Below are positions 1 to 64,000 of a stretch of DNA of 64,000 nucleotides, one piece after another. The notes under the pieces are model-generated. The model saw nothing but the letters and a program-made list of their open reading frames with translations. It ran no database searches and was not told the DNA's origin. Source of the DNA: Limnothrix sp. FACHB-406. GTDB taxonomy: Bacteria > Cyanobacteriota > Cyanobacteriia > CACIAM-69d. The position numbers and the translations under genes are program-made. Within the stretch, counting starts at the first letter, position 1; every line of letters starts with the position of its first letter. The DNA lies in contig NZ_JACJSP010000005.1 of the NCBI RefSeq assembly GCF_014698235.1, positions 62,001 to 126,000 of the forward strand, read 5' to 3'.

Positions 1-1700
1 AAACGTGAGAAATTACGCAAGCCCTGCACGATTTCCTGAATCCGTCGAGTCCCTTCCTCCATGGATTGGATCAGGTTCGGCAAGTCATCCAGCACAAAGG
101 TTAATTCCTCGGTGTCGATGGTGGCATTGGCTGCCGGGTCGATCGCCCCTGATCCCGCCCCAGATTGCGTGAGTCCCAACAGGGTTAAACAATCCGTGAG
201 TTCTTCAATGTATTGCCGCAATACCCCCAAGTTGCCATGGATAAATGCAACGGGATTATTGATTTCGTGGGCAATGCCCGCCACCATTTGCCCCAAGCTG
301 GACATCTTTTCAGTTTGAATCAGTTGGGCTTGGGCACTTTTGAGATCCTCAAGGGCCTGGGCTAAATCGGCCGTTCTTGTGGTCACCCGACTTTCTAGGG
401 TTTGATTGGCGGATTCCAGAGCGATCAGGGAATTGCGGAGGTGGTCGGCCATGCGGTTAAAGGCCTGGGCCAGCTCATCCAATTCGCGAATATCAAAGGT
501 TTCCGCTCGGTGATTAAGCTGACCGGCCGCCAACTGGCCAGCCGCTCCGGCCAGAGACTGCACGGGCCGCCCCAAACGACGCGCCATCACCAGGCCCAGA
601 AACACAGCCAGGACGATCACCAAACCGCAGAGCAGGGTTGTGACGCGGCGATTTGCCTCAATTTGCCCCATAAAGGCCGATCGAGGCACAGTGGCCACAA
701 TCACCCAATCGAGGCCATCGGAATCCCGCCAAGGGGAAGTCCAGAGGAGATAGGTTTGGTGATCGACCTGGAAGGTTTCTGACAGGGGACTAACCACGGC
801 CCCCAAACCGCCTTTTTGATTCAAATGATCGAAAGCGGCGACCAATCGTAGATCATTGCTGGTGCGGGCAGTGATCCGCTCCAGGGTTGATCCCTGTTCG
901 GACGTTTTGAGCACAAACAGGGGTTGCTCGTTGCTGCTGGCCACCAAGTTTCCGTTCCGCTCCAGAATGGTGATGGTTAATTCTGGGTGAACGTTCAACT
1001 CCTTGAGCATGGCGCTGATGCGGGCCAACAACAGGTCAACCCCGATCGCCCCGATCGGTTGGCCACGGCGATCACGAAAGGGAACGGCGTAGTTAATTGA
1101 CACAAACTCTGGGGTGCTATCCCAAGCGTAAATGGCACTCCAGCCAGGACGGTTGCGCCGAATGGCCGCCTGATACCAGGGTTCTTTGCGGTGGTCATAG
1201 GAATACACCCCCAGCCGTTGCTGGCGACGACCTAGCCGATCGGCCCGATATTCCTCATAGCGCCAACCCAAGGCGGCCGATCGCTCCCCCACAATCAGCC
1301 CATCCCGCCCCACACCGGAGCCTGCAAACTCCCCCGTGGCTAAGCCGAAGTTGATGTAGCTGGCATCGAAGGCCTGGCGTAATTGCCAGCTATATTGCCC
1401 CACCTGTTGCAAATTCTGGGGAGAGACCAACTCCGAGTTGAGGGCCATCAGAAACAGCCGGGTGGCCCGCTTGGGTTGCTCAAAGTATTGGGCTAGGCCA
1501 CCACGAATCCGTTCCCGGAGTTGCAGGTGCAGGCGATCGGACAGCTCTTGGACCGATTGCTCTCCCGCCCACAGGGACAGGGCCCCGGCCACCACCACCG
1601 CCGCACAGGAAAGGCTCACAAACGGAAACGTTAACACCCAAGCCAGCGATCGCCGCTTGGCCCGGGCAGAAATATCGGGAGGGCGAAAATAAGGCTCCAT
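1..1700 (-). CDS. sensor histidine kinase, 3' part cut by window edge
   Basis: Membrane-bound two-component sensor kinase; only the first ~566 codons lie in the window. Seen: a cytoplasmic N-terminus, a first membrane helix (about residues 20-45), a long extracytoplasmic region of ~270 residues with the pattern of a double-Cache sensor domain (GVYSYDHRKEPWY, AIGVDLLL), a second helix near residues 340-365 (TLLCGLVIVLAVFLGLV), a HAMP linker (ARRLGRPVQSLAGAAGQLAAG), a coiled coil, and the HisKA H-box MVAGIAHEINNP with phospho-acceptor His478. The ATP-binding HATPase domain would lie beyond position 1. The ATG at 1700 is the first in frame and gives a sensible N-terminus. The ligand is unknown; Cache domains usually bind small metabolites outside the cell. 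No response regulator gene is visible next to it. Confidence 0.9.
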   Translation of the reverse strand, partial: MEPYFRPPDISARAKRRSLAWVLTFPFVSLSCAAVVVAGALSLWAGEQSVQELSDRLHLQLRERIRGGLAQYFEQPKRATRLFLMALNSELVSPQNLQQVGQYSWQLRQAFDASYINFGLATGEFAGSGVGRDGLIVGERSAALGWRYEEYRADRLGRRQQRLGVYSYDHRKEPWYQAAIRRNRPGWSAIYAWDSTPEFVSINYAVPFRDRRGQPIGAIGVDLLLARISAMLKELNVHPELTITILERNGNLVASSNEQPLFVLKTSEQGSTLERITARTSNDLRLVAAFDHLNQKGGLGAVVSPLSETFQVDHQTYLLWTSPWRDSDGLDWVIVATVPRSAFMGQIEANRRVTTLLCGLVIVLAVFLGLVMARRLGRPVQSLAGAAGQLAAGQLNHRAETFDIRELDELAQAFNRMADHLRNSLIALESANQTLESRVTTRTADLAQALEDLKSAQAQLIQTEKMSSLGQMVAGIAHEINNPVAFIHGNLGVLRQYIEELTDCLTLLGLTQSGAGSGAIDPAANATIDTEELTFVLDDLPNLIQSMEEGTRRIQEIVQGLRNFSR

Positions 1701-1825
1701 GGAATTGGGGGTTGTGGGGACTTTCGCAATCATTGGCTCAAAGTTGGGTCTAGACGGCGATGCTTCCCCGGCGACAGCGGTTAAATCAAGGGGCAATTTT
1801 GCAATTGCTTGAAACGCCTAACGCC

Positions 1826-1890
1826 AAGCGATCAACAAGCAATCAACAAGCAATCAACAAGCGATCAGCAAGTGATCAACAAGCGATCAG
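1826..1890. repeat. six tandem 11-bp units, consensus AAGCRATCAAC
   Basis: Six head-to-tail 11-bp units (last one 10 bp) differing at one or two positions (AAGCGATCAAC, AAGCAATCAAC, AAGTGATCAAC). They lie about 130 bases upstream of the sensor kinase start. There are no spacers, so it is not a CRISPR. It is a slippage-type microsatellite that contains partial HIP1 cores (CGATC). Confidence 0.85.
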
Positions 1891-2146
1891 AGGCGTGGCG
1901 CTAGACCCCGCTGCCCCGTGGGCCATGCGGGGAGTTGAACTCACGCGCCCGATCGATGGAGGTCAGACGGGTGGGTGAATTCTCTTCGTTATGATTGCCA
2001 GAATTACCGATCTATTCAGCGATCGCCCTCCCTTCCGGTCGTGATTCCTTGGTTTTGCGGGGGCGATCGGCTCAAGGTCTTTGGGTGACTGCTTTCTAGC
2101 CCCCGCGTGACTGATCCAGATCCCCAAGGCGATCCAGATCACAGTG

Positions 2147-2202
2147 AGCGAATCGCGGTGGGCAAATCACGGTAGACAAATTACGGTAGGCAAATTACGG
2201 GG
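2147..2202. repeat. four tandem 14-bp units, consensus GGCAAATTACGGTA
   Basis: Four consecutive 14-bp units (AGCGAATCGCGGTG, GGCAAATCACGGTA, GACAAATTACGGTA, GGCAAATTACGGGG) in the same intergenic region. The oldest-looking unit is at the left. Confidence 0.8.
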
Positions 2203-2455
2203 GGCGATCGGGTCAACAGTCACGAACCGATCGCCAACCCGAGGCCATCAACAGGCAGCACCATCAACAGGCAGACACCAAAACCTAGCCCGGCCAACGT
2301 TGGGGCGGTAAAACTGCATTGCGAAATTTGATTGCACAATTTCACCGCAAATTGCACCGCAAAATTTGATCGCGAAATTTCATGATTTGGCAGCAAAATC
2401 GGCCGAATACTTGGCTCCTTGGCTGCCGATTGTACTCAGCCGCCCATCCACACCG

Positions 2456-3466
2456 CTACAACCAGCGAGCTTGGTTCACGCGCCACTGTGCCAAAAGCTG
2501 CTGCTCCCGTTCCGGCGAAAGACCCGCCTTCAAATCCGCTTGGCGCGATCGATCCCAAGACCACAGATCGCGCACCGTGCCCGCCAGGGGGCGACATTTC
2601 AGACCAGCGGCCGCCGCCCGGCGAGTATCCATGCTGGTGAAGCCGCGCATGGGAGCTTCCTTGCTGGGGATCCAAAGGGGTAGCTCTGTCCAGGGCGCAA
2701 CCCCCGCCTCTAGTAAAAAGTCCTCATGCACCCAATCGATCAGCGCATCGCTGCGGGTGACCCGGGCGCATTCATCCAACACTTTGTCTAGGGTGAGGGA
2801 TTTTTCGGCAGTGCCAACGTTGTAAACCCCCGATCGCTGGGTTTCGCAGGTTTTGATTAGCCAAGCAGCCAAATCACGGGCATCGATCAGTTGTACCCAC
2901 TGTTCCGGTGGCGATGGGGCTAACACGTCACCCCCTTGGGCTAGGCGACGCACCCAGTAAGTGAAGCGATCGGTGGGATCATAGGGCCCCACAATCAAGC
3001 TGGGGCGGGCAATCAACAATCGATCGCCAAAGGTCTCGGCCAACAGTTGCTCGCAACCTGCTTTCAGGGATCCGTAGTCATCGCCGGTTTCGATCGAGGC
3101 TTGGTCATCCAAGAGGGGCGATCTCAGGGGATCGTTTTCCGTGATCCCCGGCAACCCAAAATCTTCGTAAACGGAAATGCTGGATAGGTAGACGTAGTGA
3201 CCCACCGCATTCTGGAGCCGGGCGGCCGTGTAGCGAGCGGCTCGGGGCACGATCGCGCTGGTGTCGATCGCGCTGTCCCAGGTGCGATCGCTCAGGGCGG
3301 CCAGGTCATCCGTGAGCCGATCGCCCACCAACCGCTCCACTGTTGGGAAGGGTTCCGGGTTGCGCCGCCCCCGAGTCAGGATGGTGACCTCATGGCCGCG
3401 AGCCACGGCCGCATCTACCAGATGCCGCCCCAGAAAGGTTGTTCCGCCCAAGATCAAAATTCGCAT
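2456..3466 (-). CDS. NAD-dependent epimerase/dehydratase (extended SDR)
   Basis: A 336-residue Rossmann-fold oxidoreductase of the extended short-chain dehydrogenase class. Seen: the N-terminal nucleotide-binding stretch GGTTFLGR (residues 7-14), the strand YVYLSSISVY supplying the active-site serine region (91-100), and the catalytic Tyr131-x3-Lys135 pair in DDYGSLKAG. The family acts on nucleotide sugars or related carbonyl compounds in the cytosol, but the substrate cannot be read from sequence. In cyanobacteria similar proteins are often annotated as mRNA-binding/CSP41-like or as plain epimerases. Single minus-strand gene between the kinase leader and the kefB-like gene. ATG at 3466 gives the beta-strand MRILILGG immediately, so the start is secure. 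Confidence 0.9.
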   Translation of the reverse strand: MRILILGGTTFLGRHLVDAAVARGHEVTILTRGRRNPEPFPTVERLVGDRLTDDLAALSDRTWDSAIDTSAIVPRAARYTAARLQNAVGHYVYLSSISVYEDFGLPGITENDPLRSPLLDDQASIETGDDYGSLKAGCEQLLAETFGDRLLIARPSLIVGPYDPTDRFTYWVRRLAQGGDVLAPSPPEQWVQLIDARDLAAWLIKTCETQRSGVYNVGTAEKSLTLDKVLDECARVTRSDALIDWVHEDFLLEAGVAPWTELPLWIPSKEAPMRGFTSMDTRRAAAAGLKCRPLAGTVRDLWSWDRSRQADLKAGLSPEREQQLLAQWRVNQARWL

Positions 3467-3572
3467 AGCCGTTGATTGTACTAGACCAACGGCCTGCGTC
3501 GCCTGTGGAGGGTCATCAACAGCTCTCGGGTCGATCGATCCGGTTGCTCCCGGGCGATCGCTGGGCCGTAGC

Positions 3573-3608
3573 CCTCAACGGTGTTTTAGGTCTCAACAGC
3601 CTTTTAGG
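3573..3608. repeat. 18-bp tandem duplication spanning the kefB-like stop codon
   Basis: Two adjacent 18-bp units, CCTCAACGGTGTTTTAGG and TCTCAACAGCCTTTTAGG (14 of 18 identical), cover the TAA stop of the antiporter gene on the minus strand. Because 18 is a multiple of three, the second unit places another TAA in frame. Confidence 0.75.
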
Positions 3609-5376
3609 CAGCCATTTCCTGGGGTTCCGGCTCGGCCTGCGGCTCAATGGCTAAGGTTTGGGGGGGTGGGTTGATGCCGTAGCAGTCTTGGCGAATTGTC
3701 CCCGTCAGTTGGCGCACATCGTCGCCGTCTTCCCCCAATGTGAGCAGTAGATGAGAAGTCAGTTCTAAAGCCGCTTCAAACTCCGGTTGCACCACCTCTT
3801 TGGCTCCCAAATTGGTCAGCCGCTCAATTTCCGCGCCATCGCGGGCCCTGGCGATCGCATCCAAATCCGGGGCAATCTTCAGGGCATGTTGCAACACCAA
3901 GCGGGTACTGGCGGGATCGGGTAACGCAATCGCCAGGGCCTTGGCGCGATCGATCCTGGCTTTTTCTAACACCAACTCCGAATCCGCATCCCCAAATAGG
4001 TAAGGAATTTTCGCTTCCCGCAGTTTGTTAATGACGGCTTCGCTATTGTCAATCACCAAAACTGGATAGCCTTGATCGCGCAAAACTTTGACGATGGTTT
4101 GACCAATTCGCCCATAGCCCGCCACCACCACTTGCCCAGCCAGTTCGTCCGGCATGGAGGTTAATTTTGGCTCCCCCAGACCCGAAAAATACTTGTTAAC
4201 CCAAGACCAACGTCCCGCCACTTCCACGATCCAAGGCGCAGTGGCCAAAGACAGCGGAGTGAGCATTAGAGCGATCGCGGTGGTTCCTAGTAGCAGCAAA
4301 TACAGCTTTTTATCAATTAAGCCCATGGCCAAACCTTGGGCCGCCAAAATGAAGGAAAATTCTCCAATTTGGTTAATGCCAAATCCGGCAAAAACTGCTG
4401 TTTTAAAGGAATAGCCAAATCGCAAAACCACTGGAGTGACGATCGCCGCTTTGCCGATCATCACTAACACCACCAGTCCCAAAATGGGAAAAATTTCTTC
4501 GATCAAAAGGTGGGGATCAATTAACATCCCGATCGAGGCAAAAAAGAGGCTGGCGAAGGTGTCCCGCAACGGCAAAATTTTCGAGAGTGCCTGATCGGCC
4601 TGGTCGAGTTCGGCAATCGTCACACCCGCCACAAAGGCTCCCATTTCGATCGACAGCCCCAGTTCCGCCGTCACGAAAGCTACGCCCAAACACCAGGCGA
4701 TCGTGGTCAGCAAGAAAATTTCATTACTTTCCGTGGCCGCCACTGCGCTCATTAAGCGCGGCACAACCCACTTACCCGCCAGAATGGCCGCCCCCAAAAA
4801 AGCCGAGGCCTTCAGCAAGGCGATCGCCAACGCCTGCCCCAAGTCTTCCGGTTGGGTCAAGGCGGGCAGCACCGCCAACATCAATCCCAAAGCGATGTCC
4901 TGAGCAATCAGAATCGCCAGCATCACTTGACCATGGGGGGTGTTGGTTTCGCCCCGATCACTCAAGGTTTTCAGCACCACCGCCGTTGATGACAGGGCCA
5001 ACACCACCCCCAAAAACACCCCCTCGGGCAAATCCTTCGCCCAGCCGGTGAGCGTGGTGGCCGCCGCCACGATCGCGGTGGTTAAGCCCAGTTGCAGCAG
5101 GCTGCCCTCGATCGCAATTTTGCGAACGCGCCCCAATTCTGAGAGAGAAAATTCCATCCCCAACGCAAACAGCAGAAACGCCACCCCAATTTCCGCGAGG
5201 GCTTCAGTTTGGGCTGCATCGCTGAGTAATTGCAAGCCGAAGGGACCAATAATGAGACCCGTCACCAAATAGCCCAAAATAACCGGCTGTCGGAGCTTAT
5301 TGGCGATATATCCGCCAATAGCGGAGGTTCCAAGGACGGTTGCAAAGTCAAGAACAATGCCGTGTTCAATAGCCAT
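3604..5376 (-). CDS. KefB/CPA2-type cation:proton antiporter with RCK-N domain
   Basis: A 590-residue monovalent cation:proton antiporter-2 family protein. The first ~380 residues form about 12-13 membrane helices of the Na/H exchanger fold (for example GYLVTGLIIGPFGL, LALSSTAVVLKTL, MLAILIAQDIALGLM, FGINQIGEFSFIL). From about residue 405 it carries a cytosolic RCK-N/TrkA-N domain with the NAD-binding signature VVVAGYGRIGQTIV, which gates such transporters in response to nucleotides. Likely role: K+ or Na+ efflux against H+ in plasma or thylakoid membrane; ion specificity is not readable. The short C-terminal tail is rich in Glu/Pro/Gln. Monocistronic. The ATG at 5376 is followed directly by the first helix. 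Confidence 0.92.
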   Translation of the reverse strand: MAIEHGIVLDFATVLGTSAIGGYIANKLRQPVILGYLVTGLIIGPFGLQLLSDAAQTEALAEIGVAFLLFALGMEFSLSELGRVRKIAIEGSLLQLGLTTAIVAAATTLTGWAKDLPEGVFLGVVLALSSTAVVLKTLSDRGETNTPHGQVMLAILIAQDIALGLMLAVLPALTQPEDLGQALAIALLKASAFLGAAILAGKWVVPRLMSAVAATESNEIFLLTTIAWCLGVAFVTAELGLSIEMGAFVAGVTIAELDQADQALSKILPLRDTFASLFFASIGMLIDPHLLIEEIFPILGLVVLVMIGKAAIVTPVVLRFGYSFKTAVFAGFGINQIGEFSFILAAQGLAMGLIDKKLYLLLLGTTAIALMLTPLSLATAPWIVEVAGRWSWVNKYFSGLGEPKLTSMPDELAGQVVVAGYGRIGQTIVKVLRDQGYPVLVIDNSEAVINKLREAKIPYLFGDADSELVLEKARIDRAKALAIALPDPASTRLVLQHALKIAPDLDAIARARDGAEIERLTNLGAKEVVQPEFEAALELTSHLLLTLGEDGDDVRQLTGTIRQDCYGINPPPQTLAIEPQAEPEPQEMAA

Positions 5377-5684
5377 CCTGAGCGCGATCCCGGGCTGATT
5401 GCGTAAGGTACTGCTCTTACATTAACGGAATTTACGGAAAATGTAAGATTCCTTAACGAAACGGTGAAGTGCTTCAGGCATCACCCATTCAGCACAGAGG
5501 GCGATCGGGGATCTCCTCCCGATCGCCCTCATTTGGGTCGCCAATTTGGAACGGGTTTGGGGGCAACGGTTAACCAATTAACCAACGTTCACCCGATCGC
5601 CCCACGTTTTTGTGGCCGGTACAGCTATAGCCAATAAACCTTCAGGCAATACACCTTCAGGCAATACACCTTCAGGCAATACAG
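5377..5684. other. intergenic gap between antiporter and ctaE
   Basis: 308 bases upstream of the antiporter and downstream of ctaE. It contains a pair of GGGCGATCGGG / CCCGATCGCCC words around 5500-5530 that could form a stem, and the tandem repeat at the ctaE end. No gene seen. The promoter of the antiporter should lie around 5400-5460, an A/T-rich stretch (CTTACATTAACGG). Confidence 0.5.
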
Positions 5685-5700
5685 CTACAGCAAATACAAC
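5641..5700. repeat. 15-bp tandem repeat abutting the ctaE stop codon
   Basis: Three near-perfect units TTCAGGCAATACACC (5641-5655, 5656-5670, 5671-5685) and a fourth diverged one (TACAGCAAATACAAC). The last units run into the final codons and the TAG stop of ctaE on the minus strand. Confidence 0.8.
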
Positions 5701-6299
5701 AGCGCAAACAACACAATCCACACCACATCCACAAAGTGCCAGTAGAGTTCGGCTGCTTCGATCCCAAACTTACTTTGGTTGCTGTAATGACCTTCACGGC
5801 GCGATCGCCACAACACCGCCAAAATCAAAAACAGCCCAAAGCAAACGTGCAGTCCATGGAAACCCGTTAGCACATAGAAAGTGCTCGCAAACAGATTGGT
5901 GGTCAGGCTAAATTCCAAGTGAAAATATTCATAGAGCTGCCCCACCAAAAAGATGGCCCCCATGGCGGCTGTGATCCCAAACCATAGGCGCATTCCCTTC
6001 ACATCATTGGCCCGAATGGCATCATCACCCTTGTGGATCACGAAGCTACTGGAAATCAGAATTAGGGTGTTAATGCCTGGCAACAATAGTTCCAGCTTTG
6101 GCGTGCCTTCCGGGGGCCAACTGGGCGCAACCGATCGAAAGGTTAAATAGGCCGCAAACAGGCCCAAAAAGATCATCGCCTCCGCCACCAAAAACAGAGC
6201 AATGCCAAACAGCCGCAAATCGGGATGATGTTCCTCGCTGCCATGGCTAGTGCTTTCGAGGGCGATCGACTGTTGAGAATCAACTGCGGAACCTTGCAT
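5685..6299 (-). CDS. ctaE: cytochrome c oxidase subunit III
   Basis: Core subunit III of the aa3-type terminal oxidase, an integral membrane protein that stabilises the catalytic subunit and its proton uptake. The protein has 204 residues, the usual size of the five-helix bacterial/cyanobacterial form. Seen: membrane segments FGIALFLVAEAMIFLGLFAAYL, LLLPGINTLILISSSFVI, MRLWFGITAAMGAIFLVGQ, the conserved FHGLHVCFGLFLILAVLW and the C-terminal YWHFVDVVWIVLFALLYLL. It is the last gene of the ctaC-ctaD-ctaE operon, 65 bases after ctaD. A 15-bp tandem repeat begins at its stop codon. Confidence 0.97.
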   Translation of the reverse strand: MQGSAVDSQQSIALESTSHGSEEHHPDLRLFGIALFLVAEAMIFLGLFAAYLTFRSVAPSWPPEGTPKLELLLPGINTLILISSSFVIHKGDDAIRANDVKGMRLWFGITAAMGAIFLVGQLYEYFHLEFSLTTNLFASTFYVLTGFHGLHVCFGLFLILAVLWRSRREGHYSNQSKFGIEAAELYWHFVDVVWIVLFALLYLL

Positions 6300-6364
6300 A
6301 GAAACCCAAAAGAAAGAAGGACAATGGAACGGCTATCTTGAAATCCAGATGAAAATCCAAATTC

Positions 6365-8041
6365 CTAGCGTGTTGAGCCACTCAAAATATCAGAAGCCTT
6401 CAGTTGCGAAATTGGCTTGCGGCTTTCACCCCGTTTTGTCACCCCGTAATCATAGGGGCCTGTTTTCAGAACCGGCTGACCCACGAAATTGTGCTCCGGC
6501 GGCGGCGAAGAAACCGTCCACTCCAATGTCAAAGCATTCCAAGGATTAGCCGAAGCCTTTTCGCCAGCCACCCAGGAATAAACCGCATTCACCAGGAACG
6601 GAATGGTAGACACAGCCAAAATATAGGAACCGATGCTGCAAATTGCATTCACCGTTGAAAATTGCGGATCATATTCCGCCACCCGTCGGGGCATTCCCAT
6701 CAAGCCCAAGTAATGCATGGGCAAAAAGCAAAGATTGAAACCCACCAGGGTCAAAACAAAATGTACTTTTCCCCAGGGTTCGTTTAACATTCGCCCGGTC
6801 ATTTTGGGGAACCAGTGGTAAAGCGCCGCATAGAGACCAAATACACTGCCGCCAAACAACACGTAGTGCAGGTGGGCAACGATGAAATAGGTGTCGTGAA
6901 CGTGAATGTCAAAGGGCACGGAGGCAATCATCACACCGCTGAGACCACCCACCACAAACATCGACACAAACCCGATCGCAAACAGCATGGCGGAATTCAG
7001 CCGCAATTTGCCACCCCAAATGGTGGCTACCCAACCAAACACTTTGATGCCGGTGGGCACGGCGATGATCATGGTGGCAATCATGAAAAACATCCGCAAC
7101 CATGCCGGTGTGCCACTGGTGAACATGTGGTGTGCCCAAACAATCAAGCCCAACAAACTGATGGCAATGCTGGAATAGGCGATCGCTTTGTAACCAAAAA
7201 TCGGTTTGCGAGCATGGACGGGCAAAATTTCGGAAATGGCTCCAAACAGCGGCAGGATCATGATGTAAACCGCTGGGTGGGAATAGAACCAAAACATGTG
7301 CTGATAGACGATCGGGTCGCCGCCCCCAGTGGGGTTAAAAAAGGCCGTTCCCGCCATCAAATCAAAGGACAACAGCACCAATGCGCCAGCCAGCACCGGG
7401 GTGGACATCAAAATCAAAATGGAAGCGGCCAACATGGCCCAACAAAACAGCGGCATGTCATTTAACGTCATGCCGGGGATGCGCATTTTGAGGATGGTGG
7501 CTGCAAAGTTGATTCCGCCCAAAATGGAGGAGGTTCCCAACAGCAAAATGCTGAGGATCCAAATTAGTTCACCCCATTGGCCACTGACCAAGCTGAGGGG
7601 AGGATAGGAAGTCCAACCGGCGGCGGCGGCTCCGGTGGGCACAAAAAAGCTGGCAATCAGCAGCAGCCCGGCCGGCGGAATCATCCAGAAGGCGATCGCG
7701 TTGAGCCGAGGAAAGGCCATATCCTTGGCCCCAATCATCAGGGGAATGAGATAGTTGCCAAAGCCTGCTCCGGCCGGCACAATCCACAGAAAAATCATCA
7801 CCGTTGCATGGATGGTGAAGAGTTGGTTGTAGAGTTCGCGGCTCACGAAATCCACTTCCGGAGTAGCCAACTCCACGCGCACAGCGGTGGCCAAGGCTCC
7901 ACCAATCAGGAAGAAGAAAAAGCTGGTGACAAGGTATTGAATGCCGATGACTTTGTGATCGACGCTGAAGCTAAAAAACCGTTGCCAGGGTTCGGGATCG
8001 GGTTCGATCGCGCCGGGCGTTCTGAGTTCTGCTGGAGCCAT
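6365..8041 (-). CDS. ctaD: cytochrome c oxidase subunit I
   Basis: Catalytic heme-copper subunit that reduces O2 to water at the heme a3-CuB centre and pumps protons across the respiratory membrane. Seen: the heme a ligand segment TIHATVMIFLW, the CuB-His/cross-linked Tyr motif WFYSHPAVYIMILP, the CuB His pair in WAHHMFTSG, and the heme a3/heme a ligand helix HDTYFIVAHLHYVLFGG. Twelve membrane helices are apparent. The ATG at 8041 (MAPAELRT) gives 558 residues, normal for the family; a TTG 21 bases upstream is possible but adds only LLSLVVA. It sits 94 bases downstream of ctaC. Confidence 0.98.
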   Translation of the reverse strand: MAPAELRTPGAIEPDPEPWQRFFSFSVDHKVIGIQYLVTSFFFFLIGGALATAVRVELATPEVDFVSRELYNQLFTIHATVMIFLWIVPAGAGFGNYLIPLMIGAKDMAFPRLNAIAFWMIPPAGLLLIASFFVPTGAAAAGWTSYPPLSLVSGQWGELIWILSILLLGTSSILGGINFAATILKMRIPGMTLNDMPLFCWAMLAASILILMSTPVLAGALVLLSFDLMAGTAFFNPTGGGDPIVYQHMFWFYSHPAVYIMILPLFGAISEILPVHARKPIFGYKAIAYSSIAISLLGLIVWAHHMFTSGTPAWLRMFFMIATMIIAVPTGIKVFGWVATIWGGKLRLNSAMLFAIGFVSMFVVGGLSGVMIASVPFDIHVHDTYFIVAHLHYVLFGGSVFGLYAALYHWFPKMTGRMLNEPWGKVHFVLTLVGFNLCFLPMHYLGLMGMPRRVAEYDPQFSTVNAICSIGSYILAVSTIPFLVNAVYSWVAGEKASANPWNALTLEWTVSSPPPEHNFVGQPVLKTGPYDYGVTKRGESRKPISQLKASDILSGSTR

Positions 8042-8135
8042 AGCAACGACAAGAGACAACAAGAAACAACAAAAACCGAAAAGTTGGATGTCAATTCAGC
8101 CCAGCCCGGATGCTGAGGCCAAGGGTGACCGCTGG

Positions 8136-9137
8136 TTACAGCGCAGCGGGGGCCAATTGGGCGATCGAACGGGTCTCGATCCCCAGCCGATCGCTGTAAA
8201 CCTGTAAATATTCCGAATCCGTCAAATTTTGAGGATTTTGCGCCAGGGTTACCGCTGATCCTTGGCCCGTTTCCGTGGTTTCCGCCTCGGGCATCACGCT
8301 CGCCACCCAGGCTTCATACTCTTCTGGCGTTTGCACCAGTACTTCGGTGCGCATTGCCCCGTGGAAGGAACCGCAAAGCTCGGCGCAAACGATCGGGTAG
8401 CGGCCTGGCTGGGTTGCCCGGAAGCGTAATTGTGTGGGGCGACCGGGGATCGCATCCTGCTTAATCCGAAACTGCGGAATCCAGAAGGCGTGCAACACAT
8501 CCATGGCGGAAATGTTGAGCTGCACATCCTGACCCACGGGCACATGCAGCTCCCCTGCCATCACGTTCAAGTCAGGGTAGTTAAAAATCCAGGCGTATTG
8601 CAGCCCCTGCACATTGACCTGCAAGTCGGGGGCTTGGCCTTGGGAGCCGGGAGCTGCCCCCAGCCCTAGAGCCACTTCCGTACCATTCATGGCCGGGGCC
8701 TCATCCAACGTGGCGGCGATCGCGGTGTGGTGGCCGTGGTGGTGGGCCATGCCCATCCCGGCTCCACTGGCCATCGGATCCAAGCCCCCCATGGAGTTAT
8801 ACACATCAAAGCTAAAGACCGAGATGCCCAAACAGATCACGGCGGGGATCGCGGTCCAAAGGATCTCTAGGGGAATGTTGCCCCGGATGGGCGGGCCGTC
8901 GGTGTCATCGCCGGGCTTGCGCCGAAAGCGCAGGATTGCATAAATCAAGCATCCTTGCACCAGCAGAAAAAGGCCCGTGGCAATGGTCAACATGGCCCCA
9001 AACAGGCGATCGACCTCGGGCGACACGTCCGTAGCCGACACCGGCAGCAGGAAATGATAGTTTTGCCCAACCCAAAGGCTGATTAGCGTTAAGCCAATGC
9101 CCATCAGCAGGGTCAGGATCGTACTAGGAACATTCAT
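8136..9137 (-). CDS. ctaC: cytochrome c oxidase subunit II (CuA subunit)
   Basis: Receives electrons from cytochrome c/plastocyanin through the binuclear CuA site and passes them to subunit I. Seen: two N-terminal membrane helices (about residues 5-30 and 47-70) followed by a third hydrophobic helix (WTAIPAVICLGISVFSF, 94-110), the conserved VLHAFWIPQF, and the CuA motif CAELCGSFHGAM (C-x3-C-x3-H-x2-M). The presence of CuA means a cytochrome c rather than a quinol oxidase. Unusual: a His/Met-rich insert, MGMAHHHGHH, at residues 128-137 between the last helix and the cupredoxin domain. First gene of the oxidase operon. Confidence 0.97.
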   Translation of the reverse strand: MNVPSTILTLLMGIGLTLISLWVGQNYHFLLPVSATDVSPEVDRLFGAMLTIATGLFLLVQGCLIYAILRFRRKPGDDTDGPPIRGNIPLEILWTAIPAVICLGISVFSFDVYNSMGGLDPMASGAGMGMAHHHGHHTAIAATLDEAPAMNGTEVALGLGAAPGSQGQAPDLQVNVQGLQYAWIFNYPDLNVMAGELHVPVGQDVQLNISAMDVLHAFWIPQFRIKQDAIPGRPTQLRFRATQPGRYPIVCAELCGSFHGAMRTEVLVQTPEEYEAWVASVMPEAETTETGQGSAVTLAQNPQNLTDSEYLQVYSDRLGIETRSIAQLAPAAL

Positions 9138-9875
9138 GGTGGTGCGTCACGCAAGACTGCAAAGGCAAAGGGCAAAGGGCAACAGGCGATCGGGACAGGT
9201 CTGCTCCTCCGTTGGGGGCCAACGGCCAAGCGATGGCGGCGGCCAACGAAGGGGAAAGGAGCGGGGGCAGCGGCCCATTGCGCTTGCCACTGCGTTACTG
9301 CCTTCAAAGGTAGACGTTTTTTTCAGGGAGCTGATTTGGTTTGTCAATATTTTTAAATATCTTTAGGATTCTCTTTGCCGTTAACAACCTTTAGGAAATC
9401 TTTGGGTTTCCTGGAGTCTGGCGATGGTGATTTTCAGCGATTCTGGCCGTGATTTGTCATCAACAATTAACATGCTCTAGATTGTGCGAACTCATCGGTT
9501 GCCAAAAATCTTGAAATCTTGGGGCGATTGCCCATTGATACATCAATATCTAGGGATTATTTGAGGATTGGGCTGAAAATTACCCTAGGGGGACGAAGGG
9601 TGGCAGTCCTGGAAAAGCTGTTATTTACAATACAAACTAAATCAAAAATCGTTTGATATGTAACGCTGTCTTGGGGACAAATTTTGATCAAATGGTCAGT
9701 TCTTGATGAGCTTACCGTTAGTTGACGGCGAATTTTAGGTCGAATCGGCTAATTGTTGTACATTGCAACGTGTTGCAATCTTTGACATGACATTTCCGCA
9801 ATTTTCGGAACTGAGTTATGGTGGCGATGCACCTCATTGCTGCTTTTTAGACTCAAGATTTTCTTAAGAATTCCT
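9138..9875. promoter_or_regulatory. divergent regulatory region between ctaCDE and ctaAB
   Basis: About 740 bases separate the oxidase structural operon (minus) from the heme A synthesis genes (plus). Only short, repetitive frames are present. The stretch from 9340 to 9870 is much A/T-richer than its surroundings and is the likely home of both promoters (for example TTGACATGACATTTCCGC near 9782). Specific boxes were not assigned with confidence. Confidence 0.5.
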
Positions 9876-10841
9876 ATGGCGGAAACCGTGTTTCATCAGG
9901 CGGGGCATTCTTCCGAATCGGTGAAGACCTCGATCGCGATCGCCGAGGTCAATTCATCTTTGGGAAGCGATCGAGTGCGGTGGTTGGCTAAGCGGCTGGC
10001 GGTGGCGGCCTGGTTGCTGATGGCGATCGGCTCGGCCACCCGCGTGGCTAATGCGGGTCTCGCCTGTCCCGATTGGCCCCTCTGCTATGGCCAGGCGGTT
10101 CCCTGGGCCCAAATGAATTGGCAGGTGTTTTTGGAATGGTTCCACCGACTGGATGCAGCAGTGGTGGCCTTTGGGGCCCTGGGCTTGGCGGGCACGGCAG
10201 TCCGGTTTCGGCGGGAACTGCCCGGTTGGGTGGTTCCGGCAACGGTGGCGGCCCTGGCCCTGGTGGTGTTGCAAGCGGGGCTGGGGGCCCTGACGGTGAC
10301 GGAGTTGCTGCGGTTTGACGTGGTGACGGCGCACTTGGGGACGGCCTTGGCATTTTTGGCCCTGTTGGTGGCGATCGCGGCGGGCCTGACTCCCCAACAG
10401 GCTTCGGGCACGGCGGCCGGCTTGGCGGGTTGGGCCCTGCTGGCGGCGATCGCGATCGATGTCCAAAGCCTGATCGGTGGCATTGTCGGATCGCGCTGGG
10501 CGGTACACCAATGCCTGGAGGGCGATCAGCTCTGTGGCGTTCTCCACACCCACTTTTGGGGCATTGTGCCTGCTGTCTTGACCATCGGCATTTTGCTGAT
10601 CATGGCTTGGCGCACCCCGGCTTTGAATCCGCGCCTCCGTTCCCTCCGGAGCCTGATCGCCCTGTTGTTGGTGGCGCAATTGGCCATTGGTTACAGCACC
10701 TATCACTTTCAATTGCGGGTGGCAGGGCTAACGGTGCTGCATGAGGCGATCGCGGCGGCCCTGTTGGCTTCGCTGGTGGCCTTCACGGTTTGGGCCGGGC
10801 GCGATCGGTTGCGGGAGTCGCCCGATGGTCTGACAGCCTAA
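9876..10841 (+). CDS. ctaA: heme A synthase (COX15/CtaA family)
   Basis: Oxidises the C8 methyl of heme O to a formyl group, giving heme A for cytochrome oxidase; integral membrane enzyme. The 321 residues contain eight hydrophobic helices and the four conserved heme-ligand histidine regions: [30 protein letters not shown] and [12 protein letters not shown]. Seen also: the family hallmark [21 protein letters not shown] after the first helix. The ATG at 9876 (MAETVF) is preferred over an upstream TTG at 9837. It is followed by ctaB 109 bases later in the same direction, the standard cyanobacterial ctaA-ctaB pair, divergent from ctaCDE. Confidence 0.96.
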
Positions 10842-10847
10842 ACAGCT

Positions 10848-10918
10848 CAGGCCTCGCCCAGAATTCCCCAAGAATTCCCCAAAAATTTCCAAGAACCTCC
10901 CAAAAACTCCCAAGAACT
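10848..10918. repeat. degenerate AATTCCCCAAG repeats between ctaA and ctaB
   Basis: The gap between ctaA and ctaB consists of six or so degenerate 11-13-base units (GAATTCCCCAA, GAATTCCCCAAAAA, TTTCCAAGAACC, TCCCAAAAAC, TCCCAAGAAC). No transcription stop with a T run is visible, so the two genes could still be co-transcribed. Confidence 0.6.
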
Positions 10919-10950
10919 CGCTGGTTGTTGATGTTGCCGGAATAGCTGCT

Positions 10951-11949
10951 ATGCAAGAAATTGTGCAAAACCTGTCGAACATGACCGAGGAAGCGGCTGC
11001 GTCGCCCTGGCAGCGAGCCGGGTCGATCGTTCGGAGCTATATTCAGCTCACCAAGCCCCGGATCATTGTGTTGCTGCTGATTTCCACCGCAGCGGCCATG
11101 GCCCTGGCTGGCGGGGGTGATGTGGATCCGGTGCTGTTTTTGGCAACCCTGGCCGGTGGGGCCTTAGCTGCCGGTTCCGCTAATGCGATCAACTGTTTTT
11201 ATGATCGCGACATTGATTCGATCATGGTGCGCACCCAAAAGCGCCCAATTCCCTCCGGGCAAATTCGCCCCCGCGATGCTCTGATATTCGCGATCGTCCT
11301 GGGCGTTGCGTCCTTTGGGCTGCTGACCTGGATGGCCAATCTGCTGGCGGCTTTGTTGGCGATGGCGGGAATTGGCTGCTATGTGGTGGTCTATACCCAC
11401 TGGCTGAAGCGCCACAGTCCCCACAACATCGTGATTGGCGGCGCGGCGGGGGCCATTCCGCCCCTGGTGGGTTGGGCCGCCGTGACGGGCACGCTGGATT
11501 GGCCCGCCTGGGCGCTGTTTTGGATTATTTTCCTCTGGACTCCGCCGCACTTCTGGGCGCTGGCTTTGATGATTCGGGATGACTACGCCAGCGTAGGTGT
11601 GCCCATGCTGCCGGTGGTGAGCGGCGACGAGGCCACGGCTAAGCAAATTCTGGGTTACTCGATCGCCCTGGTTCCTTTAACCTTGGCGCTGGCTTGGCCC
11701 TTGGGCGAAACCGGCTGGCTCTACGGGGTGATCGCCCTGATTTTGGGGAGCATTTTGGTGCAAAAGTCCTGGCAACTGCTGGCCCTACCGAGCGATCGCG
11801 CCGTGGCACGGGATCTGTTCAAATACTCGATCGGCTACCTGATGCTGCTCTGTGCCGGAGCCGTTTTGGCTGGTTTACCGGTCACCCACAGCTTGCAACT
11901 GGCTTTGTTTGACCAAGTGCAATCGCTCTGGCTGGCGATCGCGGCTTAG
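10951..11949 (+). CDS. ctaB: protoheme IX farnesyltransferase (heme O synthase)
   Basis: UbiA-superfamily membrane prenyltransferase that attaches a farnesyl chain to protoheme, making heme O, the substrate of CtaA. Seen: the Mg-diphosphate binding motif NCFYDRDID (within [14 protein letters not shown]), the conserved [10 protein letters not shown], and the second Asp-rich region [16 protein letters not shown], plus nine hydrophobic helices. 332 residues from the ATG at 10951; an alternative ATG at 10981 ([10 protein letters not shown]) would also fit the usual size. Same strand as ctaA. Confidence 0.96.
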
Positions 11950-11966
11950 TGACCCAAGGCTCCAAT

Positions 11967-11990
11967 GGTCTCGCAAGATCTAGCGAGACC
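11967..11990. terminator. inverted repeat 3' of ctaB
   Basis: GGTCTCGC and GCGAGACC form a perfect 8-bp stem with an 8-base loop, 18 bases after the ctaB stop. No T run follows, so it is a terminator-like hairpin between the convergent ctaB and MBOAT genes rather than a textbook terminator. Confidence 0.5.
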
Positions 11991-11999
11991 CAACGAGAC

Positions 12000-12038
12000 C
12001 TAGAAGTTAGGCCCAGAAGTCAGGCCTAGAAGTCAAAG
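12000..12038. repeat. 13-bp tandem repeat spanning the MBOAT gene stop codon
   Basis: Three 13-bp units: CTAGAAGTTAGGC, CCAGAAGTCAGGC, CTAGAAGTCAAAG. The third unit contains the TAG stop (12026-12028 on the minus strand) and the last codons (FDF) of the acyltransferase gene, so the other two are copies of its coding end. Confidence 0.8.
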
Positions 12039-13528
12039 TAAATAAACGGTACGCCCTCGGGCCCCAGAATCCAGACCAGATAAAGGCAGATGGGGACGAG
12101 GGCGATTTTTACCGGCTGTGTGAGCTGCAACCGCAGGCCCCGTTGACCAAACCATGCCACCACCATCAGCAGCGCGATCGCCCCCAAGGCCGCGCCTAAC
12201 CGCCAAGGATCCAACCCCAACGCTTCGTCATAAACCTTTTCTAGAAAAGCCCCATCGCTCGATCGGCCCCAAAGGTGCTGAAACACCAAGCTCGACTGGC
12301 TCCAGTCCGGCAACCGAATCAGCACCCAGCTCAAAAACACCATCAGTTGCGTCAGGCCCCAAGCCAGGGCCACCCCCGCCGGATGGGCCCACAGGGCCGC
12401 CAGGGGACTGAAACGGTGGGAAGCCGCATCCACCAACCGATGCACCGCCAAAGCCAGCCCATGGGCCCCACCCCACAGCACATAGCCCCAGTTGTCCCCA
12501 TGCCACAGGCCACCCAACAACATCACGATCATTAGGTTGATGCAGGTGCGAACCAGGCCTTGGCGGGAACCCCCCAAAGGAATGTAGAGATAATTTCGGA
12601 GCCAGTCACCGAGGGTGATATGCCAGCGTCGCCAAAAGTCCGCAATGCTGGTGCTGAGGTAGGGAAAATCAAAATTTTGGGGCAGTTGAATCCCGAGCAA
12701 CATCGCACTGCCTCGGGCGATGTCCACATAGCCGCTGAAGTCCAGATAGAGCTGGAAACCATAGGCCCCGATCGCCAACCACAAGTCCCCGCTGCCCGCC
12801 CGCTCCAGGGTTCCGGGGCTGAAGATTGTGCGAACCCACAGGCCCAAGGAATCGGCAATCAGTCCCTTTTTGATAGCACCGCAGGCAATCAGCCACAGAC
12901 CTTCGGTGATTTGTTCAGCCCGGGGATTGCGCGGCTGGTCTAACTCTTCCAGTTGGCTCGCCAAGCCGTGATAGCGGACGATCGGCCCGGAAATGAGCTT
13001 TGGGAAAAAGAGCTTATAGGTACAAAATTTCAGCCAATTGCGGGCCGGAGGCGCACCGCGATAGACATCCACAAGATAAGCAATACATTCAAAGCAAAAA
13101 AAGCTGATGCCGAGGGGCGCTTCGATTCGATCGACCCAATTAGCCGCATCCAACAGGGGCGGACTCTGGAACGCCCAGCCCAGGGAGTTGAGGGCAAAGG
13201 GCACATATTTAAACCCAAACAACAACAGCAAATTGAGGCCAATGCCCACCCATAGCAGGCGTTTTCGCTGTCGCTGTCGGGCTTCCGGGTTTGGCCCGCC
13301 CACGTAATGTCGAATCGATCGCCGATCGGTCCGCAACATCCAGCCCAAGCTGTAGTTCAGGGCCACGCCCACCAACAACAGAGGCACGTAGAGGGGTTGC
13401 CGCAGCCCATAAAAAATCAGACTGGCAACCAACAGCAGGCCCCATCGCCCCGATCGCCAGGGCAGCAGCCAAAACAGGCCCACCGTTGAAATCAGCAGCC
13501 AACCATAGACTTGCGACAGAAATGTCAT
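12026..13528 (-). CDS. MBOAT-family O-acyltransferase, AlgI-like
   Basis: Multispanning membrane acyltransferase of the AlgI/DltB branch, which moves acetyl (or other acyl) groups across the membrane for modification of exopolysaccharides. 500 residues, about 11-13 helices. Seen: the family block DFWRRWHITLGDWLRNYLYIPLGG (the first part; residues ~300-325), the catalytic histidine His343 in GGLWHG, and the typical ending GVPFIYFDF. AlgI-type proteins normally work with an SGNH/AlgX-like periplasmic partner. None is adjacent here; instead a DUF3370 secreted protein lies immediately upstream on the same strand (83 bases between them). The ATG at 13528 leads straight into a membrane helix. Confidence 0.92.
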   Translation of the reverse strand: MTFLSQVYGWLLISTVGLFWLLPWRSGRWGLLLVASLIFYGLRQPLYVPLLLVGVALNYSLGWMLRTDRRSIRHYVGGPNPEARQRQRKRLLWVGIGLNLLLLFGFKYVPFALNSLGWAFQSPPLLDAANWVDRIEAPLGISFFCFECIAYLVDVYRGAPPARNWLKFCTYKLFFPKLISGPIVRYHGLASQLEELDQPRNPRAEQITEGLWLIACGAIKKGLIADSLGLWVRTIFSPGTLERAGSGDLWLAIGAYGFQLYLDFSGYVDIARGSAMLLGIQLPQNFDFPYLSTSIADFWRRWHITLGDWLRNYLYIPLGGSRQGLVRTCINLMIVMLLGGLWHGDNWGYVLWGGAHGLALAVHRLVDAASHRFSPLAALWAHPAGVALAWGLTQLMVFLSWVLIRLPDWSQSSLVFQHLWGRSSDGAFLEKVYDEALGLDPWRLGAALGAIALLMVVAWFGQRGLRLQLTQPVKIALVPICLYLVWILGPEGVPFIYFDF

Positions 13529-13611
13529 GAGATGCCCCCTGTTGCTTCCCCCGAATGATAGGGCTGGCAGTTGCCCAGAAATCCAAATCGACGATGCAGG
13601 GCCGATCGCCC

Positions 13612-15054
13612 CTAACGGATGGATTGCACCGTCAGCACTTGGGGCGGTGTGGCATCGGGCGGATAGAGAAAATTCACCTGCACCACCCGCTTGGAACCGG
13701 GTCGTAGGTTCAAGGTGGCGAGGGGTTGCCCCTGTTCACCCCGATGTTGCACCACATGGATGAAGCGATCGATCGGATTGCCTAAATCATCTTGGTACTG
13801 CAACCGAATGGGCCCCCGGAAAAAGACCCGCTCTTCGGGCGGCTCCAAAAATCGTAGTTGATCGCTCGGCCCGTCTTCTTTCAAAGGAGTTTGAAACAAA
13901 ATCGCCACCTGTTGCGGGCTGCCGGTGCGATTGGTTAAGGGCAAGGTCAAGCTATATTGCACCCCGTAATTACCGTGGGCCAGATAGGCCGTGTCGGGAT
14001 AGCGAGCCACCATGGGCGCACTTTGAACCTGGCGCGTGCCCAATGTTCCTCGGGGCAAGGTGGCGATCGGGTAGGAAATGGCTCCGCCATCGGTAGGCAC
14101 TCGCAGTTCATTCACCCCCGGATCCGTGAGGGTGGCCTCCCAGCGCGACCCTTTGGCCACGCCGGCCACTCGGCCATAGAAGAATCGAGCACTGGTTTCC
14201 GCCAAGCTCAAGGAGGTGGGAGCCACATCACGCGGGCCCGAAAGACCGCTGCGCACCAGCAGGTATTGCCACTCCCGCAGGCTGGGAATTTGTTCGCGGC
14301 CGTCGGGGGTCTTGGGCGAGAACATGGCCAAACTGGCCAGATAGACCGGCCCATTGGACTCGGCCCGAATCAGGGTCGATCGAGTATTGGAGGAGGGGGT
14401 GATTTTGCCCACTGGAATCGGGGAATTCACCACCATTTCTGCTTCCCGAGGCCCTAGCCGCAGATTCGATCGCAGCAGGCCCCGCCGCCGACCGCGCAAC
14501 ACATCCCCCACCACGCGGCTGCCAGAGCCAGAATAGATTGCCCCGATCGGGTCTTCCAGATAGGCCGGCAAGGGTTTAAAGGGCGCTTCAAACCGGCTGA
14601 TATAGCTCGCGGATTCGCGAATGTTCACCTCAACGGTGCGCGGCCCCGGGTTATAGACCATCACGCCCTGAAACAGCGTCCGCCCTTCCTGATAAGCCGC
14701 CGCCCGGGAAATGTGATGCGAAAAAATATCAAACCGCCCCTGAAAGGCATAGTTTAGGTGCGCAGAAGGTACGGCCATGCCGTTGGCCGGAAAAGTGGAC
14801 AGCAAAATCCCTTCCGTCAGCACCACTTCGGGGCTGTTGCTGTTAAAAACCGGCACGTTGTCCAGCCGCCCGGGGAGCGATCGCACCTGATGGCGCTGGG
14901 TAATCTCTCGCCGCCGTACGGGCTGCGGAGCCAAAATTTCATCTTCTGCGGCCTCCCGGTTCCCTGGGGAATCGGGTTCGGCCTGTTCGATCGGGGGCAG
15001 TTGAGCGACGGGCCCCACCTGGAGCGGAAACAAGCCAAGGAGCAGAGAGAGCAT
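13612..15054 (-). CDS. secreted DUF3370-family protein
   Basis: A 480-residue exported protein of a cyanobacteria-restricted family that I recognise as DUF3370. Support: the block LPGRLDNVPVFNSNSPEVVLTEGILLSTF (first part) and NYAFQGRFDIFSHHISRA. Function unknown. The ATG at 15054 gives a signal-peptide-like start (MLSLLLGLFPLQVGPVA) and is preferred over an in-frame ATG 123 bases upstream. The rest is beta-rich with no membrane helix, suggesting a periplasmic or outer-envelope location. It probably forms a two-gene unit with the MBOAT acyltransferase downstream, hinting at a role in envelope polysaccharide modification; that link is inferred from context only. Confidence 0.75.
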   Translation of the reverse strand: MLSLLLGLFPLQVGPVAQLPPIEQAEPDSPGNREAAEDEILAPQPVRRREITQRHQVRSLPGRLDNVPVFNSNSPEVVLTEGILLSTFPANGMAVPSAHLNYAFQGRFDIFSHHISRAAAYQEGRTLFQGVMVYNPGPRTVEVNIRESASYISRFEAPFKPLPAYLEDPIGAIYSGSGSRVVGDVLRGRRRGLLRSNLRLGPREAEMVVNSPIPVGKITPSSNTRSTLIRAESNGPVYLASLAMFSPKTPDGREQIPSLREWQYLLVRSGLSGPRDVAPTSLSLAETSARFFYGRVAGVAKGSRWEATLTDPGVNELRVPTDGGAISYPIATLPRGTLGTRQVQSAPMVARYPDTAYLAHGNYGVQYSLTLPLTNRTGSPQQVAILFQTPLKEDGPSDQLRFLEPPEERVFFRGPIRLQYQDDLGNPIDRFIHVVQHRGEQGQPLATLNLRPGSKRVVQVNFLYPPDATPPQVLTVQSIR

Positions 15055-15818
15055 GGACTCGAAGGCAAATACTAGGAATGGAGTGGTGCGGGCATGGCCT
15101 GAGGCACAGACGGCCATTAGCCGCTGTTTCGGCCCAGAAAAACAGAGCAAAACGCTGATGGATCCAATTCCATGCACCGGCCGGCCGACGGAGGATTAAC
15201 TGGCAAAGGGCTATTTTAAGCCGTTGACCAGTATGCCTGGATCGGGGTTGCTTGAGGGGGTCAGCGATCGAGAAACCCGGGGTGAAAGGGGCTGAAACCT
15301 CAGTGAACCACAGAAGACGGCGGAGACCGTTGGAGAATTGTGGACTGCCGGCGTTTTCTGTTGATCGAAATCCTGAGAGAAACGCCCCAAACTTTAACAT
15401 TTTCTATTGGGGGGTGAATGCCCCCGGACGGATCTCCAGAAACCTGATCCCGCGCCCAGGATGCCAACAACCGCCTGTTTGCAAGTTTTGAGCCTGTTGG
15501 CCACCGCCAGCCAACGGCGTGATTGGGCCCCTTGAACCGCTTGTTTCCCAGAGACCTTCCGTAATCCATCTGTTAGCCTTACGGTATCGCAACGGCCAAG
15601 GCGGCTCAACCCGTTACTAGCTGTGCTTTGAAGCCTGATGGAATGGTGCTGGTGGCCCCAATTGGCCCCCAGTGGGTTTCGCCCATGGGGGCCCAGCGAT
15701 CGCCGCGATCGGCCAACTGTCCCCCAATCCCCAAACTTGGGGCGGGGCCAAGGGTAACAGCCCGATCGTGGTGGCCCTTCCATCCCTTCAGGTGCATTCC
15801 ACTGGAGCATCACAATCC
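15055..15818. other. 764-base divergent intergenic region
   Basis: Lies between the DUF3370 gene (minus) and the mechanosensitive-channel-like gene (plus). Several open frames overlap each other here, but none shows family features and their composition is uniform. Possible promoter material is the A/T-rich stretch CTTTAACATTTTCTATTG near 15393-15410. Nothing else recognised. Confidence 0.5.
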
Positions 15819-17384
15819 ATGACAATCGCAATTTGGCAAATCGTTTCTATGCCCCCAGCCCTTGCTTTGCCCGGGGCTGCGGCCCTTTATTCGGCCCAAG
15901 TGCCCCCAATTCCGGGCACGAGTCCGGATGTGGCCCCCTTCTTGAATGGTTTGGTGCGGGGGCTGGTGGCCCTGTTGGTGGGCTGGCTGTTGGCTATTTT
16001 GGTGGCCAGCGTGGTGCGCCACCTCCTCAGCCGATTGGATGTGGGGCGGCGGCTGTCGGGTTGGCTGTCGGGTCAGTCGGCTAACGATGCCACCCTTGTC
16101 CCGATCGAAAACTGGGCCGGGGCGATCGCCTTTTGGACGATCATGCTCTTTGCCATTTTGGTTTTCCTGGATGCGGTCGGTCTGCAGGCGGCTTCAACTC
16201 CCCTTCAGCGCTTTTTAGGGGAAATTCTGGGCTATGCCCCGCGTATCTTTAGCGCCCTAATTCTCACGGCGCTGGCTTGGCTTGTGGCCACGGTGGTGAA
16301 ACTGCTGCTCACCCGAGGGCTACAGCGCTTTTCCTTAGACGATCGCTTGGCGAGTCAAATGGGCGGCAGCAGTCCGATTCTGCTGAACGAAACCCTCGGC
16401 AACATCCTCTACTGGCTGATTCTGCTGCTGTTCCTGCCTTTTGTGCTGGATGCCTTGGCCTTGCAAGGGCCGCTGGAGCCAATTCAAGGGGCCGTGGCGC
16501 AGGTGCTAGAAGCGCTGCCACGAATCTTTAAGGCGGTGCTGGTGGGGGCGATCGGTTGGTTCATTGCTCGACTGGTGCGGGTGGTGTTGACCAACTTCCT
16601 GGGATCGGCAGGGGTCGATCGCCTCGGTTACCGCATTGGCCTCAGCGGATTGGCAGGAACCCAAAGTCTGTCTTGGATTGCGGGAACCATTGCCTACACG
16701 GTGATTTTGATCGTCACGGCCATTTCGGTTTTGCAAGAGCTGCAAATCCAGGCCATTTCGGAACCCGCCGTGGCCATGCTGAATGAAATTCTGCTGGCAA
16801 TTCCGTACATTCTGCGGGCCGTGATTATTCTGGCGATCGCCTACGCGATCGGGCGGTTTGTGGCCAATTTGGTCAGCAATTTCCTGAGTGGTGTGGGCTT
16901 CAACAACATGCCCCTCGCCTTAGGGCTGCCCATGACCGTGGGGGCCAAGTCTCCTTCGGATATTGCCGGGATCATCACCCTGGTGGGCATCATGCTGTTT
17001 GCCGCGATCGCCGCGATCGACAGCCTGAAAGTGCCGGAACTGACGGCCCTCGTTGCGGGGCTAACCACCATCCTCGGTCAAGTACTCGTCGGGGCCTTGA
17101 TTTTTGCCGTGGGCCTGTATCTGGCTAATTTGGCTTACCGGGTGATTGCCATGCCCGGCTCTCGCCAAGCCACCCTGCTGGCTCAAGTGGCCCGGTTGGC
17201 GATCATTGTGTTGGTGGGGGCCATGGCGCTGCAACAGATGGGAATTGCCCCGGATATTGTGAACCTGGCCTTTGGTTTGATCTTGGGCGCAGTGGCCGTG
17301 GCCAGCGCGATCGCCTTCGGTTTGGGCGGCCGTGATGTGGCCAGCGAGCAACTCCGCGAATGGATCAATAACCTCAAGCGCTAA
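15819..17384 (+). CDS. mechanosensitive-channel-like protein built from conserved TM-helix repeats
   Basis: A 521-residue membrane protein made of repeated modules, each a hydrophobic helix pair ending in an amphipathic turn: RIFSALILTALAWLVATVVK, RIFKAVLVGAIGWFIARLVR, YILRAVIILAIAYAIGRFVA and TILGQVLVGALIFAVGLYLA. This repeat is the 'conserved TM helix' module found in cyanobacterial proteins annotated as mechanosensitive ion channels. I do not see the MscS beta-domain or its C-terminal alpha/beta cage, so channel activity is not shown. Start: ATG 15819 has GGAG 11 bases upstream; earlier in-frame starts lack one. Monocistronic. A 13-bp duplication covers its stop codon, and the 135-bp repeat begins right after it. 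Confidence 0.8.
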   Translation: MTIAIWQIVSMPPALALPGAAALYSAQVPPIPGTSPDVAPFLNGLVRGLVALLVGWLLAILVASVVRHLLSRLDVGRRLSGWLSGQSANDATLVPIENWAGAIAFWTIMLFAILVFLDAVGLQAASTPLQRFLGEILGYAPRIFSALILTALAWLVATVVKLLLTRGLQRFSLDDRLASQMGGSSPILLNETLGNILYWLILLLFLPFVLDALALQGPLEPIQGAVAQVLEALPRIFKAVLVGAIGWFIARLVRVVLTNFLGSAGVDRLGYRIGLSGLAGTQSLSWIAGTIAYTVILIVTAISVLQELQIQAISEPAVAMLNEILLAIPYILRAVIILAIAYAIGRFVANLVSNFLSGVGFNNMPLALGLPMTVGAKSPSDIAGIITLVGIMLFAAIAAIDSLKVPELTALVAGLTTILGQVLVGALIFAVGLYLANLAYRVIAMPGSRQATLLAQVARLAIIVLVGAMALQQMGIAPDIVNLAFGLILGAVAVASAIAFGLGGRDVASEQLREWINNLKR

Positions 17385-17396
17385 CCTCAAGCGCTA
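17371..17396. repeat. 13-bp tandem duplication over the stop codon of the channel-like gene
   Basis: ACCTCAAGCGCTA occurs twice head to tail. The TAA stop (17382-17384) lies at the junction, so the codons for N-L-K-R plus stop are duplicated. Confidence 0.85.
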
Positions 17397-17526
17397 ACCT
17401 TTGGTGTGATTAGTGCAATTTCCAGCGCGATCGTCAGCGCCAAAGGTTGTTAGCCAATTCCCAATGTGCTGATCCTGGCGTTGGGAAACAATCAAAAACA
17501 AAGACAAGGGGTTTAAACCCCTTGTC
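17392..17526. repeat. 135-bp structured direct repeat, copy 1 (left border of sulfonate cassette)
   Basis: Matches 23722-23856 over its full 135 bp with 9 differences, all transitions, and no gap. Inside are three inverted repeats: AACCTTTGG/CCAAAGGTT (17396-17404, 17440-17448), TTCCCAA/TTGGGAA (17458-17464, 17481-17487), and a perfect 24-bp palindrome ending the element (17503-17526). It lies between convergent genes (channel-like protein and flavin monooxygenase), so it may act as a bidirectional terminator. Confidence 0.9.
17503..17526. terminator. perfect 24-bp palindrome, terminator-like
   Basis: GACAAGGGGTTT followed by its exact reverse complement AAACCCCTTGTC. It lies 3' of the plus-strand channel-like gene and 3' of the minus-strand monooxygenase gene. 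Related palindromes stand at 23833, 35754 and 49169. Confidence 0.6.
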
Positions 17527-17605
17527 CCACCCAGCGAAACTAGGACAGAAATGCTTGGTGCATTCTTGCGGTTAATCTTCAGAAACCCGAAACCCTAGCC
17601 TAAAA

Positions 17606-17635
17606 CCCTAAAGATAAAAACCCTAAAGATAAAAG
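17606..17635. repeat. 15-bp tandem duplication spanning the flavin monooxygenase stop codon
   Basis: CCCTAAAGATAAAAA and CCCTAAAGATAAAAG lie head to tail. On the minus strand the unit encodes the end of ...DFYL plus TAG, so a second TAG occurs in frame 15 bases after the first. Confidence 0.85.
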
Positions 17636-18873
17636 TCAGGCTTCGGTAAGCGCTCATTCAAAACCCAATCGCCAAGGGCTTTGATCTTGTAATCAATCGG
17701 ATCATGAAGCGTGAAGGTTCGGAGGTTACGCCAGAACTGATCAAACCCGTAGCATCGACTGCTCGATCGCGCACCCATCGCCTCAAAAATTCCACTCGTC
17801 ACATCCAATCCAACCTGGTGGGTAACCACCTTAGCCGAGGCAATTGCCAGGGCGCACTCAGCTCGCTCCTCCGATGACAGGGCCCAACTGCGATCCCAAG
17901 CGTTTTGCAAGCGCTCAGCCGCCCGGTCACAAAGCGCCGTAGCCGCCTCCAACCCAGCCCACCATTGACCATATCGTTGAAGGATATAGGGATCGTCGCC
18001 AGCGGTGGGCACTCCGGCAGTGGGCCAAGGACGAGTGCAATGGCGAGTGTAAAGCTTGGCGCTATCTAACGCCCCCAGTGCAATTCCTAAGTAAATATTG
18101 GCTAAGTTGAGTTGTGTCAAACAGGCCCGAATGGTTCGGAATGGCTGATTGACTTGAGTTTGGTCTTCCAAAATTTCTTCCGACTTCACCAAAACATTGT
18201 TAAAAACAACGCTGCCGCTATCGGTCTGACGTTGCCCAATATTGTCCCAATTATTTTGCAGCTCAATTCCGGCACGTCTCGTAGGCAAAATGGCAATGAC
18301 CTGCTTGCCGGATGCTTCTTCAGTGGCCATGGTCGGCAAAATATCCGAGTCTTTGGCTCCTGAGCAAAATGTTTTAAATCCATTCAGGCGATAGATCCCA
18401 CCCTCTCGACTTAACTTGAGATTGTGGTCTAGGGGATTGAGCGCATTACACCAAAACCAATTCTGTTGAATAGTTTCTTGATAGTAATAATCTCGCTGCT
18501 GAACAGTTCCAAATAGGTAAGGAATGATCACTCCCAAGTTGTGGTAGGAATAAATATGGGCGATCGAGCTATCTATCTTGGCAAATTCGCGACTAATTCG
18601 CATTGCCAGAATCCAACTTTCTCCCCAGCCACCGGCAGAGCTGGGAATGATTAGCTTCAAGAGTCCGCTGTGACGTAGGCAATTGCGCTCAAGCAAGGGA
18701 GTCACGCCGGCTGCGTCTCGCTCAATCACCGTTGTCGAAAAATCTTCTGCTAAAGATCGAGCAACTGCCAACGGGTCAAGCCGGTTTTGCTCAGTCCAAT
18801 CGCTAACCAAAACACTAGATCTTTCAGGTCTTAAGTTCGTCATAATGTCCTTGGCGATCGGGAAATCGGTCAT
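17623..18873 (-). CDS. acyl-CoA-dehydrogenase-fold flavin monooxygenase (DszC/SfnB-like)
   Basis: A 416-residue protein of the acyl-CoA dehydrogenase superfamily, most like the branch of FMNH2-dependent sulfur-compound monooxygenases (DszC, SfnB). Seen: N-terminal helical domain (LKLIIPSSAGGWGE, HIYSYHNLGVI), middle beta domain (RLNGFKTFCSGAKDSD, WDNIGQRQTDSGSVVFNNV) and C-terminal helices (ALGALDSAKLYTRHCTRPW, SGIFEAMGARSSSRCYGFDQFWRN). The acyl-CoA dehydrogenase catalytic Glu motif is not evident, consistent with an oxygenase. Last gene of the sulfonate operon, 50 bases after ssuB. Likely role: oxygenation of an organosulfur compound so that sulfite can be released; substrate unknown. ATG 18873 is chosen over a TTG at 18894. 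Confidence 0.78.
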   Translation of the reverse strand: MTDFPIAKDIMTNLRPERSSVLVSDWTEQNRLDPLAVARSLAEDFSTTVIERDAAGVTPLLERNCLRHSGLLKLIIPSSAGGWGESWILAMRISREFAKIDSSIAHIYSYHNLGVIIPYLFGTVQQRDYYYQETIQQNWFWCNALNPLDHNLKLSREGGIYRLNGFKTFCSGAKDSDILPTMATEEASGKQVIAILPTRRAGIELQNNWDNIGQRQTDSGSVVFNNVLVKSEEILEDQTQVNQPFRTIRACLTQLNLANIYLGIALGALDSAKLYTRHCTRPWPTAGVPTAGDDPYILQRYGQWWAGLEAATALCDRAAERLQNAWDRSWALSSEERAECALAIASAKVVTHQVGLDVTSGIFEAMGARSSSRCYGFDQFWRNLRTFTLHDPIDYKIKALGDWVLNERLPKPDFYL

Positions 18874-18923
18874 CAACTGCAATTTACTCAGCAAGCCAAC
18901 TCAAGTAGCTCTGAGATTTGGGT

Positions 18924-19676
18924 TTAACGATTTGCCAACTGTAGCTCCCTAGAAAAGTTGAGTGCATCTAGAATTTCGATCTTCCAACGCTGAAATTCCA
19001 GGCTCGTGCGCGATCGAGGACGTGGTAAATCGATGGTGAACTCTCGATAAACCCGTCCAGGACATTGCAAAACAATCACTCGATCGCTGAGTAGCACCGC
19101 CTCTTCAACATCGTGGGTTACGAGTAACAAAGTTGGGCGATTCTCTTGCCACAGATTCAGCAAATGATCTTGTTGCTTGAGGCGAGTAAACGCATCCAAT
19201 GCGCTAAATGGTTCATCCAGCAAAAGAATCGATGGACGAGTCACTAAAGCACGGGCGATCGCCACACGCTGCGCCATCCCACCTGATAACTGTCGAGGGA
19301 GTGAATCCGCAAACTGGCATAAACCAACCCGTGCAATGGCATCAGTGGTCAGCTCATCACGAACTGGGGGCGGTAATTTTGACAAGCCAAAGGCAATATT
19401 TTGACGAACTGTCAACCAAGGCATTAAGCGCGGTTCCTGAAAGATCGTGCTCACCTTGGGATGTGGTTTTCGGATCACTTCATCATCAATCAGAACTTGC
19501 CCCAGACTCGGATGCTCTAGACCGGCAATAATTCGCAGCAGAGTACTTTTGCCACAGCCGCTAGCACCGACTAATCCAACAATTTCACCCGGTTCTAGCG
19601 TCAAATCAATTCTGTCAATGGCAATGTAACCATTTCTGAACTGTTTTCCAACTCCATCAATTTTTAGCATGTTCAA
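18924..19676 (-). CDS. ssuB: sulfonate/taurine-type ABC transporter ATP-binding protein
   Basis: Cytosolic ATPase (250 residues) of a nitrate/sulfonate/taurine-type importer. Seen: Walker A GASGCGKST (residues 37-45), Q-loop IFQEPRLMPW, signature LSGGMAQRVAIARAL, Walker B LLLDEPFSALD, and the switch His in LLVTHDVEEAV. The downstream stretch is typical of the SsuB/TauB branch (RVYREFTIDLPRPRSRTS). It works with the SsuC permease and SsuA binding protein encoded just upstream in the same direction; assignment to sulfonates rests on the neighbouring ssuD. Confidence 0.9.
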   Translation of the reverse strand: MNMLKIDGVGKQFRNGYIAIDRIDLTLEPGEIVGLVGASGCGKSTLLRIIAGLEHPSLGQVLIDDEVIRKPHPKVSTIFQEPRLMPWLTVRQNIAFGLSKLPPPVRDELTTDAIARVGLCQFADSLPRQLSGGMAQRVAIARALVTRPSILLLDEPFSALDAFTRLKQQDHLLNLWQENRPTLLLVTHDVEEAVLLSDRVIVLQCPGRVYREFTIDLPRPRSRTSLEFQRWKIEILDALNFSRELQLANR

Positions 19677-19818
19677 TAGCCCTCACTCACAGCGAGTTAT
19701 ATTCAGGTTCATCAATCCAACTGAGGCTCAAATTCATTCAAACTCTGGGAATCCCAAATTTCAAAAATTCCGCATCATAGTTTGACAATGCTTCATGCTT
19801 TCGTTCTTGGACAATGCT
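19677..19818. other. A/T-rich gap between ssuC and ssuB
   Basis: 142 bases with markedly lower GC than the rest of the window and no gene. Such long gaps between all genes of the cassette (102, 133 and 142 bases) are unlike a compact ssu operon. Confidence 0.5.
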
Positions 19819-20676
19819 CTAAACAGATTGCTCACTCGATCCATAAACATCCTGCCAATACAAGAGACGCTTACCAAAAATCAGAAGAATCAAATCCGTG
19901 GTCTTCCCAATGATTGCGAATAGCAAAATGCTGCCCAAAATAATTGAAGGTCTCCCGGTGGCCTGTCCATCAACCAACAAAAACCCTAAACCTTGGCTGG
20001 CACCCATAATTTCAGCAGCAACCACAAACATCCATCCCAATCCCAGTCCACTTCGTAACCCAACTAAATAAGCTGGTAGTGTGGCTGGGATAAAAACTCG
20101 CACAATAGATTCCCAATCGCTTAATCGATATACCTTGCCAACCTCAACCAGCTTGCGATCGACCTCTCGAACTCCCGTCATCAGATTTAGATAAACTGGA
20201 AAAAAAACTCCCACTGCAATCAGGGCTATTTTTGAAGGCTCCTGAATACCTAGCCAAAGAATAAATAAAGGAACCCAAGCCAGGGATGGGATACTCCGCA
20301 GTGCCTGCAACAGGGGATCGCACAATTGATGGAAAACACGAAAATATCCTGTCAGAGCACCAATAATGGTTGCGAGACCACCACCAATCAAAAACCCCAA
20401 AAGCACCCTGTAAAGCGTGATGCCAATATGCCCAAAAAGTTGACCATCAACTGTCAGTTGCCAAAGTGTGAGCAAAACAACTGATGGCGCAGGCATCAAG
20501 TTTTCTGGAAAGATACTGAGTCGCGAAAGAATTTCCCAAGTCAGCAGTAGAGCTACTGGCAAAATTCCTCCTTGGAAGATGGATGAATCCCGCCAGCGAA
20601 TTTTCTGATTGGGCCGCAGTCGTCTAATCTCAGATTGCCTTTTGATGGTGGTGGTCACTGTTCTGACAAGCCTCAA
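19819..20676 (-). CDS. ssuC: sulfonate-type ABC transporter permease
   Basis: Inner-membrane channel subunit (285 residues) of a binding-protein-dependent importer. Seen: six hydrophobic segments (ILPVALLLTWEILSRL, IGITLYRVLLGFLIGGGLATIIG, IALIAVGVFFPVYLNLM, GLGLGWMFVVAAEIMGASQG) and the EAA-like coupling loop with the family sequence RSIPSLAWVPLFILWLGI. The first codon is non-ATG: TTG at 20676, or GTG at 20658; the long basic N-terminus before the first helix (TIKRQSEIRRLRPNQKIRW) makes the exact start uncertain. Lies between ssuA and ssuB, co-directional. Confidence 0.9.
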   Translation of the reverse strand: MRLVRTVTTTIKRQSEIRRLRPNQKIRWRDSSIFQGGILPVALLLTWEILSRLSIFPENLMPAPSVVLLTLWQLTVDGQLFGHIGITLYRVLLGFLIGGGLATIIGALTGYFRVFHQLCDPLLQALRSIPSLAWVPLFILWLGIQEPSKIALIAVGVFFPVYLNLMTGVREVDRKLVEVGKVYRLSDWESIVRVFIPATLPAYLVGLRSGLGLGWMFVVAAEIMGASQGLGFLLVDGQATGRPSIILGSILLFAIIGKTTDLILLIFGKRLLYWQDVYGSSEQSV

Positions 20677-20809
20677 CTAGGTTCGTATTTCCGGATTTTC
20701 CTGACCAGTCTGATTTTAGAGTTGACTTGCTTTCAGCCGCCAATTGATTACTCATGACTACTCATGATTACTCAATAGCTTAGTCAAGCCAACTCTCGGA
20801 ATCAGTCAA

Positions 20810-21829
20810 TTATTTTTTGACAATCTGATCAATGTACTGGGGATCGATGAGACTATCTACAACCTGATTGACGTTGATCGACTCTGAAATAATGCCACTT
20901 TTCTTGAGGACGCTCCCCGCTGCCACAATGGCATTCTTCTGTTGCCCGCCAATGGCTGAATTTGAAAGATCAGTTCGCTCCAGTTGCTTGGCTGCCACGG
21001 CAGGACTCAGCTTGGATTCCTTGACAAGAACTGCTTTCAATTCTTCCGGATTTTCCTGTGCCCACTGCCGTCCTTGTTCGTAGATTCGAAGCACACGTTC
21101 AACCAATTGTGGATAGCGTTGTGCAAATTCCTCCCGAACATTCAGTACGCCATAGCTATTGAATTCAGGATTGCGGGAAAACAAACGAGCGCCACTTTCC
21201 AATTCAGCTTTTGCCATATGCGGGTCTAGGCCGGCCCAAGCATCAACGTCACCCTTTTCAAGGGCAGCACGACCATCTGCGTGTTGCAGCGGGATAATTG
21301 TCACGTCTTTATCACTCAGTCCCACTTGATCCAGGGAGCGCAGCAGGAAAATGAAGGCATCAGTGCCTCGGGTTGCAGCAACTTTCTTGCCTTTGAGATC
21401 CGAAACACTTTTAATTGATGACTCGCCCTTGGTGACCAAGGCCACCCATTCGGGTTTGGAATAGGTATAGATTGACTTGATGGGATTACCATTCGCTTTC
21501 CCAATCAGGGCGGAAGCTCCAGCCGTTGAGCCAAAGTCTAAGCTACGAGCATTCAAGAACTCCAAGGCTTTGTTACTGCCTTGACTTAAAACCCATTCAA
21601 CTTGGATTTTATCTTTTGCAAATTCCGACTCAACCCAGCCCTTTTCTTTCAGAACAAGGCTCACAGGATTGTAATAGGCGTAATCTAATCGAATGGATTT
21701 GGGCAAGTCTGCTTTGGTTGCATTGCTGCATCCCACGGAAACGATGAAAACCAGGGCAAGACTTAGCAACCATTTAGGAAGCTTGAAGGTTTTGGCAATG
21801 AAACGAACAACTGTACTTTGACTGCTCAT
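20810..21829 (-). CDS. ssuA: aliphatic sulfonate ABC transporter substrate-binding lipoprotein
   Basis: Periplasmic binding protein (339 residues) that captures the sulfonate for SsuBC. Seen: basic N-terminus, hydrophobic stretch WLLSLALVFIVSVG and Cys34 as lipid-attachment residue, then the two-lobed NMT1/SsuA-like fold (IRLDYAYYNPVSLVLKEKGWVE, QVEWVLSQGSNKALEFLNA, DFGSTAGASALIGKANG, VSDLKGKKVAATRGTDA). Second gene of the operon, 102 bases after ssuD. Its base composition is visibly A/T-richer than ssuD or the flanking chromosomal genes. Confidence 0.92.
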   Translation of the reverse strand: MSSQSTVVRFIAKTFKLPKWLLSLALVFIVSVGCSNATKADLPKSIRLDYAYYNPVSLVLKEKGWVESEFAKDKIQVEWVLSQGSNKALEFLNARSLDFGSTAGASALIGKANGNPIKSIYTYSKPEWVALVTKGESSIKSVSDLKGKKVAATRGTDAFIFLLRSLDQVGLSDKDVTIIPLQHADGRAALEKGDVDAWAGLDPHMAKAELESGARLFSRNPEFNSYGVLNVREEFAQRYPQLVERVLRIYEQGRQWAQENPEELKAVLVKESKLSPAVAAKQLERTDLSNSAIGGQQKNAIVAAGSVLKKSGIISESINVNQVVDSLIDPQYIDQIVKK

Positions 21830-21931
21830 GCTTAGCTCCTGGTCAGATGGAGGACTTGACGGATTGACAGTGTTGGTTAAACGGCGATGACGATTTCTTG
21901 CTGGAATTCCTAGCGCTTGCCAGCGGATGAA

Positions 21932-23104
21932 CTAAACCGGTACTGATTGGGGAGAGGGCAAACGATCGCGCAAGCTCTGGGCTGAGGCATCGCCAAAGGG
22001 GCCAAACATCAGGGGATTGACTACCTGATGTTGGGTGGATTGTTGTTCAACGGGAGCCAGGGGAAGTCGAGGCAGTAACAACTCCGCTGTGCGATAGGCT
22101 TCTTCCAAGTGGGGGTAGCCCGAGAGAATGAAGGAATCAATGCCCAAGTCCGCGTATTCCCGTAGGCGTTCGGCAACTGTTTCGGGATCGCCAACCAACG
22201 CTGTTCCGGCTCCTCCGCGCACCAGGCCAACACCCGCCCAAAGGTTGGGAGAAATTTCCAGGGACTCTCGACTGCCGCGATTGAAATGGGTCATGCGACG
22301 TTGGCCTTCAGAATCCATGCGAGCAAAATCTGCCTGTGCGCGAGCCACTGCCGACTCGTCCACGTAACGCAGTAGGTCTTCTGCGGCTGCCCAGGCTTCG
22401 GATGTTGTTTCTCGCACCACCACATGCAGCCGAATTCCAAATCGTACCGATCGCCCTTGGGATTCGGCCTGTTGTCGAACATCAGCAATTTTTTGAGCGA
22501 CGGCGGCTGGCGGTTCGCCCCAAGTCAGATAGGTATCGGCGTGTTTGGCTGCGACCCGGTGCGCGGCAGTTGATGAGCCGCCAAACCATAGGGGCGGATA
22601 AGGTTTTTGCAGTGGTGGGAAAACTTGTTGTCCACCGCGCACATCAATGTGGCTACCGGTAAAGTTCACGGTTTCCTGAAGCAGCAGCTTGCGCCAAACT
22701 GTCAAAAACTCGTCAGTGAGGGCGTAGCGATCGTCGTGGGCTAAGTGCAGGCCATCGCCTGCTAATTCCACAGGGTCGCCACCGGTAACAACATTGATCA
22801 GCAGTCGTCCCCCAGAGAGGCGATCGAACGTGGCGGCCATGCGTGCTGCCACACCCGGCAGCGTGAGTCCGGGTCGCACGGCTACCAAAAATTTCATCCT
22901 CTGCGTTACGGCAATGAGCGCCGAGGCAACAACCCATGCGTCTTCGCAGGCCCGCCCTGTGGGCAATAGTGCTCCCGAAAACGGTAGGGCATCGATCGCC
23001 TGAGCAAGCTGTTTGAGATAGGCGAAATCTGAAGGACGACCGCCAATATTCGTCCCCAAGTAGCGTCCATCACCATAGGTTGGAATAAACCAAAGGACAT
23101 TCAC
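21932..23104 (-). CDS. ssuD: FMNH2-dependent alkanesulfonate monooxygenase
   Basis: Two-component luciferase-like (TIM-barrel) monooxygenase that cleaves the C-S bond of alkanesulfonates with reduced FMN and O2, releasing sulfite and an aldehyde. 390 residues, full length. Seen: start [58 protein letters not shown], the conserved [20 protein letters not shown] and [12 protein letters not shown], ending with [19 protein letters not shown]. The initiation codon is GTG at 23104. First gene of the cassette; the flavin reductase (SsuE) is not encoded nearby. Flanked upstream by inverted repeats that may be regulatory. Confidence 0.94.
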
Positions 23105-23154
23105 AGTTGGCTACTCACGTTCAATCAAAAGGTGGGGATGAGGCCGGAGCGCAA

Positions 23155-23177
23155 ACGCTTTTGAACTTTAAAAGCGT
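23155..23177. promoter_or_regulatory. inverted repeat in the ssuD leader
   Basis: ACGCTTTT-GAACTTT-AAAAGCGT: perfect 8-bp arms with a 7-base loop, 51 bases upstream of the ssuD GTG. Candidate operator or leader hairpin. Confidence 0.5.
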
Positions 23178-23281
23178 GCATCTCGTGGCTGGTTTAATTG
23201 GCGGCTCCAGGTGAATGGGGCTGACCGATATGGCTGGCTCATATGCTTGGTCTATGCCTATGAATTGAAGCCATGTTTTAC

Positions 23282-23315
23282 AAAATACGATATTCAGATC
23301 GGAATACCGTATTTT
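23282..23315. promoter_or_regulatory. 14-bp-arm inverted repeat upstream of ssuD
   Basis: AAAATACGATATTC, six bases, GAATACCGTATTTT: 13 of 14 arm positions pair. It stands ~180 bases upstream of ssuD in an A/T-rich zone, so it fits an operator for a dimeric regulator; a hairpin is also possible. Confidence 0.5.
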
Positions 23316-23721
23316 TCTCGAAAGAATATTACACAGATCTCAAGAATTATGCAAGTTCAGTTTCGAATATTTCCTTCAGTCGATCGAACAAGCGTCGAGT
23401 GAAGGCCTGAAAAATCAGAACTTTATTCCCGATGTCAAATTGCTGTTTATCTTGCTCCGTAAGGCTTTTGCGAATGTATTTAAACTAAAAATCTCTCGTG
23501 CTTTGTATTTTTCTGAAGTGGGCTAGGTGCTTTCACGTTTCGATCGGCACAGTAGCTAATGCATCACTCGCTTTAGATTAATTGCCTGTTTTTGTCTAGT
23601 ATTTCAAGCTACAAAAACAATCTTTCTGCCGATACAGCCTTGATCTAAAATAATTGGCACGCCATATGGCAGATGTCATGAAGCAACGATTCGGTGGGCA
23701 TTGCTCACCCACGGGCTAACC

Positions 23722-23856
23722 CGCTAACCTTTAGTGCGATTAGTGTGATTTCCAGCGCGATCGCCAACGCCAAAGGTTGTTAGCCAATTCCTAATGTGCT
23801 GATCCTGGCGTTAGGAAACGATCAAAAACAAAGACAAGGGGTTTAAACCCCTTGTC
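23722..23856. repeat. 135-bp structured direct repeat, copy 2 (right border of sulfonate cassette)
   Basis: Same orientation as copy 1 at 17392-17526, 126 of 135 identical, all differences transitions. The second stem reads TTCCTAA/TTAGGAA (23788-23794, 23811-23817), where copy 1 has TTCCCAA/TTGGGAA, so both halves of one pair changed together. It ends in the same perfect 24-bp palindrome (23833-23856) and lies ~100 bases 3' of the DUF1997 gene. Confidence 0.9.
23833..23856. terminator. perfect 24-bp palindrome 3' of the DUF1997 gene
   Basis: GACAAGGGGTTT with its exact reverse complement, identical to 17503-17526. Position relative to the minus-strand DUF1997 gene suits a transcription terminator. 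Confidence 0.55.
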
Positions 23857-23958
23857 TGGATCCCGGAACTAAGCCTCTGGTCTGCTGCCTGGGTCTCTTC
23901 TCAATGATTGAGAAAACCCTTGAGGAAGAGCTGTTAGAAAAGCTGCTAAAAAAAGTTG

Positions 23959-24759
23959 CTAAAAGAAGCTGCGGTTGCGTTGCAATTGCTGGGGAAACGG
24001 CAAATTTTGGGACTCATGAAAATCCGTTTGTACCTTAGCCGTTAACCGGCGAGACACCTGGCGGACAATTTGCCCCAGCAGTCGATCGCCCGTTCTTTGA
24101 ATCAATCCTTGGGGCAAAACCCGAATAAAGCGCGGAAACCACACATCCACATTTAAATCCAGTGTCCAAGTGACGTGGGTACTCACGGGTTGCTCGGCCG
24201 CTTCGTCGGGATTGTCCACCGCCACCAGTTTCATGGCGGCCTGGAAGTCTACGGCGTAGCCCGGTGGGTCATAGTCGGGCACGGGTACGGTGCGGATCCC
24301 ATAAACGCCCTGTTCCGGCGGCAGGAGTTCGAGGCCCACTTTCGGTTCCACGTAATAGTCAAATGCGCCAAAGTGCCCGATCGTGATGGCATAGCTGTTT
24401 TGGTCGATCGGGTTGACCTGCATTGGATGAGCACAGCGGTGAAACCACTCCTGATGCCCATCGAGGTAGTTGGCAAAGGTTTCCGGGGCGGCGGCGATTT
24501 CCATGTAGTCCTCAAAGCGGTTATAGAACCGCATGGGCCCATCGCTGTCATCCTCGGCACCGGAGTCCGGTTGGGCGTTTTGAGCACCCTTCTGCGCGTC
24601 ATTCTGGAAACCGTCCCGATCTCCACTCTGAACGGTCTGCTGTGGGTTGTGAATATTGATTGACGGGTCTTGCGCCTTAAGGGCCGCATCGTCCGATCGC
24701 CCCTCGTTGGGATTGGGATCGGATTCCGGTGACCAGTCAGGGGTAGAACGCATAGCCAT
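23959..24759 (-). CDS. DUF1997-family protein
   Basis: A 266-residue cytosolic protein with a low-complexity, acidic/Gln-rich N-terminal third (about residues 1-75) and a conserved START/SRPBCC-like beta-rich domain after it (ETFANYLDGHQEWFHRCAHPMQV, YAITIGHFGAFDYYVEPKVGLEL, YAVDFQAAMKL, VTWTLDLNVDVWFPRFIRVLP, QIVRQVSRRLTAKVQTDFH). This matches the DUF1997 family of cyanobacteria and plastids; function unknown. ATG 24759 and the third codon ATG (24753) are both possible. No obvious operon partner; the amidase gene lies 53 bases upstream in the same direction. Confidence 0.85.
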   Translation of the reverse strand: MAMRSTPDWSPESDPNPNEGRSDDAALKAQDPSINIHNPQQTVQSGDRDGFQNDAQKGAQNAQPDSGAEDDSDGPMRFYNRFEDYMEIAAAPETFANYLDGHQEWFHRCAHPMQVNPIDQNSYAITIGHFGAFDYYVEPKVGLELLPPEQGVYGIRTVPVPDYDPPGYAVDFQAAMKLVAVDNPDEAAEQPVSTHVTWTLDLNVDVWFPRFIRVLPQGLIQRTGDRLLGQIVRQVSRRLTAKVQTDFHESQNLPFPQQLQRNRSFF

Positions 24760-24812
24760 GCAATATCAACACCTTGGAGACTATAGCCTGCTCGATCGCC
24801 CAACGTCCTGGC

Positions 24813-25748
24813 CTAAGGAACCAATTTGCCCCAGGTGGCTGGGCCCACCACCCCATCGGCTGTCAACCCTTGGGCTTTTTGATAGGCCAGCACTGCGCTA
24901 ACCGTTGCGTCGCTGTATAACCCCGTGGGCGGAATATTCAATCGGAATTGTAAATAGCGCACCGCCGGGCCATAGCCGTGATTGGGTCGCAACACAACGC
25001 GATCGACCGTGATCGACGTGATCGCTTCCCACATGGCGCGATTGCTGGCTTCCGTTTCCGCAGGCGAAATGGCAAAGATGGTTTTGAGGCGTTGTTTCGC
25101 CTGGTTGGTTTGGGGCCCCAGCTTGCCGTCGGCGGCCAAGGGCTGGCCCGTGGGTGTGGCGTAAACCTGCAACCGGTTAAGGGCCTGCTGCAATTTCACA
25201 ATTTCTGGGTCGCTGGTGGTCGGGGGCGGCGTGGTGGCCGTTTGGCCGCCGGTCACGCCCGCCACGATCGCCCGCGCCATTTGGTCTGGGTCAAACCGCT
25301 TCATATCATCGGCGGAATCCACAAAGCAGCATTCCACCAAAATGCTGGGCATATCCGTATGGGCTAGCACGTAGAAGTTGCCCTCTTTGATGCCACGGTT
25401 GACATAGCCCAGTTTCAGAATTTCCGTGAGCACGGGTTGGGCAAATTTCTTCCCAGAATTGCTGGCATACCAAACTTCAGAACCGCTGGTGCGGCCGTTG
25501 TAGCTGTTGAAGTGGATGGAGACAAATAAATCCACATTGTTGGCATTGGCGGTGGAACAACGCTTGGAAAGCGAGTCCATGACGCTGGAGGCGCTTTTGG
25601 GGGTGCAGTTCACCACCTGATGACCCAAGGCTTGCAGTTGACTGATCACCCTTGTGCCGACGGCGATCGTGAGGTCATCTTCTTTTTTGATGCCCACTGC
25701 GCCAGTGTCGGGGGCCGCGTTGTGGCCCATGTCAATCCCATATTTCAT
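24813..25748 (-). CDS. N-acetylmuramoyl-L-alanine amidase with two peptidoglycan-binding domains
   Basis: Zn-dependent amidase_3 domain (residues ~1-175: KYGIDMGHNAAPDTGAVG with the first zinc His, VDLFVSIHFNSYNG with the second His, SILVECCFVDSADD) that cuts the amide bond between muramic acid and the stem peptide. It is followed by two peptidoglycan-binding-1 repeats (ADGKLGPQTNQAKQRL and AVLAYQKAQGLTADGVVGPATWGKLVP). 311 residues. Start: ATG 25748 is preceded by GAGGAG at a spacing of 9-10; an ATG 36 bases earlier has none. No signal peptide or membrane helix is visible, so how it reaches the wall is unclear (autolysin released on lysis, phage-derived, or non-classical export). Confidence 0.9.
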   Translation of the reverse strand: MKYGIDMGHNAAPDTGAVGIKKEDDLTIAVGTRVISQLQALGHQVVNCTPKSASSVMDSLSKRCSTANANNVDLFVSIHFNSYNGRTSGSEVWYASNSGKKFAQPVLTEILKLGYVNRGIKEGNFYVLAHTDMPSILVECCFVDSADDMKRFDPDQMARAIVAGVTGGQTATTPPPTTSDPEIVKLQQALNRLQVYATPTGQPLAADGKLGPQTNQAKQRLKTIFAISPAETEASNRAMWEAITSITVDRVVLRPNHGYGPAVRYLQFRLNIPPTGLYSDATVSAVLAYQKAQGLTADGVVGPATWGKLVP

Positions 25749-25875
25749 TGAATCCAGTCTCCTCGGGTCTCTCAGGCTGCTCATCAGTCTAGCCGTTGCA
25801 TTGAGGTGGCGGCGACTGGGCGATCGCCCCTAGGCAGTTGTCTGGCGGGGGGGCGATCGCCACCCAATTTGAACA

Positions 25876-28800
25876 TCACTCCCCGCTGGGAGGGTGCTGC
25901 TCCAGGGCGAGCTTGAGATAGCGTCCCGTGTGGGAAACTGGATTCACGGCTACCTGTTCCGGCGTGCCAGTGGCGATGATTTGCCCACCCCGATCGCCCC
26001 CTTCGGGCCCCAGATCAATCACCCAATCGGCGCACCGGATAAAGTCCAAGTTGTGCTCGATCGCCAGCACCGTGTTGCCCTTATCCACCAGCCGTTGCAC
26101 CACGTCCAGCAGCTTATGCACGTCATAGAACGAAAGTCCCGTGGTCGGCTCGTCAATCAGATACAGGGTTTTGCCCGTGGCTCGGCGGGATAGTTCCGTG
26201 GCCAACTTCACCCGCTGGGCCTCACCACCGGAGAGGGTGGGGGCCGGTTGGCCGAGCTTGATGTAACCCAGACCCACATCGGAGAGGGTTTGCAGGCGAC
26301 TGACGGCTTTCGGCACATTTTGGAACACCTCCAGGGCCTCATCGATCGTCATTTCCAGCACGTCGGCGATCGAGTAGCCCTTGTATTTCACCTGGAGCGT
26401 TTCCCGGTTGTAGCGCTTGCCTTTGCAGACTTCGCACTGCACATAGACATCGGGCAAGAAATTCATTTCGATCGTGTTCACGCCCTGGCCGCCACAGGCC
26501 TCGCAGCGGCCGCCCTTGACGTTAAAGGAAAACTGACCGGCTTTGTAGCCCCGCGCTTTGGCCTCGATCGTCTGGGTGAACACGTCGCGGATGATGTCAA
26601 ACGCGCCCGTATAGGTGGCGGGGTTGGAGCGGGGCGTGCGCCCGATCGGGGATTGGTCGATCGCGATCGCCTTGTCGATATGTTGCAGGCCGCGAATATC
26701 GCCCAAATCCGCCGGAAACGGAATCTTGTGACCCAGGTGGTGATAGAGCGCAGGCAATAGCAGCTCATTCACCAAGGTGGACTTGCCGGAACCAGACACC
26801 CCCGTCACGCAAACAAATTTGCCCAAGGGCACTTCCACGCTCACGTGCTGCAAATTATTGCGGTAGGCATCCAAAATTTTCAGGCTCAGGCCATTGCCCG
26901 ATCGACGCTCGGCCGGGGTGCAAATTTGCCGCCGCCCGGACAGATAGGCCCCCGTTAAGGAGGTTTCCGCCTTCAGCAAATCCGCCAGGGAACCTTGGGC
27001 CACAATTTCGCCCCCATGGATGCCCGCGCCGGGGCCAATGTCCACCAAGTGATCCGCCGCCCGAATCGTGTCTTCATCGTGCTCCACCACAATCAGCGTG
27101 TTGCCCAAGTCCCGCAACCGGGTGAGGGTGGCCAACAGCCGATCGTTATCCCGCTGGTGCAGACCAATGCTCGGTTCATCCAACACATAGAGCACCCCCG
27201 TCAAGCCTGCACCGATTTGGGTGGCTAGGCGGATCCGCTGGGCCTCGCCGCCGGAAAGGGTCGCCGCCGATCGATCCAAGGTCAAATAATCCAACCCCAC
27301 ATCGATCAAAAACTTCAACCGCGATTCCACCTCCTTCAGCGCCAAGGCCCCGATCGCCTGTTGCCGTTCTGACAGGAGCGATCGGCCATCAACGCTGCCC
27401 GTGAGTTGTTGCACCCGCGCCAAGGCCTCTCGTACCGACACATTGGTTAAATCAATAATTCGGTAGGGGCCCAAACGCACGGCCAGCGCCTCCGGTTTCA
27501 ACCGTTGACCCTGGCAAACCTCGCAAGCTTGATCGACTAAATATTGCTCTAGCTTTTGTTTGTATTGATCAGAGGTGGATTCGCGATATTGTCGATCCAA
27601 AATCGGCAAAATCCCTTCATACTTTCGGTGATAGCCCTGGCGTTCTCGGAATCGGGAATCCGTTTCAATCCAAATTGGTTTATCCGTGCCGTACAACAAG
27701 ATCTGTTGCTGTTCTTCGCTGAGTTGGTTCCAAGGCGTTTGAATTTCAAACCCAAAGGCCTGCCCCACACTGTGCAGCAAGGATAGGTAATAGGTACTGT
27801 CCTTATCTGACCAAGGGGCTACCGCCGCATAGACCGGCAACTTGGGATCAGGAATCACCAATTCTGGGGAAAAGGTGCGTAAGAATCCCAATCCGTGGCA
27901 AGCGGGACAAGCCCCATAGGGTGAATTAAACGAAAAGAGTCGCGGCGATAATTCCTCCATCACCGCGCCATGTTCTGGGCAAGCAAAATTCTCAGAAAAA
28001 ACCAAAGATTGGGGCAATTCTGTTGCCGTTTCGGAATTAGCCGCCCCATTGGTCGAATCCGCAGCCGTTGTGCCATTGGCTCCGGAATCCGGTGCATGGG
28101 CAGCGGGCAAAATATCCACCACGGCCACCCCGCCCGCATGTTTGAGGCAAGTTTGCAAGGAGTCAACTAGGCGCTCTTGGATGCCTTCTTTTTTAATTAG
28201 GCGATCGACCACAATTTCAATGTCGTGAAATTTGTTTTTGTCCAGTTCGATCGCATCGCTCAGTTCGCGCACTTCCCCATCAATTCGCACCCGCGCAAAG
28301 CCTTCGGATACCAAACTCGATAGCAATTTTTTGTGGGTTCCTTTTTTGCCGCGCACCACCGGGGCCAAAATCTGAAACCGAGTCCGATCGGGCAGTTCCA
28401 TCACCCGATCGCACATTTGATCGATCGCTTGGGGCGCAATTCCCCGATCGCAAACGGGACAATGGGGTTCACCGGCCCGCCCATAGAGCAACCGCAAATA
28501 GTCATAGATTTCCGTCACCGTGCCCACGGTCGATCGGGGGTTGTGGCTGGTGGATTTTTGGTCGATCGAAATCGCTGGACTCAGCCCCTCGATCGCGTCC
28601 ACATCGGGCTTATCCACCTGCCCCAAAAACTGCCTTGCATAGGCGCTCAGGGACTCCACATAGCGCCGCTGACCCTCTGCAAAAATCGTGTCAAACGCCA
28701 ACGAAGATTTTCCCGATCCCGACACCCCCGTAAACACAATTAATTGGTTGCGGGGCAACTCCAAATCAAGATTTTTCAGGTTGTGTTGCCTTGCGCCGCG

Positions 28801-28878
28801 CACATGGATCCGCTCGCGGACTTCGGGAGACTGCGGCTGGCGATCGGGATGGGGACGGGAATTAGCAGAACTAGCCAT
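25876..28878 (-). CDS. uvrA: excinuclease ABC subunit A
   Basis: DNA damage-recognition ATPase of nucleotide excision repair, works as a dimer with UvrB. 1000 residues from ATG 28878; an in-frame ATG at 28962 would add 28 unusual residues. Seen: two ABC ATPase modules with Walker A GVSGSGKSS and GVSGSGKST, signatures TLSGGEAQRIRLATQIG and TLSGGEAQRVKLATELS, and zinc-finger cysteines CPVC, CPACHGLG and CEACGGQG...CEVCKGKRY. There is an Ala/Asn/Thr-rich insert around residues 270-310 (PDSGANGTTAADSTNGAAN) not typical of the family core. Monocistronic; the accessory island begins just beyond its 5' end. Confidence 0.98.
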   Translation of the reverse strand: MASSANSRPHPDRQPQSPEVRERIHVRGARQHNLKNLDLELPRNQLIVFTGVSGSGKSSLAFDTIFAEGQRRYVESLSAYARQFLGQVDKPDVDAIEGLSPAISIDQKSTSHNPRSTVGTVTEIYDYLRLLYGRAGEPHCPVCDRGIAPQAIDQMCDRVMELPDRTRFQILAPVVRGKKGTHKKLLSSLVSEGFARVRIDGEVRELSDAIELDKNKFHDIEIVVDRLIKKEGIQERLVDSLQTCLKHAGGVAVVDILPAAHAPDSGANGTTAADSTNGAANSETATELPQSLVFSENFACPEHGAVMEELSPRLFSFNSPYGACPACHGLGFLRTFSPELVIPDPKLPVYAAVAPWSDKDSTYYLSLLHSVGQAFGFEIQTPWNQLSEEQQQILLYGTDKPIWIETDSRFRERQGYHRKYEGILPILDRQYRESTSDQYKQKLEQYLVDQACEVCQGQRLKPEALAVRLGPYRIIDLTNVSVREALARVQQLTGSVDGRSLLSERQQAIGALALKEVESRLKFLIDVGLDYLTLDRSAATLSGGEAQRIRLATQIGAGLTGVLYVLDEPSIGLHQRDNDRLLATLTRLRDLGNTLIVVEHDEDTIRAADHLVDIGPGAGIHGGEIVAQGSLADLLKAETSLTGAYLSGRRQICTPAERRSGNGLSLKILDAYRNNLQHVSVEVPLGKFVCVTGVSGSGKSTLVNELLLPALYHHLGHKIPFPADLGDIRGLQHIDKAIAIDQSPIGRTPRSNPATYTGAFDIIRDVFTQTIEAKARGYKAGQFSFNVKGGRCEACGGQGVNTIEMNFLPDVYVQCEVCKGKRYNRETLQVKYKGYSIADVLEMTIDEALEVFQNVPKAVSRLQTLSDVGLGYIKLGQPAPTLSGGEAQRVKLATELSRRATGKTLYLIDEPTTGLSFYDVHKLLDVVQRLVDKGNTVLAIEHNLDFIRCADWVIDLGPEGGDRGGQIIATGTPEQVAVNPVSHTGRYLKLALEQHPPSGE

Positions 28879-29034
28879 GGGGGCAACCACCGCAACAAAC
28901 GCCAGCAAATCGAAAATAGCGCTCTTTATCCTAGCGTTCGATCGGGGTGGGCGGCGGCGCAACGGTCAAGGGGCGCGTGCAAAATTGAACGATGGGAAGC
29001 GGGGTTCGTTGGCGCTGTCGCCGAAGCAGCTCAA

Positions 29035-29349
29035 GATTTTGGCTATTTTCCGAGCGATCGCCCTAGGGTGGGGGTGGAGTGTGAGCCGGACGGTCAGTTA
29101 CGGGATCCGGAATCAATCCCGTTGGCAGATCCAATGCGCGGCTATGTTTTGCGGGAGGTGAAACCGCATGTGGAGGATACGTCGATCAATTTGAGCAAGA
29201 CTACAATTGGCTATGAGATTAGCTTTAACAAGTATTTTTACAAGCGCCAGCCGTTGCGATCGTCGGCGGAGGCAATGGCGGAGATTCTCCAACTTGAGGC
29301 AGAAACGGAGGGCTTACTCAAAAATCTGGTGAATTTTGCGGGGTTATGA
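29035..29349 (+). pseudogene. C-terminal remnant of a type I restriction-modification methylase (HsdM)
   Basis: An open frame from the uvrA 5' side ends with ~100 residues that match the very C-terminus of HsdM: LRDPESIPLADP, then REVKPHVEDTSINLSKTTIGYEI, FNKYFYKRQPLRS and LQLEAETEGLLKNL (compare the family's RDxENVPL...REVLPHVPDAWID...KIGYEI...HFYxxxPPR). The N-terminal helical domain and the SAM-binding NPPY methylase core are missing, and the frame upstream runs antisense into uvrA. No hsdS or hsdR is found in the window. I read this as the stump of a deleted type I system. It is directly followed by xisH. Confidence 0.8.
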
Positions 29350-29352
29350 GGA

Positions 29353-29766
29353 ATGGCTAGAGATATGTTTCATGATCTGGTCAAGGCTGGATTGGAGGCA
29401 GAGGGATGGGTGATTACGGCCGATCCGTTATATCTATCGTTTGGTCGCGTTAATTTTGAGGTGGATTTAGCGGCGGAGCGGGTTATCGCAGCGGAACGGG
29501 AAAATCGGAAAATCGCAGTCGAGATCAAAAGCTTTTTAAAGTCATCATTCGTAACCGATTTTTATGGTGCATTGGGTCAATTTCTAAGTTATCGCTTGGC
29601 ACTTCAAAGAGTTCAGCCAGATCGAGAGTTATTCTTGGCAGTGCCGCTGGAAACTTACGAACGCTTTTTTTCATTGGAATTTACGCAATCAGCAATCCAA
29701 GAATATTCACTGCGGCTAATTATTTATGATTCTGAGCAGGGAGGTTTAGTGCGATGGATCGATTAA
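29353..29766 (+). CDS. xisH: XisH-family protein
   Basis: A 137-residue protein of the XisH family, first described as a factor controlling excision of the fdxN element in Anabaena and now known from many cyanobacterial loci with no such element. Seen: ARDMFHDLVKAGLEAEGW start, FEVDLAAERVIAAERENRKIAVEIKSF (a PD-(D/E)xK-like D...E-x-K core), DFYGALGQFLSYRLAL. The nuclease-like core suggests a DNase, though activity has not been shown from sequence. ATG 29353 matches the family's usual start; GAGGA abuts it. Overlaps xisI by 13 bases, so the pair is translationally coupled. Confidence 0.93.
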   Translation: MARDMFHDLVKAGLEAEGWVITADPLYLSFGRVNFEVDLAAERVIAAERENRKIAVEIKSFLKSSFVTDFYGALGQFLSYRLALQRVQPDRELFLAVPLETYERFFSLEFTQSAIQEYSLRLIIYDSEQGGLVRWID

Positions 29767-30089
29767 TCATGTATCGCAATGCAATTAAACAATTATTGTC
29801 TGAGTACCACTCTGGGGAGCGTGTGGGAAATGCATACGAGTCTCAGTTGATTTTGGATGAGGTTCGCGATCACTATCTTTGGTTAGATTTAGGTTGGGAG
29901 GGGTCGAAGCGTATTTACCATCCGATTATGCATTTCGATATCAAGGATGGGCGAGTCTGGATTCAGGAAAATATGACGGATCAAGATCCGGCGGAAGATT
30001 TGATCGAGTTGGGGGTTGAGCGATCGGATATTGTCCTGGGGCTACAGCCACCGTTCAAGCGTCCATTTACTAATTATGGAGTGGCATAG
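29754..30089 (+). CDS. xisI: XisI-family protein
   Basis: A 111-residue protein, the usual partner of XisH. Seen: MDRLIMYRNAIKQLLSEY, LILDEVRDHYLWLDLGWEG, YHPIMHFDIKDGRVWIQENMTD, AEDLIELGVERSDIVLGLQPP, which covers the family end to end. Overlaps xisH by 13 bases. Function unresolved; the tight two-gene organisation, small size and mobility resemble toxin-antitoxin or anti-nuclease pairs (inference). Confidence 0.93.
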   Translation: MDRLIMYRNAIKQLLSEYHSGERVGNAYESQLILDEVRDHYLWLDLGWEGSKRIYHPIMHFDIKDGRVWIQENMTDQDPAEDLIELGVERSDIVLGLQPPFKRPFTNYGVA

Positions 30090-30188
30090 TGATGAATTTT
30101 CTGAAACATAAGCGATCAGAAGAGCTGAATGAACTAAATTAAATTCTGATTGTTGAAGCTGTAACCGGAAAAACCAAGGTCTAAAACC

Positions 30189-30635
30189 ATGCCAAAATCA
30201 AGCAAATACCAATGGGTTTATTCTCCCTCGAAGCAAAACAAACCCAAAGTCCCCGAAGCCGAAAAACAAGCCATTACCCAACAGGTGCAAACCCTGATCG
30301 ACACTGACCTAGCCCCACGCTATCTCCACCAAGACCAACACGCCTACTTCCAAATTGAAAGCCTATTCACGAAATGGCATCGCAGCTTTATTTATCTCTG
30401 CTACACCTGCCGCCTCAAGAACTCGGAAGCCGTTGAAGCTGTGATCGCAGAATTCAAAGACAGCGTGATTAGAGAGGCGATCGAAGAGCGATTCACCCGC
30501 CTCGAATACGTCGCCCCCGATCAATTTAATCTCGCCTACTTCCGCCACACTGGTAAATGGTGGACAACCCACGAAAACATCACCCTTGATGCTGCCCTCA
30601 CCACCATTCGCGAATACGAAATCTATCACCCCTAA
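30189..30635 (+). CDS. conserved-looking protein of unknown function
   Basis: A 148-residue soluble protein that I do not recognise. Features: basic N-terminus (MPKSSKYQWVYSPSKQNKPKVP), a helical middle (EKQAITQQVQTLIDTDL), and an aromatic-rich second half (YFQIESLFTKWHRSFIYLCYTC, FNLAYFRHTGKWWTTHENITL). The codon use and HIP1 word (GCGATCG at 30478) are native-looking. It lies 99 bases after xisI and 26 bases before mntA, inside the accessory island; it could belong to either neighbouring module. No signal peptide. Confidence 0.6.
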   Translation: MPKSSKYQWVYSPSKQNKPKVPEAEKQAITQQVQTLIDTDLAPRYLHQDQHAYFQIESLFTKWHRSFIYLCYTCRLKNSEAVEAVIAEFKDSVIREAIEERFTRLEYVAPDQFNLAYFRHTGKWWTTHENITLDAALTTIREYEIYHP

Positions 30636-30661
30636 TCCACGCCACCCAGAGCGATCGGCCC

Positions 30662-30985
30662 ATGACCCCAGACACCCAAGCCCAACCCCTCACCGCCAAA
30701 ACCGTCCTTGCAACCCTGCGCCAACTTTTCCCAACGCTTCAACAACAATACAACATCAAAAAACTCGGACTCTTTGGTTCCTACAGCCGCAACCAAGCCA
30801 CCGCAGAAAGCGACATTGATCTACTTATCGAACTTGATTCCGACATCACCTTCGGTCTCATCACCTTTTGCCACATCGAAAATACCCTAAGCGAAAAACT
30901 CGGCAAAAAAGTTGATCTCGTGATTTCTGAAAACCTCAAACCCAGCCTGAAGCAAAATATCTTAGACGACGTGATTTATCTATGA
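30662..30985 (+). CDS. mntA: MntA-type minimal nucleotidyltransferase (antitoxin), pair 1
   Basis: A 107-residue nucleotidyltransferase of the DNA polymerase-beta fold. Seen: the signature G-S-x10-D-x-D in LFGSYSRNQATAESDIDLL, followed by IELDSDITFGLI and the C-terminal KVDLVISENLKPSLKQNI. Proteins of this class neutralise the HepT toxin by AMPylating a tyrosine. Its stop overlaps the hepT start as ATGA (30982-30985), the standard arrangement of the pair. A near copy of this gene lies 350 bases downstream. Confidence 0.92.
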   Translation: MTPDTQAQPLTAKTVLATLRQLFPTLQQQYNIKKLGLFGSYSRNQATAESDIDLLIELDSDITFGLITFCHIENTLSEKLGKKVDLVISENLKPSLKQNILDDVIYL

Positions 30986-31329
30986 CTCCCAGAAAAATTA
31001 GAGACTTTCTCAACGATATGATTTCCTCGATCGACCTTACTCAGGAATTTATAGCCGGTCTAACCTTTAAAACATTTGAGGATGATCAGAAGACCATTTT
31101 TGCCGTAAGTCGAGCCATTGAAATCATTGGTGAAGCCTCCAAACAGATTCCAAAAGAGATTTGCGAACAATATCCAGCGATTCCATGGAAAGCGATCGCA
31201 GGCATGAGAGACAAAATGATTCATCACTACTTTGGTGTGAACTTAAAAATACTCTGGAATACTGTTAATAATGATCTACCAGTCCTCAAACCAGAATTAC
31301 TCAAAATCCTCAACAACCTAAAAGACTAG
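30982..31329 (+). CDS. hepT: HepT-family toxin (DUF86, HEPN), pair 1
   Basis: A 115-residue all-helical HEPN-fold protein. Seen: start MTPRKIRDFLNDMISSIDL, helix AVSRAIEIIGEASKQIPKEI, and the catalytic/AMPylated motif R-x4-H-x-Y in MRDKMIHHYFG. The family cleaves RNA unless modified by MntA. Starts on the ATGA overlap with mntA, so expression is coupled with the antitoxin. Confidence 0.92.
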   Translation: MTPRKIRDFLNDMISSIDLTQEFIAGLTFKTFEDDQKTIFAVSRAIEIIGEASKQIPKEICEQYPAIPWKAIAGMRDKMIHHYFGVNLKILWNTVNNDLPVLKPELLKILNNLKD

Positions 31330-31335
31330 AAAATT

Positions 31336-31686
31336 ATGCTCAATGAACCAAAGCCAACAACCCTCACCGCTGAAACCGTCCTTGCAACCCTGCGCCAACA
31401 ACCGAATCTCTTTGAGCAATACAACATCAAAACCTTGGCCCTCTTTGGTTCCACCGCCCGCAACCAAGCCACCGAGCACAGCGACCTCGATTTCTTGGTT
31501 GAATTTGCTGGCGATCCAACCTTGAATTTGTATATGAGTCTGAAATTTTTTCTCGAGGACTTATTTCAGAAAAAAATAGACTTAGTAATCCAAGAAGATA
31601 TTAAACCCCAGATCAAAGAAAGCATTATCCAAAAGGCGATCTATGTCACGCAACCTCAAACTGTATCTAGTGGATATTCTCAATAG
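31336..31686 (+). CDS. mntA: MntA-type nucleotidyltransferase, pair 2, with read-through tail
   Basis: A 116-residue paralogue of the first mntA: the N-terminus LTAETVLATLRQ is nearly the same, and the G-S-x10-D-x-D motif LFGSTARNQATEHSDLDFL is intact. The first copy ends at ...VIYL; this one continues beyond ...AIYV for 12 extra residues (TQPQTVSSGYSQ) and overlaps hepT2 by 44 bases, so its natural stop near 31650 seems lost. Only 6 bases separate it from hepT1. Codon use in the first half (CCTTGCAACCCTGCGCCAAC) matches copy 1 at DNA level, showing a recent local duplication of that part. Confidence 0.9.
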   Translation: MLNEPKPTTLTAETVLATLRQQPNLFEQYNIKTLALFGSTARNQATEHSDLDFLVEFAGDPTLNLYMSLKFFLEDLFQKKIDLVIQEDIKPQIKESIIQKAIYVTQPQTVSSGYSQ

Positions 31687-31990
31687 CATTGACAACATTC
31701 AAAGCGATACTACAAACATAAGCTATGAGGAATTTGTACAAGATCGACGGACAAAAGATGCAGTGATTCTCAACCTGCTCATTATCGGAGAAGCAACAAA
31801 ACAAATTCCGCAAGACATTCGTGATCAACATCCAGAAATTCAATGGAAACAAATTGCAGGCATGAGAGATATGATCGCCCACGCCTATTTCAGTATCAAC
31901 AATAAAATTGTCTGGAATATTATCGAAAATGATCTAGATTTTCTAAAAACCTGTATCAAAAATATTCAAAGTAATGAAGAAGACCGTTGA
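31643..31990 (+). CDS. hepT: HepT-family toxin, pair 2
   Basis: A 115-residue HEPN/DUF86 protein: MSRNLKLYLVDILNSIDNI start, LNLLIIGEATKQIPQDIRDQHP, and R-x4-H-x-Y in MRDMIAHAYFS, followed by KIVWNIIENDLDFLK. It differs clearly from HepT1 in sequence, so the two pairs are not a simple recent duplication as whole units; cross-neutralisation is uncertain. The ATG at 31643 fits the family start despite the 44-base overlap with mntA2. Confidence 0.92.
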   Translation: MSRNLKLYLVDILNSIDNIQSDTTNISYEEFVQDRRTKDAVILNLLIIGEATKQIPQDIRDQHPEIQWKQIAGMRDMIAHAYFSINNKIVWNIIENDLDFLKTCIKNIQSNEEDR

Positions 31991-32015
31991 AATGTTAGAA
32001 ATAAGGATACTTAGC

Positions 32016-32093
32016 ATGGTCAGCCAAGCGAACACACATATTCTAACCGCCGAAATCGTCCTCGAAACCCTACGCCAACAATTAGTGGATTAG
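32016..32093 (+). pseudogene. truncated third mntA (N-terminal 25 codons)
   Basis: ATG at 32016 opens MVSQANTHILTAEIVLETLRQ..., which lines up with LTAKTVLATLRQ and LTAETVLATLRQ of the two complete mntA genes, then ends in LVD-stop before the catalytic motif. It directly follows hepT2, at the place where a third pair would begin, so a third mntA-hepT unit has been cut away or never completed. Sequence past 32093 no longer resembles mntA. Confidence 0.75.
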
Positions 32094-32257
32094 TCGATCG
32101 CAACTACCACCAAAGTGGTAACCCCAGTGACCATGATTCCAACCTCGCGATCGGGGCAGGCGGCAGCGCGGCCGAGACCGAAACGGTAGGATGGGAAGTG
32201 ACGGGGCGATCGACTCAAGCCAATTTGCCCCAGTTCCCCGGCCAGGAGATTTTGCCC

Positions 32258-32908
32258 ATGATCGCCCAACTGGACAAGCACCCCCAAAGCCTCGTTGTCT
32301 ACAGCCCGGAAGCGTATCTTGATCGGGAAGTCAACAGCGATCAGCGTCACGAATACCGAGATGGAGTCATCATCCCCATGACTGGCGGAACCCCCAATCA
32401 CAACGACATTACAGGAAATCTCTATATTGTCCTCAAGCTGGCACTCCGACATCGGAACTATCGTGTTTTCCAGGCTGATCAGCGGCTGTGGATTCCTGAG
32501 CGGCGGATGTATACCTATCCCGATGTGATGGTGTTGCCCAAGCCGATCGAACTGCAAGCGGGTCGCAAAGATACGGTAACGAATCCCTTGCTGATTGCAG
32601 AAGTGTTGTCCAGATCTACTCGCAACTATGATGGGGGCGAAAAATTTGCCGCCTATCGCACCATTCCCAGCTTTCAGGAATATCTCCTAATTGACCAATA
32701 CGAAATGCGCGTTGAGCAATTCATCAAATTAGAAGATTGTGAGTGGCGATTTTTGGAATATCGCAAGCCTGAATCTACCCTTCAGCTCAAAACTGTTGAA
32801 TTAACTTTGCAATTAACTGATCTTTATAGCAATATTGATTTTTCGGAAATGGATTTATCGACTGATGAGCTGGCGATGGATCAGCCGGAAGATCAACAGA
32901 ATATTTGA
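32258..32908 (+). CDS. Uma2/DUF820-family PD-(D/E)xK nuclease-like protein
   Basis: A 216-residue member of the Uma2 family, abundant in cyanobacterial accessory DNA. Seen: YLDREVNSDQRHEYRDGVIIPM (family start), NHNDITGNLYIVLKLALRHR, the nuclease-fold core YPDVMVLP and LLIAEVLSRSTRNYD, then KFAAYRTIPSFQEYLLIDQ. ATG 32258 has AGGAG 9 bases upstream, which is better than earlier in-frame starts. Cellular role unknown; last gene of the accessory island. Confidence 0.88.
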   Translation: MIAQLDKHPQSLVVYSPEAYLDREVNSDQRHEYRDGVIIPMTGGTPNHNDITGNLYIVLKLALRHRNYRVFQADQRLWIPERRMYTYPDVMVLPKPIELQAGRKDTVTNPLLIAEVLSRSTRNYDGGEKFAAYRTIPSFQEYLLIDQYEMRVEQFIKLEDCEWRFLEYRKPESTLQLKTVELTLQLTDLYSNIDFSEMDLSTDELAMDQPEDQQNI

Positions 32909-33065
32909 AACGTCAAAACTGAGAGGCTGCGGATCTTAACAATTGATGCGGACAAAATGCTTAAGCAGCTTGCGCCGCAATCGTCTTTATTCTGTTAGTC
33001 CCCAAAGATCCTTTTTCGATACCCTCGTAAGCACTGAGATTCAATTGAAAGCCAAATTAACAGGC

Positions 33066-33587
33066 ATGATTCAAAAATTCCAGAAAAACACTGCTCAAAA
33101 GCCAAGCGAGCAGTCCCAAATTCAGCCCAAAATCTTGAAGAATAGGCTCATCAATCGTGGAGCTTGGCTCGGCTCTGGGGCGATCGCGATCGGGCTAATT
33201 CTGATAGCTAATCCTTTGCGGGCCCAACTCCCCAGCAACAGCGATGATCCAAATAATACGCCCGATCGACAGCCAACTATGGCCCTGATTTTGGAAAACC
33301 GCACCAAAGATGCTTTTATTCGGCGGTTTGTGATCCGAGAACGGCGCAATCGCCCTGGAACCGATTTATTAGCAGATTCCATTGGCATTTATCCCAACGA
33401 AGCTCGCCTCATGACCGGTAATTATCCGCGTCGGCTTTTGAGTTGTGTGGAAGTGGTTCCCGTCGGAGGGGGCGAGCCAGTTCGCCACATTGATATGGGA
33501 CGGGTGCAAGTTGTAGGCAATCGAATTCGATTCAGCATTGAAGGAAATTGGAAAGAACCACCCTTTGTACCGGGCCCTTGCCCCTAG
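33066..33587 (+). CDS. small exported or membrane-anchored protein, unknown
   Basis: A 173-residue protein with a basic N-terminus, one hydrophobic stretch (WLGSGAIAIGLILIANPLRA, about residues 35-54) that looks like a signal peptide with A-x-A-like cleavage, and a beta-rich remainder (TMALILENRTKDAFIRRFVIRER, YPRRLLSCVEVVPVGGGEPV, VQVVGNRIRFSIEGNW). I do not recognise the family. The ATG at 33066 is chosen because the upstream in-frame ATG (32943) adds 41 residues without conserved character. Confidence 0.6.
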   Translation: MIQKFQKNTAQKPSEQSQIQPKILKNRLINRGAWLGSGAIAIGLILIANPLRAQLPSNSDDPNNTPDRQPTMALILENRTKDAFIRRFVIRERRNRPGTDLLADSIGIYPNEARLMTGNYPRRLLSCVEVVPVGGGEPVRHIDMGRVQVVGNRIRFSIEGNWKEPPFVPGPCP

Positions 33588-33642
33588 ACAATGTCCGCAA
33601 AATTCTAGCCTTGCCAATAGTCTTGGAAAGATCTTGAATGCC

Positions 33643-34467
33643 ATGGATTCTTGCTACCCAATTTTGCAAAATTGCCAGCGTGAACGTGTGAGTGACGGCG
33701 CGATCGTCCCTGTTTTGGAGGGGTGCGATCGGGCAGCCAAAATTCTGTTTATTGCTCTGCCTCAATTGGGGGATTTTGATAGCTTGGAATATGCCTGGTG
33801 GTTGCGTCGGGAGGCCGATCGCCTGCGTGATCATGAAATTGTGCTGCGGGCTGTGGGGATTGGCGATCGCTCCTCGGGGGAAAAATTTTGTGATTACACG
33901 GGGTTTCCCGCCGAAGCGCTGTCGATCGATCCCACGGCGGATCTCCATCAAGAATTGGGGTTGTATGGCGGCTTGACCCGATCGTGGTTGGGCTTGCGAT
34001 CGGGTCAAAGTGCTTGGGTGAATTTGATGTTGATGTGTGCGGGGCTGGGCAGTCCGGGCACGCTGGCGGAGGTGTTTCGGGGTTACCGGGGCGATCGCGC
34101 CGCACCGCAGTTGATCGCTGACGACGAAACGATCGACACGAAATTACTGCCCCCGATGAAGGGTGAATTTTTTGCCCTGGCCGGCGGGCGGGGGTTTCAG
34201 CGTCCCTTTGAGCTGGCTACCTTGCGACTGCGAAATATGGTGGAAGTGTTGAGCCACTGGAATCGCTACGTTCCCGATGCTCAATACATGACCCAACGGG
34301 GGGGAACCTTTGTGTTCGATCGCGCCGGGACGTTGCTTTATGAACACCGCGATCGGGGAATTCTGGGCTTTGCCGCGAACATGGCTAATCCTTTGGCTTT
34401 CCTAGATCAGTTGGAACCGCCGAATTTGAACCCATCCCAGGCCGCGACGGTTGGCGACCCGGCTTAA
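33643..34467 (+). CDS. peroxiredoxin-like (AhpC/TSA-type) family protein
   Basis: A 274-residue protein with a thioredoxin-like layout, close to the cyanobacterial/plant 'peroxiredoxin-like family'. Seen: GAIVPVLEGCDRAAKILFIALPQLGDFDSLEYAWWLR, HEIVLRAVGIGDRSSGEKFCDYTG, DPTADLHQELGLYGGL, and a C-terminal half with FFALAGGRGFQRPFELATLRLRNMVEVL and GGTFVFDRAGTLLYEHRDRGILGFAA. The cysteine spacing does not give the classic peroxidatic/resolving pair, so peroxidase activity is uncertain. The ATG at 33643 is taken as start. On the plus strand, 55 bases after the unknown exported protein. Confidence 0.7.
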   Translation: MDSCYPILQNCQRERVSDGAIVPVLEGCDRAAKILFIALPQLGDFDSLEYAWWLRREADRLRDHEIVLRAVGIGDRSSGEKFCDYTGFPAEALSIDPTADLHQELGLYGGLTRSWLGLRSGQSAWVNLMLMCAGLGSPGTLAEVFRGYRGDRAAPQLIADDETIDTKLLPPMKGEFFALAGGRGFQRPFELATLRLRNMVEVLSHWNRYVPDAQYMTQRGGTFVFDRAGTLLYEHRDRGILGFAANMANPLAFLDQLEPPNLNPSQAATVGDPA

Positions 34468-34474
34468 CCGCCCA

Positions 34475-35584
34475 TCACTTGGGCAGAGCATCACGGGCGG
34501 CGATCGCATCGGGAACCCCCAAGGCGGCCGCGCGATCGAACGCTTCCCGGGCCTCAAAATTCCGCCCTTGCTTGGCCAACGCGCGACCTAATTTGAAGTG
34601 AGCCATGCCCGTGTTGGGCTGTAACTCCACCAACCGCCGATAGCCAATAATCGCCACCAACACATCGCCCGATTCCAAACTCAGATCCGCCAGAGCCTCT
34701 TGGGCATCGTAGGAATCTCCATCGGCCGACACCGCCCGTTGATAGGCGGCGAGCGCTCCAGGAATATCGCCCTGTTCCCGCAGAATTTTGCCAATTTGCA
34801 GATGAACGGTTGGATTTCGCGGATTCAGTCGAGCTGCCTGGGCAAAAGCCGCCGTGGCCTCCGTGCTGTTGCCGGCCGCCAACCAGGCCACCCCGAGCGA
34901 AACATAGGTGCTGTCGCGGCGGGGGTTCAGCTTTTGGGCCGCTTGCAACGCCGCGATCGCCTGTTGCACTTCGCCGGTCTTCAGTAGGGTTAGCCCCACA
35001 AACTCCTGGGCGGTCGCATTCCGGGGATCCAGATTCAGAACTTGACGGTAGGCTTGCAGTGCGCCGCTGTAGTTGGCCTGGCGATAGAGCACGGCTCCCA
35101 GCCCCAAATGGGCATTCAGGTGGCGCTCATCCAACTGCACCGCACGGTAGTAGGCGGCTAAGGCTGGTTCCAGGTCGTTCGTGTTGGCGAAGCTGAACCC
35201 AAGGGCATAGAAAAATTCAGCATTACGCGGATCAAGTACCGTTGCCTGTTGATAGGCCCGGGCCGCTTCTGCGAAGTTGCCGCGCATGGCTTGCACATAG
35301 CCAATGCCGGAATAGATGCGGGCGTTGTCTCGATCAAGCTGGGCCGCCCGTTCATAGATCACCAAGGCCGATTCCCAATCGCGCCGCTGCACAAACTGCT
35401 CGCCCCGCTCAATCAGATCCTGAAGTTGGGGATTATTGCTGCTGTTGCTGACTTGGGCCAGGGTGAGGGGACTGGCTTGGGCTAACTCGGGGGCCAGCCC
35501 GATCGCCCCGAACCAAACCAGTAACCCCAGCGATCGCCCAATCAGCCGACGGTGGCGGGGTTGAAACAGGGATTGAATGGCCAT
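34475..35584 (-). CDS. secreted tetratricopeptide-repeat protein
   Basis: A 369-residue protein with a signal peptide (SLGLLVWFGAIGLAPELAQA, cleavage near residue 37) followed by about nine TPR units from residue ~60 (for example SALVIYERAAQLDRDNARIYSGIGYVQ, AARAYQQATVLDPRNAEFFYALG, ALQAYRQVLNLDPRNATAQEFVG, ALAAYQRAVSADGDSYDAQEALA). Probably a periplasmic protein-protein interaction scaffold; partners unknown. The stop lies 8 bases from the convergent peroxiredoxin-like gene. A 14-bp tandem array occupies its leader. Confidence 0.9.
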   Translation of the reverse strand: MAIQSLFQPRHRRLIGRSLGLLVWFGAIGLAPELAQASPLTLAQVSNSSNNPQLQDLIERGEQFVQRRDWESALVIYERAAQLDRDNARIYSGIGYVQAMRGNFAEAARAYQQATVLDPRNAEFFYALGFSFANTNDLEPALAAYYRAVQLDERHLNAHLGLGAVLYRQANYSGALQAYRQVLNLDPRNATAQEFVGLTLLKTGEVQQAIAALQAAQKLNPRRDSTYVSLGVAWLAAGNSTEATAAFAQAARLNPRNPTVHLQIGKILREQGDIPGALAAYQRAVSADGDSYDAQEALADLSLESGDVLVAIIGYRRLVELQPNTGMAHFKLGRALAKQGRNFEAREAFDRAAALGVPDAIAARDALPK

Positions 35585-35631
35585 AGTTGCGGTTTCGATC
35601 CTTGCGCGATCGAGCGAGTGGAAGCGTTACA

Positions 35632-35711
35632 GGAGATCTCTTGCCAAAGATTTATTGCTGAAGATCTCTTGCCAAAGATTTATTGCCAAAAATCTCTTGC
35701 CGAAGATCTTA
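35632..35711. repeat. 14-bp tandem array upstream of the TPR gene
   Basis: Almost six 14-bp units (GGAGATCTCTTGCC, AAAGATTTATTGCT, GAAGATCTCTTGCC, AAAGATTTATTGCC, AAAAATCTCTTGCC, GAAGATCTTA). Units alternate CTC and TTA, giving a 28-bp super-period, so the array grew by doubling pairs. It stands 48 bases upstream of the TPR start codon. Confidence 0.85.
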
Positions 35712-35753
35712 GGGCTTGCGGGGCCATCCCATCTGTGGACAGGCAACCAAAGA

Positions 35754-35773
35754 CAAGGGGCTTCAGCCCCTTG
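35754..35773 (-). terminator. hairpin 3' of gltX (CAAGGGG family)
   Basis: CAAGGGGCT-TC-AGCCCCTTG: 9-bp arms, 2-base loop, 15 bases past the gltX stop and followed on the minus strand by TCTTTGG. Same family as the palindromes at 17503, 23833 and 49169. Confidence 0.65.
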
Positions 35774-35788
35774 CCATCCTGCTGGGAT

Positions 35789-37237
35789 CTACCCTTGGGC
35801 GATCGCCTGGCCCGCCGCAATCCGGGCGCGATCAAACCCGCGTTGGTTCAGGATCTGCCAAGTGGGAACCATCTCCGGCCCCTGCATTGCCCCCATCAAG
35901 GTGGCCCGCAGGGTGCGCATCACCTGGCCCTTTTTCGTACCCGTGGACTTCACCACCTGATTAATCAGTGCCATGGCCGCGTCGTGATCCAAGGGCTGGT
36001 CGGTCAAGCCGGCCGCCAGCGCCGCCAAAATCTCCGCGCCGCCGGCCTGGGCCAGTTGGGCCTTAGCTTCGTCGGTGTAGTCCACCGTTTCGCTAAAGAA
36101 CAGCTTGGCCGCCTCAGGCGCTTGATCCAACCGGACGATCGCCGTGGCCAGCAGACCCGCCAAAGCCTCCAGCCAGGGGCGATCGGCTACGGGGTCGAAG
36201 CTGTAGCCCGCACCTTGCCAGTAGGGAATCAGGCGATCGAGCAGCTCGGCTGGCGGCATCTTGTGCAGATATTGGGCGTTCAGCCAGTTCAGCTTGTCCC
36301 AATCGAACTTCGCGCCCGCCTTGTTCACGCGATCAATCTCAAATTGGGCGGCCGCTTGCTCCAGCGAAAACACCTCGTCCATCCCCTCCGGCGGGGCCCA
36401 GCCCAGCAGGGTCATGTAGTTGGCGATCGCCTCGGATAGATAGCCCATGTTGCGGAATTCCGACACCGACGTGGCCCCGTCCCGCTTCGAGAGCTTGCGC
36501 CCTTCCCGGTTCAGGATCAGCGGCGTGTGGGCAAATTCGGGAACCGTTGCGCCCAGGGCTTCGTAGAGCAAAATTTGCTTGGCGGTGTTGGCGATGTGGT
36601 CTTCACCCCGGATCACGTGGGTGATTTGCATATCAATGTCATCAACCACCACGGCCAGATTGTAGAGCGGTTGGCCCACATCATCGATGCCGGCCGCGCG
36701 GGCGACCACCATGTCGCCACCCAGGTCAAAGCCTTTCCATGTGACTGTGCCGCGCACTCGATCGTTCCAAGCGATCGTCCGCTTGTCGTCAATTTTGAAG
36801 CGGATCACCGGCTGGCGACCTTCGGCGATGAAGGCGGCTTCCTGCTCGGGGGTCAGGTTGCGGTGGCGGTTGTCGTATCGGGGCGCTTCGTTGCGGGCTT
36901 TTTGGCCCTCGCGCAGTTGCTCCAGTTCTTCCGGGGTGGTGTAGCAGCGGTAGGCCAAGCCCTTGTCGAGCAGGGTTTGGATCGCTTGCTTGTAAAACTC
37001 ATTGCGCTTGGACTGGTAGAACGGGCCTTCATCCCAGTTCATGCCCAGCCATTGCAGGCCTTCGAGGATGTTGGCTTCAAATTCGGGGCGCGATCGCTCG
37101 GTGTCGGTGTCTTCAATCCGCAGCACAAAGGTGCCACCCGTGCGACGAGCATAAAGCCAGTTAAAAACGGCGGTGCGGGCCGTGCCGATGTGGAGATTTC
37201 CGGTGGGGCTAGGAGCGAGGCGAACGCGAACGGACAC
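35789..37237 (-). CDS. gltX: glutamyl-tRNA synthetase
   Basis: Class I aminoacyl-tRNA synthetase charging tRNA-Glu, which in cyanobacteria also feeds 5-aminolevulinate (tetrapyrrole) synthesis. Seen: [21 protein letters not shown] with the HIGH motif, [17 protein letters not shown], the tRNA/ATP-site block [19 protein letters not shown], and the KMSKS loop as KLSKRDG, then the helical anticodon-binding domain. The start is GTG at 37237, giving 482 residues, the normal length; the frame stays open further upstream but that part lacks conservation and would overlap the next gene. No Shine-Dalgarno is obvious. Confidence 0.96.
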
Positions 37238-37379
37238 GATGGTGTTGGGGGCTAAAGGATTGTCATAAAGCGGCTTTGATTGTAGCGGGTTGCGGCCCTG
37301 ACGGGGGGCGATCGGGTGACTGGCCTGGCTTGATCGATTGCGATAGTTTGGAAAGGTGTTCGATCTGAGGATCAACCCC

Positions 37380-38021
37380 ATGACCCAAGTTTGCACGCCC
37401 ATCGAACCGGCAATTCAACTCATTCAGCCAGAACCACCCCAGTCGATCGCCCTTAGTCAGCCCTATCGTTTCACGGTGACGGAATACCAGCGAATTTATG
37501 AGGCCGGTGCGCTCGCGCCGGACGCTCGCACGGAACTCATTGAAGGAATCATTGTCAAAATGTCGCCCATTGGATTTCGTCACCAATCCTGTGTCAGTCA
37601 ACTAGCTGAGGTGTTTTTTGATCTATTGCGAAAACGGGCCACGCTCAATGTCCAATGTTCTTTGCAACTGACGGATTCACAGCCTCAGCCGGACTTGGCT
37701 ATTCTGCGACGCGACCCGAAATTTTATAGAACTGGTCACCCCCAGACTAGCGATGTATTACTGCTGATTGAAGTGGCGGATAGCACGCTGAAATCTGATC
37801 GCGAGGTCAAAGGGCCACTCTACGCGCGATCGGGGATTGGCGAGTTTTGGCTAGTGGATTTGGAGCACAAAAAACTCGAGGTTTATCGTGATCCCAGTCC
37901 CGAGGGCTATCAAACCAAATTCACCCTCACCGCTGCCGATCGCGCCGCTTGCTTAGCCTTTCCCGACGAATCGATCGCCCTGTCAGACCTTTTTGGAAAC
38001 CCAGCAGAATCATCCGCATAA
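37380..38021 (+). CDS. Uma2/DUF820-family PD-(D/E)xK nuclease-like protein
   Basis: A 213-residue second Uma2-family protein in the window. Seen: [39 protein letters not shown], then [11 protein letters not shown] and [47 protein letters not shown], covering the D...E-x-A/K-like core of the fold. It belongs to a different subgroup from the copy at 32258. ATG 37380 has GAGG 8 bases upstream; an ATG 24 bases earlier is also possible. Divergent from gltX; no partner gene. Confidence 0.88.
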
Positions 38022-38061
38022 TTCGAGATATTGGTTGCTCGCCATTGCGCCAATGATTTTG

Positions 38062-38820
38062 CTAATAATCCAGCGGTAAATCGTAGGATTCCAACAGCGC
38101 CCGATCGCCCAATAATTCCGCCGTGGGTCGATCTTCTCGGATCCGCCCATGGGACAAAATCAAGGCTCGATGGGTGGTTTTGCCAATCCATTGCAAATCA
38201 TGGGAAGCCACAATCAGCGATTGAATGGGTAAGGTTTCCAAAACCTGAGCGAGCGATCGTCGCCACCGAGGATCGAGGCCCGTGGTTGGTTCATCCAACA
38301 CCAAAATGGCCGGCTCCAGGGCCAGCACGGCCGCCAAGGCCGCCAACCGCCGCTGCCCCCCCGAAAGTTCATGGGCCGATCGCCCCTCAAAGGCCAACAG
38401 ATCAAAACGGGCTAGGAGTTCCCTGGCTTGGTTTTTGGCCTGGGCGATCGGGATGCCATAGTTCAGCGGCCCAAACATCACATCTTCCAAGATGGTCGGC
38501 ATAAACAATTGGTCGTTGGCATCCTGGAAACAAAAGCCCAAGCGGCGGCGAATGGTGGGCAAGGTGCGCGGCTCCACCCGGGTTCCCCCAATCCACACAG
38601 CGCCTCGGCTCGGTTGCTTCAGGCCAATCAGTTGCTCCAAGAGGGTGCTTTTGCCACAACCGGTGGGCCCCAACAGGGCCACCCGATCGCCCGGCTCCAA
38701 AGCAAAGGAAATTCCCTGCAAAACCGGCGGCTGTTGGGGATAGGCAAATTGCAAATCTTGCACCAAAACGGCGGCCGACACTTCAGCGCGATCAAGCTCG
38801 CATTTAGAAAAAAGGGTCAT
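38062..38820 (-). CDS. cbiO: energy-coupling ATPase of cobalt/nickel importer (CbiO)
   Basis: ATP-binding subunit (252 residues from ATG 38820; ATG 38841 also possible) of an ECF-type transporter. Seen: Walker A GPTGCGKST, Q-loop FCFQDANDQLFMPTI typical of CbiO/EcfA, signature ELSGGQRRLAALAAVLA, Walker B ILVLDEPTTGLD and the switch region LIVASHDLQW. It is the third gene of a cbiM-cbiQ-cbiO set on the minus strand, 131 bases after cbiQ. Metal (Co or Ni) cannot be told from this subunit. Confidence 0.92.
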   Translation of the reverse strand: MTLFSKCELDRAEVSAAVLVQDLQFAYPQQPPVLQGISFALEPGDRVALLGPTGCGKSTLLEQLIGLKQPSRGAVWIGGTRVEPRTLPTIRRRLGFCFQDANDQLFMPTILEDVMFGPLNYGIPIAQAKNQARELLARFDLLAFEGRSAHELSGGQRRLAALAAVLALEPAILVLDEPTTGLDPRWRRSLAQVLETLPIQSLIVASHDLQWIGKTTHRALILSHGRIREDRPTAELLGDRALLESYDLPLDY

Positions 38821-38951
38821 GAATACTGTTGCGGCGGCCATGCGATCGAACTTTATTCCTGCTTGATCAACCTTAAAGGGATTAGGGCAACAGCACCAAA
38901 CCAGCACCCGTTGGCATCGTCCCAAAGGGAGGCAAACCTGCGCCAAAATCC

Positions 38952-39668
38952 CTACGCGAAACCGTAGGAGCCAATCGCCAGACCAGCAGCCCCCACCGCC
39001 GCCCCCCACAACCACCATCGATGGTGTGGCGGGCTGGGGTGCAATAGGGGCAAGGCTCCCCCATAGCCCCGAACCACCATGGCCGCGTAGACCCGCTCAG
39101 CGCGATCGAGACTGCGCAAATACAGAGAGCCGATGGTGGCGGCGCTGACATAGCGCAACCAACTGCCCGGCCCCGACAGCCCCCGACAGGCGGCCGCCCG
39201 CTGCATCCGTTGCACCTCGTCGATCACAATTTCCAGGTATTGCCCCGCCAACAGAGCCGTTTCTCGCAAAGCGGCCGGCAGCGGCAAACTTTTCAAGGCG
39301 ATCGCCAAACTATGGGGCGGCAGGGTCAACAGCACCCCATTCATCAGCAACAGGCAAACCAGCGATCGCGCCATCAGGAAGCTGGCCCGTTCCCAACCGT
39401 GGGGCAAGGCCGCCAGGCTCAGAAACACCAGTTCCGCCCCCAACAGGCCCAGGAGCGATCGCGCCGGAACCCGCAACCAGCAAACCCAGGCGATCGCCAA
39501 ACTGCCATAGACCGCCAACGGGGCCCAAGCACCCACCCGCAAGCAAGCAGCCCCCAATACCCAAATCAGAGCCAACCGCAACCGCAACACCACCAGGGCC
39601 GGGCCCGGAGTCAATCGCTCCGAACCCCATGTTGATTGGCGATTGGCATTCAGGCTGATTTCAATCAC
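38952..39668 (-). CDS. cbiQ: energy-coupling factor transmembrane protein CbiQ
   Basis: A 238-residue T-component that couples the ATPase to the metal-binding CbiM. Seen: five hydrophobic stretches (LALIWVLGAACLRVGAWAPLAVYGSLAIAWVCWL region, LVCLLLMNGVLLTL) and the conserved cytosolic coupling motifs AACRGL and AERVYAAMVVRGYGG. It starts with GTG at 39668, whose bases overlap the cbiM TGA stop (GTGA), so the two are translationally coupled. Confidence 0.9.
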   Translation of the reverse strand: MIEISLNANRQSTWGSERLTPGPALVVLRLRLALIWVLGAACLRVGAWAPLAVYGSLAIAWVCWLRVPARSLLGLLGAELVFLSLAALPHGWERASFLMARSLVCLLLMNGVLLTLPPHSLAIALKSLPLPAALRETALLAGQYLEIVIDEVQRMQRAAACRGLSGPGSWLRYVSAATIGSLYLRSLDRAERVYAAMVVRGYGGALPLLHPSPPHHRWWLWGAAVGAAGLAIGSYGFA

Positions 39669-40597
39669 GACTCTTCAGCTCGCTTGGGTTGCACCAACTT
39701 GGCGATCCCGAAGGCTGCACCAAAGGAAACCACACTGCCCAACAACCCCGTAATGGTCGTGCCCAAGGGCCCTAAGCCTTCAATGCCATAGTCCGCAAAG
39801 GGTGTAGGCACGGTAATTCGCACCTCTTCCGCCAGCCGAATAAAGCCCAAATCTTCTGCCACCTTTTCCAAGCCATCGGGCCAGGAAGATGCCAATAAAG
39901 ACAGCACCCCCGCCACCAACAGCACGCCGATCACCGGCCCTTGCCACTGTTCCAAACGCGGCTTGGCTCCCGGCAGCAGGTCGGGGCGAGCCTTGGTCAA
40001 ATAGCCAATGACACCAGCGGTGATGATCCCTTCGCCCAAGCCAATCAGGATATGGACTCCGGCCATGGCGGGCACGGCGAGCTGAAAGGCCGCCGTCCCG
40101 GATAACACCAGCTCGATCGCACAGGCGATCGCCGCCACCACCACACTCAACCCCGCTGCAATTCCGGCCGCGAGCGGTAACCGTCGCTGGGATCCCCCGA
40201 GCAGGCGCTGAATCACCTGGGTCAAAATCCAGCCCGTCCAGACCCCAAAGACGGCCATATTCAGAATGTTGGCTCCCAGGGCCGTGATGCCGCCATCGGC
40301 AAACAACACCGCCTGAATCAGCAGGACTGTGGCGATCGAGAGGGTTCCCGCCCAGGGGTTACCCATCAACACGGCTGCTAGCGTTCCCCCCAGCAGGTGG
40401 CCGCTTGTGCCGCCAGCGACGGGGAAGTTCACCATCTGAGCTGCAAAGACGAAGGCTGTGGTTAGCCCCAAAATTGGCCCCTGTTTGAGGCCATAGGTCG
40501 ATCGGGTTCGCGCCAGGGACAGGGCGATCGCCCCGATTGTGGCCGCCGATGTGACCGTTGCCACGGGCACTGAAACAAAACCGTCAGGAATATGCAT
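39665..40597 (-). CDS. cbiM: cobalt/nickel transport protein CbiM with C-terminal PDGLE domain
   Basis: Substrate-binding membrane component of the importer, 310 residues. The N-terminus MHIPDGFV carries the conserved metal-ligand His2 that becomes chelating after processing. Seven-plus membrane helices follow (for example GTSGHLLGGTLAAVLMGNPWAG, MAGVHILIGLGEGIITAGVIGYL). From about residue 210 a fused PDGLE/CbiN-like segment is present (SSWPDGLEKVAEDLGFI), so no separate cbiN is needed. First gene of the operon. No cobalamin riboswitch was recognised upstream. Confidence 0.94.
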   Translation of the reverse strand: MHIPDGFVSVPVATVTSAATIGAIALSLARTRSTYGLKQGPILGLTTAFVFAAQMVNFPVAGGTSGHLLGGTLAAVLMGNPWAGTLSIATVLLIQAVLFADGGITALGANILNMAVFGVWTGWILTQVIQRLLGGSQRRLPLAAGIAAGLSVVVAAIACAIELVLSGTAAFQLAVPAMAGVHILIGLGEGIITAGVIGYLTKARPDLLPGAKPRLEQWQGPVIGVLLVAGVLSLLASSWPDGLEKVAEDLGFIRLAEEVRITVPTPFADYGIEGLGPLGTTITGLLGSVVSFGAAFGIAKLVQPKRAEES

Positions 40598-41074
40598 GAA
40601 ACCAGCCAGCGTTAATCACACAACAGATTGCCATTCCAAAAAAACAAGTTCAGCCCCAAAAAACAATCCCTACCGAGGGGATATGAATCGCCTGATGAAG
40701 TGGTGGGGTTGCTGCCCTTGGAGTTCTCAAATACCCATCTTCCAAACTTGCTCAATTGGCTTTTCAGAGTGATGTAGAAATTGGTCAAAAACCATAACCA
40801 TCTGCCAATTCAATTTTTCCTGACTGAACCGATTGATTCTCGCTATTGATTTCTCAGCGAAATTATCCTTCTGCTCGAAAAATGAAGCGTTGGGAGAATG
40901 CTCAATTCAATGCATTGAGTCTTGATCAAGTCGTTATTGAGCCTTGATTGGGGTTACCTAGCGTGAAGTGATCTGGGTTTAGATTTGTTCGCAATGCCGC
41001 TTGAGGATTGCCACTGATCCAGCATGATAGATTGCATCCCTATCATGGCCCAGATTTTTCAAACCCCTCAAGAA
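40598..41074. other. 477-base gap upstream of cbiM
   Basis: Lies upstream of cbiM and downstream of the fructosamine kinase gene, both minus strand. No gene, no B12-box or NikR-like palindrome recognised. Mostly A/T-rich; the run of A at 40640-40660 (CCAAAAAAACAAG, CCCCAAAAAACAATCCC) stands out. Confidence 0.5.
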
Positions 41075-41986
41075 TTAACAATCTTTTAAAAGCCGATGAA
41101 TCATCCCATTGGCCTGGCTACCATAGCCGCCGCCAAATAGATTAAAGTGATTCAAGATATGGTAAAGATTGTAAAGATCTTTGCGGATTTCATAACCTGA
41201 TTCCAGGGGATTCACTTCACCATAACCTTGATAAAAGCTGTTGGGAAAGCCGCCAAATAATTCAGTCATGGCCAAATCTGCCTCCCGATCGCCCCAATAG
41301 GTTGCCGGATCAAAGATCACGGGTGTGCCATCCACCATCACCGCCGCATTACCCGACCACAAATCCCCATGGAGCAGGGCGGGTTGGGGGCGATGGCCCT
41401 TCAGCAAGCTGGGAATGGCGGCCAACAGGCGATCGGCCTCGGGGAAATGGCCGCCACGCCGCTGGGCCAACTGCAACTGAAACCCAATACGCCGCTCTGT
41501 CCAAAAGGTGACCCAATCATCGGCCCAATCGTTGGGTTGGGGGGTGGAGCCGATCGTGTTGCCTCGCCACCACCCAAAAGCCCGCTGCCCGGAGGCCGGC
41601 TGCCAACGGTGCAACTGCGCTAAATTCCGCCCCAATTGGGCCCAGGCTTCATGGTTGCCACGGCCCAACTCCAGCCACTCCAAAACCAAATAGGCGCGAT
41701 CGCCCGCTTGGCCATAGCAGAGGGGTTGGGGCACTTTTATGGCTTGGGCGGCGGCTAGGTCTCGGAGGGCTGCGGCCTCGGCCGTGAACATTTCCAGACC
41801 GCTGGCCTGATTCAGCTTGACAAAGTAAACGGGGGCGTTGGCAGCGTTGCCAAAACTCAGGCGATAGGTTTGGTTAATGCAACCGCCACCGACCGATCGG
41901 GCCGTGGGCGACTCCGCTGAACCACCGCCCTGTTCCCGAATGGCTCGGGCGATCGTTGCCCATAGTGCTGACAGGTTTTCCATCAC
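41075..41986 (-). CDS. fructosamine kinase family protein
   Basis: A 303-residue small-molecule kinase of the aminoglycoside-phosphotransferase fold, which phosphorylates sugars on glycated amines or proteins so that they fall off (deglycation). Seen: GGGCINQTYRLSFGN, YFVKLNQASGLEMFTAEAAALRDLA with the ATP Lys, the catalytic HGDLWSGN (Brenner motif) and VIFDPATYWGDREADLAMTELFGGFP, the family hallmark. Complete length. Monocistronic, minus strand, divergent from the NurA-domain gene. Confidence 0.95.
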   Translation of the reverse strand: MMENLSALWATIARAIREQGGGSAESPTARSVGGGCINQTYRLSFGNAANAPVYFVKLNQASGLEMFTAEAAALRDLAAAQAIKVPQPLCYGQAGDRAYLVLEWLELGRGNHEAWAQLGRNLAQLHRWQPASGQRAFGWWRGNTIGSTPQPNDWADDWVTFWTERRIGFQLQLAQRRGGHFPEADRLLAAIPSLLKGHRPQPALLHGDLWSGNAAVMVDGTPVIFDPATYWGDREADLAMTELFGGFPNSFYQGYGEVNPLESGYEIRKDLYNLYHILNHFNLFGGGYGSQANGMIHRLLKDC

Positions 41987-42144
41987 AATGACCTAATTGA
42001 ATGACTCAATCTTTAATGACCCAATCTTTAATGACCCAATTTGTGGTGCGTCGCTTGATTTGTAATTTGCAATTCTTGCGGGATTCAACCATTGTTTAAA
42101 TAGCATTCAAATCAATAGCATTCAAACGAAATTGAGAGCGGGCT

Positions 42145-43347
42145 GTGCTGGATCTGGTAAAGCTTTCAAAACAAATGCAGGGCATGGGCCAACAGCTCAC
42201 CCAGGAGTCGCGGGCGGCGCGCCAACGGTTGACGATCGCCCAAGAATTGCTGGCTCAAGTGCAACCGGAACAGGACTATTGGGTGGGGCAGCTTCACCAA
42301 TGGCGCGATCGCCTGGAGTTTGTGGCGGCCGAGCCGATCGAACCCTTGGACAAGCGCGAACCCATTGGCTCCGCCCCGATCGCCCACAGCTTGATCGCCA
42401 CCGATGGTTCCCAAATTGCCCCCAGCCACCACGAAATCGCCTACTGCTACTTGATCAACACCGGGCGCGTGGCCCTGCACTACGGCCAAAAGCGTTATCC
42501 CATGCTGGATAGTTTGCCGGAAATTTTTTACAAACCCGAAGACCTCTACATTTCCCGCCAGTGGGGAATCAGCACCGAAGATTGGATGGGCCATCGGCGC
42601 ACCGTGGCCGAGGCGGAAGCCCTGGCGGATTTGGGCACAGACTTAGCCCACAGCATCACCACTGGCAACAGCAAGGACGCACCGCCCACGCTGGCCATGG
42701 TGGATGGCTCGCTGATCTATTGGTTTCTCGATCGAATGCCGAGCACAGCAGTCGATCGGATTTTGCCGCCGATCTTGGCCGCCTGGGAACGGTTGCGGTT
42801 ATCGGGCATTCCCCTGGTCAGCTATCTAAGCGCTCCCCGCAGTGGCGAGGCGGCTAACTTTTTTCGGCTCAAAACCTGCAACCAAATCACGCCCGATTGC
42901 AAAACCCACTGTCCTGGGCGAGCTGATGAGGCCCCTTGCAACCGGCTCAAACCGCTGCGGGATGCGGCCCTCTGGTCGGTGTTGCTGGAGTCGGGTGAGC
43001 GAGGGCCCCTGTGGCGATCGAATGCTCGTGTACTGGAGGACTATGGCCGCCACCGAATCTATTTCTGTTACCTGCATGTGGGAACTGAGGTGGCGCGGGT
43101 CGAAATGCCGGAGTGGGTGGCGACCGATCGCGCCTTGTTGAACCAGTCCTTGAGTCTGATTCTCAGTCAAGTACAAAAGGGCTATGGTTACCCGATCGCC
43201 CTGGCCGAGGCCCACAACCAAGCGGTGGTGCGTGGGAGCGATCGTAGCCGGTTTTTCTCGTTGCTGGAGCGGGAAATGGTGAAGGCCGGCCTCAGCAATA
43301 TTGGCACTTCCTACAAAGAAGCCCGCAAACGCAACAGCATTGCCTGA
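42145..43347 (+). CDS. NurA-domain nuclease
   Basis: A 400-residue protein with a NurA-type RNase H-like nuclease domain. Seen: first catalytic strand LIATDGSQIAP (residues ~90-100), second Asp in LAMVDGSLIYWFL, and the C-terminal block VQKGYGYPIALAEAHNQAVVRGSDR. A cysteine cluster (CNQITPDCKTHC and EAPCNRL, ~residues 248-273) could bind metal or Fe-S. NurA trims DNA 5' ends together with the HerA helicase in archaea; no herA is near here. The start is GTG 42145 with GAGAGCGGG upstream. Cyanobacterial members are widespread and of unproven role. Confidence 0.85.
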   Translation: MLDLVKLSKQMQGMGQQLTQESRAARQRLTIAQELLAQVQPEQDYWVGQLHQWRDRLEFVAAEPIEPLDKREPIGSAPIAHSLIATDGSQIAPSHHEIAYCYLINTGRVALHYGQKRYPMLDSLPEIFYKPEDLYISRQWGISTEDWMGHRRTVAEAEALADLGTDLAHSITTGNSKDAPPTLAMVDGSLIYWFLDRMPSTAVDRILPPILAAWERLRLSGIPLVSYLSAPRSGEAANFFRLKTCNQITPDCKTHCPGRADEAPCNRLKPLRDAALWSVLLESGERGPLWRSNARVLEDYGRHRIYFCYLHVGTEVARVEMPEWVATDRALLNQSLSLILSQVQKGYGYPIALAEAHNQAVVRGSDRSRFFSLLEREMVKAGLSNIGTSYKEARKRNSIA

Positions 43348-43732
43348 GGAATCCAAGAGCGATCCAAGAATGATCCAAGGCTGTCGCTCCTTGGCCATCG
43401 ATCAATCAATCTCTCTGGCGTTTTGGATTTAGCGATCTCTGGATTTGGCGATTTGTTGATTAACTCTCATCCTTCTGGATTGCCAGGGAAAATCCGGAAC
43501 CGCTTGGGGCATTTTTTGAAGGGGCCGGGCGATCGGGCGGGGACGGGATTGCCCAACCACGCTGGCACGGGGATCGATCGCCGCGCCAATTGGGCGAGTG
43601 GAATAGGGGAACTGTGGCGATCGCACCACTGGCCAAGGGCTTCCGGAATTTGGCAATTGCTCAGGGAATCTGAACCCAAGAGACGAGATTCAAATCCAAT
43701 CGCTCCTTTCACACCCCCATCAGAGACAACCT
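43348..43732. other. 385-base gap upstream of the beta-helix gene
   Basis: Between two plus-strand genes. Contains HIP1 words and a pair of GGATTTGGCGATT/GGATTTAGCGATC direct repeats near 43425-43450. No gene recognised; overlapping open frames here are compositional. Promoter of the following secreted protein expected near 43690-43730. Confidence 0.45.
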
Positions 43733-44752
43733 ATGGCTATGCTGCGCCCCCAAGGTATCTACCAATCCCGTTCGGCTCAAACCATTCTGGCTCTGCTGTT
43801 GGCTCTGCCGATGGTGCAAGGTGTTGCAACTCCGCTGATGGCCGCTGAAGCGGTGCGAGCCGCCGGCCCCGAGCCGATCGCCAGCACCCTGCCCAGCAAT
43901 GCCCGCATCTTGCATGTGAACCCTGCCATGGGCGCGGACACGGCCCCCAGCGGTAGCCAGCGGGCCCCCTTCCGCACCATCGCCTACGCCCTCAGCCAAG
44001 CTCAGCCGGGTGATGTGGTGCAGTTGGCCCCGGGAACCTATAGCGCCGCCACGGGTGAAACGTTTCCGCTGATGGTTCCGGAAGGGGTGACTCTGCGGGG
44101 TGACGAAGCCGCCGAGGGCAAAAACACGGTCATTCAAGGGGGCGGTAGCTTCATTAGCCCCAGTTTTGCTCGCCAGAACGCGGCGGTGCGGGTGCAACGC
44201 AACACCGTCCTGAGTGGCATCACCGTCACCAATGGCAACACGCGCGGCACGGGCGTTTGGGTGGAGTCTGCCAACCCAGTGATTCGCCGCAGTGTGTTTA
44301 AGGGCAATCACCGCGATGGCATTTTTGTGACCGGGAACGCTGCGCCGACGATTCAAAACTGCCTGTTCCATGAGAACAAGGGGAATGGCATTGCGCTGAC
44401 GCGGGCGGCCGGTGGGGAAATTCGTGATAACTGGTTCCAAGCAACGGGCTTTGGCCTGGCGATTGGGGGAACGGCCAATCCGTTGGTGGTGAACAACACG
44501 ATCGTCAATAACCAGGATGGCGTGGTGATTTCTGACCAAGCGCGGCCGGTGTTGCGCAATAACTCGATCGAGAACAACGGGCGGGACGGCATTGTGGCGA
44601 TTTTGCGCGCTCGCCCCGATCTGGGAACCAGCGCGGCTCCGGGCAACAACCGGATTATGGGGAATGGTCGCTTTGCGGTGAATAACGCCACAGGGAACGC
44701 CTTCAGCTCGATCGGCAACCAAATGGGCCGTAGTCGTGTCTTTGGCCTCTAG
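43733..44752 (+). CDS. secreted right-handed beta-helix protein (DUF1565-type)
   Basis: A 339-residue exported protein: signal peptide ILALLLALPMVQGVATPLMAAEA (cut near residue 38), then DUF1565-like start ILHVNPAMGADTAPSGSQRAPFRTIAYALSQAQPGDVVQLAPGTY (first part), and repeated parallel beta-helix coils with Asn ladders (NPVIRRSVFKGNHRDGIFV, APTIQNCLFHENKGNGIAL, NPLVVNNTIVNNQDGVVIS, RPVLRNNSIENNGRDGIVA). The fold is used by polysaccharide lyases and surface proteins; catalytic residues are not evident. Probably outer-envelope or extracellular. ATG 43733, with a second ATG two codons later. Confidence 0.88.
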   Translation: MAMLRPQGIYQSRSAQTILALLLALPMVQGVATPLMAAEAVRAAGPEPIASTLPSNARILHVNPAMGADTAPSGSQRAPFRTIAYALSQAQPGDVVQLAPGTYSAATGETFPLMVPEGVTLRGDEAAEGKNTVIQGGGSFISPSFARQNAAVRVQRNTVLSGITVTNGNTRGTGVWVESANPVIRRSVFKGNHRDGIFVTGNAAPTIQNCLFHENKGNGIALTRAAGGEIRDNWFQATGFGLAIGGTANPLVVNNTIVNNQDGVVISDQARPVLRNNSIENNGRDGIVAILRARPDLGTSAAPGNNRIMGNGRFAVNNATGNAFSSIGNQMGRSRVFGL

Positions 44753-44852
44753 GCGATCGCGGCAAGACCGTTAATGCACTGAATATCAGCATTCTGTGCT
44801 CAGGGGGTCTGCACTTAGCATTCGCTTTCGTTGCTTCCTTACACCGAACTGA

Positions 44853-44886
44853 GTCCGTAGCATGGCTGTTGAGGCTGGCTACGGAC
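44853..44886 (+). terminator. hairpin between beta-helix gene and raf1
   Basis: GTCCGTAGC and GCTACGGAC form a perfect 9-bp stem with a 16-base loop, then TTTCTGTG. It lies ~100 bases past the beta-helix stop and 70 bases past the raf1 stop on the other strand, so it can serve both convergent genes. Confidence 0.6.
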
Positions 44887-44955
44887 TTTCTGTGTGAATT
44901 TTTGTGGCGTGTCTTTGTGCAGCAACTGAACAAAATGAGTCGTTGCTAAAAACCG

Positions 44956-46065
44956 CTACTCATCCACTTGCCAGAGTTCTTTGGCGTAGTCCTGATCGAG
45001 ACCCTTCTTGGGCCGCAAGACGAGAATCAGCTTACCCAGGAGCGATCGCTCGGGTTCCGCGTCAAACCATTCAAAGGCTAAGTTCTCGTCACTATCGGCC
45101 ACCGCAAAAAAGGCATCATCCCGCCAGGTGCGATCGGCTCGATCGATCACCAGCATCACTGATTCCGGGCGATCGTCCGGTAGGGCGGCCGGCAACTGTT
45201 CTGGCAAGGCCAACAGGGCGATCGGGTCTTCGGCATTGCGCAAGACCTGCCAATTGGGCAGCGCCACCCAAGCCCCTTCACCCGAAAACCGCACCATGCC
45301 GAAGGGCCCTTCCGACTCAATCAGGGGCACAGCTCGCAAGGCCGCCACAGGCATCGGCAACTGGCCCGCCACCGCCAGCAGGCGCGGCTCTTCTTCGTCG
45401 GAATCAATCCGATAAACCGGCATTCGGGGGGCACTCTTGGGAGCCACCACCGTGAAGTCCATCAACAGCTTTTCCAGTTGGGCCCGAGCTTCCGGCGTTT
45501 GGGCAAACCGCAACCCCTTGGCAATCAGGCGCGATCGACTTTGCAGATCCGTTTGCTGCCGGGCCGATCGCCAACATTGCCAGGCCAGCGCATCCCCCGG
45601 CAATTCCGCAAATCCTTCCGGCTGCTGTTTCAGGTAGGTCAATTCCTTGAAGGCTTTCACCACCTCGCGGGCCTCATCAAAATCCAACCCCCGCTCCACC
45701 ACCAGGGCTGCCGTCGAAAGGCGATCGTCTTCGGACAAAACCCGCATTTCATACAGAATGTCGCTGCCCTTGCGCCCAAAGTGCTCTTGCACCGGCTCCG
45801 GCGCATCCAGTTTCAGCAGGGTTTGGTAAACCTGGGATCCGACAATCACTTGGTTTTGTTGGATTGGCTCAAAGCCCGTGTCTTCAAAGATTTTTTGGGG
45901 CCCCAGACCGCTTTGTTGCAGCTTTTGGCAGGCTTGGCCCCACTCGACCCACGATCCTTCCTTGCGCCGCAGTTGCAACAACAGGCGATCAACCTCCTCT
46001 GGAGCCAGGCCTGCCTTGGCCGCTTGAAAGGGTTGGGAGGGGTTGCGATGAAACGAATCAGTCAT
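44956..46065 (-). CDS. raf1: RuBisCO accumulation factor 1
   Basis: Dedicated assembly chaperone that binds folded RbcL dimers and hands them on for hexadecamer assembly with small subunits (or CcmM) in the carboxysome pathway. 369 residues, full length. Seen: N-terminal helix-turn-helix-like domain (LLLQLRRKEGSWVEWGQACQKLQQ, IFEDTGFEPIQQNQVIVGSQVY), the helical alpha domain (ILYEMRVLSEDDRLSTAALVVER, AREVVKAFKELTYLK), and the C-terminal beta dimerisation domain (MPVYRIDSDEEEPRLLAVAGQLP, ENLAFEWFDAEPERSLLGKLILVLRPKKG). Divergent from ndhA. No rbc genes in the window. Confidence 0.95.
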   Translation of the reverse strand: MTDSFHRNPSQPFQAAKAGLAPEEVDRLLLQLRRKEGSWVEWGQACQKLQQSGLGPQKIFEDTGFEPIQQNQVIVGSQVYQTLLKLDAPEPVQEHFGRKGSDILYEMRVLSEDDRLSTAALVVERGLDFDEAREVVKAFKELTYLKQQPEGFAELPGDALAWQCWRSARQQTDLQSRSRLIAKGLRFAQTPEARAQLEKLLMDFTVVAPKSAPRMPVYRIDSDEEEPRLLAVAGQLPMPVAALRAVPLIESEGPFGMVRFSGEGAWVALPNWQVLRNAEDPIALLALPEQLPAALPDDRPESVMLVIDRADRTWRDDAFFAVADSDENLAFEWFDAEPERSLLGKLILVLRPKKGLDQDYAKELWQVDE

Positions 46066-46400
46066 TCTGGAAACCTACAAGACAAACCTGGCCCCCATGG
46101 GCCCGGTGGCGAGCGTCGGGCGGCCATGGACAGGGCGATCGCGCTGATGCCCATGCTAGGCCAATCGGGCGTATCAGCAGAACCAATCAGCCCTAGCCGA
46201 TCGAAGACGGGGCCCGTTCTCGTACAACGATATACTAGGCACGGAAAGCCCGCTGAACATCTATGCCTAGCCTCTATCACTAGCGTATTTCGGGTGATTT
46301 TGAGCAATTTCTCTTGGAAATTTTGGCTCAACTTCCCCCACTGGCTTGCCGCGATCGCGCGGCCCGGCTTTCCTCCAGACCCGCTCATCGCGCTGAAGCT
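46066..46400. promoter_or_regulatory. divergent promoter region of raf1 and ndhA
   Basis: 335 bases between the two start codons. TATACT at 46231-46236 (in GATATACTAGGC) is a good -10 candidate for the ndh operon on the plus strand, though a clear -35 is not seen. The remainder up to ndhA is open but without family features. Confidence 0.45.
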
Positions 46401-47519
46401 ATGAACCAAGGAATCGACCTCCAAAGCAGCTTCGTGCAAGCGCTCGCCGACTTCGGACTGCCTGGCGATTTCGCCCGCGCCGTGTGGATTCCGCTGCCGC
46501 TGCTCCTGATGCTGATTACTGCCACCGTCGGCGTGCTTGTCGTCGTGTGGCTTGAACGGAAAATTTCCGCCGCTGCCCAACAGCGGATTGGTCCCGAATA
46601 TGCGGGGCCCCTCGGCGTGTTGCAACCGGCCGCCGATGGTCTGAAATTGCTATTTAAAGAAGACATCGTGCCGGCCAAGGCGGATCCTTGGCTGTTCACG
46701 ATCGGGCCGGCGCTGGTGGTGGTTCCCGTCTTTTTGTCTTACATCATTGTGCCCTTTGGCCAAAACGTGAACATCACCGACCTGGGGTTGGGGGTGTTCC
46801 TGTGGATTGCCCTCTCCAGCATTGCCCCGATCGGGCTGTTGATGTCGGGCTATTCGTCCAACAATAAGTACTCCCTGCTGGGGGGCTTGCGGGCCGCTGC
46901 CCAATCGATTAGCTACGAAATTCCCCTGGCCTTGGCCGTGTTGGCGATCGTGATGATGTCCAACTCCCTGAGCACCGTGGACATCGTGGATCAGCAATCG
47001 GGCTACGGCATCCTGGGTTGGAATGTCTGGCGGCAACCGCTGGGCTTCCTAATCTTCTGGATTGCGGCCTTGGCGGAATGCGAACGGTTGCCCTTCGACT
47101 TGCCAGAAGCAGAAGAAGAACTGGTGGCCGGCTACCAAACCGAATATGCCGGGATGCGGTTTGCCCTGTTCTATTTGGGGTCTTACGTGAACCTCACCCT
47201 GTCGGCGCTGCTGGTGGCAGTGTTGTACCTGGGAGGGTGGGAATCGCCCGTCTCGATCGAATGGTTGGCCGGAACCCTGGGCTTGGATCTGAGTGCCGCT
47301 TGGGTGCAAATCATCGCCGCCGCCCTCGGCATCGTGATGGTGCTGTTCAAGACCTATCTGCTGGTGTTCTTGGCGGTGTTGCTGCGCTGGACGGTTCCCC
47401 GGGTGCGGATTGACCAACTGTTGAACCTGGGTTGGAAGTTCCTGCTGCCGGTCGCTCTGGCTAACTTGCTGCTGACGGCGGCCTTGAAACTCAGCTTCCC
47501 GGCCTTTTTCGGCGGCTAA
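46401..47519 (+). CDS. ndhA: NAD(P)H-quinone oxidoreductase subunit 1
   Basis: Membrane subunit H/ND1 of photosynthetic complex I (NDH-1), forming the quinone cavity that receives electrons from ferredoxin for cyclic electron flow and respiration. 372 residues. Seen: [39 protein letters not shown] (start of the family block), [20 protein letters not shown], and the highly conserved [29 protein letters not shown] (core part), eight membrane helices. ATG 46401 agrees with other NdhA proteins; the longer open frame to 46314 is not conserved. First gene of ndhA-ndhI-ndhG-ndhE. Confidence 0.98.
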
Positions 47520-47566
47520 CTGGGCCCAAAACCCCAGCCCCGTCCGCTTTGCTTCGCCCCTTGCAC

Positions 47567-47598
47567 CCGAACCGTTCCGAGATCCCCGAAGGGTTCGG
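47567..47598. other. intercistronic hairpin ndhA-ndhI
   Basis: CCGAACC and GGTTCGG, 7-bp arms with an 18-base loop, 47 bases after ndhA in the 226-base gap before ndhI. No T run, so more likely an mRNA-stability or partial-termination element than a terminator. Confidence 0.45.
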
Positions 47599-47745
47599 AT
47601 GGGGGCGATCGGGAAGCACCGCGCAACCGCAAAACGCGCAACAGCGAAATGATCCGGCGGGCCCGCCGCCCGCCCCAAGGTTGGACTGACTGAACGCGAA
47701 CCAACGTTTGTTACCCGCAATCTTGTTAACAGAGAGGCAAACACC

Positions 47746-48345
47746 ATGCTGAACTTCCTCAAGAAAGTCAGCGACTATGCTGGCGAGGCAGTCCAAGCGG
47801 CCAAATACATCGGCCAAGGCCTGTCGGTGACGTTCGACCACATGCAGCGCCGCCCCGTGACGGTGCAATATCCCTACGAAAAGCTCGTGCCCTCGGAGCG
47901 TTACCGGGGTCGAATTCACTACGAATTTGACAAGTGCATTGCCTGCGAAGTTTGCGTGCGGGTTTGCCCAATTAACCTGCCCGTGGTGGACTACGAATTT
48001 AATAAAGCCACCAAGAAGAAAGAACTGAAGAGCTACAGCATTGATTTCGGGGTTTGCATTTTCTGCGGTAACTGCGTGGAATATTGCCCCACCAATTGCC
48101 TGTCGATGACGGAAGAATATGAACTGGCGAGTTTCGATCGCCACGATTTGAACTTCGACAGCGTGGCCCTGGGTCGTTTGCCCTACAAGGTGACGAACGA
48201 TCCGATGGTTACGCCGCTGCGGGAGTTTGCCTACTTGCCTTCTGGGGTGATTGATCCCCACGACTTGCCCGCCGGATCCCAACGGGCCGGCAGTCGCCCG
48301 GAAGAAATTCTGGCCACCCTGGAAAAGGACAAGCCCGAGTCGTAA
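47746..48345 (+). CDS. ndhI: NAD(P)H-quinone oxidoreductase subunit I (2x 4Fe-4S)
   Basis: Peripheral-arm iron-sulfur subunit of NDH-1 carrying clusters N6a and N6b to the quinone site. 199 residues. Seen: two ferredoxin motifs [12 protein letters not shown] and [12 protein letters not shown] with the expected C-x2-C-x2-C-x3-C spacing and family context ([39 protein letters not shown]). An amphipathic N-terminal helix ([25 protein letters not shown]) docks to the membrane arm. ATG 47746. Second gene of the cluster. Confidence 0.98.
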
Positions 48346-48359
48346 AACCCATCCAGTAG

Positions 48360-48378
48360 GGGCGCAACGCTTGCGCCC
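48360..48378. other. intercistronic hairpin ndhI-ndhG
   Basis: GGGCGCAA-CGC-TTGCGCCC: perfect 8-bp arms with a 3-base loop, 15 bases after the ndhI stop. A strong hairpin without a T run, inside the operon. Confidence 0.6.
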
Positions 48379-48443
48379 TCAGCCTTGGGATAAGTCCAGC
48401 GATCGCGATTGAGAAGTAGGGAAATTACGGAGCGGAGGTAACG

Positions 48444-49043
48444 GTGAATTTAGGCGAAAGCGTACAACTGGGGTCATTCGCAATTTTGGCCCTGATGATG
48501 CTGGGTTCGGCCCTGGGTGTGGTGCTGGCTGGCAACATCGTCTACTCGGCCTTTTTGCTGGGGTTAACCTTCATCAGCATGGCCGGTTTGTATTTGCTGC
48601 TGAATGCGGATTTCGTGGCGGCGGCGCAAATTCTGGTCTATGTGGGCGCGGTGAACGTGCTGATCCTGTTTGGGGTGATGCTCGTGAACAAGCGCGAAGA
48701 CTACGTACCGGCGGCCGGGGCCCTGCTGCGGCAGGTGGTGACGGCGCTGGTTTGTGCGGGGTTATTTGCCCTGTTGGCGGCGGTGGTGCTGACCAGTCCT
48801 TGGCAGTTGGCTACGGATTTCCAAACGGTGGAATCCTCGATCGTCACCTTGGCCAAGCATTTCTTTAGCGATTACCTGTTGCCCTTTGAAGTGGCTTCGG
48901 TGTTGCTGCTGATGGCGATGATTGGGGCGATCGTCCTGGCGCGTCGCGATCTGCTGGTGGATGACCCCACCACGGGCCAACCGACGGAAACGGAATTGGC
49001 GTTGCCGGAGCGGCCGAAAGAATTGGCCGCCACCGATCGCTAG
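48444..49043 (+). CDS. ndhG: NAD(P)H-quinone oxidoreductase subunit 6
   Basis: Membrane subunit J/ND6 of NDH-1, 199 residues with five helices. Seen: the conserved third-helix block GLTFISMAGLYLLLNADFVAAAQILVYVGAVNVLILFGVMLVN (core) that contains the family's pi-bulge region, and LPFEVASVLLLMAMIGAIVLARRD. Starts at GTG 48444, supported by GGAGG seven bases upstream. The last codons and stop are part of a 53-54-bp tandem repeat that fills the gap to ndhE. Confidence 0.97.
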   Translation: MNLGESVQLGSFAILALMMLGSALGVVLAGNIVYSAFLLGLTFISMAGLYLLLNADFVAAAQILVYVGAVNVLILFGVMLVNKREDYVPAAGALLRQVVTALVCAGLFALLAAVVLTSPWQLATDFQTVESSIVTLAKHFFSDYLLPFEVASVLLLMAMIGAIVLARRDLLVDDPTTGQPTETELALPERPKELAATDR

Positions 49044-49190
49044 TTGCCCATCCCCATCAGGCAAGGGCTACCGACTGATTGCTAGTCGATCGCTAGTTGC
49101 CCACTCAAATTAGGCAAGGGGCTGCCGACTGATCGCTAGTCGATCGCTAGTTGCCCACTCAAACTAGACAAGGGGCTTAAGCCCCTTGCC
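49034..49190. repeat. 53/54-bp tandem repeat starting in the last codons of ndhG
   Basis: Two full units and a partial third (49034-49086, 49087-49140, 49141-~49190), each starting CGATCGCTAGTTGCCCA. The first unit contains the ndhG TAG stop. The third ends in a perfect 20-bp palindrome, CAAGGGGCTT/AAGCCCCTTG (49169-49188). Confidence 0.85.
49169..49188. other. CAAGGGG-family palindrome between ndhG and ndhE
   Basis: CAAGGGGCTTAAGCCCCTTG is fully self-complementary, as are the copies at 17503 and 23833. It sits 38 bases before the ndhE ATG, inside the operon, and so could attenuate ndhE transcription or be an mRNA processing site. Confidence 0.6.
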
Positions 49191-49226
49191 CCAGCACTTC
49201 AAGGCAGTTTTCAGCAGGAGCGAGCA

Positions 49227-49532
49227 ATGCAACTGGAATATTTTTTGCTATTAGCGGCGGCGCTATTTTGCACCGGAATTTTTGGCCTGGTCACCAGCCG
49301 AAATGCAATTCGGGTGTTGATGTCGATCGAGCTGATGCTCAACGCTGTGAATTTGAACCTGATGGCCTTTTCTAACTATCTCGATCCCCAAGGGATCAAG
49401 GGTCAGGTGTTCGCGGTGTTTGTGATTACGATCGCGGCGGCCGAAGCGGCTGTGGGTTTGGCGATCGTCCTGTCGATTTACCGCAACCGCGACACGATCG
49501 ACATGGAGCAATTCAACCTTTTGAAGTGGTAA
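49227..49532 (+). CDS. ndhE: NAD(P)H-quinone oxidoreductase subunit 4L
   Basis: Small membrane subunit K/ND4L of NDH-1 with three helices, 101 residues. Seen: [42 protein letters not shown] with the functionally important Glu in the second helix, and [23 protein letters not shown] with the second conserved Glu. AGGAG lies 8 bases before ATG 49227. Last gene of the ndhAIGE cluster. Confidence 0.98.
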
Positions 49533-49619
49533 ATCCAGTTGGATTGATCACGATTGGTCAGTATTTGCAAGTATTTTCAAGTATTTCAAGGGCTTGCCAA
49601 TACTGGCAAATTCGCAAAG

Positions 49620-49652
49620 CAGCAGGGGCGCGATCGAGTCGTGTCCCTGTTG
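49620..49652. terminator. hairpin between convergent ndhE and rluD-like gene
   Basis: CAGCAGGG and CCCTGTTG pair over 8 positions (one G-U) around a 17-base loop, followed on the plus strand by TTGTATGG. Position between two stops fits a shared terminator. Confidence 0.5.
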
Positions 49653-49680
49653 TTGTATGGAGCATGACCTCAGCAGAACT

Positions 49681-50667
49681 CTAAAACACCGGCCCCGATC
49701 GACGACGCAGCACCTCCAGCAGCGTTTGGAAATGTTCCGGTAAGGGCGCTTCCGTATCAATCCATTCGTAGTTCAAGGGATGCTGAAACCGGAGTTTCCA
49801 AGCATGGAGCGCCTGCCCCGGTAAATTCACCCCAATGCTGCGGCCCGAGCCATAGACCGGATCCCCGACGATCGGGTGGCCCAGTTCGGCACTGTGGACA
49901 CGGATTTGGTGGGTGCGACCCGTTTGCAGCTCAAAGCGAATTAGGGTGTAGTTGCCCAAGCGTTCTTCGATGAACCAATGGGTAATCGCCTTGCGACCGC
50001 CTTTTTCAACGGGGACGATCGCCTGTTTTTTGCGATCGACCGGATGCCGCCCGATCGGCAGATCCACCACCCCCCGATCATCCCGAGGCGCACCATAGAC
50101 AATCCCCAAATAGGTGCGTTGGGCCACCTTGTAGCGCAACTGGGCTTGTAGATGTTGGTTCGCCAAGTCGGTTTTGGCAAACATAATTGCGCCCGTGGTG
50201 TCCCGATCGAGCCGATGCACCACCCCCGGCCGCTGCACGCCATTAATCGACGGCATTTCCATCCCCGGCAGGGTTTTGCAGTGGGCCAAGAGCGCATTCA
50301 CCATCGTGCCGTCCGGATGCCCCGGAGCCGGATGCACCACCATGCCCGCTGGTTTGTTAATCACAATCACCTGCGAGTCTTCATACAAAATATCCAGCGG
50401 GATCGCCTGGGGTTCCAAGCTCAGGGGTCGATCGGGCGGAATGGTCACCACAATACGATCGCCCGATTTCACCTCCCCATGCTTGTTGGTGCAGGGCGCA
50501 TCATTCACCTGCACTTGGCCCGCTTCAATCAGCTTTTGAAAGCGCGATCGAGACAAATTGGGCCACTGAGCCGCCAGGAAGCGATCGAGCCGCTCCGAGC
50601 GATCGGCTGTGCAAGCATAGGTCGCCAAGTTGCTTTCGTCCGCCGCTTCCAGCTCCGTGAGATCCAT
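49681..50667 (-). CDS. RluD-like 23S rRNA pseudouridine synthase
   Basis: A 328-residue RNA-modifying enzyme with an N-terminal S4 RNA-binding domain (RLDRFLAAQWPNLSRSRFQKLIEAGQVQVNDA) and an RluA/RluD catalytic domain. Seen: catalytic Asp in GVVHRLDRDTTGAI, IVINKPAGMVVHPAPGH, and the C-terminal block LQTGRTHQIRVHSAELGHPIVGDPVYG. RluD in E. coli makes pseudouridines in helix 69 of 23S rRNA. ATG 50667 is used. The frame is open up to a TTG at 50826; that stretch encodes a DPSLDPLLDPSADP repeat and is not conserved, so its translation is doubtful. Confidence 0.93.
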   Translation of the reverse strand: MDLTELEAADESNLATYACTADRSERLDRFLAAQWPNLSRSRFQKLIEAGQVQVNDAPCTNKHGEVKSGDRIVVTIPPDRPLSLEPQAIPLDILYEDSQVIVINKPAGMVVHPAPGHPDGTMVNALLAHCKTLPGMEMPSINGVQRPGVVHRLDRDTTGAIMFAKTDLANQHLQAQLRYKVAQRTYLGIVYGAPRDDRGVVDLPIGRHPVDRKKQAIVPVEKGGRKAITHWFIEERLGNYTLIRFELQTGRTHQIRVHSAELGHPIVGDPVYGSGRSIGVNLPGQALHAWKLRFQHPLNYEWIDTEAPLPEHFQTLLEVLRRRSGPVF

Positions 50668-51020
50668 TCCAGGGTCTGCCGACGGATCGAGCAACGGATC
50701 GAGCGATGGGTCTCGCGCTGGATTTCGCGATAAATCCAGGGAATGATCCTTTTCGTCCGTTTCGTCCGTCCAAGGTTCACTCACCGGACTCGGAACGGGG
50801 GATGATGATTCTGATGGGCAGCCCAATGGTTCAACTCCGCAGCGCGATCGCGCTTGGCATTCTACTGCAAACGGTTGATCAAACAGTTTGCAAATCTATT
50901 TTTGGGTGATTGCCAGGTCATGACTGAGCCTGACATTTAACTCAACTTCTGAGCCATTGCCAGACGATTACTGAGCCTGAAGCTCAACTTAACTTTCAAC
51001 CTGACTTTTTGAGATTTCCC

Positions 51021-51710
51021 ATGCGCCGTTCTGCTAAATCTTTTTCTCTCAATCGATTGGTACGTTGGATGATTCGGGCCAGCTATCACGATCGGGAATT
51101 TTTGAAACTGGCCGATGGCATTGAAGGGATCATCTCTCGGGCCCTGTCCCTAGCCACGATCATGGTGATCATCGTGGCAACCGTGGATTTAATTCTGTTG
51201 CTTTCTGGGCAATTATTCCGATCGCCCCTAGGCTTTTTCAACTCATCTCTGCAAGAGATCTTTGGCTCACTGCTCAGTATCCTCATTGCCCTAGAAATTC
51301 TAGAAAACATCACCGCCTATTTGCGCAAACATGTGGTGCAAGTGGAGTTGGTGGTGGCGACTTCTCTCACCGCCGTCGCCCGAAAAATCATCATTCTGGA
51401 TCTATCCAAAATTGACGGTCTAGAGCTAATTGGGCTGGGGTTGGCCATCGTGGCCCTTTCCGCCAGCTATTGGCTCATTCGACAGGCCAACCAGCAACCG
51501 CCATCCATTAATCCCTATCATTCCAGCGATCACGATCCTGACGAATCCTCAGATCACGAAACGGATCGCCTACCCATCACAAATCGCCCCGCGCCGGCCG
51601 CCATGGTGGTAGATCAGATGGTTGCGGATCCGGTGACTCCCGACTTGGGCCCCGACGCACGGCCCGATCGCCCCGCAGACCCCTCCAGTCCGCCGCCGCC
51701 TCAGGTCTAA
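51021..51710 (+). CDS. PsiE-like phosphate-starvation-inducible family membrane protein
   Basis: A 229-residue membrane protein. Residues ~40-160 hold four helices with the PsiE family pattern (TIMVIIVATVDLILLLSG, SLLSILIALEILENITAYLRKHVVQVELVVATSLTAVARKIIILDL in its first part, IGLGLAIVALSASYWLI). The last ~70 residues are a Pro/Asp/His-rich tail (NPYHSSDHDPDESSDHETD) of low complexity that is probably cytosolic and disordered. Function unknown. ATG 51021; a TTG 12 bases upstream is possible. Separated from ffh by 162 bases on the same strand. Confidence 0.82.
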   Translation: MRRSAKSFSLNRLVRWMIRASYHDREFLKLADGIEGIISRALSLATIMVIIVATVDLILLLSGQLFRSPLGFFNSSLQEIFGSLLSILIALEILENITAYLRKHVVQVELVVATSLTAVARKIIILDLSKIDGLELIGLGLAIVALSASYWLIRQANQQPPSINPYHSSDHDPDESSDHETDRLPITNRPAPAAMVVDQMVADPVTPDLGPDARPDRPADPSSPPPPQV

Positions 51711-51872
51711 GGAGGCGTTCGATCGGTCGTGCCGGCCGCGAGCGATCGCCCACCGCGCTATCATCAATACGCATTAAATCCCTCGCTGAAAAACTCCGCG
51801 CCGATCGGGGCAGGTCTTGCCCATCTCCCGACCCGGCGCGATCGACCCGACTCACCCGAACGCGCCCTGCCC

Positions 51873-53396
51873 ATGTTTGACGCTCTTGCCGAACGCTTTG
51901 AATCCGCCTGGAAAAAACTTCGTGGCCAGGACAAAATTTCCAGTGCCAACATCCAAGACGCGCTCAAGGACGTGCGGCGGGCACTGCTAGAAGCCGACGT
52001 GAACTTGCAAGTGGTCAAGCAGTTCATTGCCGATGTGGAAACCCGGGCCCAAGGGGCCGAAGTGGTCTCCGGCGTGAACCCCGGCCAGCAGTTCATCAAG
52101 GTGGTTTACGACGAACTAGCCGCCTTGATGGGTGAAAGCAACGAACCCCTCACCCAAGCGGAAACGGCCCCCACGATCGTGCTGATGGCCGGCTTGCAAG
52201 GGGCTGGGAAAACCACCGCCACCGCCAAGCTGGCCCTGCACCTGCGCAAGGAAAAGCGATCGACCCTGATGGTGGCCGCCGACGTGTACCGGCCCGCCGC
52301 GATCGACCAGCTCAAAACCCTCGGCAAACAGATCGACATCCCCGTGTTTGACTTGGGAGCCGACATCAGCCCCGTGGAAATTGCCCGCCAAGGGGTCGAA
52401 AAAGCCAAGGCCGAAGGCTTTGACACCGTGTTGATTGACACCGCTGGTCGCCTGCAAATTGACGAGGCAATGATGGGCGAGCTGGTGCAAATCAAAGACA
52501 CCGTGCAACCCCACGAAATCCTGTTGGTGGTGGATGCCATGATCGGTCAGGAAGCCGCCAACCTGACCAAAGCCTTTAATGATGCGGTGGGGATCACAGG
52601 TGCGATCCTGACCAAAATGGACGGCGACGCGCGGGGTGGGGCAGCCCTTTCGATTCGGCAAATTTCTGGCCAGCCGATCAAATTCATCGGAACCGGCGAG
52701 AAGGTCGAAGCCCTGCAACCGTTCTATCCCGATCGGATGGCCTCCCGCATTTTGGGCATGGGCGACGTGCTGACCCTGGTGGAAAAAGCCCAGGAAGCTG
52801 TGGACTTGTCCGATGCGGTCAAGATGCAGGAAAAAATCCTCACGGCCCAATTCGACTTTGACGATTTCCTGAAGCAAACCCGCTTAATGAAGAGCATGGG
52901 ATCGCTCGCGGGCATGGTGAAGCTGATCCCCGGCTTGGGCGGCAAAATCAAAGCCGAACACCTGGAAGAAGGGGAGGCCCGCCTCAAGGTGGCCGAATCG
53001 GCCATTAAATCCATGACCTTGGAAGAGCGCCGCAACCCAGATTTGTTGGCCAGCACCCCCAGCCGCCGCCGCCGGATTGCTCGCGGTTCCGGCCTCAAGG
53101 AAGAGGACGTGAGCAGCCTGGTGTCCGACTTCCAAAAGATGCGTACCCTAATGCAGCAATTGGGGTCGGGGCAAATGGGCTTCCCGGGCATGGGCGGCAT
53201 GAACCCCTTTGGGGGCATGAATCCCTTTGGCGGTATGGGCGGTGGCATGGGCGGCATGGGTGGCGGTAACCCCATGGGTCTGGGTAATCCGATGGGGCAA
53301 ATGCCTGCACCGGGTTTCCGAGGCTATAACAATCCCAATGTGGCCAAGAAAAAGAAAAAGCCCGGCAAGAAAAAGAAGGGGTTCTCGGATCTTTAG
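51873..53396 (+). CDS. ffh: signal recognition particle GTPase Ffh
   Basis: SRP54 homologue that binds signal sequences on ribosomes and the SRP RNA, and delivers nascent membrane proteins to FtsY. 507 residues. Seen: N domain (MFDALAERFESAWKKL), G domain with G1 GLQGAGKTTATAKLA, DTAGRLQ, TKMDGDARGGAALS, and the M domain (MLIP-like region with QTRLMKSMGSLAGMVKLIPG and the RNA-binding SPSRRRRIARGSG). After it comes an unusually long Gly/Met tail (PGMGGMNPFGGMNPFGG ...) and a Lys-rich end (KKKKKPGKKKKGF). ATG 51873 matches the family; the open frame extends 144 bases upstream without conservation. Confidence 0.97.
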   Translation: MFDALAERFESAWKKLRGQDKISSANIQDALKDVRRALLEADVNLQVVKQFIADVETRAQGAEVVSGVNPGQQFIKVVYDELAALMGESNEPLTQAETAPTIVLMAGLQGAGKTTATAKLALHLRKEKRSTLMVAADVYRPAAIDQLKTLGKQIDIPVFDLGADISPVEIARQGVEKAKAEGFDTVLIDTAGRLQIDEAMMGELVQIKDTVQPHEILLVVDAMIGQEAANLTKAFNDAVGITGAILTKMDGDARGGAALSIRQISGQPIKFIGTGEKVEALQPFYPDRMASRILGMGDVLTLVEKAQEAVDLSDAVKMQEKILTAQFDFDDFLKQTRLMKSMGSLAGMVKLIPGLGGKIKAEHLEEGEARLKVAESAIKSMTLEERRNPDLLASTPSRRRRIARGSGLKEEDVSSLVSDFQKMRTLMQQLGSGQMGFPGMGGMNPFGGMNPFGGMGGGMGGMGGGNPMGLGNPMGQMPAPGFRGYNNPNVAKKKKKPGKKKKGFSDL

Positions 53397-53493
53397 GCCT
53401 TGCCCGATTGGCCTAGGGCGATCGCCCCCCATTGCAACTGACCAAACCCCAACGGTGCTTACCTTCGGGGATGATTCACAATTTGCTTGACAT

Positions 53494-53519
53494 CCCCAAG
53501 CAGAAAAATTAGCTTGGGG
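53494..53519. other. hairpin between ffh and the TerB-like gene
   Basis: CCCCAAGC-10 bases-GCTTGGGG: perfect 8-bp stem, 97 bases past ffh. No T run. May protect or end the ffh mRNA. Confidence 0.5.
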
Positions 53520-53591
53520 CTGTGGTTGCCGGCCAAAGCCGCTCGATTGCGCCTCAGTATTTCCAAACTTTTGAGAGACTAGGACGTTTTT

Positions 53592-54068
53592 ATGCCTCGT
53601 CATCTGCCTGCGAAAGCGGATTCCGATCTGATTGATTTAACACCTGAAGAGGCAATCATTGCGATCGGGTTAATCACCATGATCGTTGATGAGTCCGTCG
53701 AAGACATCGAGGCCGAATTGCTGGCCGATGTTGCAGCGGAATTTGAACTGTTTGAAGACTATTCCGATGACGAACTCGTCGAGATAGTCGATAAAGTGGT
53801 TGCAGCCTCGGAAGCCTCCGATGTGCAGACCCTCCTGGGCAGTGCCTTAACAGTGGTCACCCAAAATGAAGATTTGGCAGAAATTGCCCTAATCACCGCC
53901 ATTCTGATCGTGGCCGCCGATGGCGAAGTCCCCGAATCAGAAGAGGACTACTTGAACGAGTTGCAAACGGCGCTGGGCGTTTCTGACGAGCGTGCCAACG
54001 AAATCGTCGAGGCTCTCTTCAGCGATGAAGAGGACTTTGAGGAAGACGAGGAGGAAGAGGAAGCCTAG
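53592..54068 (+). CDS. acidic TerB-like protein
   Basis: A 158-residue very acidic helical protein. It contains two TerB-like half-units: EEAIIAIGLITMIVDESVEDIEAELLADVAAEFE (first part) and EIALITAILIVAADGEVPESEEDYLNELQTALG (second), the latter with the DGEV...E-E pattern of TerB metal-binding helices. It ends in a run of Asp/Glu (EDFEEDEEEEEA). Cytosolic. Function unknown; TerB relatives are linked to stress and metal resistance. Followed by a good terminator. Confidence 0.72.
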   Translation: MPRHLPAKADSDLIDLTPEEAIIAIGLITMIVDESVEDIEAELLADVAAEFELFEDYSDDELVEIVDKVVAASEASDVQTLLGSALTVVTQNEDLAEIALITAILIVAADGEVPESEEDYLNELQTALGVSDERANEIVEALFSDEEDFEEDEEEEEA

Positions 54069-54136
54069 GGATTGGTTCCCCTCAGCTAGCCTTCCAACTC
54101 ATCTCAACCCCTGCCTAGCAAAACTGGATGAACCGG

Positions 54137-54165
54137 GCCTGCTCTTCCCTCAGGGCAGGCTTTTT
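54137..54165 (+). terminator. rho-independent terminator of the TerB-like gene
   Basis: GCCTGC and GCAGGC with a 12-base loop, directly followed by TTTTT, 68 bases after the stop codon. Classic intrinsic terminator layout. Confidence 0.8.
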
Positions 54166-54269
54166 GCAATTTAGATGAAGACAAAGTTGATACCAGTTGC
54201 CTGAATTTCGGGAAATTCGCTGGGCTGAAGGGGTTGCCCCGAGGGCGGTTCAGGGAATTTTAAAGAAAA

Positions 54270-54530
54270 GTTGAGGAACTTCCCCAGTGACCCCACTTCA
54301 TGGAAAACTGGTTTCCAGATAAAAAGGGGTCACCCAAATAAAAGCCCTTGTTCATTCAACCTGTGGGGATTTTGCCCCGTTAGGTACCAGCTCAATGGGG
54401 TTCAGCTCGTACTGTTTAAAGACCCTTCACCAATAGACTTCGCTCTCGGGCAAGCAGGGAATTATTCATATAAATCCCGCCCTCAATTTGAACAGGAGCG
54501 CTGCCCGGATGGGTGGCGCTCTTGTTTTGA
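54270..54530 (+). ncRNA. candidate structured small RNA, unknown family
   Basis: The 380-base gap between the terB-like terminator and the SNF2 gene holds a nested stem: GTGACCCC/GGGGTCAC (54287-54294, 54326-54333) enclosing TGGAAA/TTTCCA (54301-54306, 54312-54317). Next comes GGGG-6-CCCC (54365-54378), and finally a strong 11-pair hairpin ending in TTGTTTT (54496-54529). A terminator with no gene in front of it on the plus strand argues for a non-coding transcript of up to ~250 bases. No match to 6S, tmRNA, RNase P, SRP RNA, Yfr1 or Yfr2 could be recognised by eye. The 5' end is a guess. Confidence 0.4.
54496..54529 (+). terminator. strong intrinsic terminator with no plus-strand gene upstream
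   Basis: GAGCGCTGCCC-GGAT-GGGTGGCGCTC: 11 pairs (9 Watson-Crick, 2 G-U) on a 4-base loop, then TTGTTTTG. It also lies 17 bases past the SNF2 stop on the other strand, but the T-rich side faces the plus direction. Confidence 0.7.
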
Positions 54531-54545
54531 CTGGAATTTTGGAAT

Positions 54546-57866
<3,321 letters not shown>

Positions 57867-58211
57867 GAGCGCCTCATCACCCCCGACTTAACAGAACAAA
57901 ATCGCCATCAGCCCATTGCCTAACCCTCCCCACTGAGCTGCAACAGGGAGTTCAAAACGTTAACGGAAAAGGCAGTGCTTAATTGTCGGATAAATTGGGG
58001 CCGATGCCGCATTTCGGGCGATCGGGAGTCTCATCGAGCGATCGGGCAATCGGGTTAACTCACCCCCACGACCCAACCCCTAGCACCGCGCGATCGCCCG
58101 GTTCACCACAGCCGTTGCAGCCAGCGCCCTGGGAAACCAGAAAAATTCTTCTTGCGATTTGCAGCCATTTGGGCCAATGCTGCTATACTCTTTAAGCGCC
58201 TTTTGGGGCAA
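57867..58211. other. gap between SNF2 gene and tRNA-Thr
   Basis: 345 bases upstream of both the SNF2 gene (minus) and tRNA-Thr (plus). GCTATACTCTTTAAG at 58182-58196 contains TATACT, a likely -10 box for the tRNA, with a start point about 20 bases before the tRNA. Nothing else recognised. Confidence 0.5.
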
Positions 58212-58283
58212 GCCGGTGTAGCTCAGTGGTAGAGCACTCGATTCGTAATCGAGCGGTCAGGGGTTCAAATCCCCTCACCGGCT
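58212..58283 (+). tRNA. tRNA-Thr (anticodon CGT)
   Basis: A 72-base cloverleaf. The acceptor stem GCCGGTG pairs with CACCGGC, D-loop AGCTCAGTGGTAGAGCA, anticodon stem CTCGA/TCGAG around loop TTCGTAA (anticodon CGT, reads ACG), and T-arm GGGGTTCAAATCCCC. CCA is not encoded, as is common in cyanobacteria. Confidence 0.97.
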
Positions 58284-58475
58284 TTCAAATGTCAGTCAGC
58301 GTTAAGTTTAAAGGGTCTTTCAAGCAGTAGCTGAAATTTACTGCTGTCCAAATTTTGGAGCTGTTAAGTTAGAGGAACCCTGCCCCGATCGCGCAGCTAG
58401 GAACACGGGAGAGATGGACAGATTCAGAACAATGCCCATCTCCCCCGCCGCCATCACGATCGCGCAACCTGCGAA

Positions 58476-58841
58476 CTAGACTGCCGCTGGCACTGGCGCT
58501 GGCTCATAGAGATACTCAAACCAGTTGCCGTCCAAATCACGACCATAGAATGAAGCCGTGCCGTCCCGGTGTTCATGCACCTGCGTCACATAGACTCCCT
58601 TCGCTTGCAATTCCTCATAAGCCGTTTCCATCTCAGCACGTTGGTCAAAAATGAAACCAAAGTGTGGCCCCGCTTGGTCATATTCCGGACTCAGCAGCGC
58701 CAACCCATCTTCACCCGCCTTCAGATAGGCCCAATCTCGATCTTGCCAGGCCACCTCCATTCCCAAGTCCTTGTAGAATTCCACGGCCTTGGCAATGTCC
58801 TGAACACAGATCGCCACATGTCCTAAGCGTTTCAGTTGCAT
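58476..58841 (-). CDS. VOC-superfamily (glyoxalase/bleomycin-resistance fold) protein
   Basis: A 121-residue single-unit vicinal-oxygen-chelate protein: LKRLGHVAICVQDIAKAVEFYKDLGMEV (first beta-alpha-beta module with a metal-ligand His), FGFIFDQRAEMETAYEELQAKGVYV, and HRDGTASFYGRDLDGNWFEYLYEP with the C-terminal Glu ligand. Likely a metal-dependent small-molecule enzyme or binding protein; substrate unknown. ATG 58841 is preferred over an ATG five codons upstream because VOC domains begin right at LKRLGHV. Monocistronic. Confidence 0.9.
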   Translation of the reverse strand: MQLKRLGHVAICVQDIAKAVEFYKDLGMEVAWQDRDWAYLKAGEDGLALLSPEYDQAGPHFGFIFDQRAEMETAYEELQAKGVYVTQVHEHRDGTASFYGRDLDGNWFEYLYEPAPVPAAV

Positions 58842-58856
58842 CGTTCTGTTACCCAC

Positions 58857-59886
58857 AATTTTTCAGGGGAAAATTTTTCAGTGAAATCACGCAAATCATC
58901 ACGCAAATCAGGCCGTCACTGCTCCATAGCAGCCCATGACATCAGCACCAGGTTAATTTGATGTGGTGTTAATTTAGGGACGTTATTGAGCGAATTTGGC
59001 AACTTTGGGGCTGAATTAATTGAAAAATCCAAACCGCCACAATCACGGTTTGAATGACAGCCGTTTAGCATTTTGCTCTAGGATGGGGTGAGTCGTACCA
59101 ACGCACCGATCGCTCATGAGATCATTCTCCAAAATACTCAGTGACCGCGAGGAATTTTCCTGGGCTGTGCTTTTTCCCCTGAAGCCAACCAGCCACCAGA
59201 CAATTGACCTCAAGGGCTGGAAGTTTTGAGAGACAATCTCCAAGGTTGATAGGGAACGGGTAACGGATTCGGCGCAAGACATCAGGGAGTGCAAAGATTG
59301 ATTAGTCATTGGTTACCCACAAGCCAGTTGCCCAATGGAGCATTGTTGTTGGGTTGATAAAAACCATGAGTAACGCAATCATTCAGCCTAGATGAGCCAG
59401 CATGATCCAGAACTGGCTGAAATGATCTGGCTGAGGTTGAGGACTGAAACTTGGGATTGGAACAGTGTTGTTGATGGCTTTCATGACTAACTTAGTCTTC
59501 TGCTTTGCCATTTACAGACTATTGTAGCGGCGATCACTGGAGATGTTGTCAACCATGATCGACAACTCATTATGGGTATGACCAAAATCAAGATCTGAGT
59601 CATAACGAAATTAATGGATGAGTTGTGTAAGATTGCCCATCGCCGTGAGCCAGATTGTGCCAATTGAAAGAAGAGGATCAGCCAAGATGGGGCTAATTCG
59701 CGGAGCTAATTCAAGGCTGTTCAGACTTACCCCTAGAGCAGGCTAGAAAATTCTCGAATGTTGTGAAATGATCATGATTTGATCATTTTCGTTTGATAAC
59801 TTCAGTGTTTTTATAAGAGTACTCACTAAAAAGCTTGCTGGCGGGGTTTCCGTATTCACCAAGTTGGAGATTGATCCCTCAGGGCC
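58857..59886. other. 1030-base region without a recognisable gene
   Basis: A/T-rich stretch between the VOC gene and the PATAN regulator. One 88-codon minus-strand frame (59043-59309) is open but its sequence (RSLSTLEIVSQ ... SRSLSILEN) shows no family signal and no ribosome-binding site, so it is not called. Short imperfect repeats such as ATTTTTCAG and TCACGCAAATCA (58860-58910) are present. The promoter of the PATAN gene is probably in the AT-rich tail (59750-59830). Confidence 0.5.
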
Positions 59887-59926
59887 ATGCCAGAAAACTT
59901 CCTCAAGGCCATGCCAGAAAACTTCC
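59883..59926. repeat. 24-bp tandem duplication over the start codon of the PATAN regulator
   Basis: GGCCATGCCAGAAAACTTCC plus TCAA is followed at once by the same first 20 bases. The unit contains the ATG, so the protein can start at MPENFLKA or, 8 codons later, at MPENFHDS. Confidence 0.9.
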
Positions 59927-61059
59927 ATGACTCGCAATTGCGTTCATTTCTACTGCTGGCCTATCGACAACAGGCAACGGGTTACCTGAACGTGGAGCTG
60001 GATCACCATCGTTGGCAAATTTGGCTCTATCGTGGGCGGCTGGCCTGGTGTACGGGCAATCGCCATCGGTTGCGACGGTTGCAGCGGGCAATCAAGCTGC
60101 GCACGGAGTCGCAGGCGCGTGAGGGATGGAATAGGCTGGTGGCAGCCACAAAGCAGAATTTGAGTGATCCCCTTTGGGAGGTGCGCTGCCTGGAGCAGGC
60201 GCTGGTGGAGGAGTTGTTGGCGATCGAGCGGGCCCAAGCGATCGTGATGCAAGCGGCGATCGAGGTGTTTTTTGTGGTTGACCAACCCTCCGCGCGTTTT
60301 CAGTGGATTGCCCAGCCGATCGATCCCATTCACCCTAACCTGCCCCTCTCCTCTGCCTTGATGGGCGAAGCCCTCTCTCGCGCCTACAATCTGCAGCGCC
60401 ATTGGCAACGATTGCCCTTCAATCCGCTGTGGGCCGATCGGGGCTGGATCTATCTCCCGGGCAATGAAACCGCCGCCGACACCTCCACCACCATGACCCT
60501 GGCTCCCCTGTTGGATGGTAAGCGCACCTTCTGGGACATTGTGGCCAAGCTGGATCCTAACTATGCCAACTTGGGGGGCGTGCTCAAGGTGTTTCAGCTC
60601 CTTTGGCAACGCAAACAGTTAGCCGTGATTGAGTTACCGGACTTGGAAATGAGCCACCAAGCGCCGCAGGCTAGTTTTTCCCTAAAGGTGGCTTGTGTGG
60701 ATGATGATCCCAAAATCTGCGAAAAGATCGAAAAAATAGTGATTGGCAATGGTCACCAGTTTTTAGGCTGTTTTGAACCCTTGGCGGCGCTGCCCAAGGT
60801 GATTGAAGCCAAGCCCGATGTGGTGTTTTTGGATGTGGTGATGCCGGTGATTAATGGGCATGAGCTTTGTGCTCAGTTGCGGCGCGTGCAACAGCTTAGC
60901 CACACGTCGATCGTGATGCTGACGAGTGCGGATGGGTTGTTCGATCGGGCAAGGGCCAAACTTTCGGGCGCAAGCAGCTTTGTCAGCAAGCCGGTCACTC
61001 CTGACAAGGTGCTCGCCGCCCTCAAGCGCCATCAACACAACCAAGTGGTGGCCCACTAG
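59887..61059 (+). CDS. PATAN-domain (PatA-like) CheY response regulator
   Basis: A 390-residue cytosolic protein. N-terminal ~250 residues: DUF4388/PATAN-type region (FLLLAYRQQATGYLNVELDHHRWQIWLYRGRLAWCTGNRHRL in its first part; LAPLLDGKRTFWDIVAKLDPNYA). C-terminal CheY receiver from about residue 262: acidic pocket VACVDDDPKI, phospho-acceptor Asp316 in VVFLDVVMPVING, Thr in VMLTSADG and Lys in FVSKPVTPDKV. PATAN regulators control phototaxis/pilus motility (PixG/PilG-like) or heterocyst pattern (PatA) in cyanobacteria. No che/pix partner is in the window. Start at 59887 or 59911 because of the start-codon duplication. Confidence 0.9.
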   Translation: MPENFLKAMPENFHDSQLRSFLLLAYRQQATGYLNVELDHHRWQIWLYRGRLAWCTGNRHRLRRLQRAIKLRTESQAREGWNRLVAATKQNLSDPLWEVRCLEQALVEELLAIERAQAIVMQAAIEVFFVVDQPSARFQWIAQPIDPIHPNLPLSSALMGEALSRAYNLQRHWQRLPFNPLWADRGWIYLPGNETAADTSTTMTLAPLLDGKRTFWDIVAKLDPNYANLGGVLKVFQLLWQRKQLAVIELPDLEMSHQAPQASFSLKVACVDDDPKICEKIEKIVIGNGHQFLGCFEPLAALPKVIEAKPDVVFLDVVMPVINGHELCAQLRRVQQLSHTSIVMLTSADGLFDRARAKLSGASSFVSKPVTPDKVLAALKRHQHNQVVAH

Positions 61060-61185
61060 CGCTCGACATGGCCGTTGGTTAACCCTTGGCTTTTGCCCAG
61101 AGTCAAGTTTCAGCATTGGGAAGCATTGGAAAACGACAAAAAAACGATCGCTCGGTCTTAATTTGCGATCGTTTCCTGTCTCCGA

Positions 61186-61272
61186 CGGAGAGGGGGGGAT
61201 TCGAACCCCCGTTGACGTTGCCGCCAAACTTGATTTCGAGTCAAGCGCATTCAACCGCTCTGCCACCTCTCC
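61186..61272 (-). tRNA. tRNA-Ser (anticodon CGA)
   Basis: An 87-base class II tRNA on the minus strand. The acceptor GGAGAGG pairs with CCTCTCC, anticodon stem CTTGA/TCAAG with loop CTCGAAA (anticodon CGA, reads TCG), a long variable arm (TTTGGCGGCAACGTCAAC), and T-arm GGGGGTTCGAATCCCCC. CCA not encoded. Confidence 0.97.
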
Positions 61273-61545
61273 AGGTAAGCGAAGTTAATATTAGCAGCAA
61301 TGCCGCGATTTGCAAATTGTTTTGCGCTGGTCTGCCGAAAGCTCCGATTGCGCTGGGGTTGGGTTTTTGGAAGATGCCGTTGATTAGCCCACGAACTCCC
61401 AGACCCCAGCGGAGGACGGATCATTGATTCTTGGGTATCCTGTTGTCCAGACCATCGATTGACAGCGATCGGGGTGGGCCCCAGGGCCCGCCCCTGTCGA
61501 GCCGTCATTGGGGCCACGCCACGGGGCTAATCCACCACAAATGCC

Positions 61546-62610
61546 ATGCCGGTTTCAAAGCGGGTTTCACAACCAGACGATTACCTCGCACAGTTGCTTC
61601 AGCGGCTTTGGGCGATCGCCACAGGAGACACCAGCACCTACATTCTCAAGCGCACGTTGCAAGCCCTCTTAACTTTGCTGTTGGCTTCGGCCCTGTGCTT
61701 TGTGATTGTGGATCTGGCTCCCGGCAGCTATTTGGACACGATCGCCCAAAATCCGCAAATCAGCCGCGACACCCTCGCCCTCTACACCAAGCAATTTGGT
61801 TTGGATCGCCCCGCCCTTGAGCAATATTTGCGCTGGTTGGGTCAGGTGGTGTCCCAAGGGAACTTCGGCACGAGTTTTGTCTATCAACGATCGGTCACAT
61901 CCCTACTGGCGGAACGGATTCCCGCCACTCTCTACATGGCGGTGCTGTCGCTGCTGGCCACCTGGGCGATCGCCCTGCCGCTTGGGATTGTGGCCGCCAT
62001 TCACCACAACCGCTGGGTCGATCGCGCCTTGCAGGTGATTAGCTACTTGGGGCAAGGCTTCCCCAGCTTTATCACGGCCCTGCTGTTGCTGTTTGTGGCC
62101 CAAAATCTCTCGCCCCTGTTGCCCGTGGGGGGCATGACCAGCCTGAATTTCAGTGAACTGTCCCCAATCGAGCAACTCTTAGACATTGGTTGGCATTCCA
62201 TCTTGCCCACCATTGCCCTCAGCATCACTGGCTTTGCCGGTTTGCAGCGGTTGATGCGCGGTCAGCTCCTGGATGTGTTGCGCCAAGACTATATCCGCAC
62301 TGCCCGGGCCAAGGGATTGCCCGAAGACCGCGTGATCTATGTCCATGCGCTGCGCAATGCGGTGAACCCGTTGATTACGCTCTTGGGCTTTGAATTTTCC
62401 AGCCTGCTGGGCGGTGCGTTCATCACGGAATATTTCTTCAACTGGCCGGGCTTGGGTCGGCTGATTTTGCAGGCGGTTCAAGTCCAAGACTTGTACTTAA
62501 CGATGGCGAGTTTGATGATGGGTGCAGTGATGTTGATTTTGGGAAATTTGTTGGCGGATTTGTTGCTGAAATTTGTGGATCCACGGATCAATTTGCAATC
62601 CATGCAATAG
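61546..62610 (+). CDS. Dpp/Opp-type ABC transporter permease (DppB family)
   Basis: A 354-residue inner-membrane permease of a peptide/oligopeptide/nickel-type importer. Seen: first helix TLQALLTLLLASALCFVIVDLAPGSY, a periplasmic loop (FGLDRPALEQYLRWLGQVVSQGNFGTSF, typical of DppB), and the cytosolic EAA coupling motif DYIRTARAKGLPEDRVIYVHALRNAVNPLIT (core), six helices in all. The nearest genes are a tRNA and an esterase, so the ATPases, second permease and binding protein must be encoded elsewhere, as is usual in cyanobacteria where DppB is often solitary. Start ATG 61546 inferred from the basic N-terminus. Confidence 0.92.
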   Translation: MPVSKRVSQPDDYLAQLLQRLWAIATGDTSTYILKRTLQALLTLLLASALCFVIVDLAPGSYLDTIAQNPQISRDTLALYTKQFGLDRPALEQYLRWLGQVVSQGNFGTSFVYQRSVTSLLAERIPATLYMAVLSLLATWAIALPLGIVAAIHHNRWVDRALQVISYLGQGFPSFITALLLLFVAQNLSPLLPVGGMTSLNFSELSPIEQLLDIGWHSILPTIALSITGFAGLQRLMRGQLLDVLRQDYIRTARAKGLPEDRVIYVHALRNAVNPLITLLGFEFSSLLGGAFITEYFFNWPGLGRLILQAVQVQDLYLTMASLMMGAVMLILGNLLADLLLKFVDPRINLQSMQ

Positions 62611-62648
62611 GTTGGCAAACCATTGCCCAAAGCACGAATTGATTGCAG

Positions 62649-63647
62649 CTAGCTAAAAGCAAAATCAATGGCGGTGGTCTCCGGCCCGCCAGACCAAGGC
62701 CGATCGCCCAATCGGGATTTCGACTCAATCTGTTTGGGCTTGGCGGTTATTAAGGATTGGGGGGTTGGGCTTTCGAGGGGGCGAAAAAACTGCTGCTGAG
62801 AAAATTGCTGCTGAAAGAATTGAGAAATGGCCGTTGCCACCGCCGGCCCCTCCACATCCAAGGGCAACACATGGCCCGATCGATCAAACCATTGCAACTC
62901 CACCGGGCCCGCCACCCGATCGCGCACCCACTCCGCCGCCTGGTAGGCAATGGTGCGATCGGCGTGGGAATGGGCCACAAACACCGGACAGGTGATCCGC
63001 TCCAGTCCCGCCTTGGCCCGTCGCGACAAGCGCCAGAGCACCCGCCCCGCCCGCGCATTTTCAAACTCATAGCAGGGGGCATAGAACCGGCGATTCAGAC
63101 GCTTGGGAATTGAAAAATTGAGCCAGCCCAAATATCGCGCCAAGACGGCTCCTCGGAAGGGCAGTTGCAGCGCCGGAGCCGTTACCGCACAGGCATCGAG
63201 CAAACCTTCCGCCGCCAGAATCAGGGCGATCGCGCCACCCATGGAATCACCGTACATGGCCACAAAGTCATATTGCTCCCGGGCCCGGCGCACTTCGTCT
63301 CGGGCCGCCGCCAACAGTCGATCGGGCGTGATTTTTGCAATTTCCCGTTCCTGAACGGGGCGATCGCGCCAGCCATGGCCCGGCAGCAAAGGCGCAACCA
63401 CATCCAACCCCTGCTGCGCGATCGCCCGGGCCACAGGCCCCACCCCGTAGGGCATGGCAGTGAACCCATGGAGACAAATCACCACCCCGCGCGATCGGCC
63501 CTTGGTCGTTTCCTTGGCCGTGGTTAACGCAGCCGTTAGCTGAAAAGGAACCGCATCCGGGTGCAATTGAGCGCGTTCTTGGGCCGACAGGGCCTCGAAA
63601 CCGGAGAGGTAAGGACGGGCAGACAGGGGGGTGGCCATGGCAGTCAC
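62649..63647 (-). CDS. alpha/beta hydrolase, carboxylesterase-like
   Basis: A 332-residue serine hydrolase of the Est30/monoacylglycerol-lipase type. Seen: oxyanion-hole motif CLHGFTAMPYG, LPGHGWRDRP, the nucleophile elbow YGDSMGGAIAL (G-D-S-M-G), catalytic Asp in VAHSHADRTIAY, and catalytic His in FDRSGHVLPLD. There is a Gln/Phe-rich, non-conserved C-terminal tail (QFFQQQFSQQQFFRPL). Cytosolic; natural substrate unknown. ATG 63647, with a second ATG at codon 4. Confidence 0.9.
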   Translation of the reverse strand: MTAMATPLSARPYLSGFEALSAQERAQLHPDAVPFQLTAALTTAKETTKGRSRGVVICLHGFTAMPYGVGPVARAIAQQGLDVVAPLLPGHGWRDRPVQEREIAKITPDRLLAAARDEVRRAREQYDFVAMYGDSMGGAIALILAAEGLLDACAVTAPALQLPFRGAVLARYLGWLNFSIPKRLNRRFYAPCYEFENARAGRVLWRLSRRAKAGLERITCPVFVAHSHADRTIAYQAAEWVRDRVAGPVELQWFDRSGHVLPLDVEGPAVATAISQFFQQQFSQQQFFRPLESPTPQSLITAKPKQIESKSRLGDRPWSGGPETTAIDFAFS

Positions 63648-64000
63648 GGGCGATCAACAGCGGTTGAAAAACAGAGGTCAGCCATTGCACCAGCGGCGGG
63701 CAAGCCACCTTCAGCAAATTCACTGACTCTGGGTTCAACCTATCCTGTCCCTGCTCCCCGGCTCAAACCCCCACCAACCGCTTTCTGAAGCGCCCCGATC
63801 GCCCTCAACCAATCTCCCCCGCGCGATCGGGCAAATCACCCAGAATTCCTTTATTCACGGGCCATGGGACGGCGAGCGGCTAGCCCCCGCAGGCAAATAC
63901 TCAAGGACAGTTTGGGAAATGGCACAGCTTCCTAGGATTGGGATCAGCCCAATTTTTCCAGTCCGATTATTGCCGCCTGCTACAAAAAACCGTTGCAAAC
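63648..64000. other. right-edge region without a recognisable gene
   Basis: 353 bases to the window end. Plus- and minus-strand open frames here overlap the esterase promoter region and show no family features. A gene could begin at or just beyond the edge. Confidence 0.4.

Follow-up and report, generated by a model that had tools for sequence, protein, structure and literature searches.

The head-to-tail array of type VII toxin-antitoxin modules described here has quite probably been reshaped by recombination between the shared 5' heads of its mntA genes, with the body of each antitoxin gene and the toxin gene that follows it left intact as a cassette. The array lies in the window, which is the whole 64,000-nt stretch of DNA that was analysed, taken from contig C5 of a cyanobacterial draft genome of 4.5 Mb (G000). 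The systems in it are ordinary type VII toxin-antitoxin systems, and the notable part is the route by which they appear to have been reshuffled.

Anatomy of the array and its island

Two MntA/HepT pairs, complete and intact in their motifs, lie head to tail at 30662-31990 (Table 1), and open reading frames, Pfam matches and a motif check agree with the original prediction on this point. The MNT gene is directly upstream of the HEPN gene in both pairs, with open reading frames overlapping by 4 nt in pair 1 and 44 nt in pair 2. MntA1 and MntA2 match the NTP_transf_2 family of Pfam (PF01909) with 55.5 and 59.2 bits (cut-off 21) and carry an intact GSX10DXD motif from residues 39 and 38, respectively; HepT1 and HepT2 match the HepT-like family (PF01934) with 101 and 104 bits (cut-off 23.5) and carry an intact RX4HXY motif at residues 76 and 75. 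Scores against the NCBIfam equivalogs MntA_antitoxin (NF047752) and HepT_toxin (NF047751) are 50.9, 51.3, 32.2 and 54.1 bits, all under the curated cut-off of 60, and the pairs belong to the broad MntA/HepT family and not to the exact NCBIfam equivalog. The native stop codon of mntA2 has been lost (GTCGCGTAACC in locus L149 versus GTCACGCAACC in the window), which gives MntA2 a C-terminal tail of 12 amino acids translated from the beginning of hepT2 (overlap 31643-31686). The genome as a whole has 19 NTP_transf_2 and 13 HepT-like matches in Pfam, and decayed HepT-like copies are present at C6:190170-190439 (L026; one TGA in frame) and C24:45231-45491 (L031; one TAG and one TAA).

The third mntA, thought to consist of the first 25 codons of the gene, is indeed related to type-2 mntA (LTAEIVLETLRQQ aligns to the native type-2 sequence LTAEIVLQTLREQ), but only about 22 of the 25 codons are homologous, and the final LVD and stop are not. 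The possibility that LVD and the stop are a scrap of hepT was set aside, as the match to hepT2 is 8 nt long and too short to use. The remnant ends at the right edge of an island (approximately 28.96-32.15 kb) that comprises XisH/XisI, DUF3024 and the toxin-antitoxin array and is absent from the congener G002, in whose empty site the 22-nt repeat that borders the island is present as a single copy. A gene for a Uma2-family putative endonuclease (32198-32908) adjoins the island on the right; in G002 this gene stands directly after uvrA.

Table 1. Features of the island and of the MntA/HepT array (positions in the window).
Feature	Position	Strand	Remarks
Left 22-nt imperfect direct repeat	28939-28960		CGATCGGGGTGGGCGGCGGCGC; 19/22 identical to right copy
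XisH	29353-29766	+	Pfam (XisH/XisI: PF08814, PF08869); in the island, absent in G002
XisI	29754-30089	+	Pfam (XisH/XisI: PF08814, PF08869); in the island, absent in G002
hsdS 3'-end remnant	30116-30184	+	EELNELN, stop, ILIVEAVTGKTKV, stop; matches the HsdS tail of G176 (ELKQILIAEAVTGKIKV, stop) that precedes DUF3024
DUF3024 gene	30189-30635	+	PF11225; directly upstream of the array; in G176 between hsdS and the type-2-headed mntA
mntA1	30662-30985	+	PF01909, GSX10DXD; antitoxin, chimeric by profile: type-2 front (codons ~10-21 and 44-47), type-1 body
27-nt identical run	30699-30725 (mntA1) = 31373-31399 (mntA2)	+	Exact match
Identical runs of 16, 12 and 17 nt	30746-30803 (mntA1) versus 31417-31474 (mntA2)	+	Exact matches
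hepT1	30982-31329	+	PF01934, RX4HXY = RDKMIHHY; toxin, type-1 partner
mntA2	31336-31686	+	PF01909, GSX10DXD; type-2 score in every region
hepT2	31643-31990	+	PF01934, RX4HXY = RDMIAHAY; toxin, type-2 partner
mntA3 remnant	32016-32093	+	25 codons and stop; type-2-like 5' end MVSQANTHILTAEIVLETLRQQ; stops at the island edge
Right 22-nt repeat copy	32148-32169		From 32144-32148 onward both congeners are homologous again

Uneven divergence of mntA1 and mntA2

Aligned at the DNA level, the 5' ends of mntA1, mntA2 and the remnant form one 66-nt repeat family with at least 71% identity. The stretch of identical DNA that had been noticed in mntA1 and mntA2 resolves into runs of 27, 16, 12 and 17 nt, all inside the first ~150 nt. 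Far from being equally diverged along their whole length, the two genes are 80-93% identical in this 5' tract and 27-60% identical downstream of the DXD codons. At residues common to MntA1 and MntA2, the same codon is used at 24 of 28 positions in codons 10-48, compared with 34 of 68 elsewhere (11 of 22 in the rest of MntA and 23 of 46 in HepT; Fisher p=0.0012). Because the excess of same codons is confined to codons 10-48, neither chance nor protein conservation alone explains the likeness of the two genes. Within the 27-nt run, the derived bases CTT GCA are common to mntA1 and mntA2 only; this position is occupied by CTC and another codon in the mntA1 orthologue of the sister species G001, in the mntA3 remnant and in five outgroups, and CTT GCA is the signature of a later exchange between neighbours.

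The proposed mechanism is that the 5' end of mntA would serve as the shared head of stacked type VII modules, and that recombination between neighbouring heads, whether by crossover or by gene conversion, would remove, add or re-head a unit. The 3' part of mntA and the following hepT would travel together as a cassette, so that antitoxin and toxin would stay matched; and because each rear half would stay with its own toxin, no unneutralised toxin would be released by the reshuffling. The heads of mntA1 and mntA2 would have been homogenised again once the sister species had diverged, and the third unit would have been lost down to its head.

A hybrid mntA in the sister species

The same contrast of codon usage between the 5' tract and the rest of the units is found in a second two-unit stack of G000 (C9:96033-97473), with the same codon at 28 of 38 versus 29 of 76 shared residues (p=0.0006). 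The flanks of this stack are 93% identical in G001, where there is a single mntA. The front of that gene favours unit a of the G000 stack at informative sites by 31:3, and the remainder favours unit b (7:28), a switch that is significant by Fisher's test (p=9e-10) and was reached in 0 of 20000 permutations. The switch falls inside a 26-nt tract, TTTGGTTCAATTTTGCGAGACGATTT, that is identical in both copies of the G000 stack, and G001 lacks everything from the body of unit a through hepT-a to the front of unit b, with the join within the tract. The hybrid is now a dead gene with a 105-bp insertion, and hepT-b is deleted. The insertion (L102 ~1648-1756) is MITE-like: it is bounded by terminal inverted repeats (CAGCCTTTACCT...AGGTAAAGGCTG) and appears to have duplicated a TA. 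The difference between the two species may be the loss of a unit in G001 or the gain of one in G000; either way, the junction is in the front of mntA.

This locus bears on an account in which gene conversion only homogenised the fronts, leaving the number of units unaffected, and in which the mntA3 remnant and the single unit of G001 are unrelated deletions. The tracts in the window are patchy, as is typical of conversion, and no relative with unit loss at the window locus was found, but conversion alone is insufficient at C9 because it does not remove an intervening hepT, and in the G001 hybrid the unit-a front runs into the unit-b body inside the tract, with everything between them gone; the account is accordingly given little weight.

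In about 150 HepT loci listed from 26 relatives, units mostly stand singly, complete two-unit stacks occur in G062, G010 and G054, and no three-unit array was recognised; the suggested survey for arrays of one, two and three units thus recovered the first two kinds but not the last. The stack of G062, which belongs to another genus, has a weak excess of same codons (23/34 versus 13/32, p=0.047), and in stacks of non-matching units (G010, G065, G070, G054 and G038), which serve as a negative control, no homogenisation of the fronts was found; in G010, G065, G070 and G054 same codons were not in excess. None of the relatives was found to have one or three units at the locus of the window array itself, and in G001 this locus is broken by an insertion sequence at a contig end. 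The hybrid at C9, the chimeric MntA1 and the derived CTT GCA favour the predicted recombination within the mntA 5' end as a way in which array content changes; growth or shrinkage of the window array itself is inferred.

Two subfamilies joined in MntA1

Class-wide searches yielded native members of three MntA subfamilies; in GTDB, MntA2 as the only query returned no relative and an alignment of eight MntA sequences was too diverse, but an alignment of three succeeded. Log-odds profiles were built on 20 type-1 and 17 type-2 native MntA proteins, such that positive scores indicate type 2 and negative scores type 1. MntA2 is of type 2 over its full length. MntA1 scores +12.8 at codons 10-21 (type 2; the 20 native type-1 proteins score -19.5 to +1.9), -10.4 at codons 22-43 (type 1, yet weaker than all 20 natives at -13.5 to -36.6), +9.7 at codons 44-49 (type 2, with an NQAT patch at 44-47; type-1 natives, -10.5 to -5.1) and -37.7 at codons 50-107 (type 1). 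By this profile MntA1 is a mosaic of a type-2 front on a type-1 body, and a patchy one, because the 12-codon head is short and the segment of codons 22-43 scores only -10.4; this pattern suggests that exchange took place more than once. A front with LTAxTVL is a native trait of type 2 (L149, L119, L195, L207) and was found in none of the 20 native type-1 proteins. The opposite assignment, with MntA2 as the mosaic of a front from MntA1 and a body of the L037-L039 family, was dropped, since L149, L119 and L151 place the LTAxTVL front among the native features of the MntA2 subfamily.

The orthologue of mntA1 in G001 already has a type-2-like front (LTVETILQTLRQ), and the fusion of type 2 to type 1 therefore predates the species split. 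The orthologue is a frameshifted pseudogene, and hepT1 at that locus is cut by an insertion sequence. The change that causes the frameshift (L100 ~3420-3460) creates an inverted repeat of 12 bp without mismatch, GGTGGCTTGGTT...AACCAAGCCACC, which fits quasipalindrome-templated mutation; xisH is deleted at that locus.

The same comparisons bear on the possibility that unrelated modules, acquired independently, landed side by side, with a common N-terminus that merely reflects the usual conservation of helix 1 in the family. In its favour, the two units differ in the subfamily of their bodies and toxins, and G010, G065, G070 and G002 have stacks of unrelated units that lack 5' similarity, but family conservation would not account for a front that is missing in 20 of 20 native type-1 proteins, nor for excess identity at synonymous positions and derived bases common to both copies, and independent acquisition is considered improbable. 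Slightly less credit is given to selection on DNA or RNA (for translation start, autoregulation or a binding site) as the force that kept the fronts alike in place of recombination. Signals of that kind do occur at gene starts, and so does the similarity; however, the tracts run to codon ~48, past the initiation region, the leaders upstream of mntA1 and mntA2 have no evident similarity, other mntA genes of G000 do without the LTAxTVL-type front, and the G001 hybrid is a physical junction.

Toxins remain with their antitoxin bodies

HepT1 shares 58% identity with the toxin that follows the type-1 MntA of L119, and HepT2 shares 62% with the toxin that follows the type-2 MntA of L149, versus 38-40% crosswise. 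HepT1 and HepT2 are 43% identical over 114 amino acids and 71% identical in DNA over 156 nt; they differ strongly, as originally stated, but are nevertheless diverged homologues. Since the family of each HepT agrees with that of the MntA body encoded with it, toxin partners have not been swapped, contrary to the original prediction. The exchanged piece, as judged from these identities, is the antitoxin front, with junctions ahead of the MntA body or near its beginning, and the rear half of MntA moves with HepT as one cassette. In each window pair, MntA presumably AMPylates the tyrosine of RX4HXY, silencing the HepT RNase. In the Legionella complex, the MNT surfaces that touch HEPN are alpha2 and the alpha2-beta3 loop (PMC11586414); presumed to follow the GSX10DXD loop, these surfaces would be mostly outside the exchanged front, downstream of it.

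Duplication of a single module in tandem, after which body and toxin diverged fast under selection for new toxin targets while the front changed slowly, would agree with fronts more alike than bodies and with the 43% homology of the toxins, but is very improbable, as each body and HepT is closer to modules of other genera (58% and 62%) than to its neighbour, the bodies belong to separate subfamilies, and synonymous sites of the front would not stay identical.

A second chimera and the type I restriction context

Recombination between mntA heads is also indicated by an MntA of another genus (G176; L207/L254) that is of type 2 to residue 71 and of type 3 from residue 72, where it scores -43.1 (native type 3, -25 to -46; native type 2, +22 to +47). 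By these scores it is a second chimera and an independent case, in which the type-2 front precedes body and toxin of a third kind. The HepT of this unit belongs to type 3 (72% identical to the nearest), so that toxin type follows MntA body type with no swap of partners. The recombination junctions are not uniform, being located at codons ~21, ~46 and ~71.

The gene order in G176 is hsdS - DUF3024 - mntA - hepT - hsdR (Pfam Methylase_S; HSDR_N, SWI2_SNF2). The front of MntA1 matches that of G176 (TQAQPLTAKTVL versus TKPQPLTAETVL), and the hsdS tail, DUF3024 and type-2 head are syntenic between the window and G176. The window retains a remnant of ~23 codons like the hsdS tail, of which the segment ILIVEAVTGKTKV and stop occupies 30143-30184, and no hsdR. 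The window array is probably the relic of a type I restriction operon like that of G176, because it sits behind DUF3024 and the hsdS-tail remnant as in G176. Related arrangements are found in L119, where a confirmed hsdS is followed by a type-2 mntA, a type-1 mntA and a type-1 hepT and the hsdR-like start has no Pfam match, and in L149, where a truncated type-1 mntA comes after a complete type-2 pair. The type-2 head of mntA1 would probably derive from a type-2 mntA that once stood behind hsdS-DUF3024, joined to a type-1 body with its own HepT. In the likeliest history, DUF3024 was first followed by a type-2 unit, and recombination at the front of this unit then installed a type-1 body and toxin.

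Some type-2 mntA genes (L196, L204 and the window at 32016-32040) begin with M(V/I)SQxNE or similar. Such starts nearly equal the first codons of the adjoining hsdR in G176 and of the hsdR-like start in L119, and a few hsdR codons may likewise have been captured as an mntA head.

On a broader and doubtful reading, cyanobacterial MntA/HepT arrays might serve as shuffling devices: the type-2 head, often in the hsdS-DUF3024-hsdR slot of type I restriction operons, might be a recombination seat for cassettes of body and toxin (types 1, 2 and 3), by which the RNase guard of the restriction system would be renewed while the toxin is never uncoupled from its antitoxin.

Relation to known systems

MntA of Shewanella oneidensis is known to silence the RNase activity of HepT by AMPylation of a tyrosine (PMC7641770). 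This system (SO_3165/SO_3166) resembles those of the window in its MNT and HEPN pair, the PF01909 and PF01934 domains and the GSX10DXD and RX4HXY motifs (PMC7641770), but is one stand-alone pair, whereas the window has two stacked pairs, with a chimeric MntA, under the NCBIfam equivalog cut-offs. The HEPN-MNT systems of Aphanizomenon flos-aquae (PDB 7AE2) and Legionella pneumophila have the same fold class and motifs as the window and AMPylation of HEPN by MNT, and in the available text of PMC11586414 neither an array nor a chimera like that of the window was found described. With phmmer (E<=0.001), HepT1 and HepT2 had no match in the PDB, and MntA2 matched only 1wot_A (1.6e-10). MNT-HEPN modules are abundant and mobile, form multi-gene clusters in crenarchaea, and HEPN genes cluster with restriction-modification operons (PMC2701414, PMC3710099). 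The crenarchaeal and restriction-modification-adjacent clusters of Anantharaman et al. 2013 (PMC3710099) have multiple MNT and HEPN genes per locus, as the window does, but a recombination route or a constant-head arrangement was not found in the accessible portion of that paper. No account of recombination in MntA fronts was found in the literature searched, in which subscription papers were only partly covered.

In the polymorphic toxin arrays of CDI, Rhs and Maf systems, a constant front is accompanied by orphan C-terminal toxin/immunity modules, and recombination at the shared 5' end changes the toxin cassette. The array of the window would work in a similar way, but is not homologous to these arrays: its constant part is the front of the antitoxin enzyme, and the toxin, an intracellular RNase, is a separate protein.

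Accounts of toxin-antitoxin evolution usually invoke swapped partners or the transfer of whole modules. In the array described here the antitoxin gene itself would be split, with recombination in its shared front and a rear half that remains paired with its toxin. Recombination at the front would be a safe route to change toxins in place, would explain the stray mntA starts in tandem MntA/HepT stacks, would predict where the specificity of MntA for HepT resides, and would link MntA/HepT modules to the interior of type I restriction operons.

Follow-up and report, generated by a model that had tools for sequence, protein, structure and literature searches.

A probable stand-alone small RNA gene in Limnothrix as a diverged copy of a cyanobacteria-wide RNA family

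The window, namely the whole stretch of 64,000 nucleotides that was analysed, comes from a Limnothrix-like cyanobacterium whose SNF2 protein is 99% identical to that of Limnothrix sp. CACIAM 69d. A plus-strand terB-like gene and a minus-strand SNF2 helicase gene are convergent onto the interval considered here (Table 1), in which an earlier note had placed an independent plus-strand small RNA gene. As that note had stated, the terB-like gene possesses its own plus-strand terminator, composed of GCCTGC (54137-54142), GCAGGC (54155-54160) and a run of five T residues, and no plus-strand gene is present between this terminator and the next one; the only open reading frame there (92 codons, 54271-54549) was judged to be mechanical. 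Two minor features of the upstream flank were also observed. A short way upstream of the RNA gene, 26 bases of the window (54204-54229) match the DNA of another cyanobacterium (G015:C104) at 96% identity, and CACIAM 69d carries approximately 170 extra bases between the terB-like stop codon and the sequence that directly follows it in the window.

Table 1. Features of the interval between the terB-like and SNF2 genes (window coordinates).
Feature	Position	Strand	Remarks
terB-like gene	53592-54068	+	Pfam TerB, score slightly under the cut-off
Terminator of the terB-like gene	54137-54165	+	separate; outside the RNA gene
Putative upstream promoter element TTTTAAAGAAAAGTTGAGGAACTT	54258-54281	+	two half-sites about 11 bp apart; conserved across the family
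Inverted repeat (nested stem)	54287-54333	+	judged to be no functional RNA stem
Candidate extended -10 element ATGG-AAAACT	54300-54309	+	family consensus CTGnCANNCT
Predicted sRNA transcript	54316-54529	+	about 215 nt, with an uncertainty of a few bases at the 5' end
Signature hairpin	54325-54349	+	AGGGGTC (54325-54331) with AGCCCTT (54343-54349)
Second hairpin version	54395-54432	+	GGGGTT (54397-54402) with GACCCT (54421-54426); genus-specific extension
Intrinsic terminator	54490-54529	+	17 pairs (4 G-U), tetraloop, then TTGTTTTG
SNF2 helicase gene	54546-57866	-	

The interval ends in a strong hairpin that faces the plus strand, as had been noted before, although it consists of 17 pairs, including 4 G-U pairs, and not of the 11 counted earlier; a simple terminator scan does not report it, its stem being longer than the loop and T-tract pattern allows. 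The SNF2 stop codon lies less than 20 bases from this hairpin (arms 54490-54506 and 54511-54527), and the hairpin could accordingly be read as serving only to terminate transcription of the convergent SNF2 gene, with the remainder of the interval as spacer. However, TTGTTTTG follows the hairpin on the plus-strand side only, and the structure would be a poor SNF2 terminator because its minus-strand reading has no T-run after the hairpin. Such a reading would also leave a conserved promoter, an upstream hairpin and a whole RNA family unexplained and is contradicted by the family model matches and the covariation described below, so that it is extremely improbable.

Comparison with close relatives revealed that the sequence from 54258 to 54529 is kept far better than neutral sites. 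In CACIAM 69d, all 59 bases of 54258-54316 are identical (100%), the body of the RNA (54317-54489) is 95.4% identical, and the terminator, at 97.5%, differs by one base, whereas the sequence immediately upstream of the RNA gene and the fourfold sites of SNF2 are 88.6% and 86.6% identical, respectively. A more distant relative (L013), with 79% identity in SNF2, retains the blocks TAAAGAAAA..TGAGGAA, TTCATGGAAAACT and AAA.GGGGT.A..ATAAAA.CCC together with a terminator of different sequence and equivalent form. The conservation in relatives that the earlier note had asked about is thus found in both genomes. In L013, the gene upstream of the RNA, where the window has the terB-like gene, is a presumed DUF3493 gene, and the RNA is therefore not part of the terB-like gene.

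Beyond these relatives, a plain DNA search matched just one near relative, and the matches of an exact motif pattern were confined to the genus. A covariance model built from three window-type copies (R1) gave weak matches in other cyanobacteria (242 genomes, E values from 1e-3 to 0.09), which singly were near chance level and on inspection proved mostly to be clear homologues of each other; two of them, L040 and L041, were left out as apparently unrelated. From twenty of the sequences found in this way, and without any window-type copy, a second model (R2) was built. It matched the window at 54257-54372 with 56.0 bits (E 6e-7 in a 94-kb search), a score that is mildly inflated since its source sequences had first been picked by their resemblance to R1, and it matched CACIAM 69d and L013 with 62.1 and 65.8 bits, respectively. 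R2 matches were present in 251 of 388 cyanobacterial genomes of the class, belonging to 121 of 160 genera, and often occurred twice per genome. On the other hand, none was found in the 41 genomes, mostly small and apparently Prochlorococcus-like, of the order to which G006 belongs, which served as the negative control. By these matches, the predicted RNA is common to most cyanobacteria outside the Prochlorococcus-like group. No copy on a phage contig or plasmid was found in the search.

The most distinctive part of the family is a short signature hairpin, UGGGGUC..GACCCUA with the loop AGCCnAUAUAAA, AUAAAUCCCUGUGAAUACU is a further conserved element, and the family anatomy ends in a strong terminator, the perfect stem of which is often 15-20 bp long compared with 10 bp at most in shuffled sequence. 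In the window, the hairpin forms six of its seven pairs, all seven being formed in CACIAM 69d. Covariation among relatives, a further check named in the earlier note, was detected for this 7-bp stem: in an alignment of 72 rows (67 distinct sequences) fitted to a structure that was itself taken from an unfitted MAFFT alignment already showing double changes, 99.4% of the cells are paired and five of the seven pairs include double changes. Double-change cells numbered 37, compared with 6.6 in shuffles, the covariation score was reached by none of 500 shuffles, and every slid version of the hairpin collapsed in the same test. A model of the hairpin alone (R3) scored 28.5 bits in the window (E 7e-4) and 36.1 bits in CACIAM 69d. 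The one broken pair means that the window copy could be on its way to decay, against which its conservation relative to CACIAM 69d speaks.

Of the 72 copies, 51 have an ATG that overlaps the hairpin, which would suit a stretch that codes for a short conserved peptide. This ATG is missing in the other 21 copies, however, and the first stop is reached at many different codons; differences in loop length (10, 11 and 12) put the copies out of frame with one another, and substitutions track base pairing. The reading frame from the hairpin ATG is broken, with no frame conserved among the 72 copies, and a peptide gene is hardly to be credited.

The family alignment also outlines a putative promoter. 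Across the family, an upstream element (AATATAAAGAAAAcATTAcGAAAT) consisting of two half-sites approximately 11 bp apart keeps its place and its sequence in the two types of copy, referred to below as copies A and B. Downstream of it, the motif CTGnCANNCT, which occupies conserved columns of the 72-row alignment and falls in the window within a stretch, TTCATGGAAAACT, that is identical in L013, is probably an extended -10 element. The start of the transcript was placed approximately 6-7 nt after this -10 element and its 3' end at the terminator; transcription would accordingly begin probably near 54316 and not at 54270 as first proposed. Relative to this start, the tandem upstream repeat lies at about -35 to -58 and replaces a conserved -35 box, which is the usual layout of an activator-dependent promoter. 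The upstream element is therefore likely to be the site of an activator of the response-regulator type, and an OmpR-type response regulator may be guessed because the repeat has a spacing of approximately 11 bp. Many copy-B promoters (for example L083, L088, L094 and L095) have TTAAGGAAACCTTAAAAA in place of TAAAGAAAACATTACGAAA, which is a tandem repeat of another flavour and perhaps a differently tuned activator site.

The nested stem stressed by the earlier note is present in the sequence, with outer arms GTGACCCC (54287-54294) and GGGGTCAC (54326-54333) around the inner arms TGGAAA (54301-54306) and TTTCCA (54312-54317), yet it does not appear to be part of a functional RNA fold. Four of its eight outer pairs are broken in L013, and it straddles the predicted start; because the promoter revealed by the family alignment overlaps both the 5' arm and the inner stem, it most likely lies outside the functional fold and is probably no RNA structure. 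The segment 54270-54530 has a more stable fold than any of 200 shuffles (z -4.3), and this nested stem accounts for part of the difference; from the predicted start onwards, z is -2.7.

The copies of the family occupy two gene contexts. Copy A is located in the order mltG-yqeG-RNA-proB, the open reading frames around the loci examined falling into clusters of 35 (yqeG), 32 (mltG) and 27 (proB), where the names of these neighbours, given by sequence recognition, are presumed. In ten loci, copy B directly follows a DUF3493 gene, and the window copy is assigned to this type because the copy of genome G002 (L013) is downstream of DUF3493. These conserved contexts are independent support for the homology of the family. 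The window genome contains two copies: besides that of the window, a canonical copy A (L049; G000:C10:16902-17018, minus strand; R2 score 86.9 bits) has mltG and yqeG upstream, proB downstream and a terminator with a perfect 16-bp stem. Its DUF3493 reading frame, the counterpart of the gene that precedes copy B in other cyanobacteria, is found on another contig (G000:C9:121523-121786), which suggests that the Limnothrix lineage has undergone a rearrangement; beside the RNA, the terB-like gene occupies the place of DUF3493.

With these contexts, two further explanations can be weighed. In most of its loci, copy A is followed by proB in the same orientation (27 open reading frames cluster as proB), and it ends in a terminator, as would be expected of a 5' leader with a riboswitch-like attenuator that controls read-through into proB instead of a stand-alone RNA. 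In five copy-A loci (L066, L069, L072, L074 and L078), however, proB is lacking or the next gene is on the minus strand, copy B is not followed consistently by any one gene, and both the window and L013 have a convergent gene next, so that a leader is very improbable. Furthermore, a gene in the same direction always lies upstream, and copy B often begins less than 200 bases past the DUF3493 stop codon, so that the RNA could derive from the 3' untranslated region of the preceding mRNA (DUF3493, yqeG or the terB-like gene). The upstream gene nevertheless varies from copy to copy and from lineage to lineage, the promoter element being constant, and in the window the terminator of the terB-like gene itself precedes the RNA; this origin is very improbable. 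Homology, the two gene contexts, the shared promoter sequence, the covarying hairpin, the terminator and the lack of a conserved reading frame together argue for 54258-54529 as a stand-alone small RNA gene and a diverged copy B of a cyanobacteria-wide family, with a probability of roughly 0.85. The small RNA gene originally proposed is strongly supported by conservation, by covariation and by homologues throughout the phylum that share promoter sequence and terminators.

The RNA stretch matched no family in the Rfam search that had been suggested (Rfam 15, gathering score), and ten homologous loci gave no match even with a relaxed threshold. In the open literature, no name for this RNA was found, though it may be listed elsewhere as an unnamed transcription unit; a full-text search of open papers for the hairpin sequence found nothing, and no relevant literature on a proB- or DUF3493-linked small RNA was found. 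Among known RNAs, PsrR1/SyR1, a 131-nt photosynthesis-regulatory small RNA of cyanobacteria, resembles the family in its size class, stand-alone gene with a terminator and wide cyanobacterial distribution. The published SyR1 primer sequences (PMC2662882) align to the family no better than to shuffles, however, and SyR1 is located between fabF and hoxH, whereas the family lies beside yqeG/proB or DUF3493. Yfr1 and Yfr2 are phylum-wide small RNAs, as is this family. The Yfr1 motif was not found in the RNA, and unlike Yfr1 the family was not found in the Prochlorococcus-like genomes; Yfr2 was rejected by comparison with a provisional motif, which makes this comparison a lead only, and by the lack of an Rfam match. 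Yfr2, too, occurs in several copies per genome (PMC2662882).

Sye_sRNA1 of S. elongatus (approximately 200 nt) is likewise a widely conserved and abundant cyanobacterial small RNA, but it is reported to lie downstream of psbD or cobB (PMC6091082) and is set apart by this context, since the recurrent neighbours here are mltG, yqeG, proB and DUF3493. NsrR1, located between alr1709 and all1710, is confined to heterocystous strains and their close kin (PMC6166021) and differs in distribution and neighbours from a family that spans 121 of 160 sampled genera. 6S RNA (RF00013) is small, structured and approximately 200 nt long, as is the RNA of the window; the 6S RNA of this genome is at G000:C3:32415-32620, and Rfam gave no such match at the window RNA. 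A further candidate, ncl0160, was rejected as a likely peptide gene.

As a best guess from the sequence, the RNA would be a trans-acting regulatory small RNA under a response regulator. In the proposed mechanism, an activator of the response-regulator type would bind the tandem repeat (54258-54281), transcription may start near 54316 by means of the extended -10 element, and an RNA of approximately 215 nt would terminate at 54529. The hairpin loop and its flanks are the most constant exposed part of the RNA, and the conserved loop together with the single-stranded flanks may act in trans. Trans-acting regulatory RNAs most often work by base pairing with mRNAs, which would be the most likely form of this action, at about even odds, with protein binding as the alternative. 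An unnamed family found in most cyanobacterial lineages outside the Prochlorococcus-like order, with two fixed places and one shared activator site, might constitute a phylum-wide post-transcriptional regulator, of which copy B in relatives of Limnothrix would be a longer, two-hairpin form; this wider picture merits about half confidence. If transcribed, it adds a small RNA family that is conserved together with its promoter, approaches Yfr1 and Yfr2 in breadth and is absent from Rfam, and it makes a profile available, along with two conserved loci and a putative regulator site, for work in model strains.

The copy of this genus is lengthened and probably bears two versions of the hairpin. Before the terminator, the window-type RNA is approximately 100 nt longer, and the extension contains what looks like another signature hairpin, AATGGGGTTCAGC..TTTAAAGACCCTTCACC (within 54395-54432). 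Its likeness to the family consensus exceeded that of 300 of 300 shuffles in the window, 299 in CACIAM 69d and 286 in L013, and L013 shows one compensatory change from G-C to A-U, while in the window and CACIAM 69d R3 found only the first hairpin. A duplication of the hairpin in the genus-specific extension is likely from these comparisons, and the lengthened copy offers an example of such an RNA diverging after duplication. In the minimum-energy fold of the predicted transcript over 54316-54430 of the window, the arms of the first hairpin pair with those of the second, and the two hairpins could thus compete with long-range pairing.
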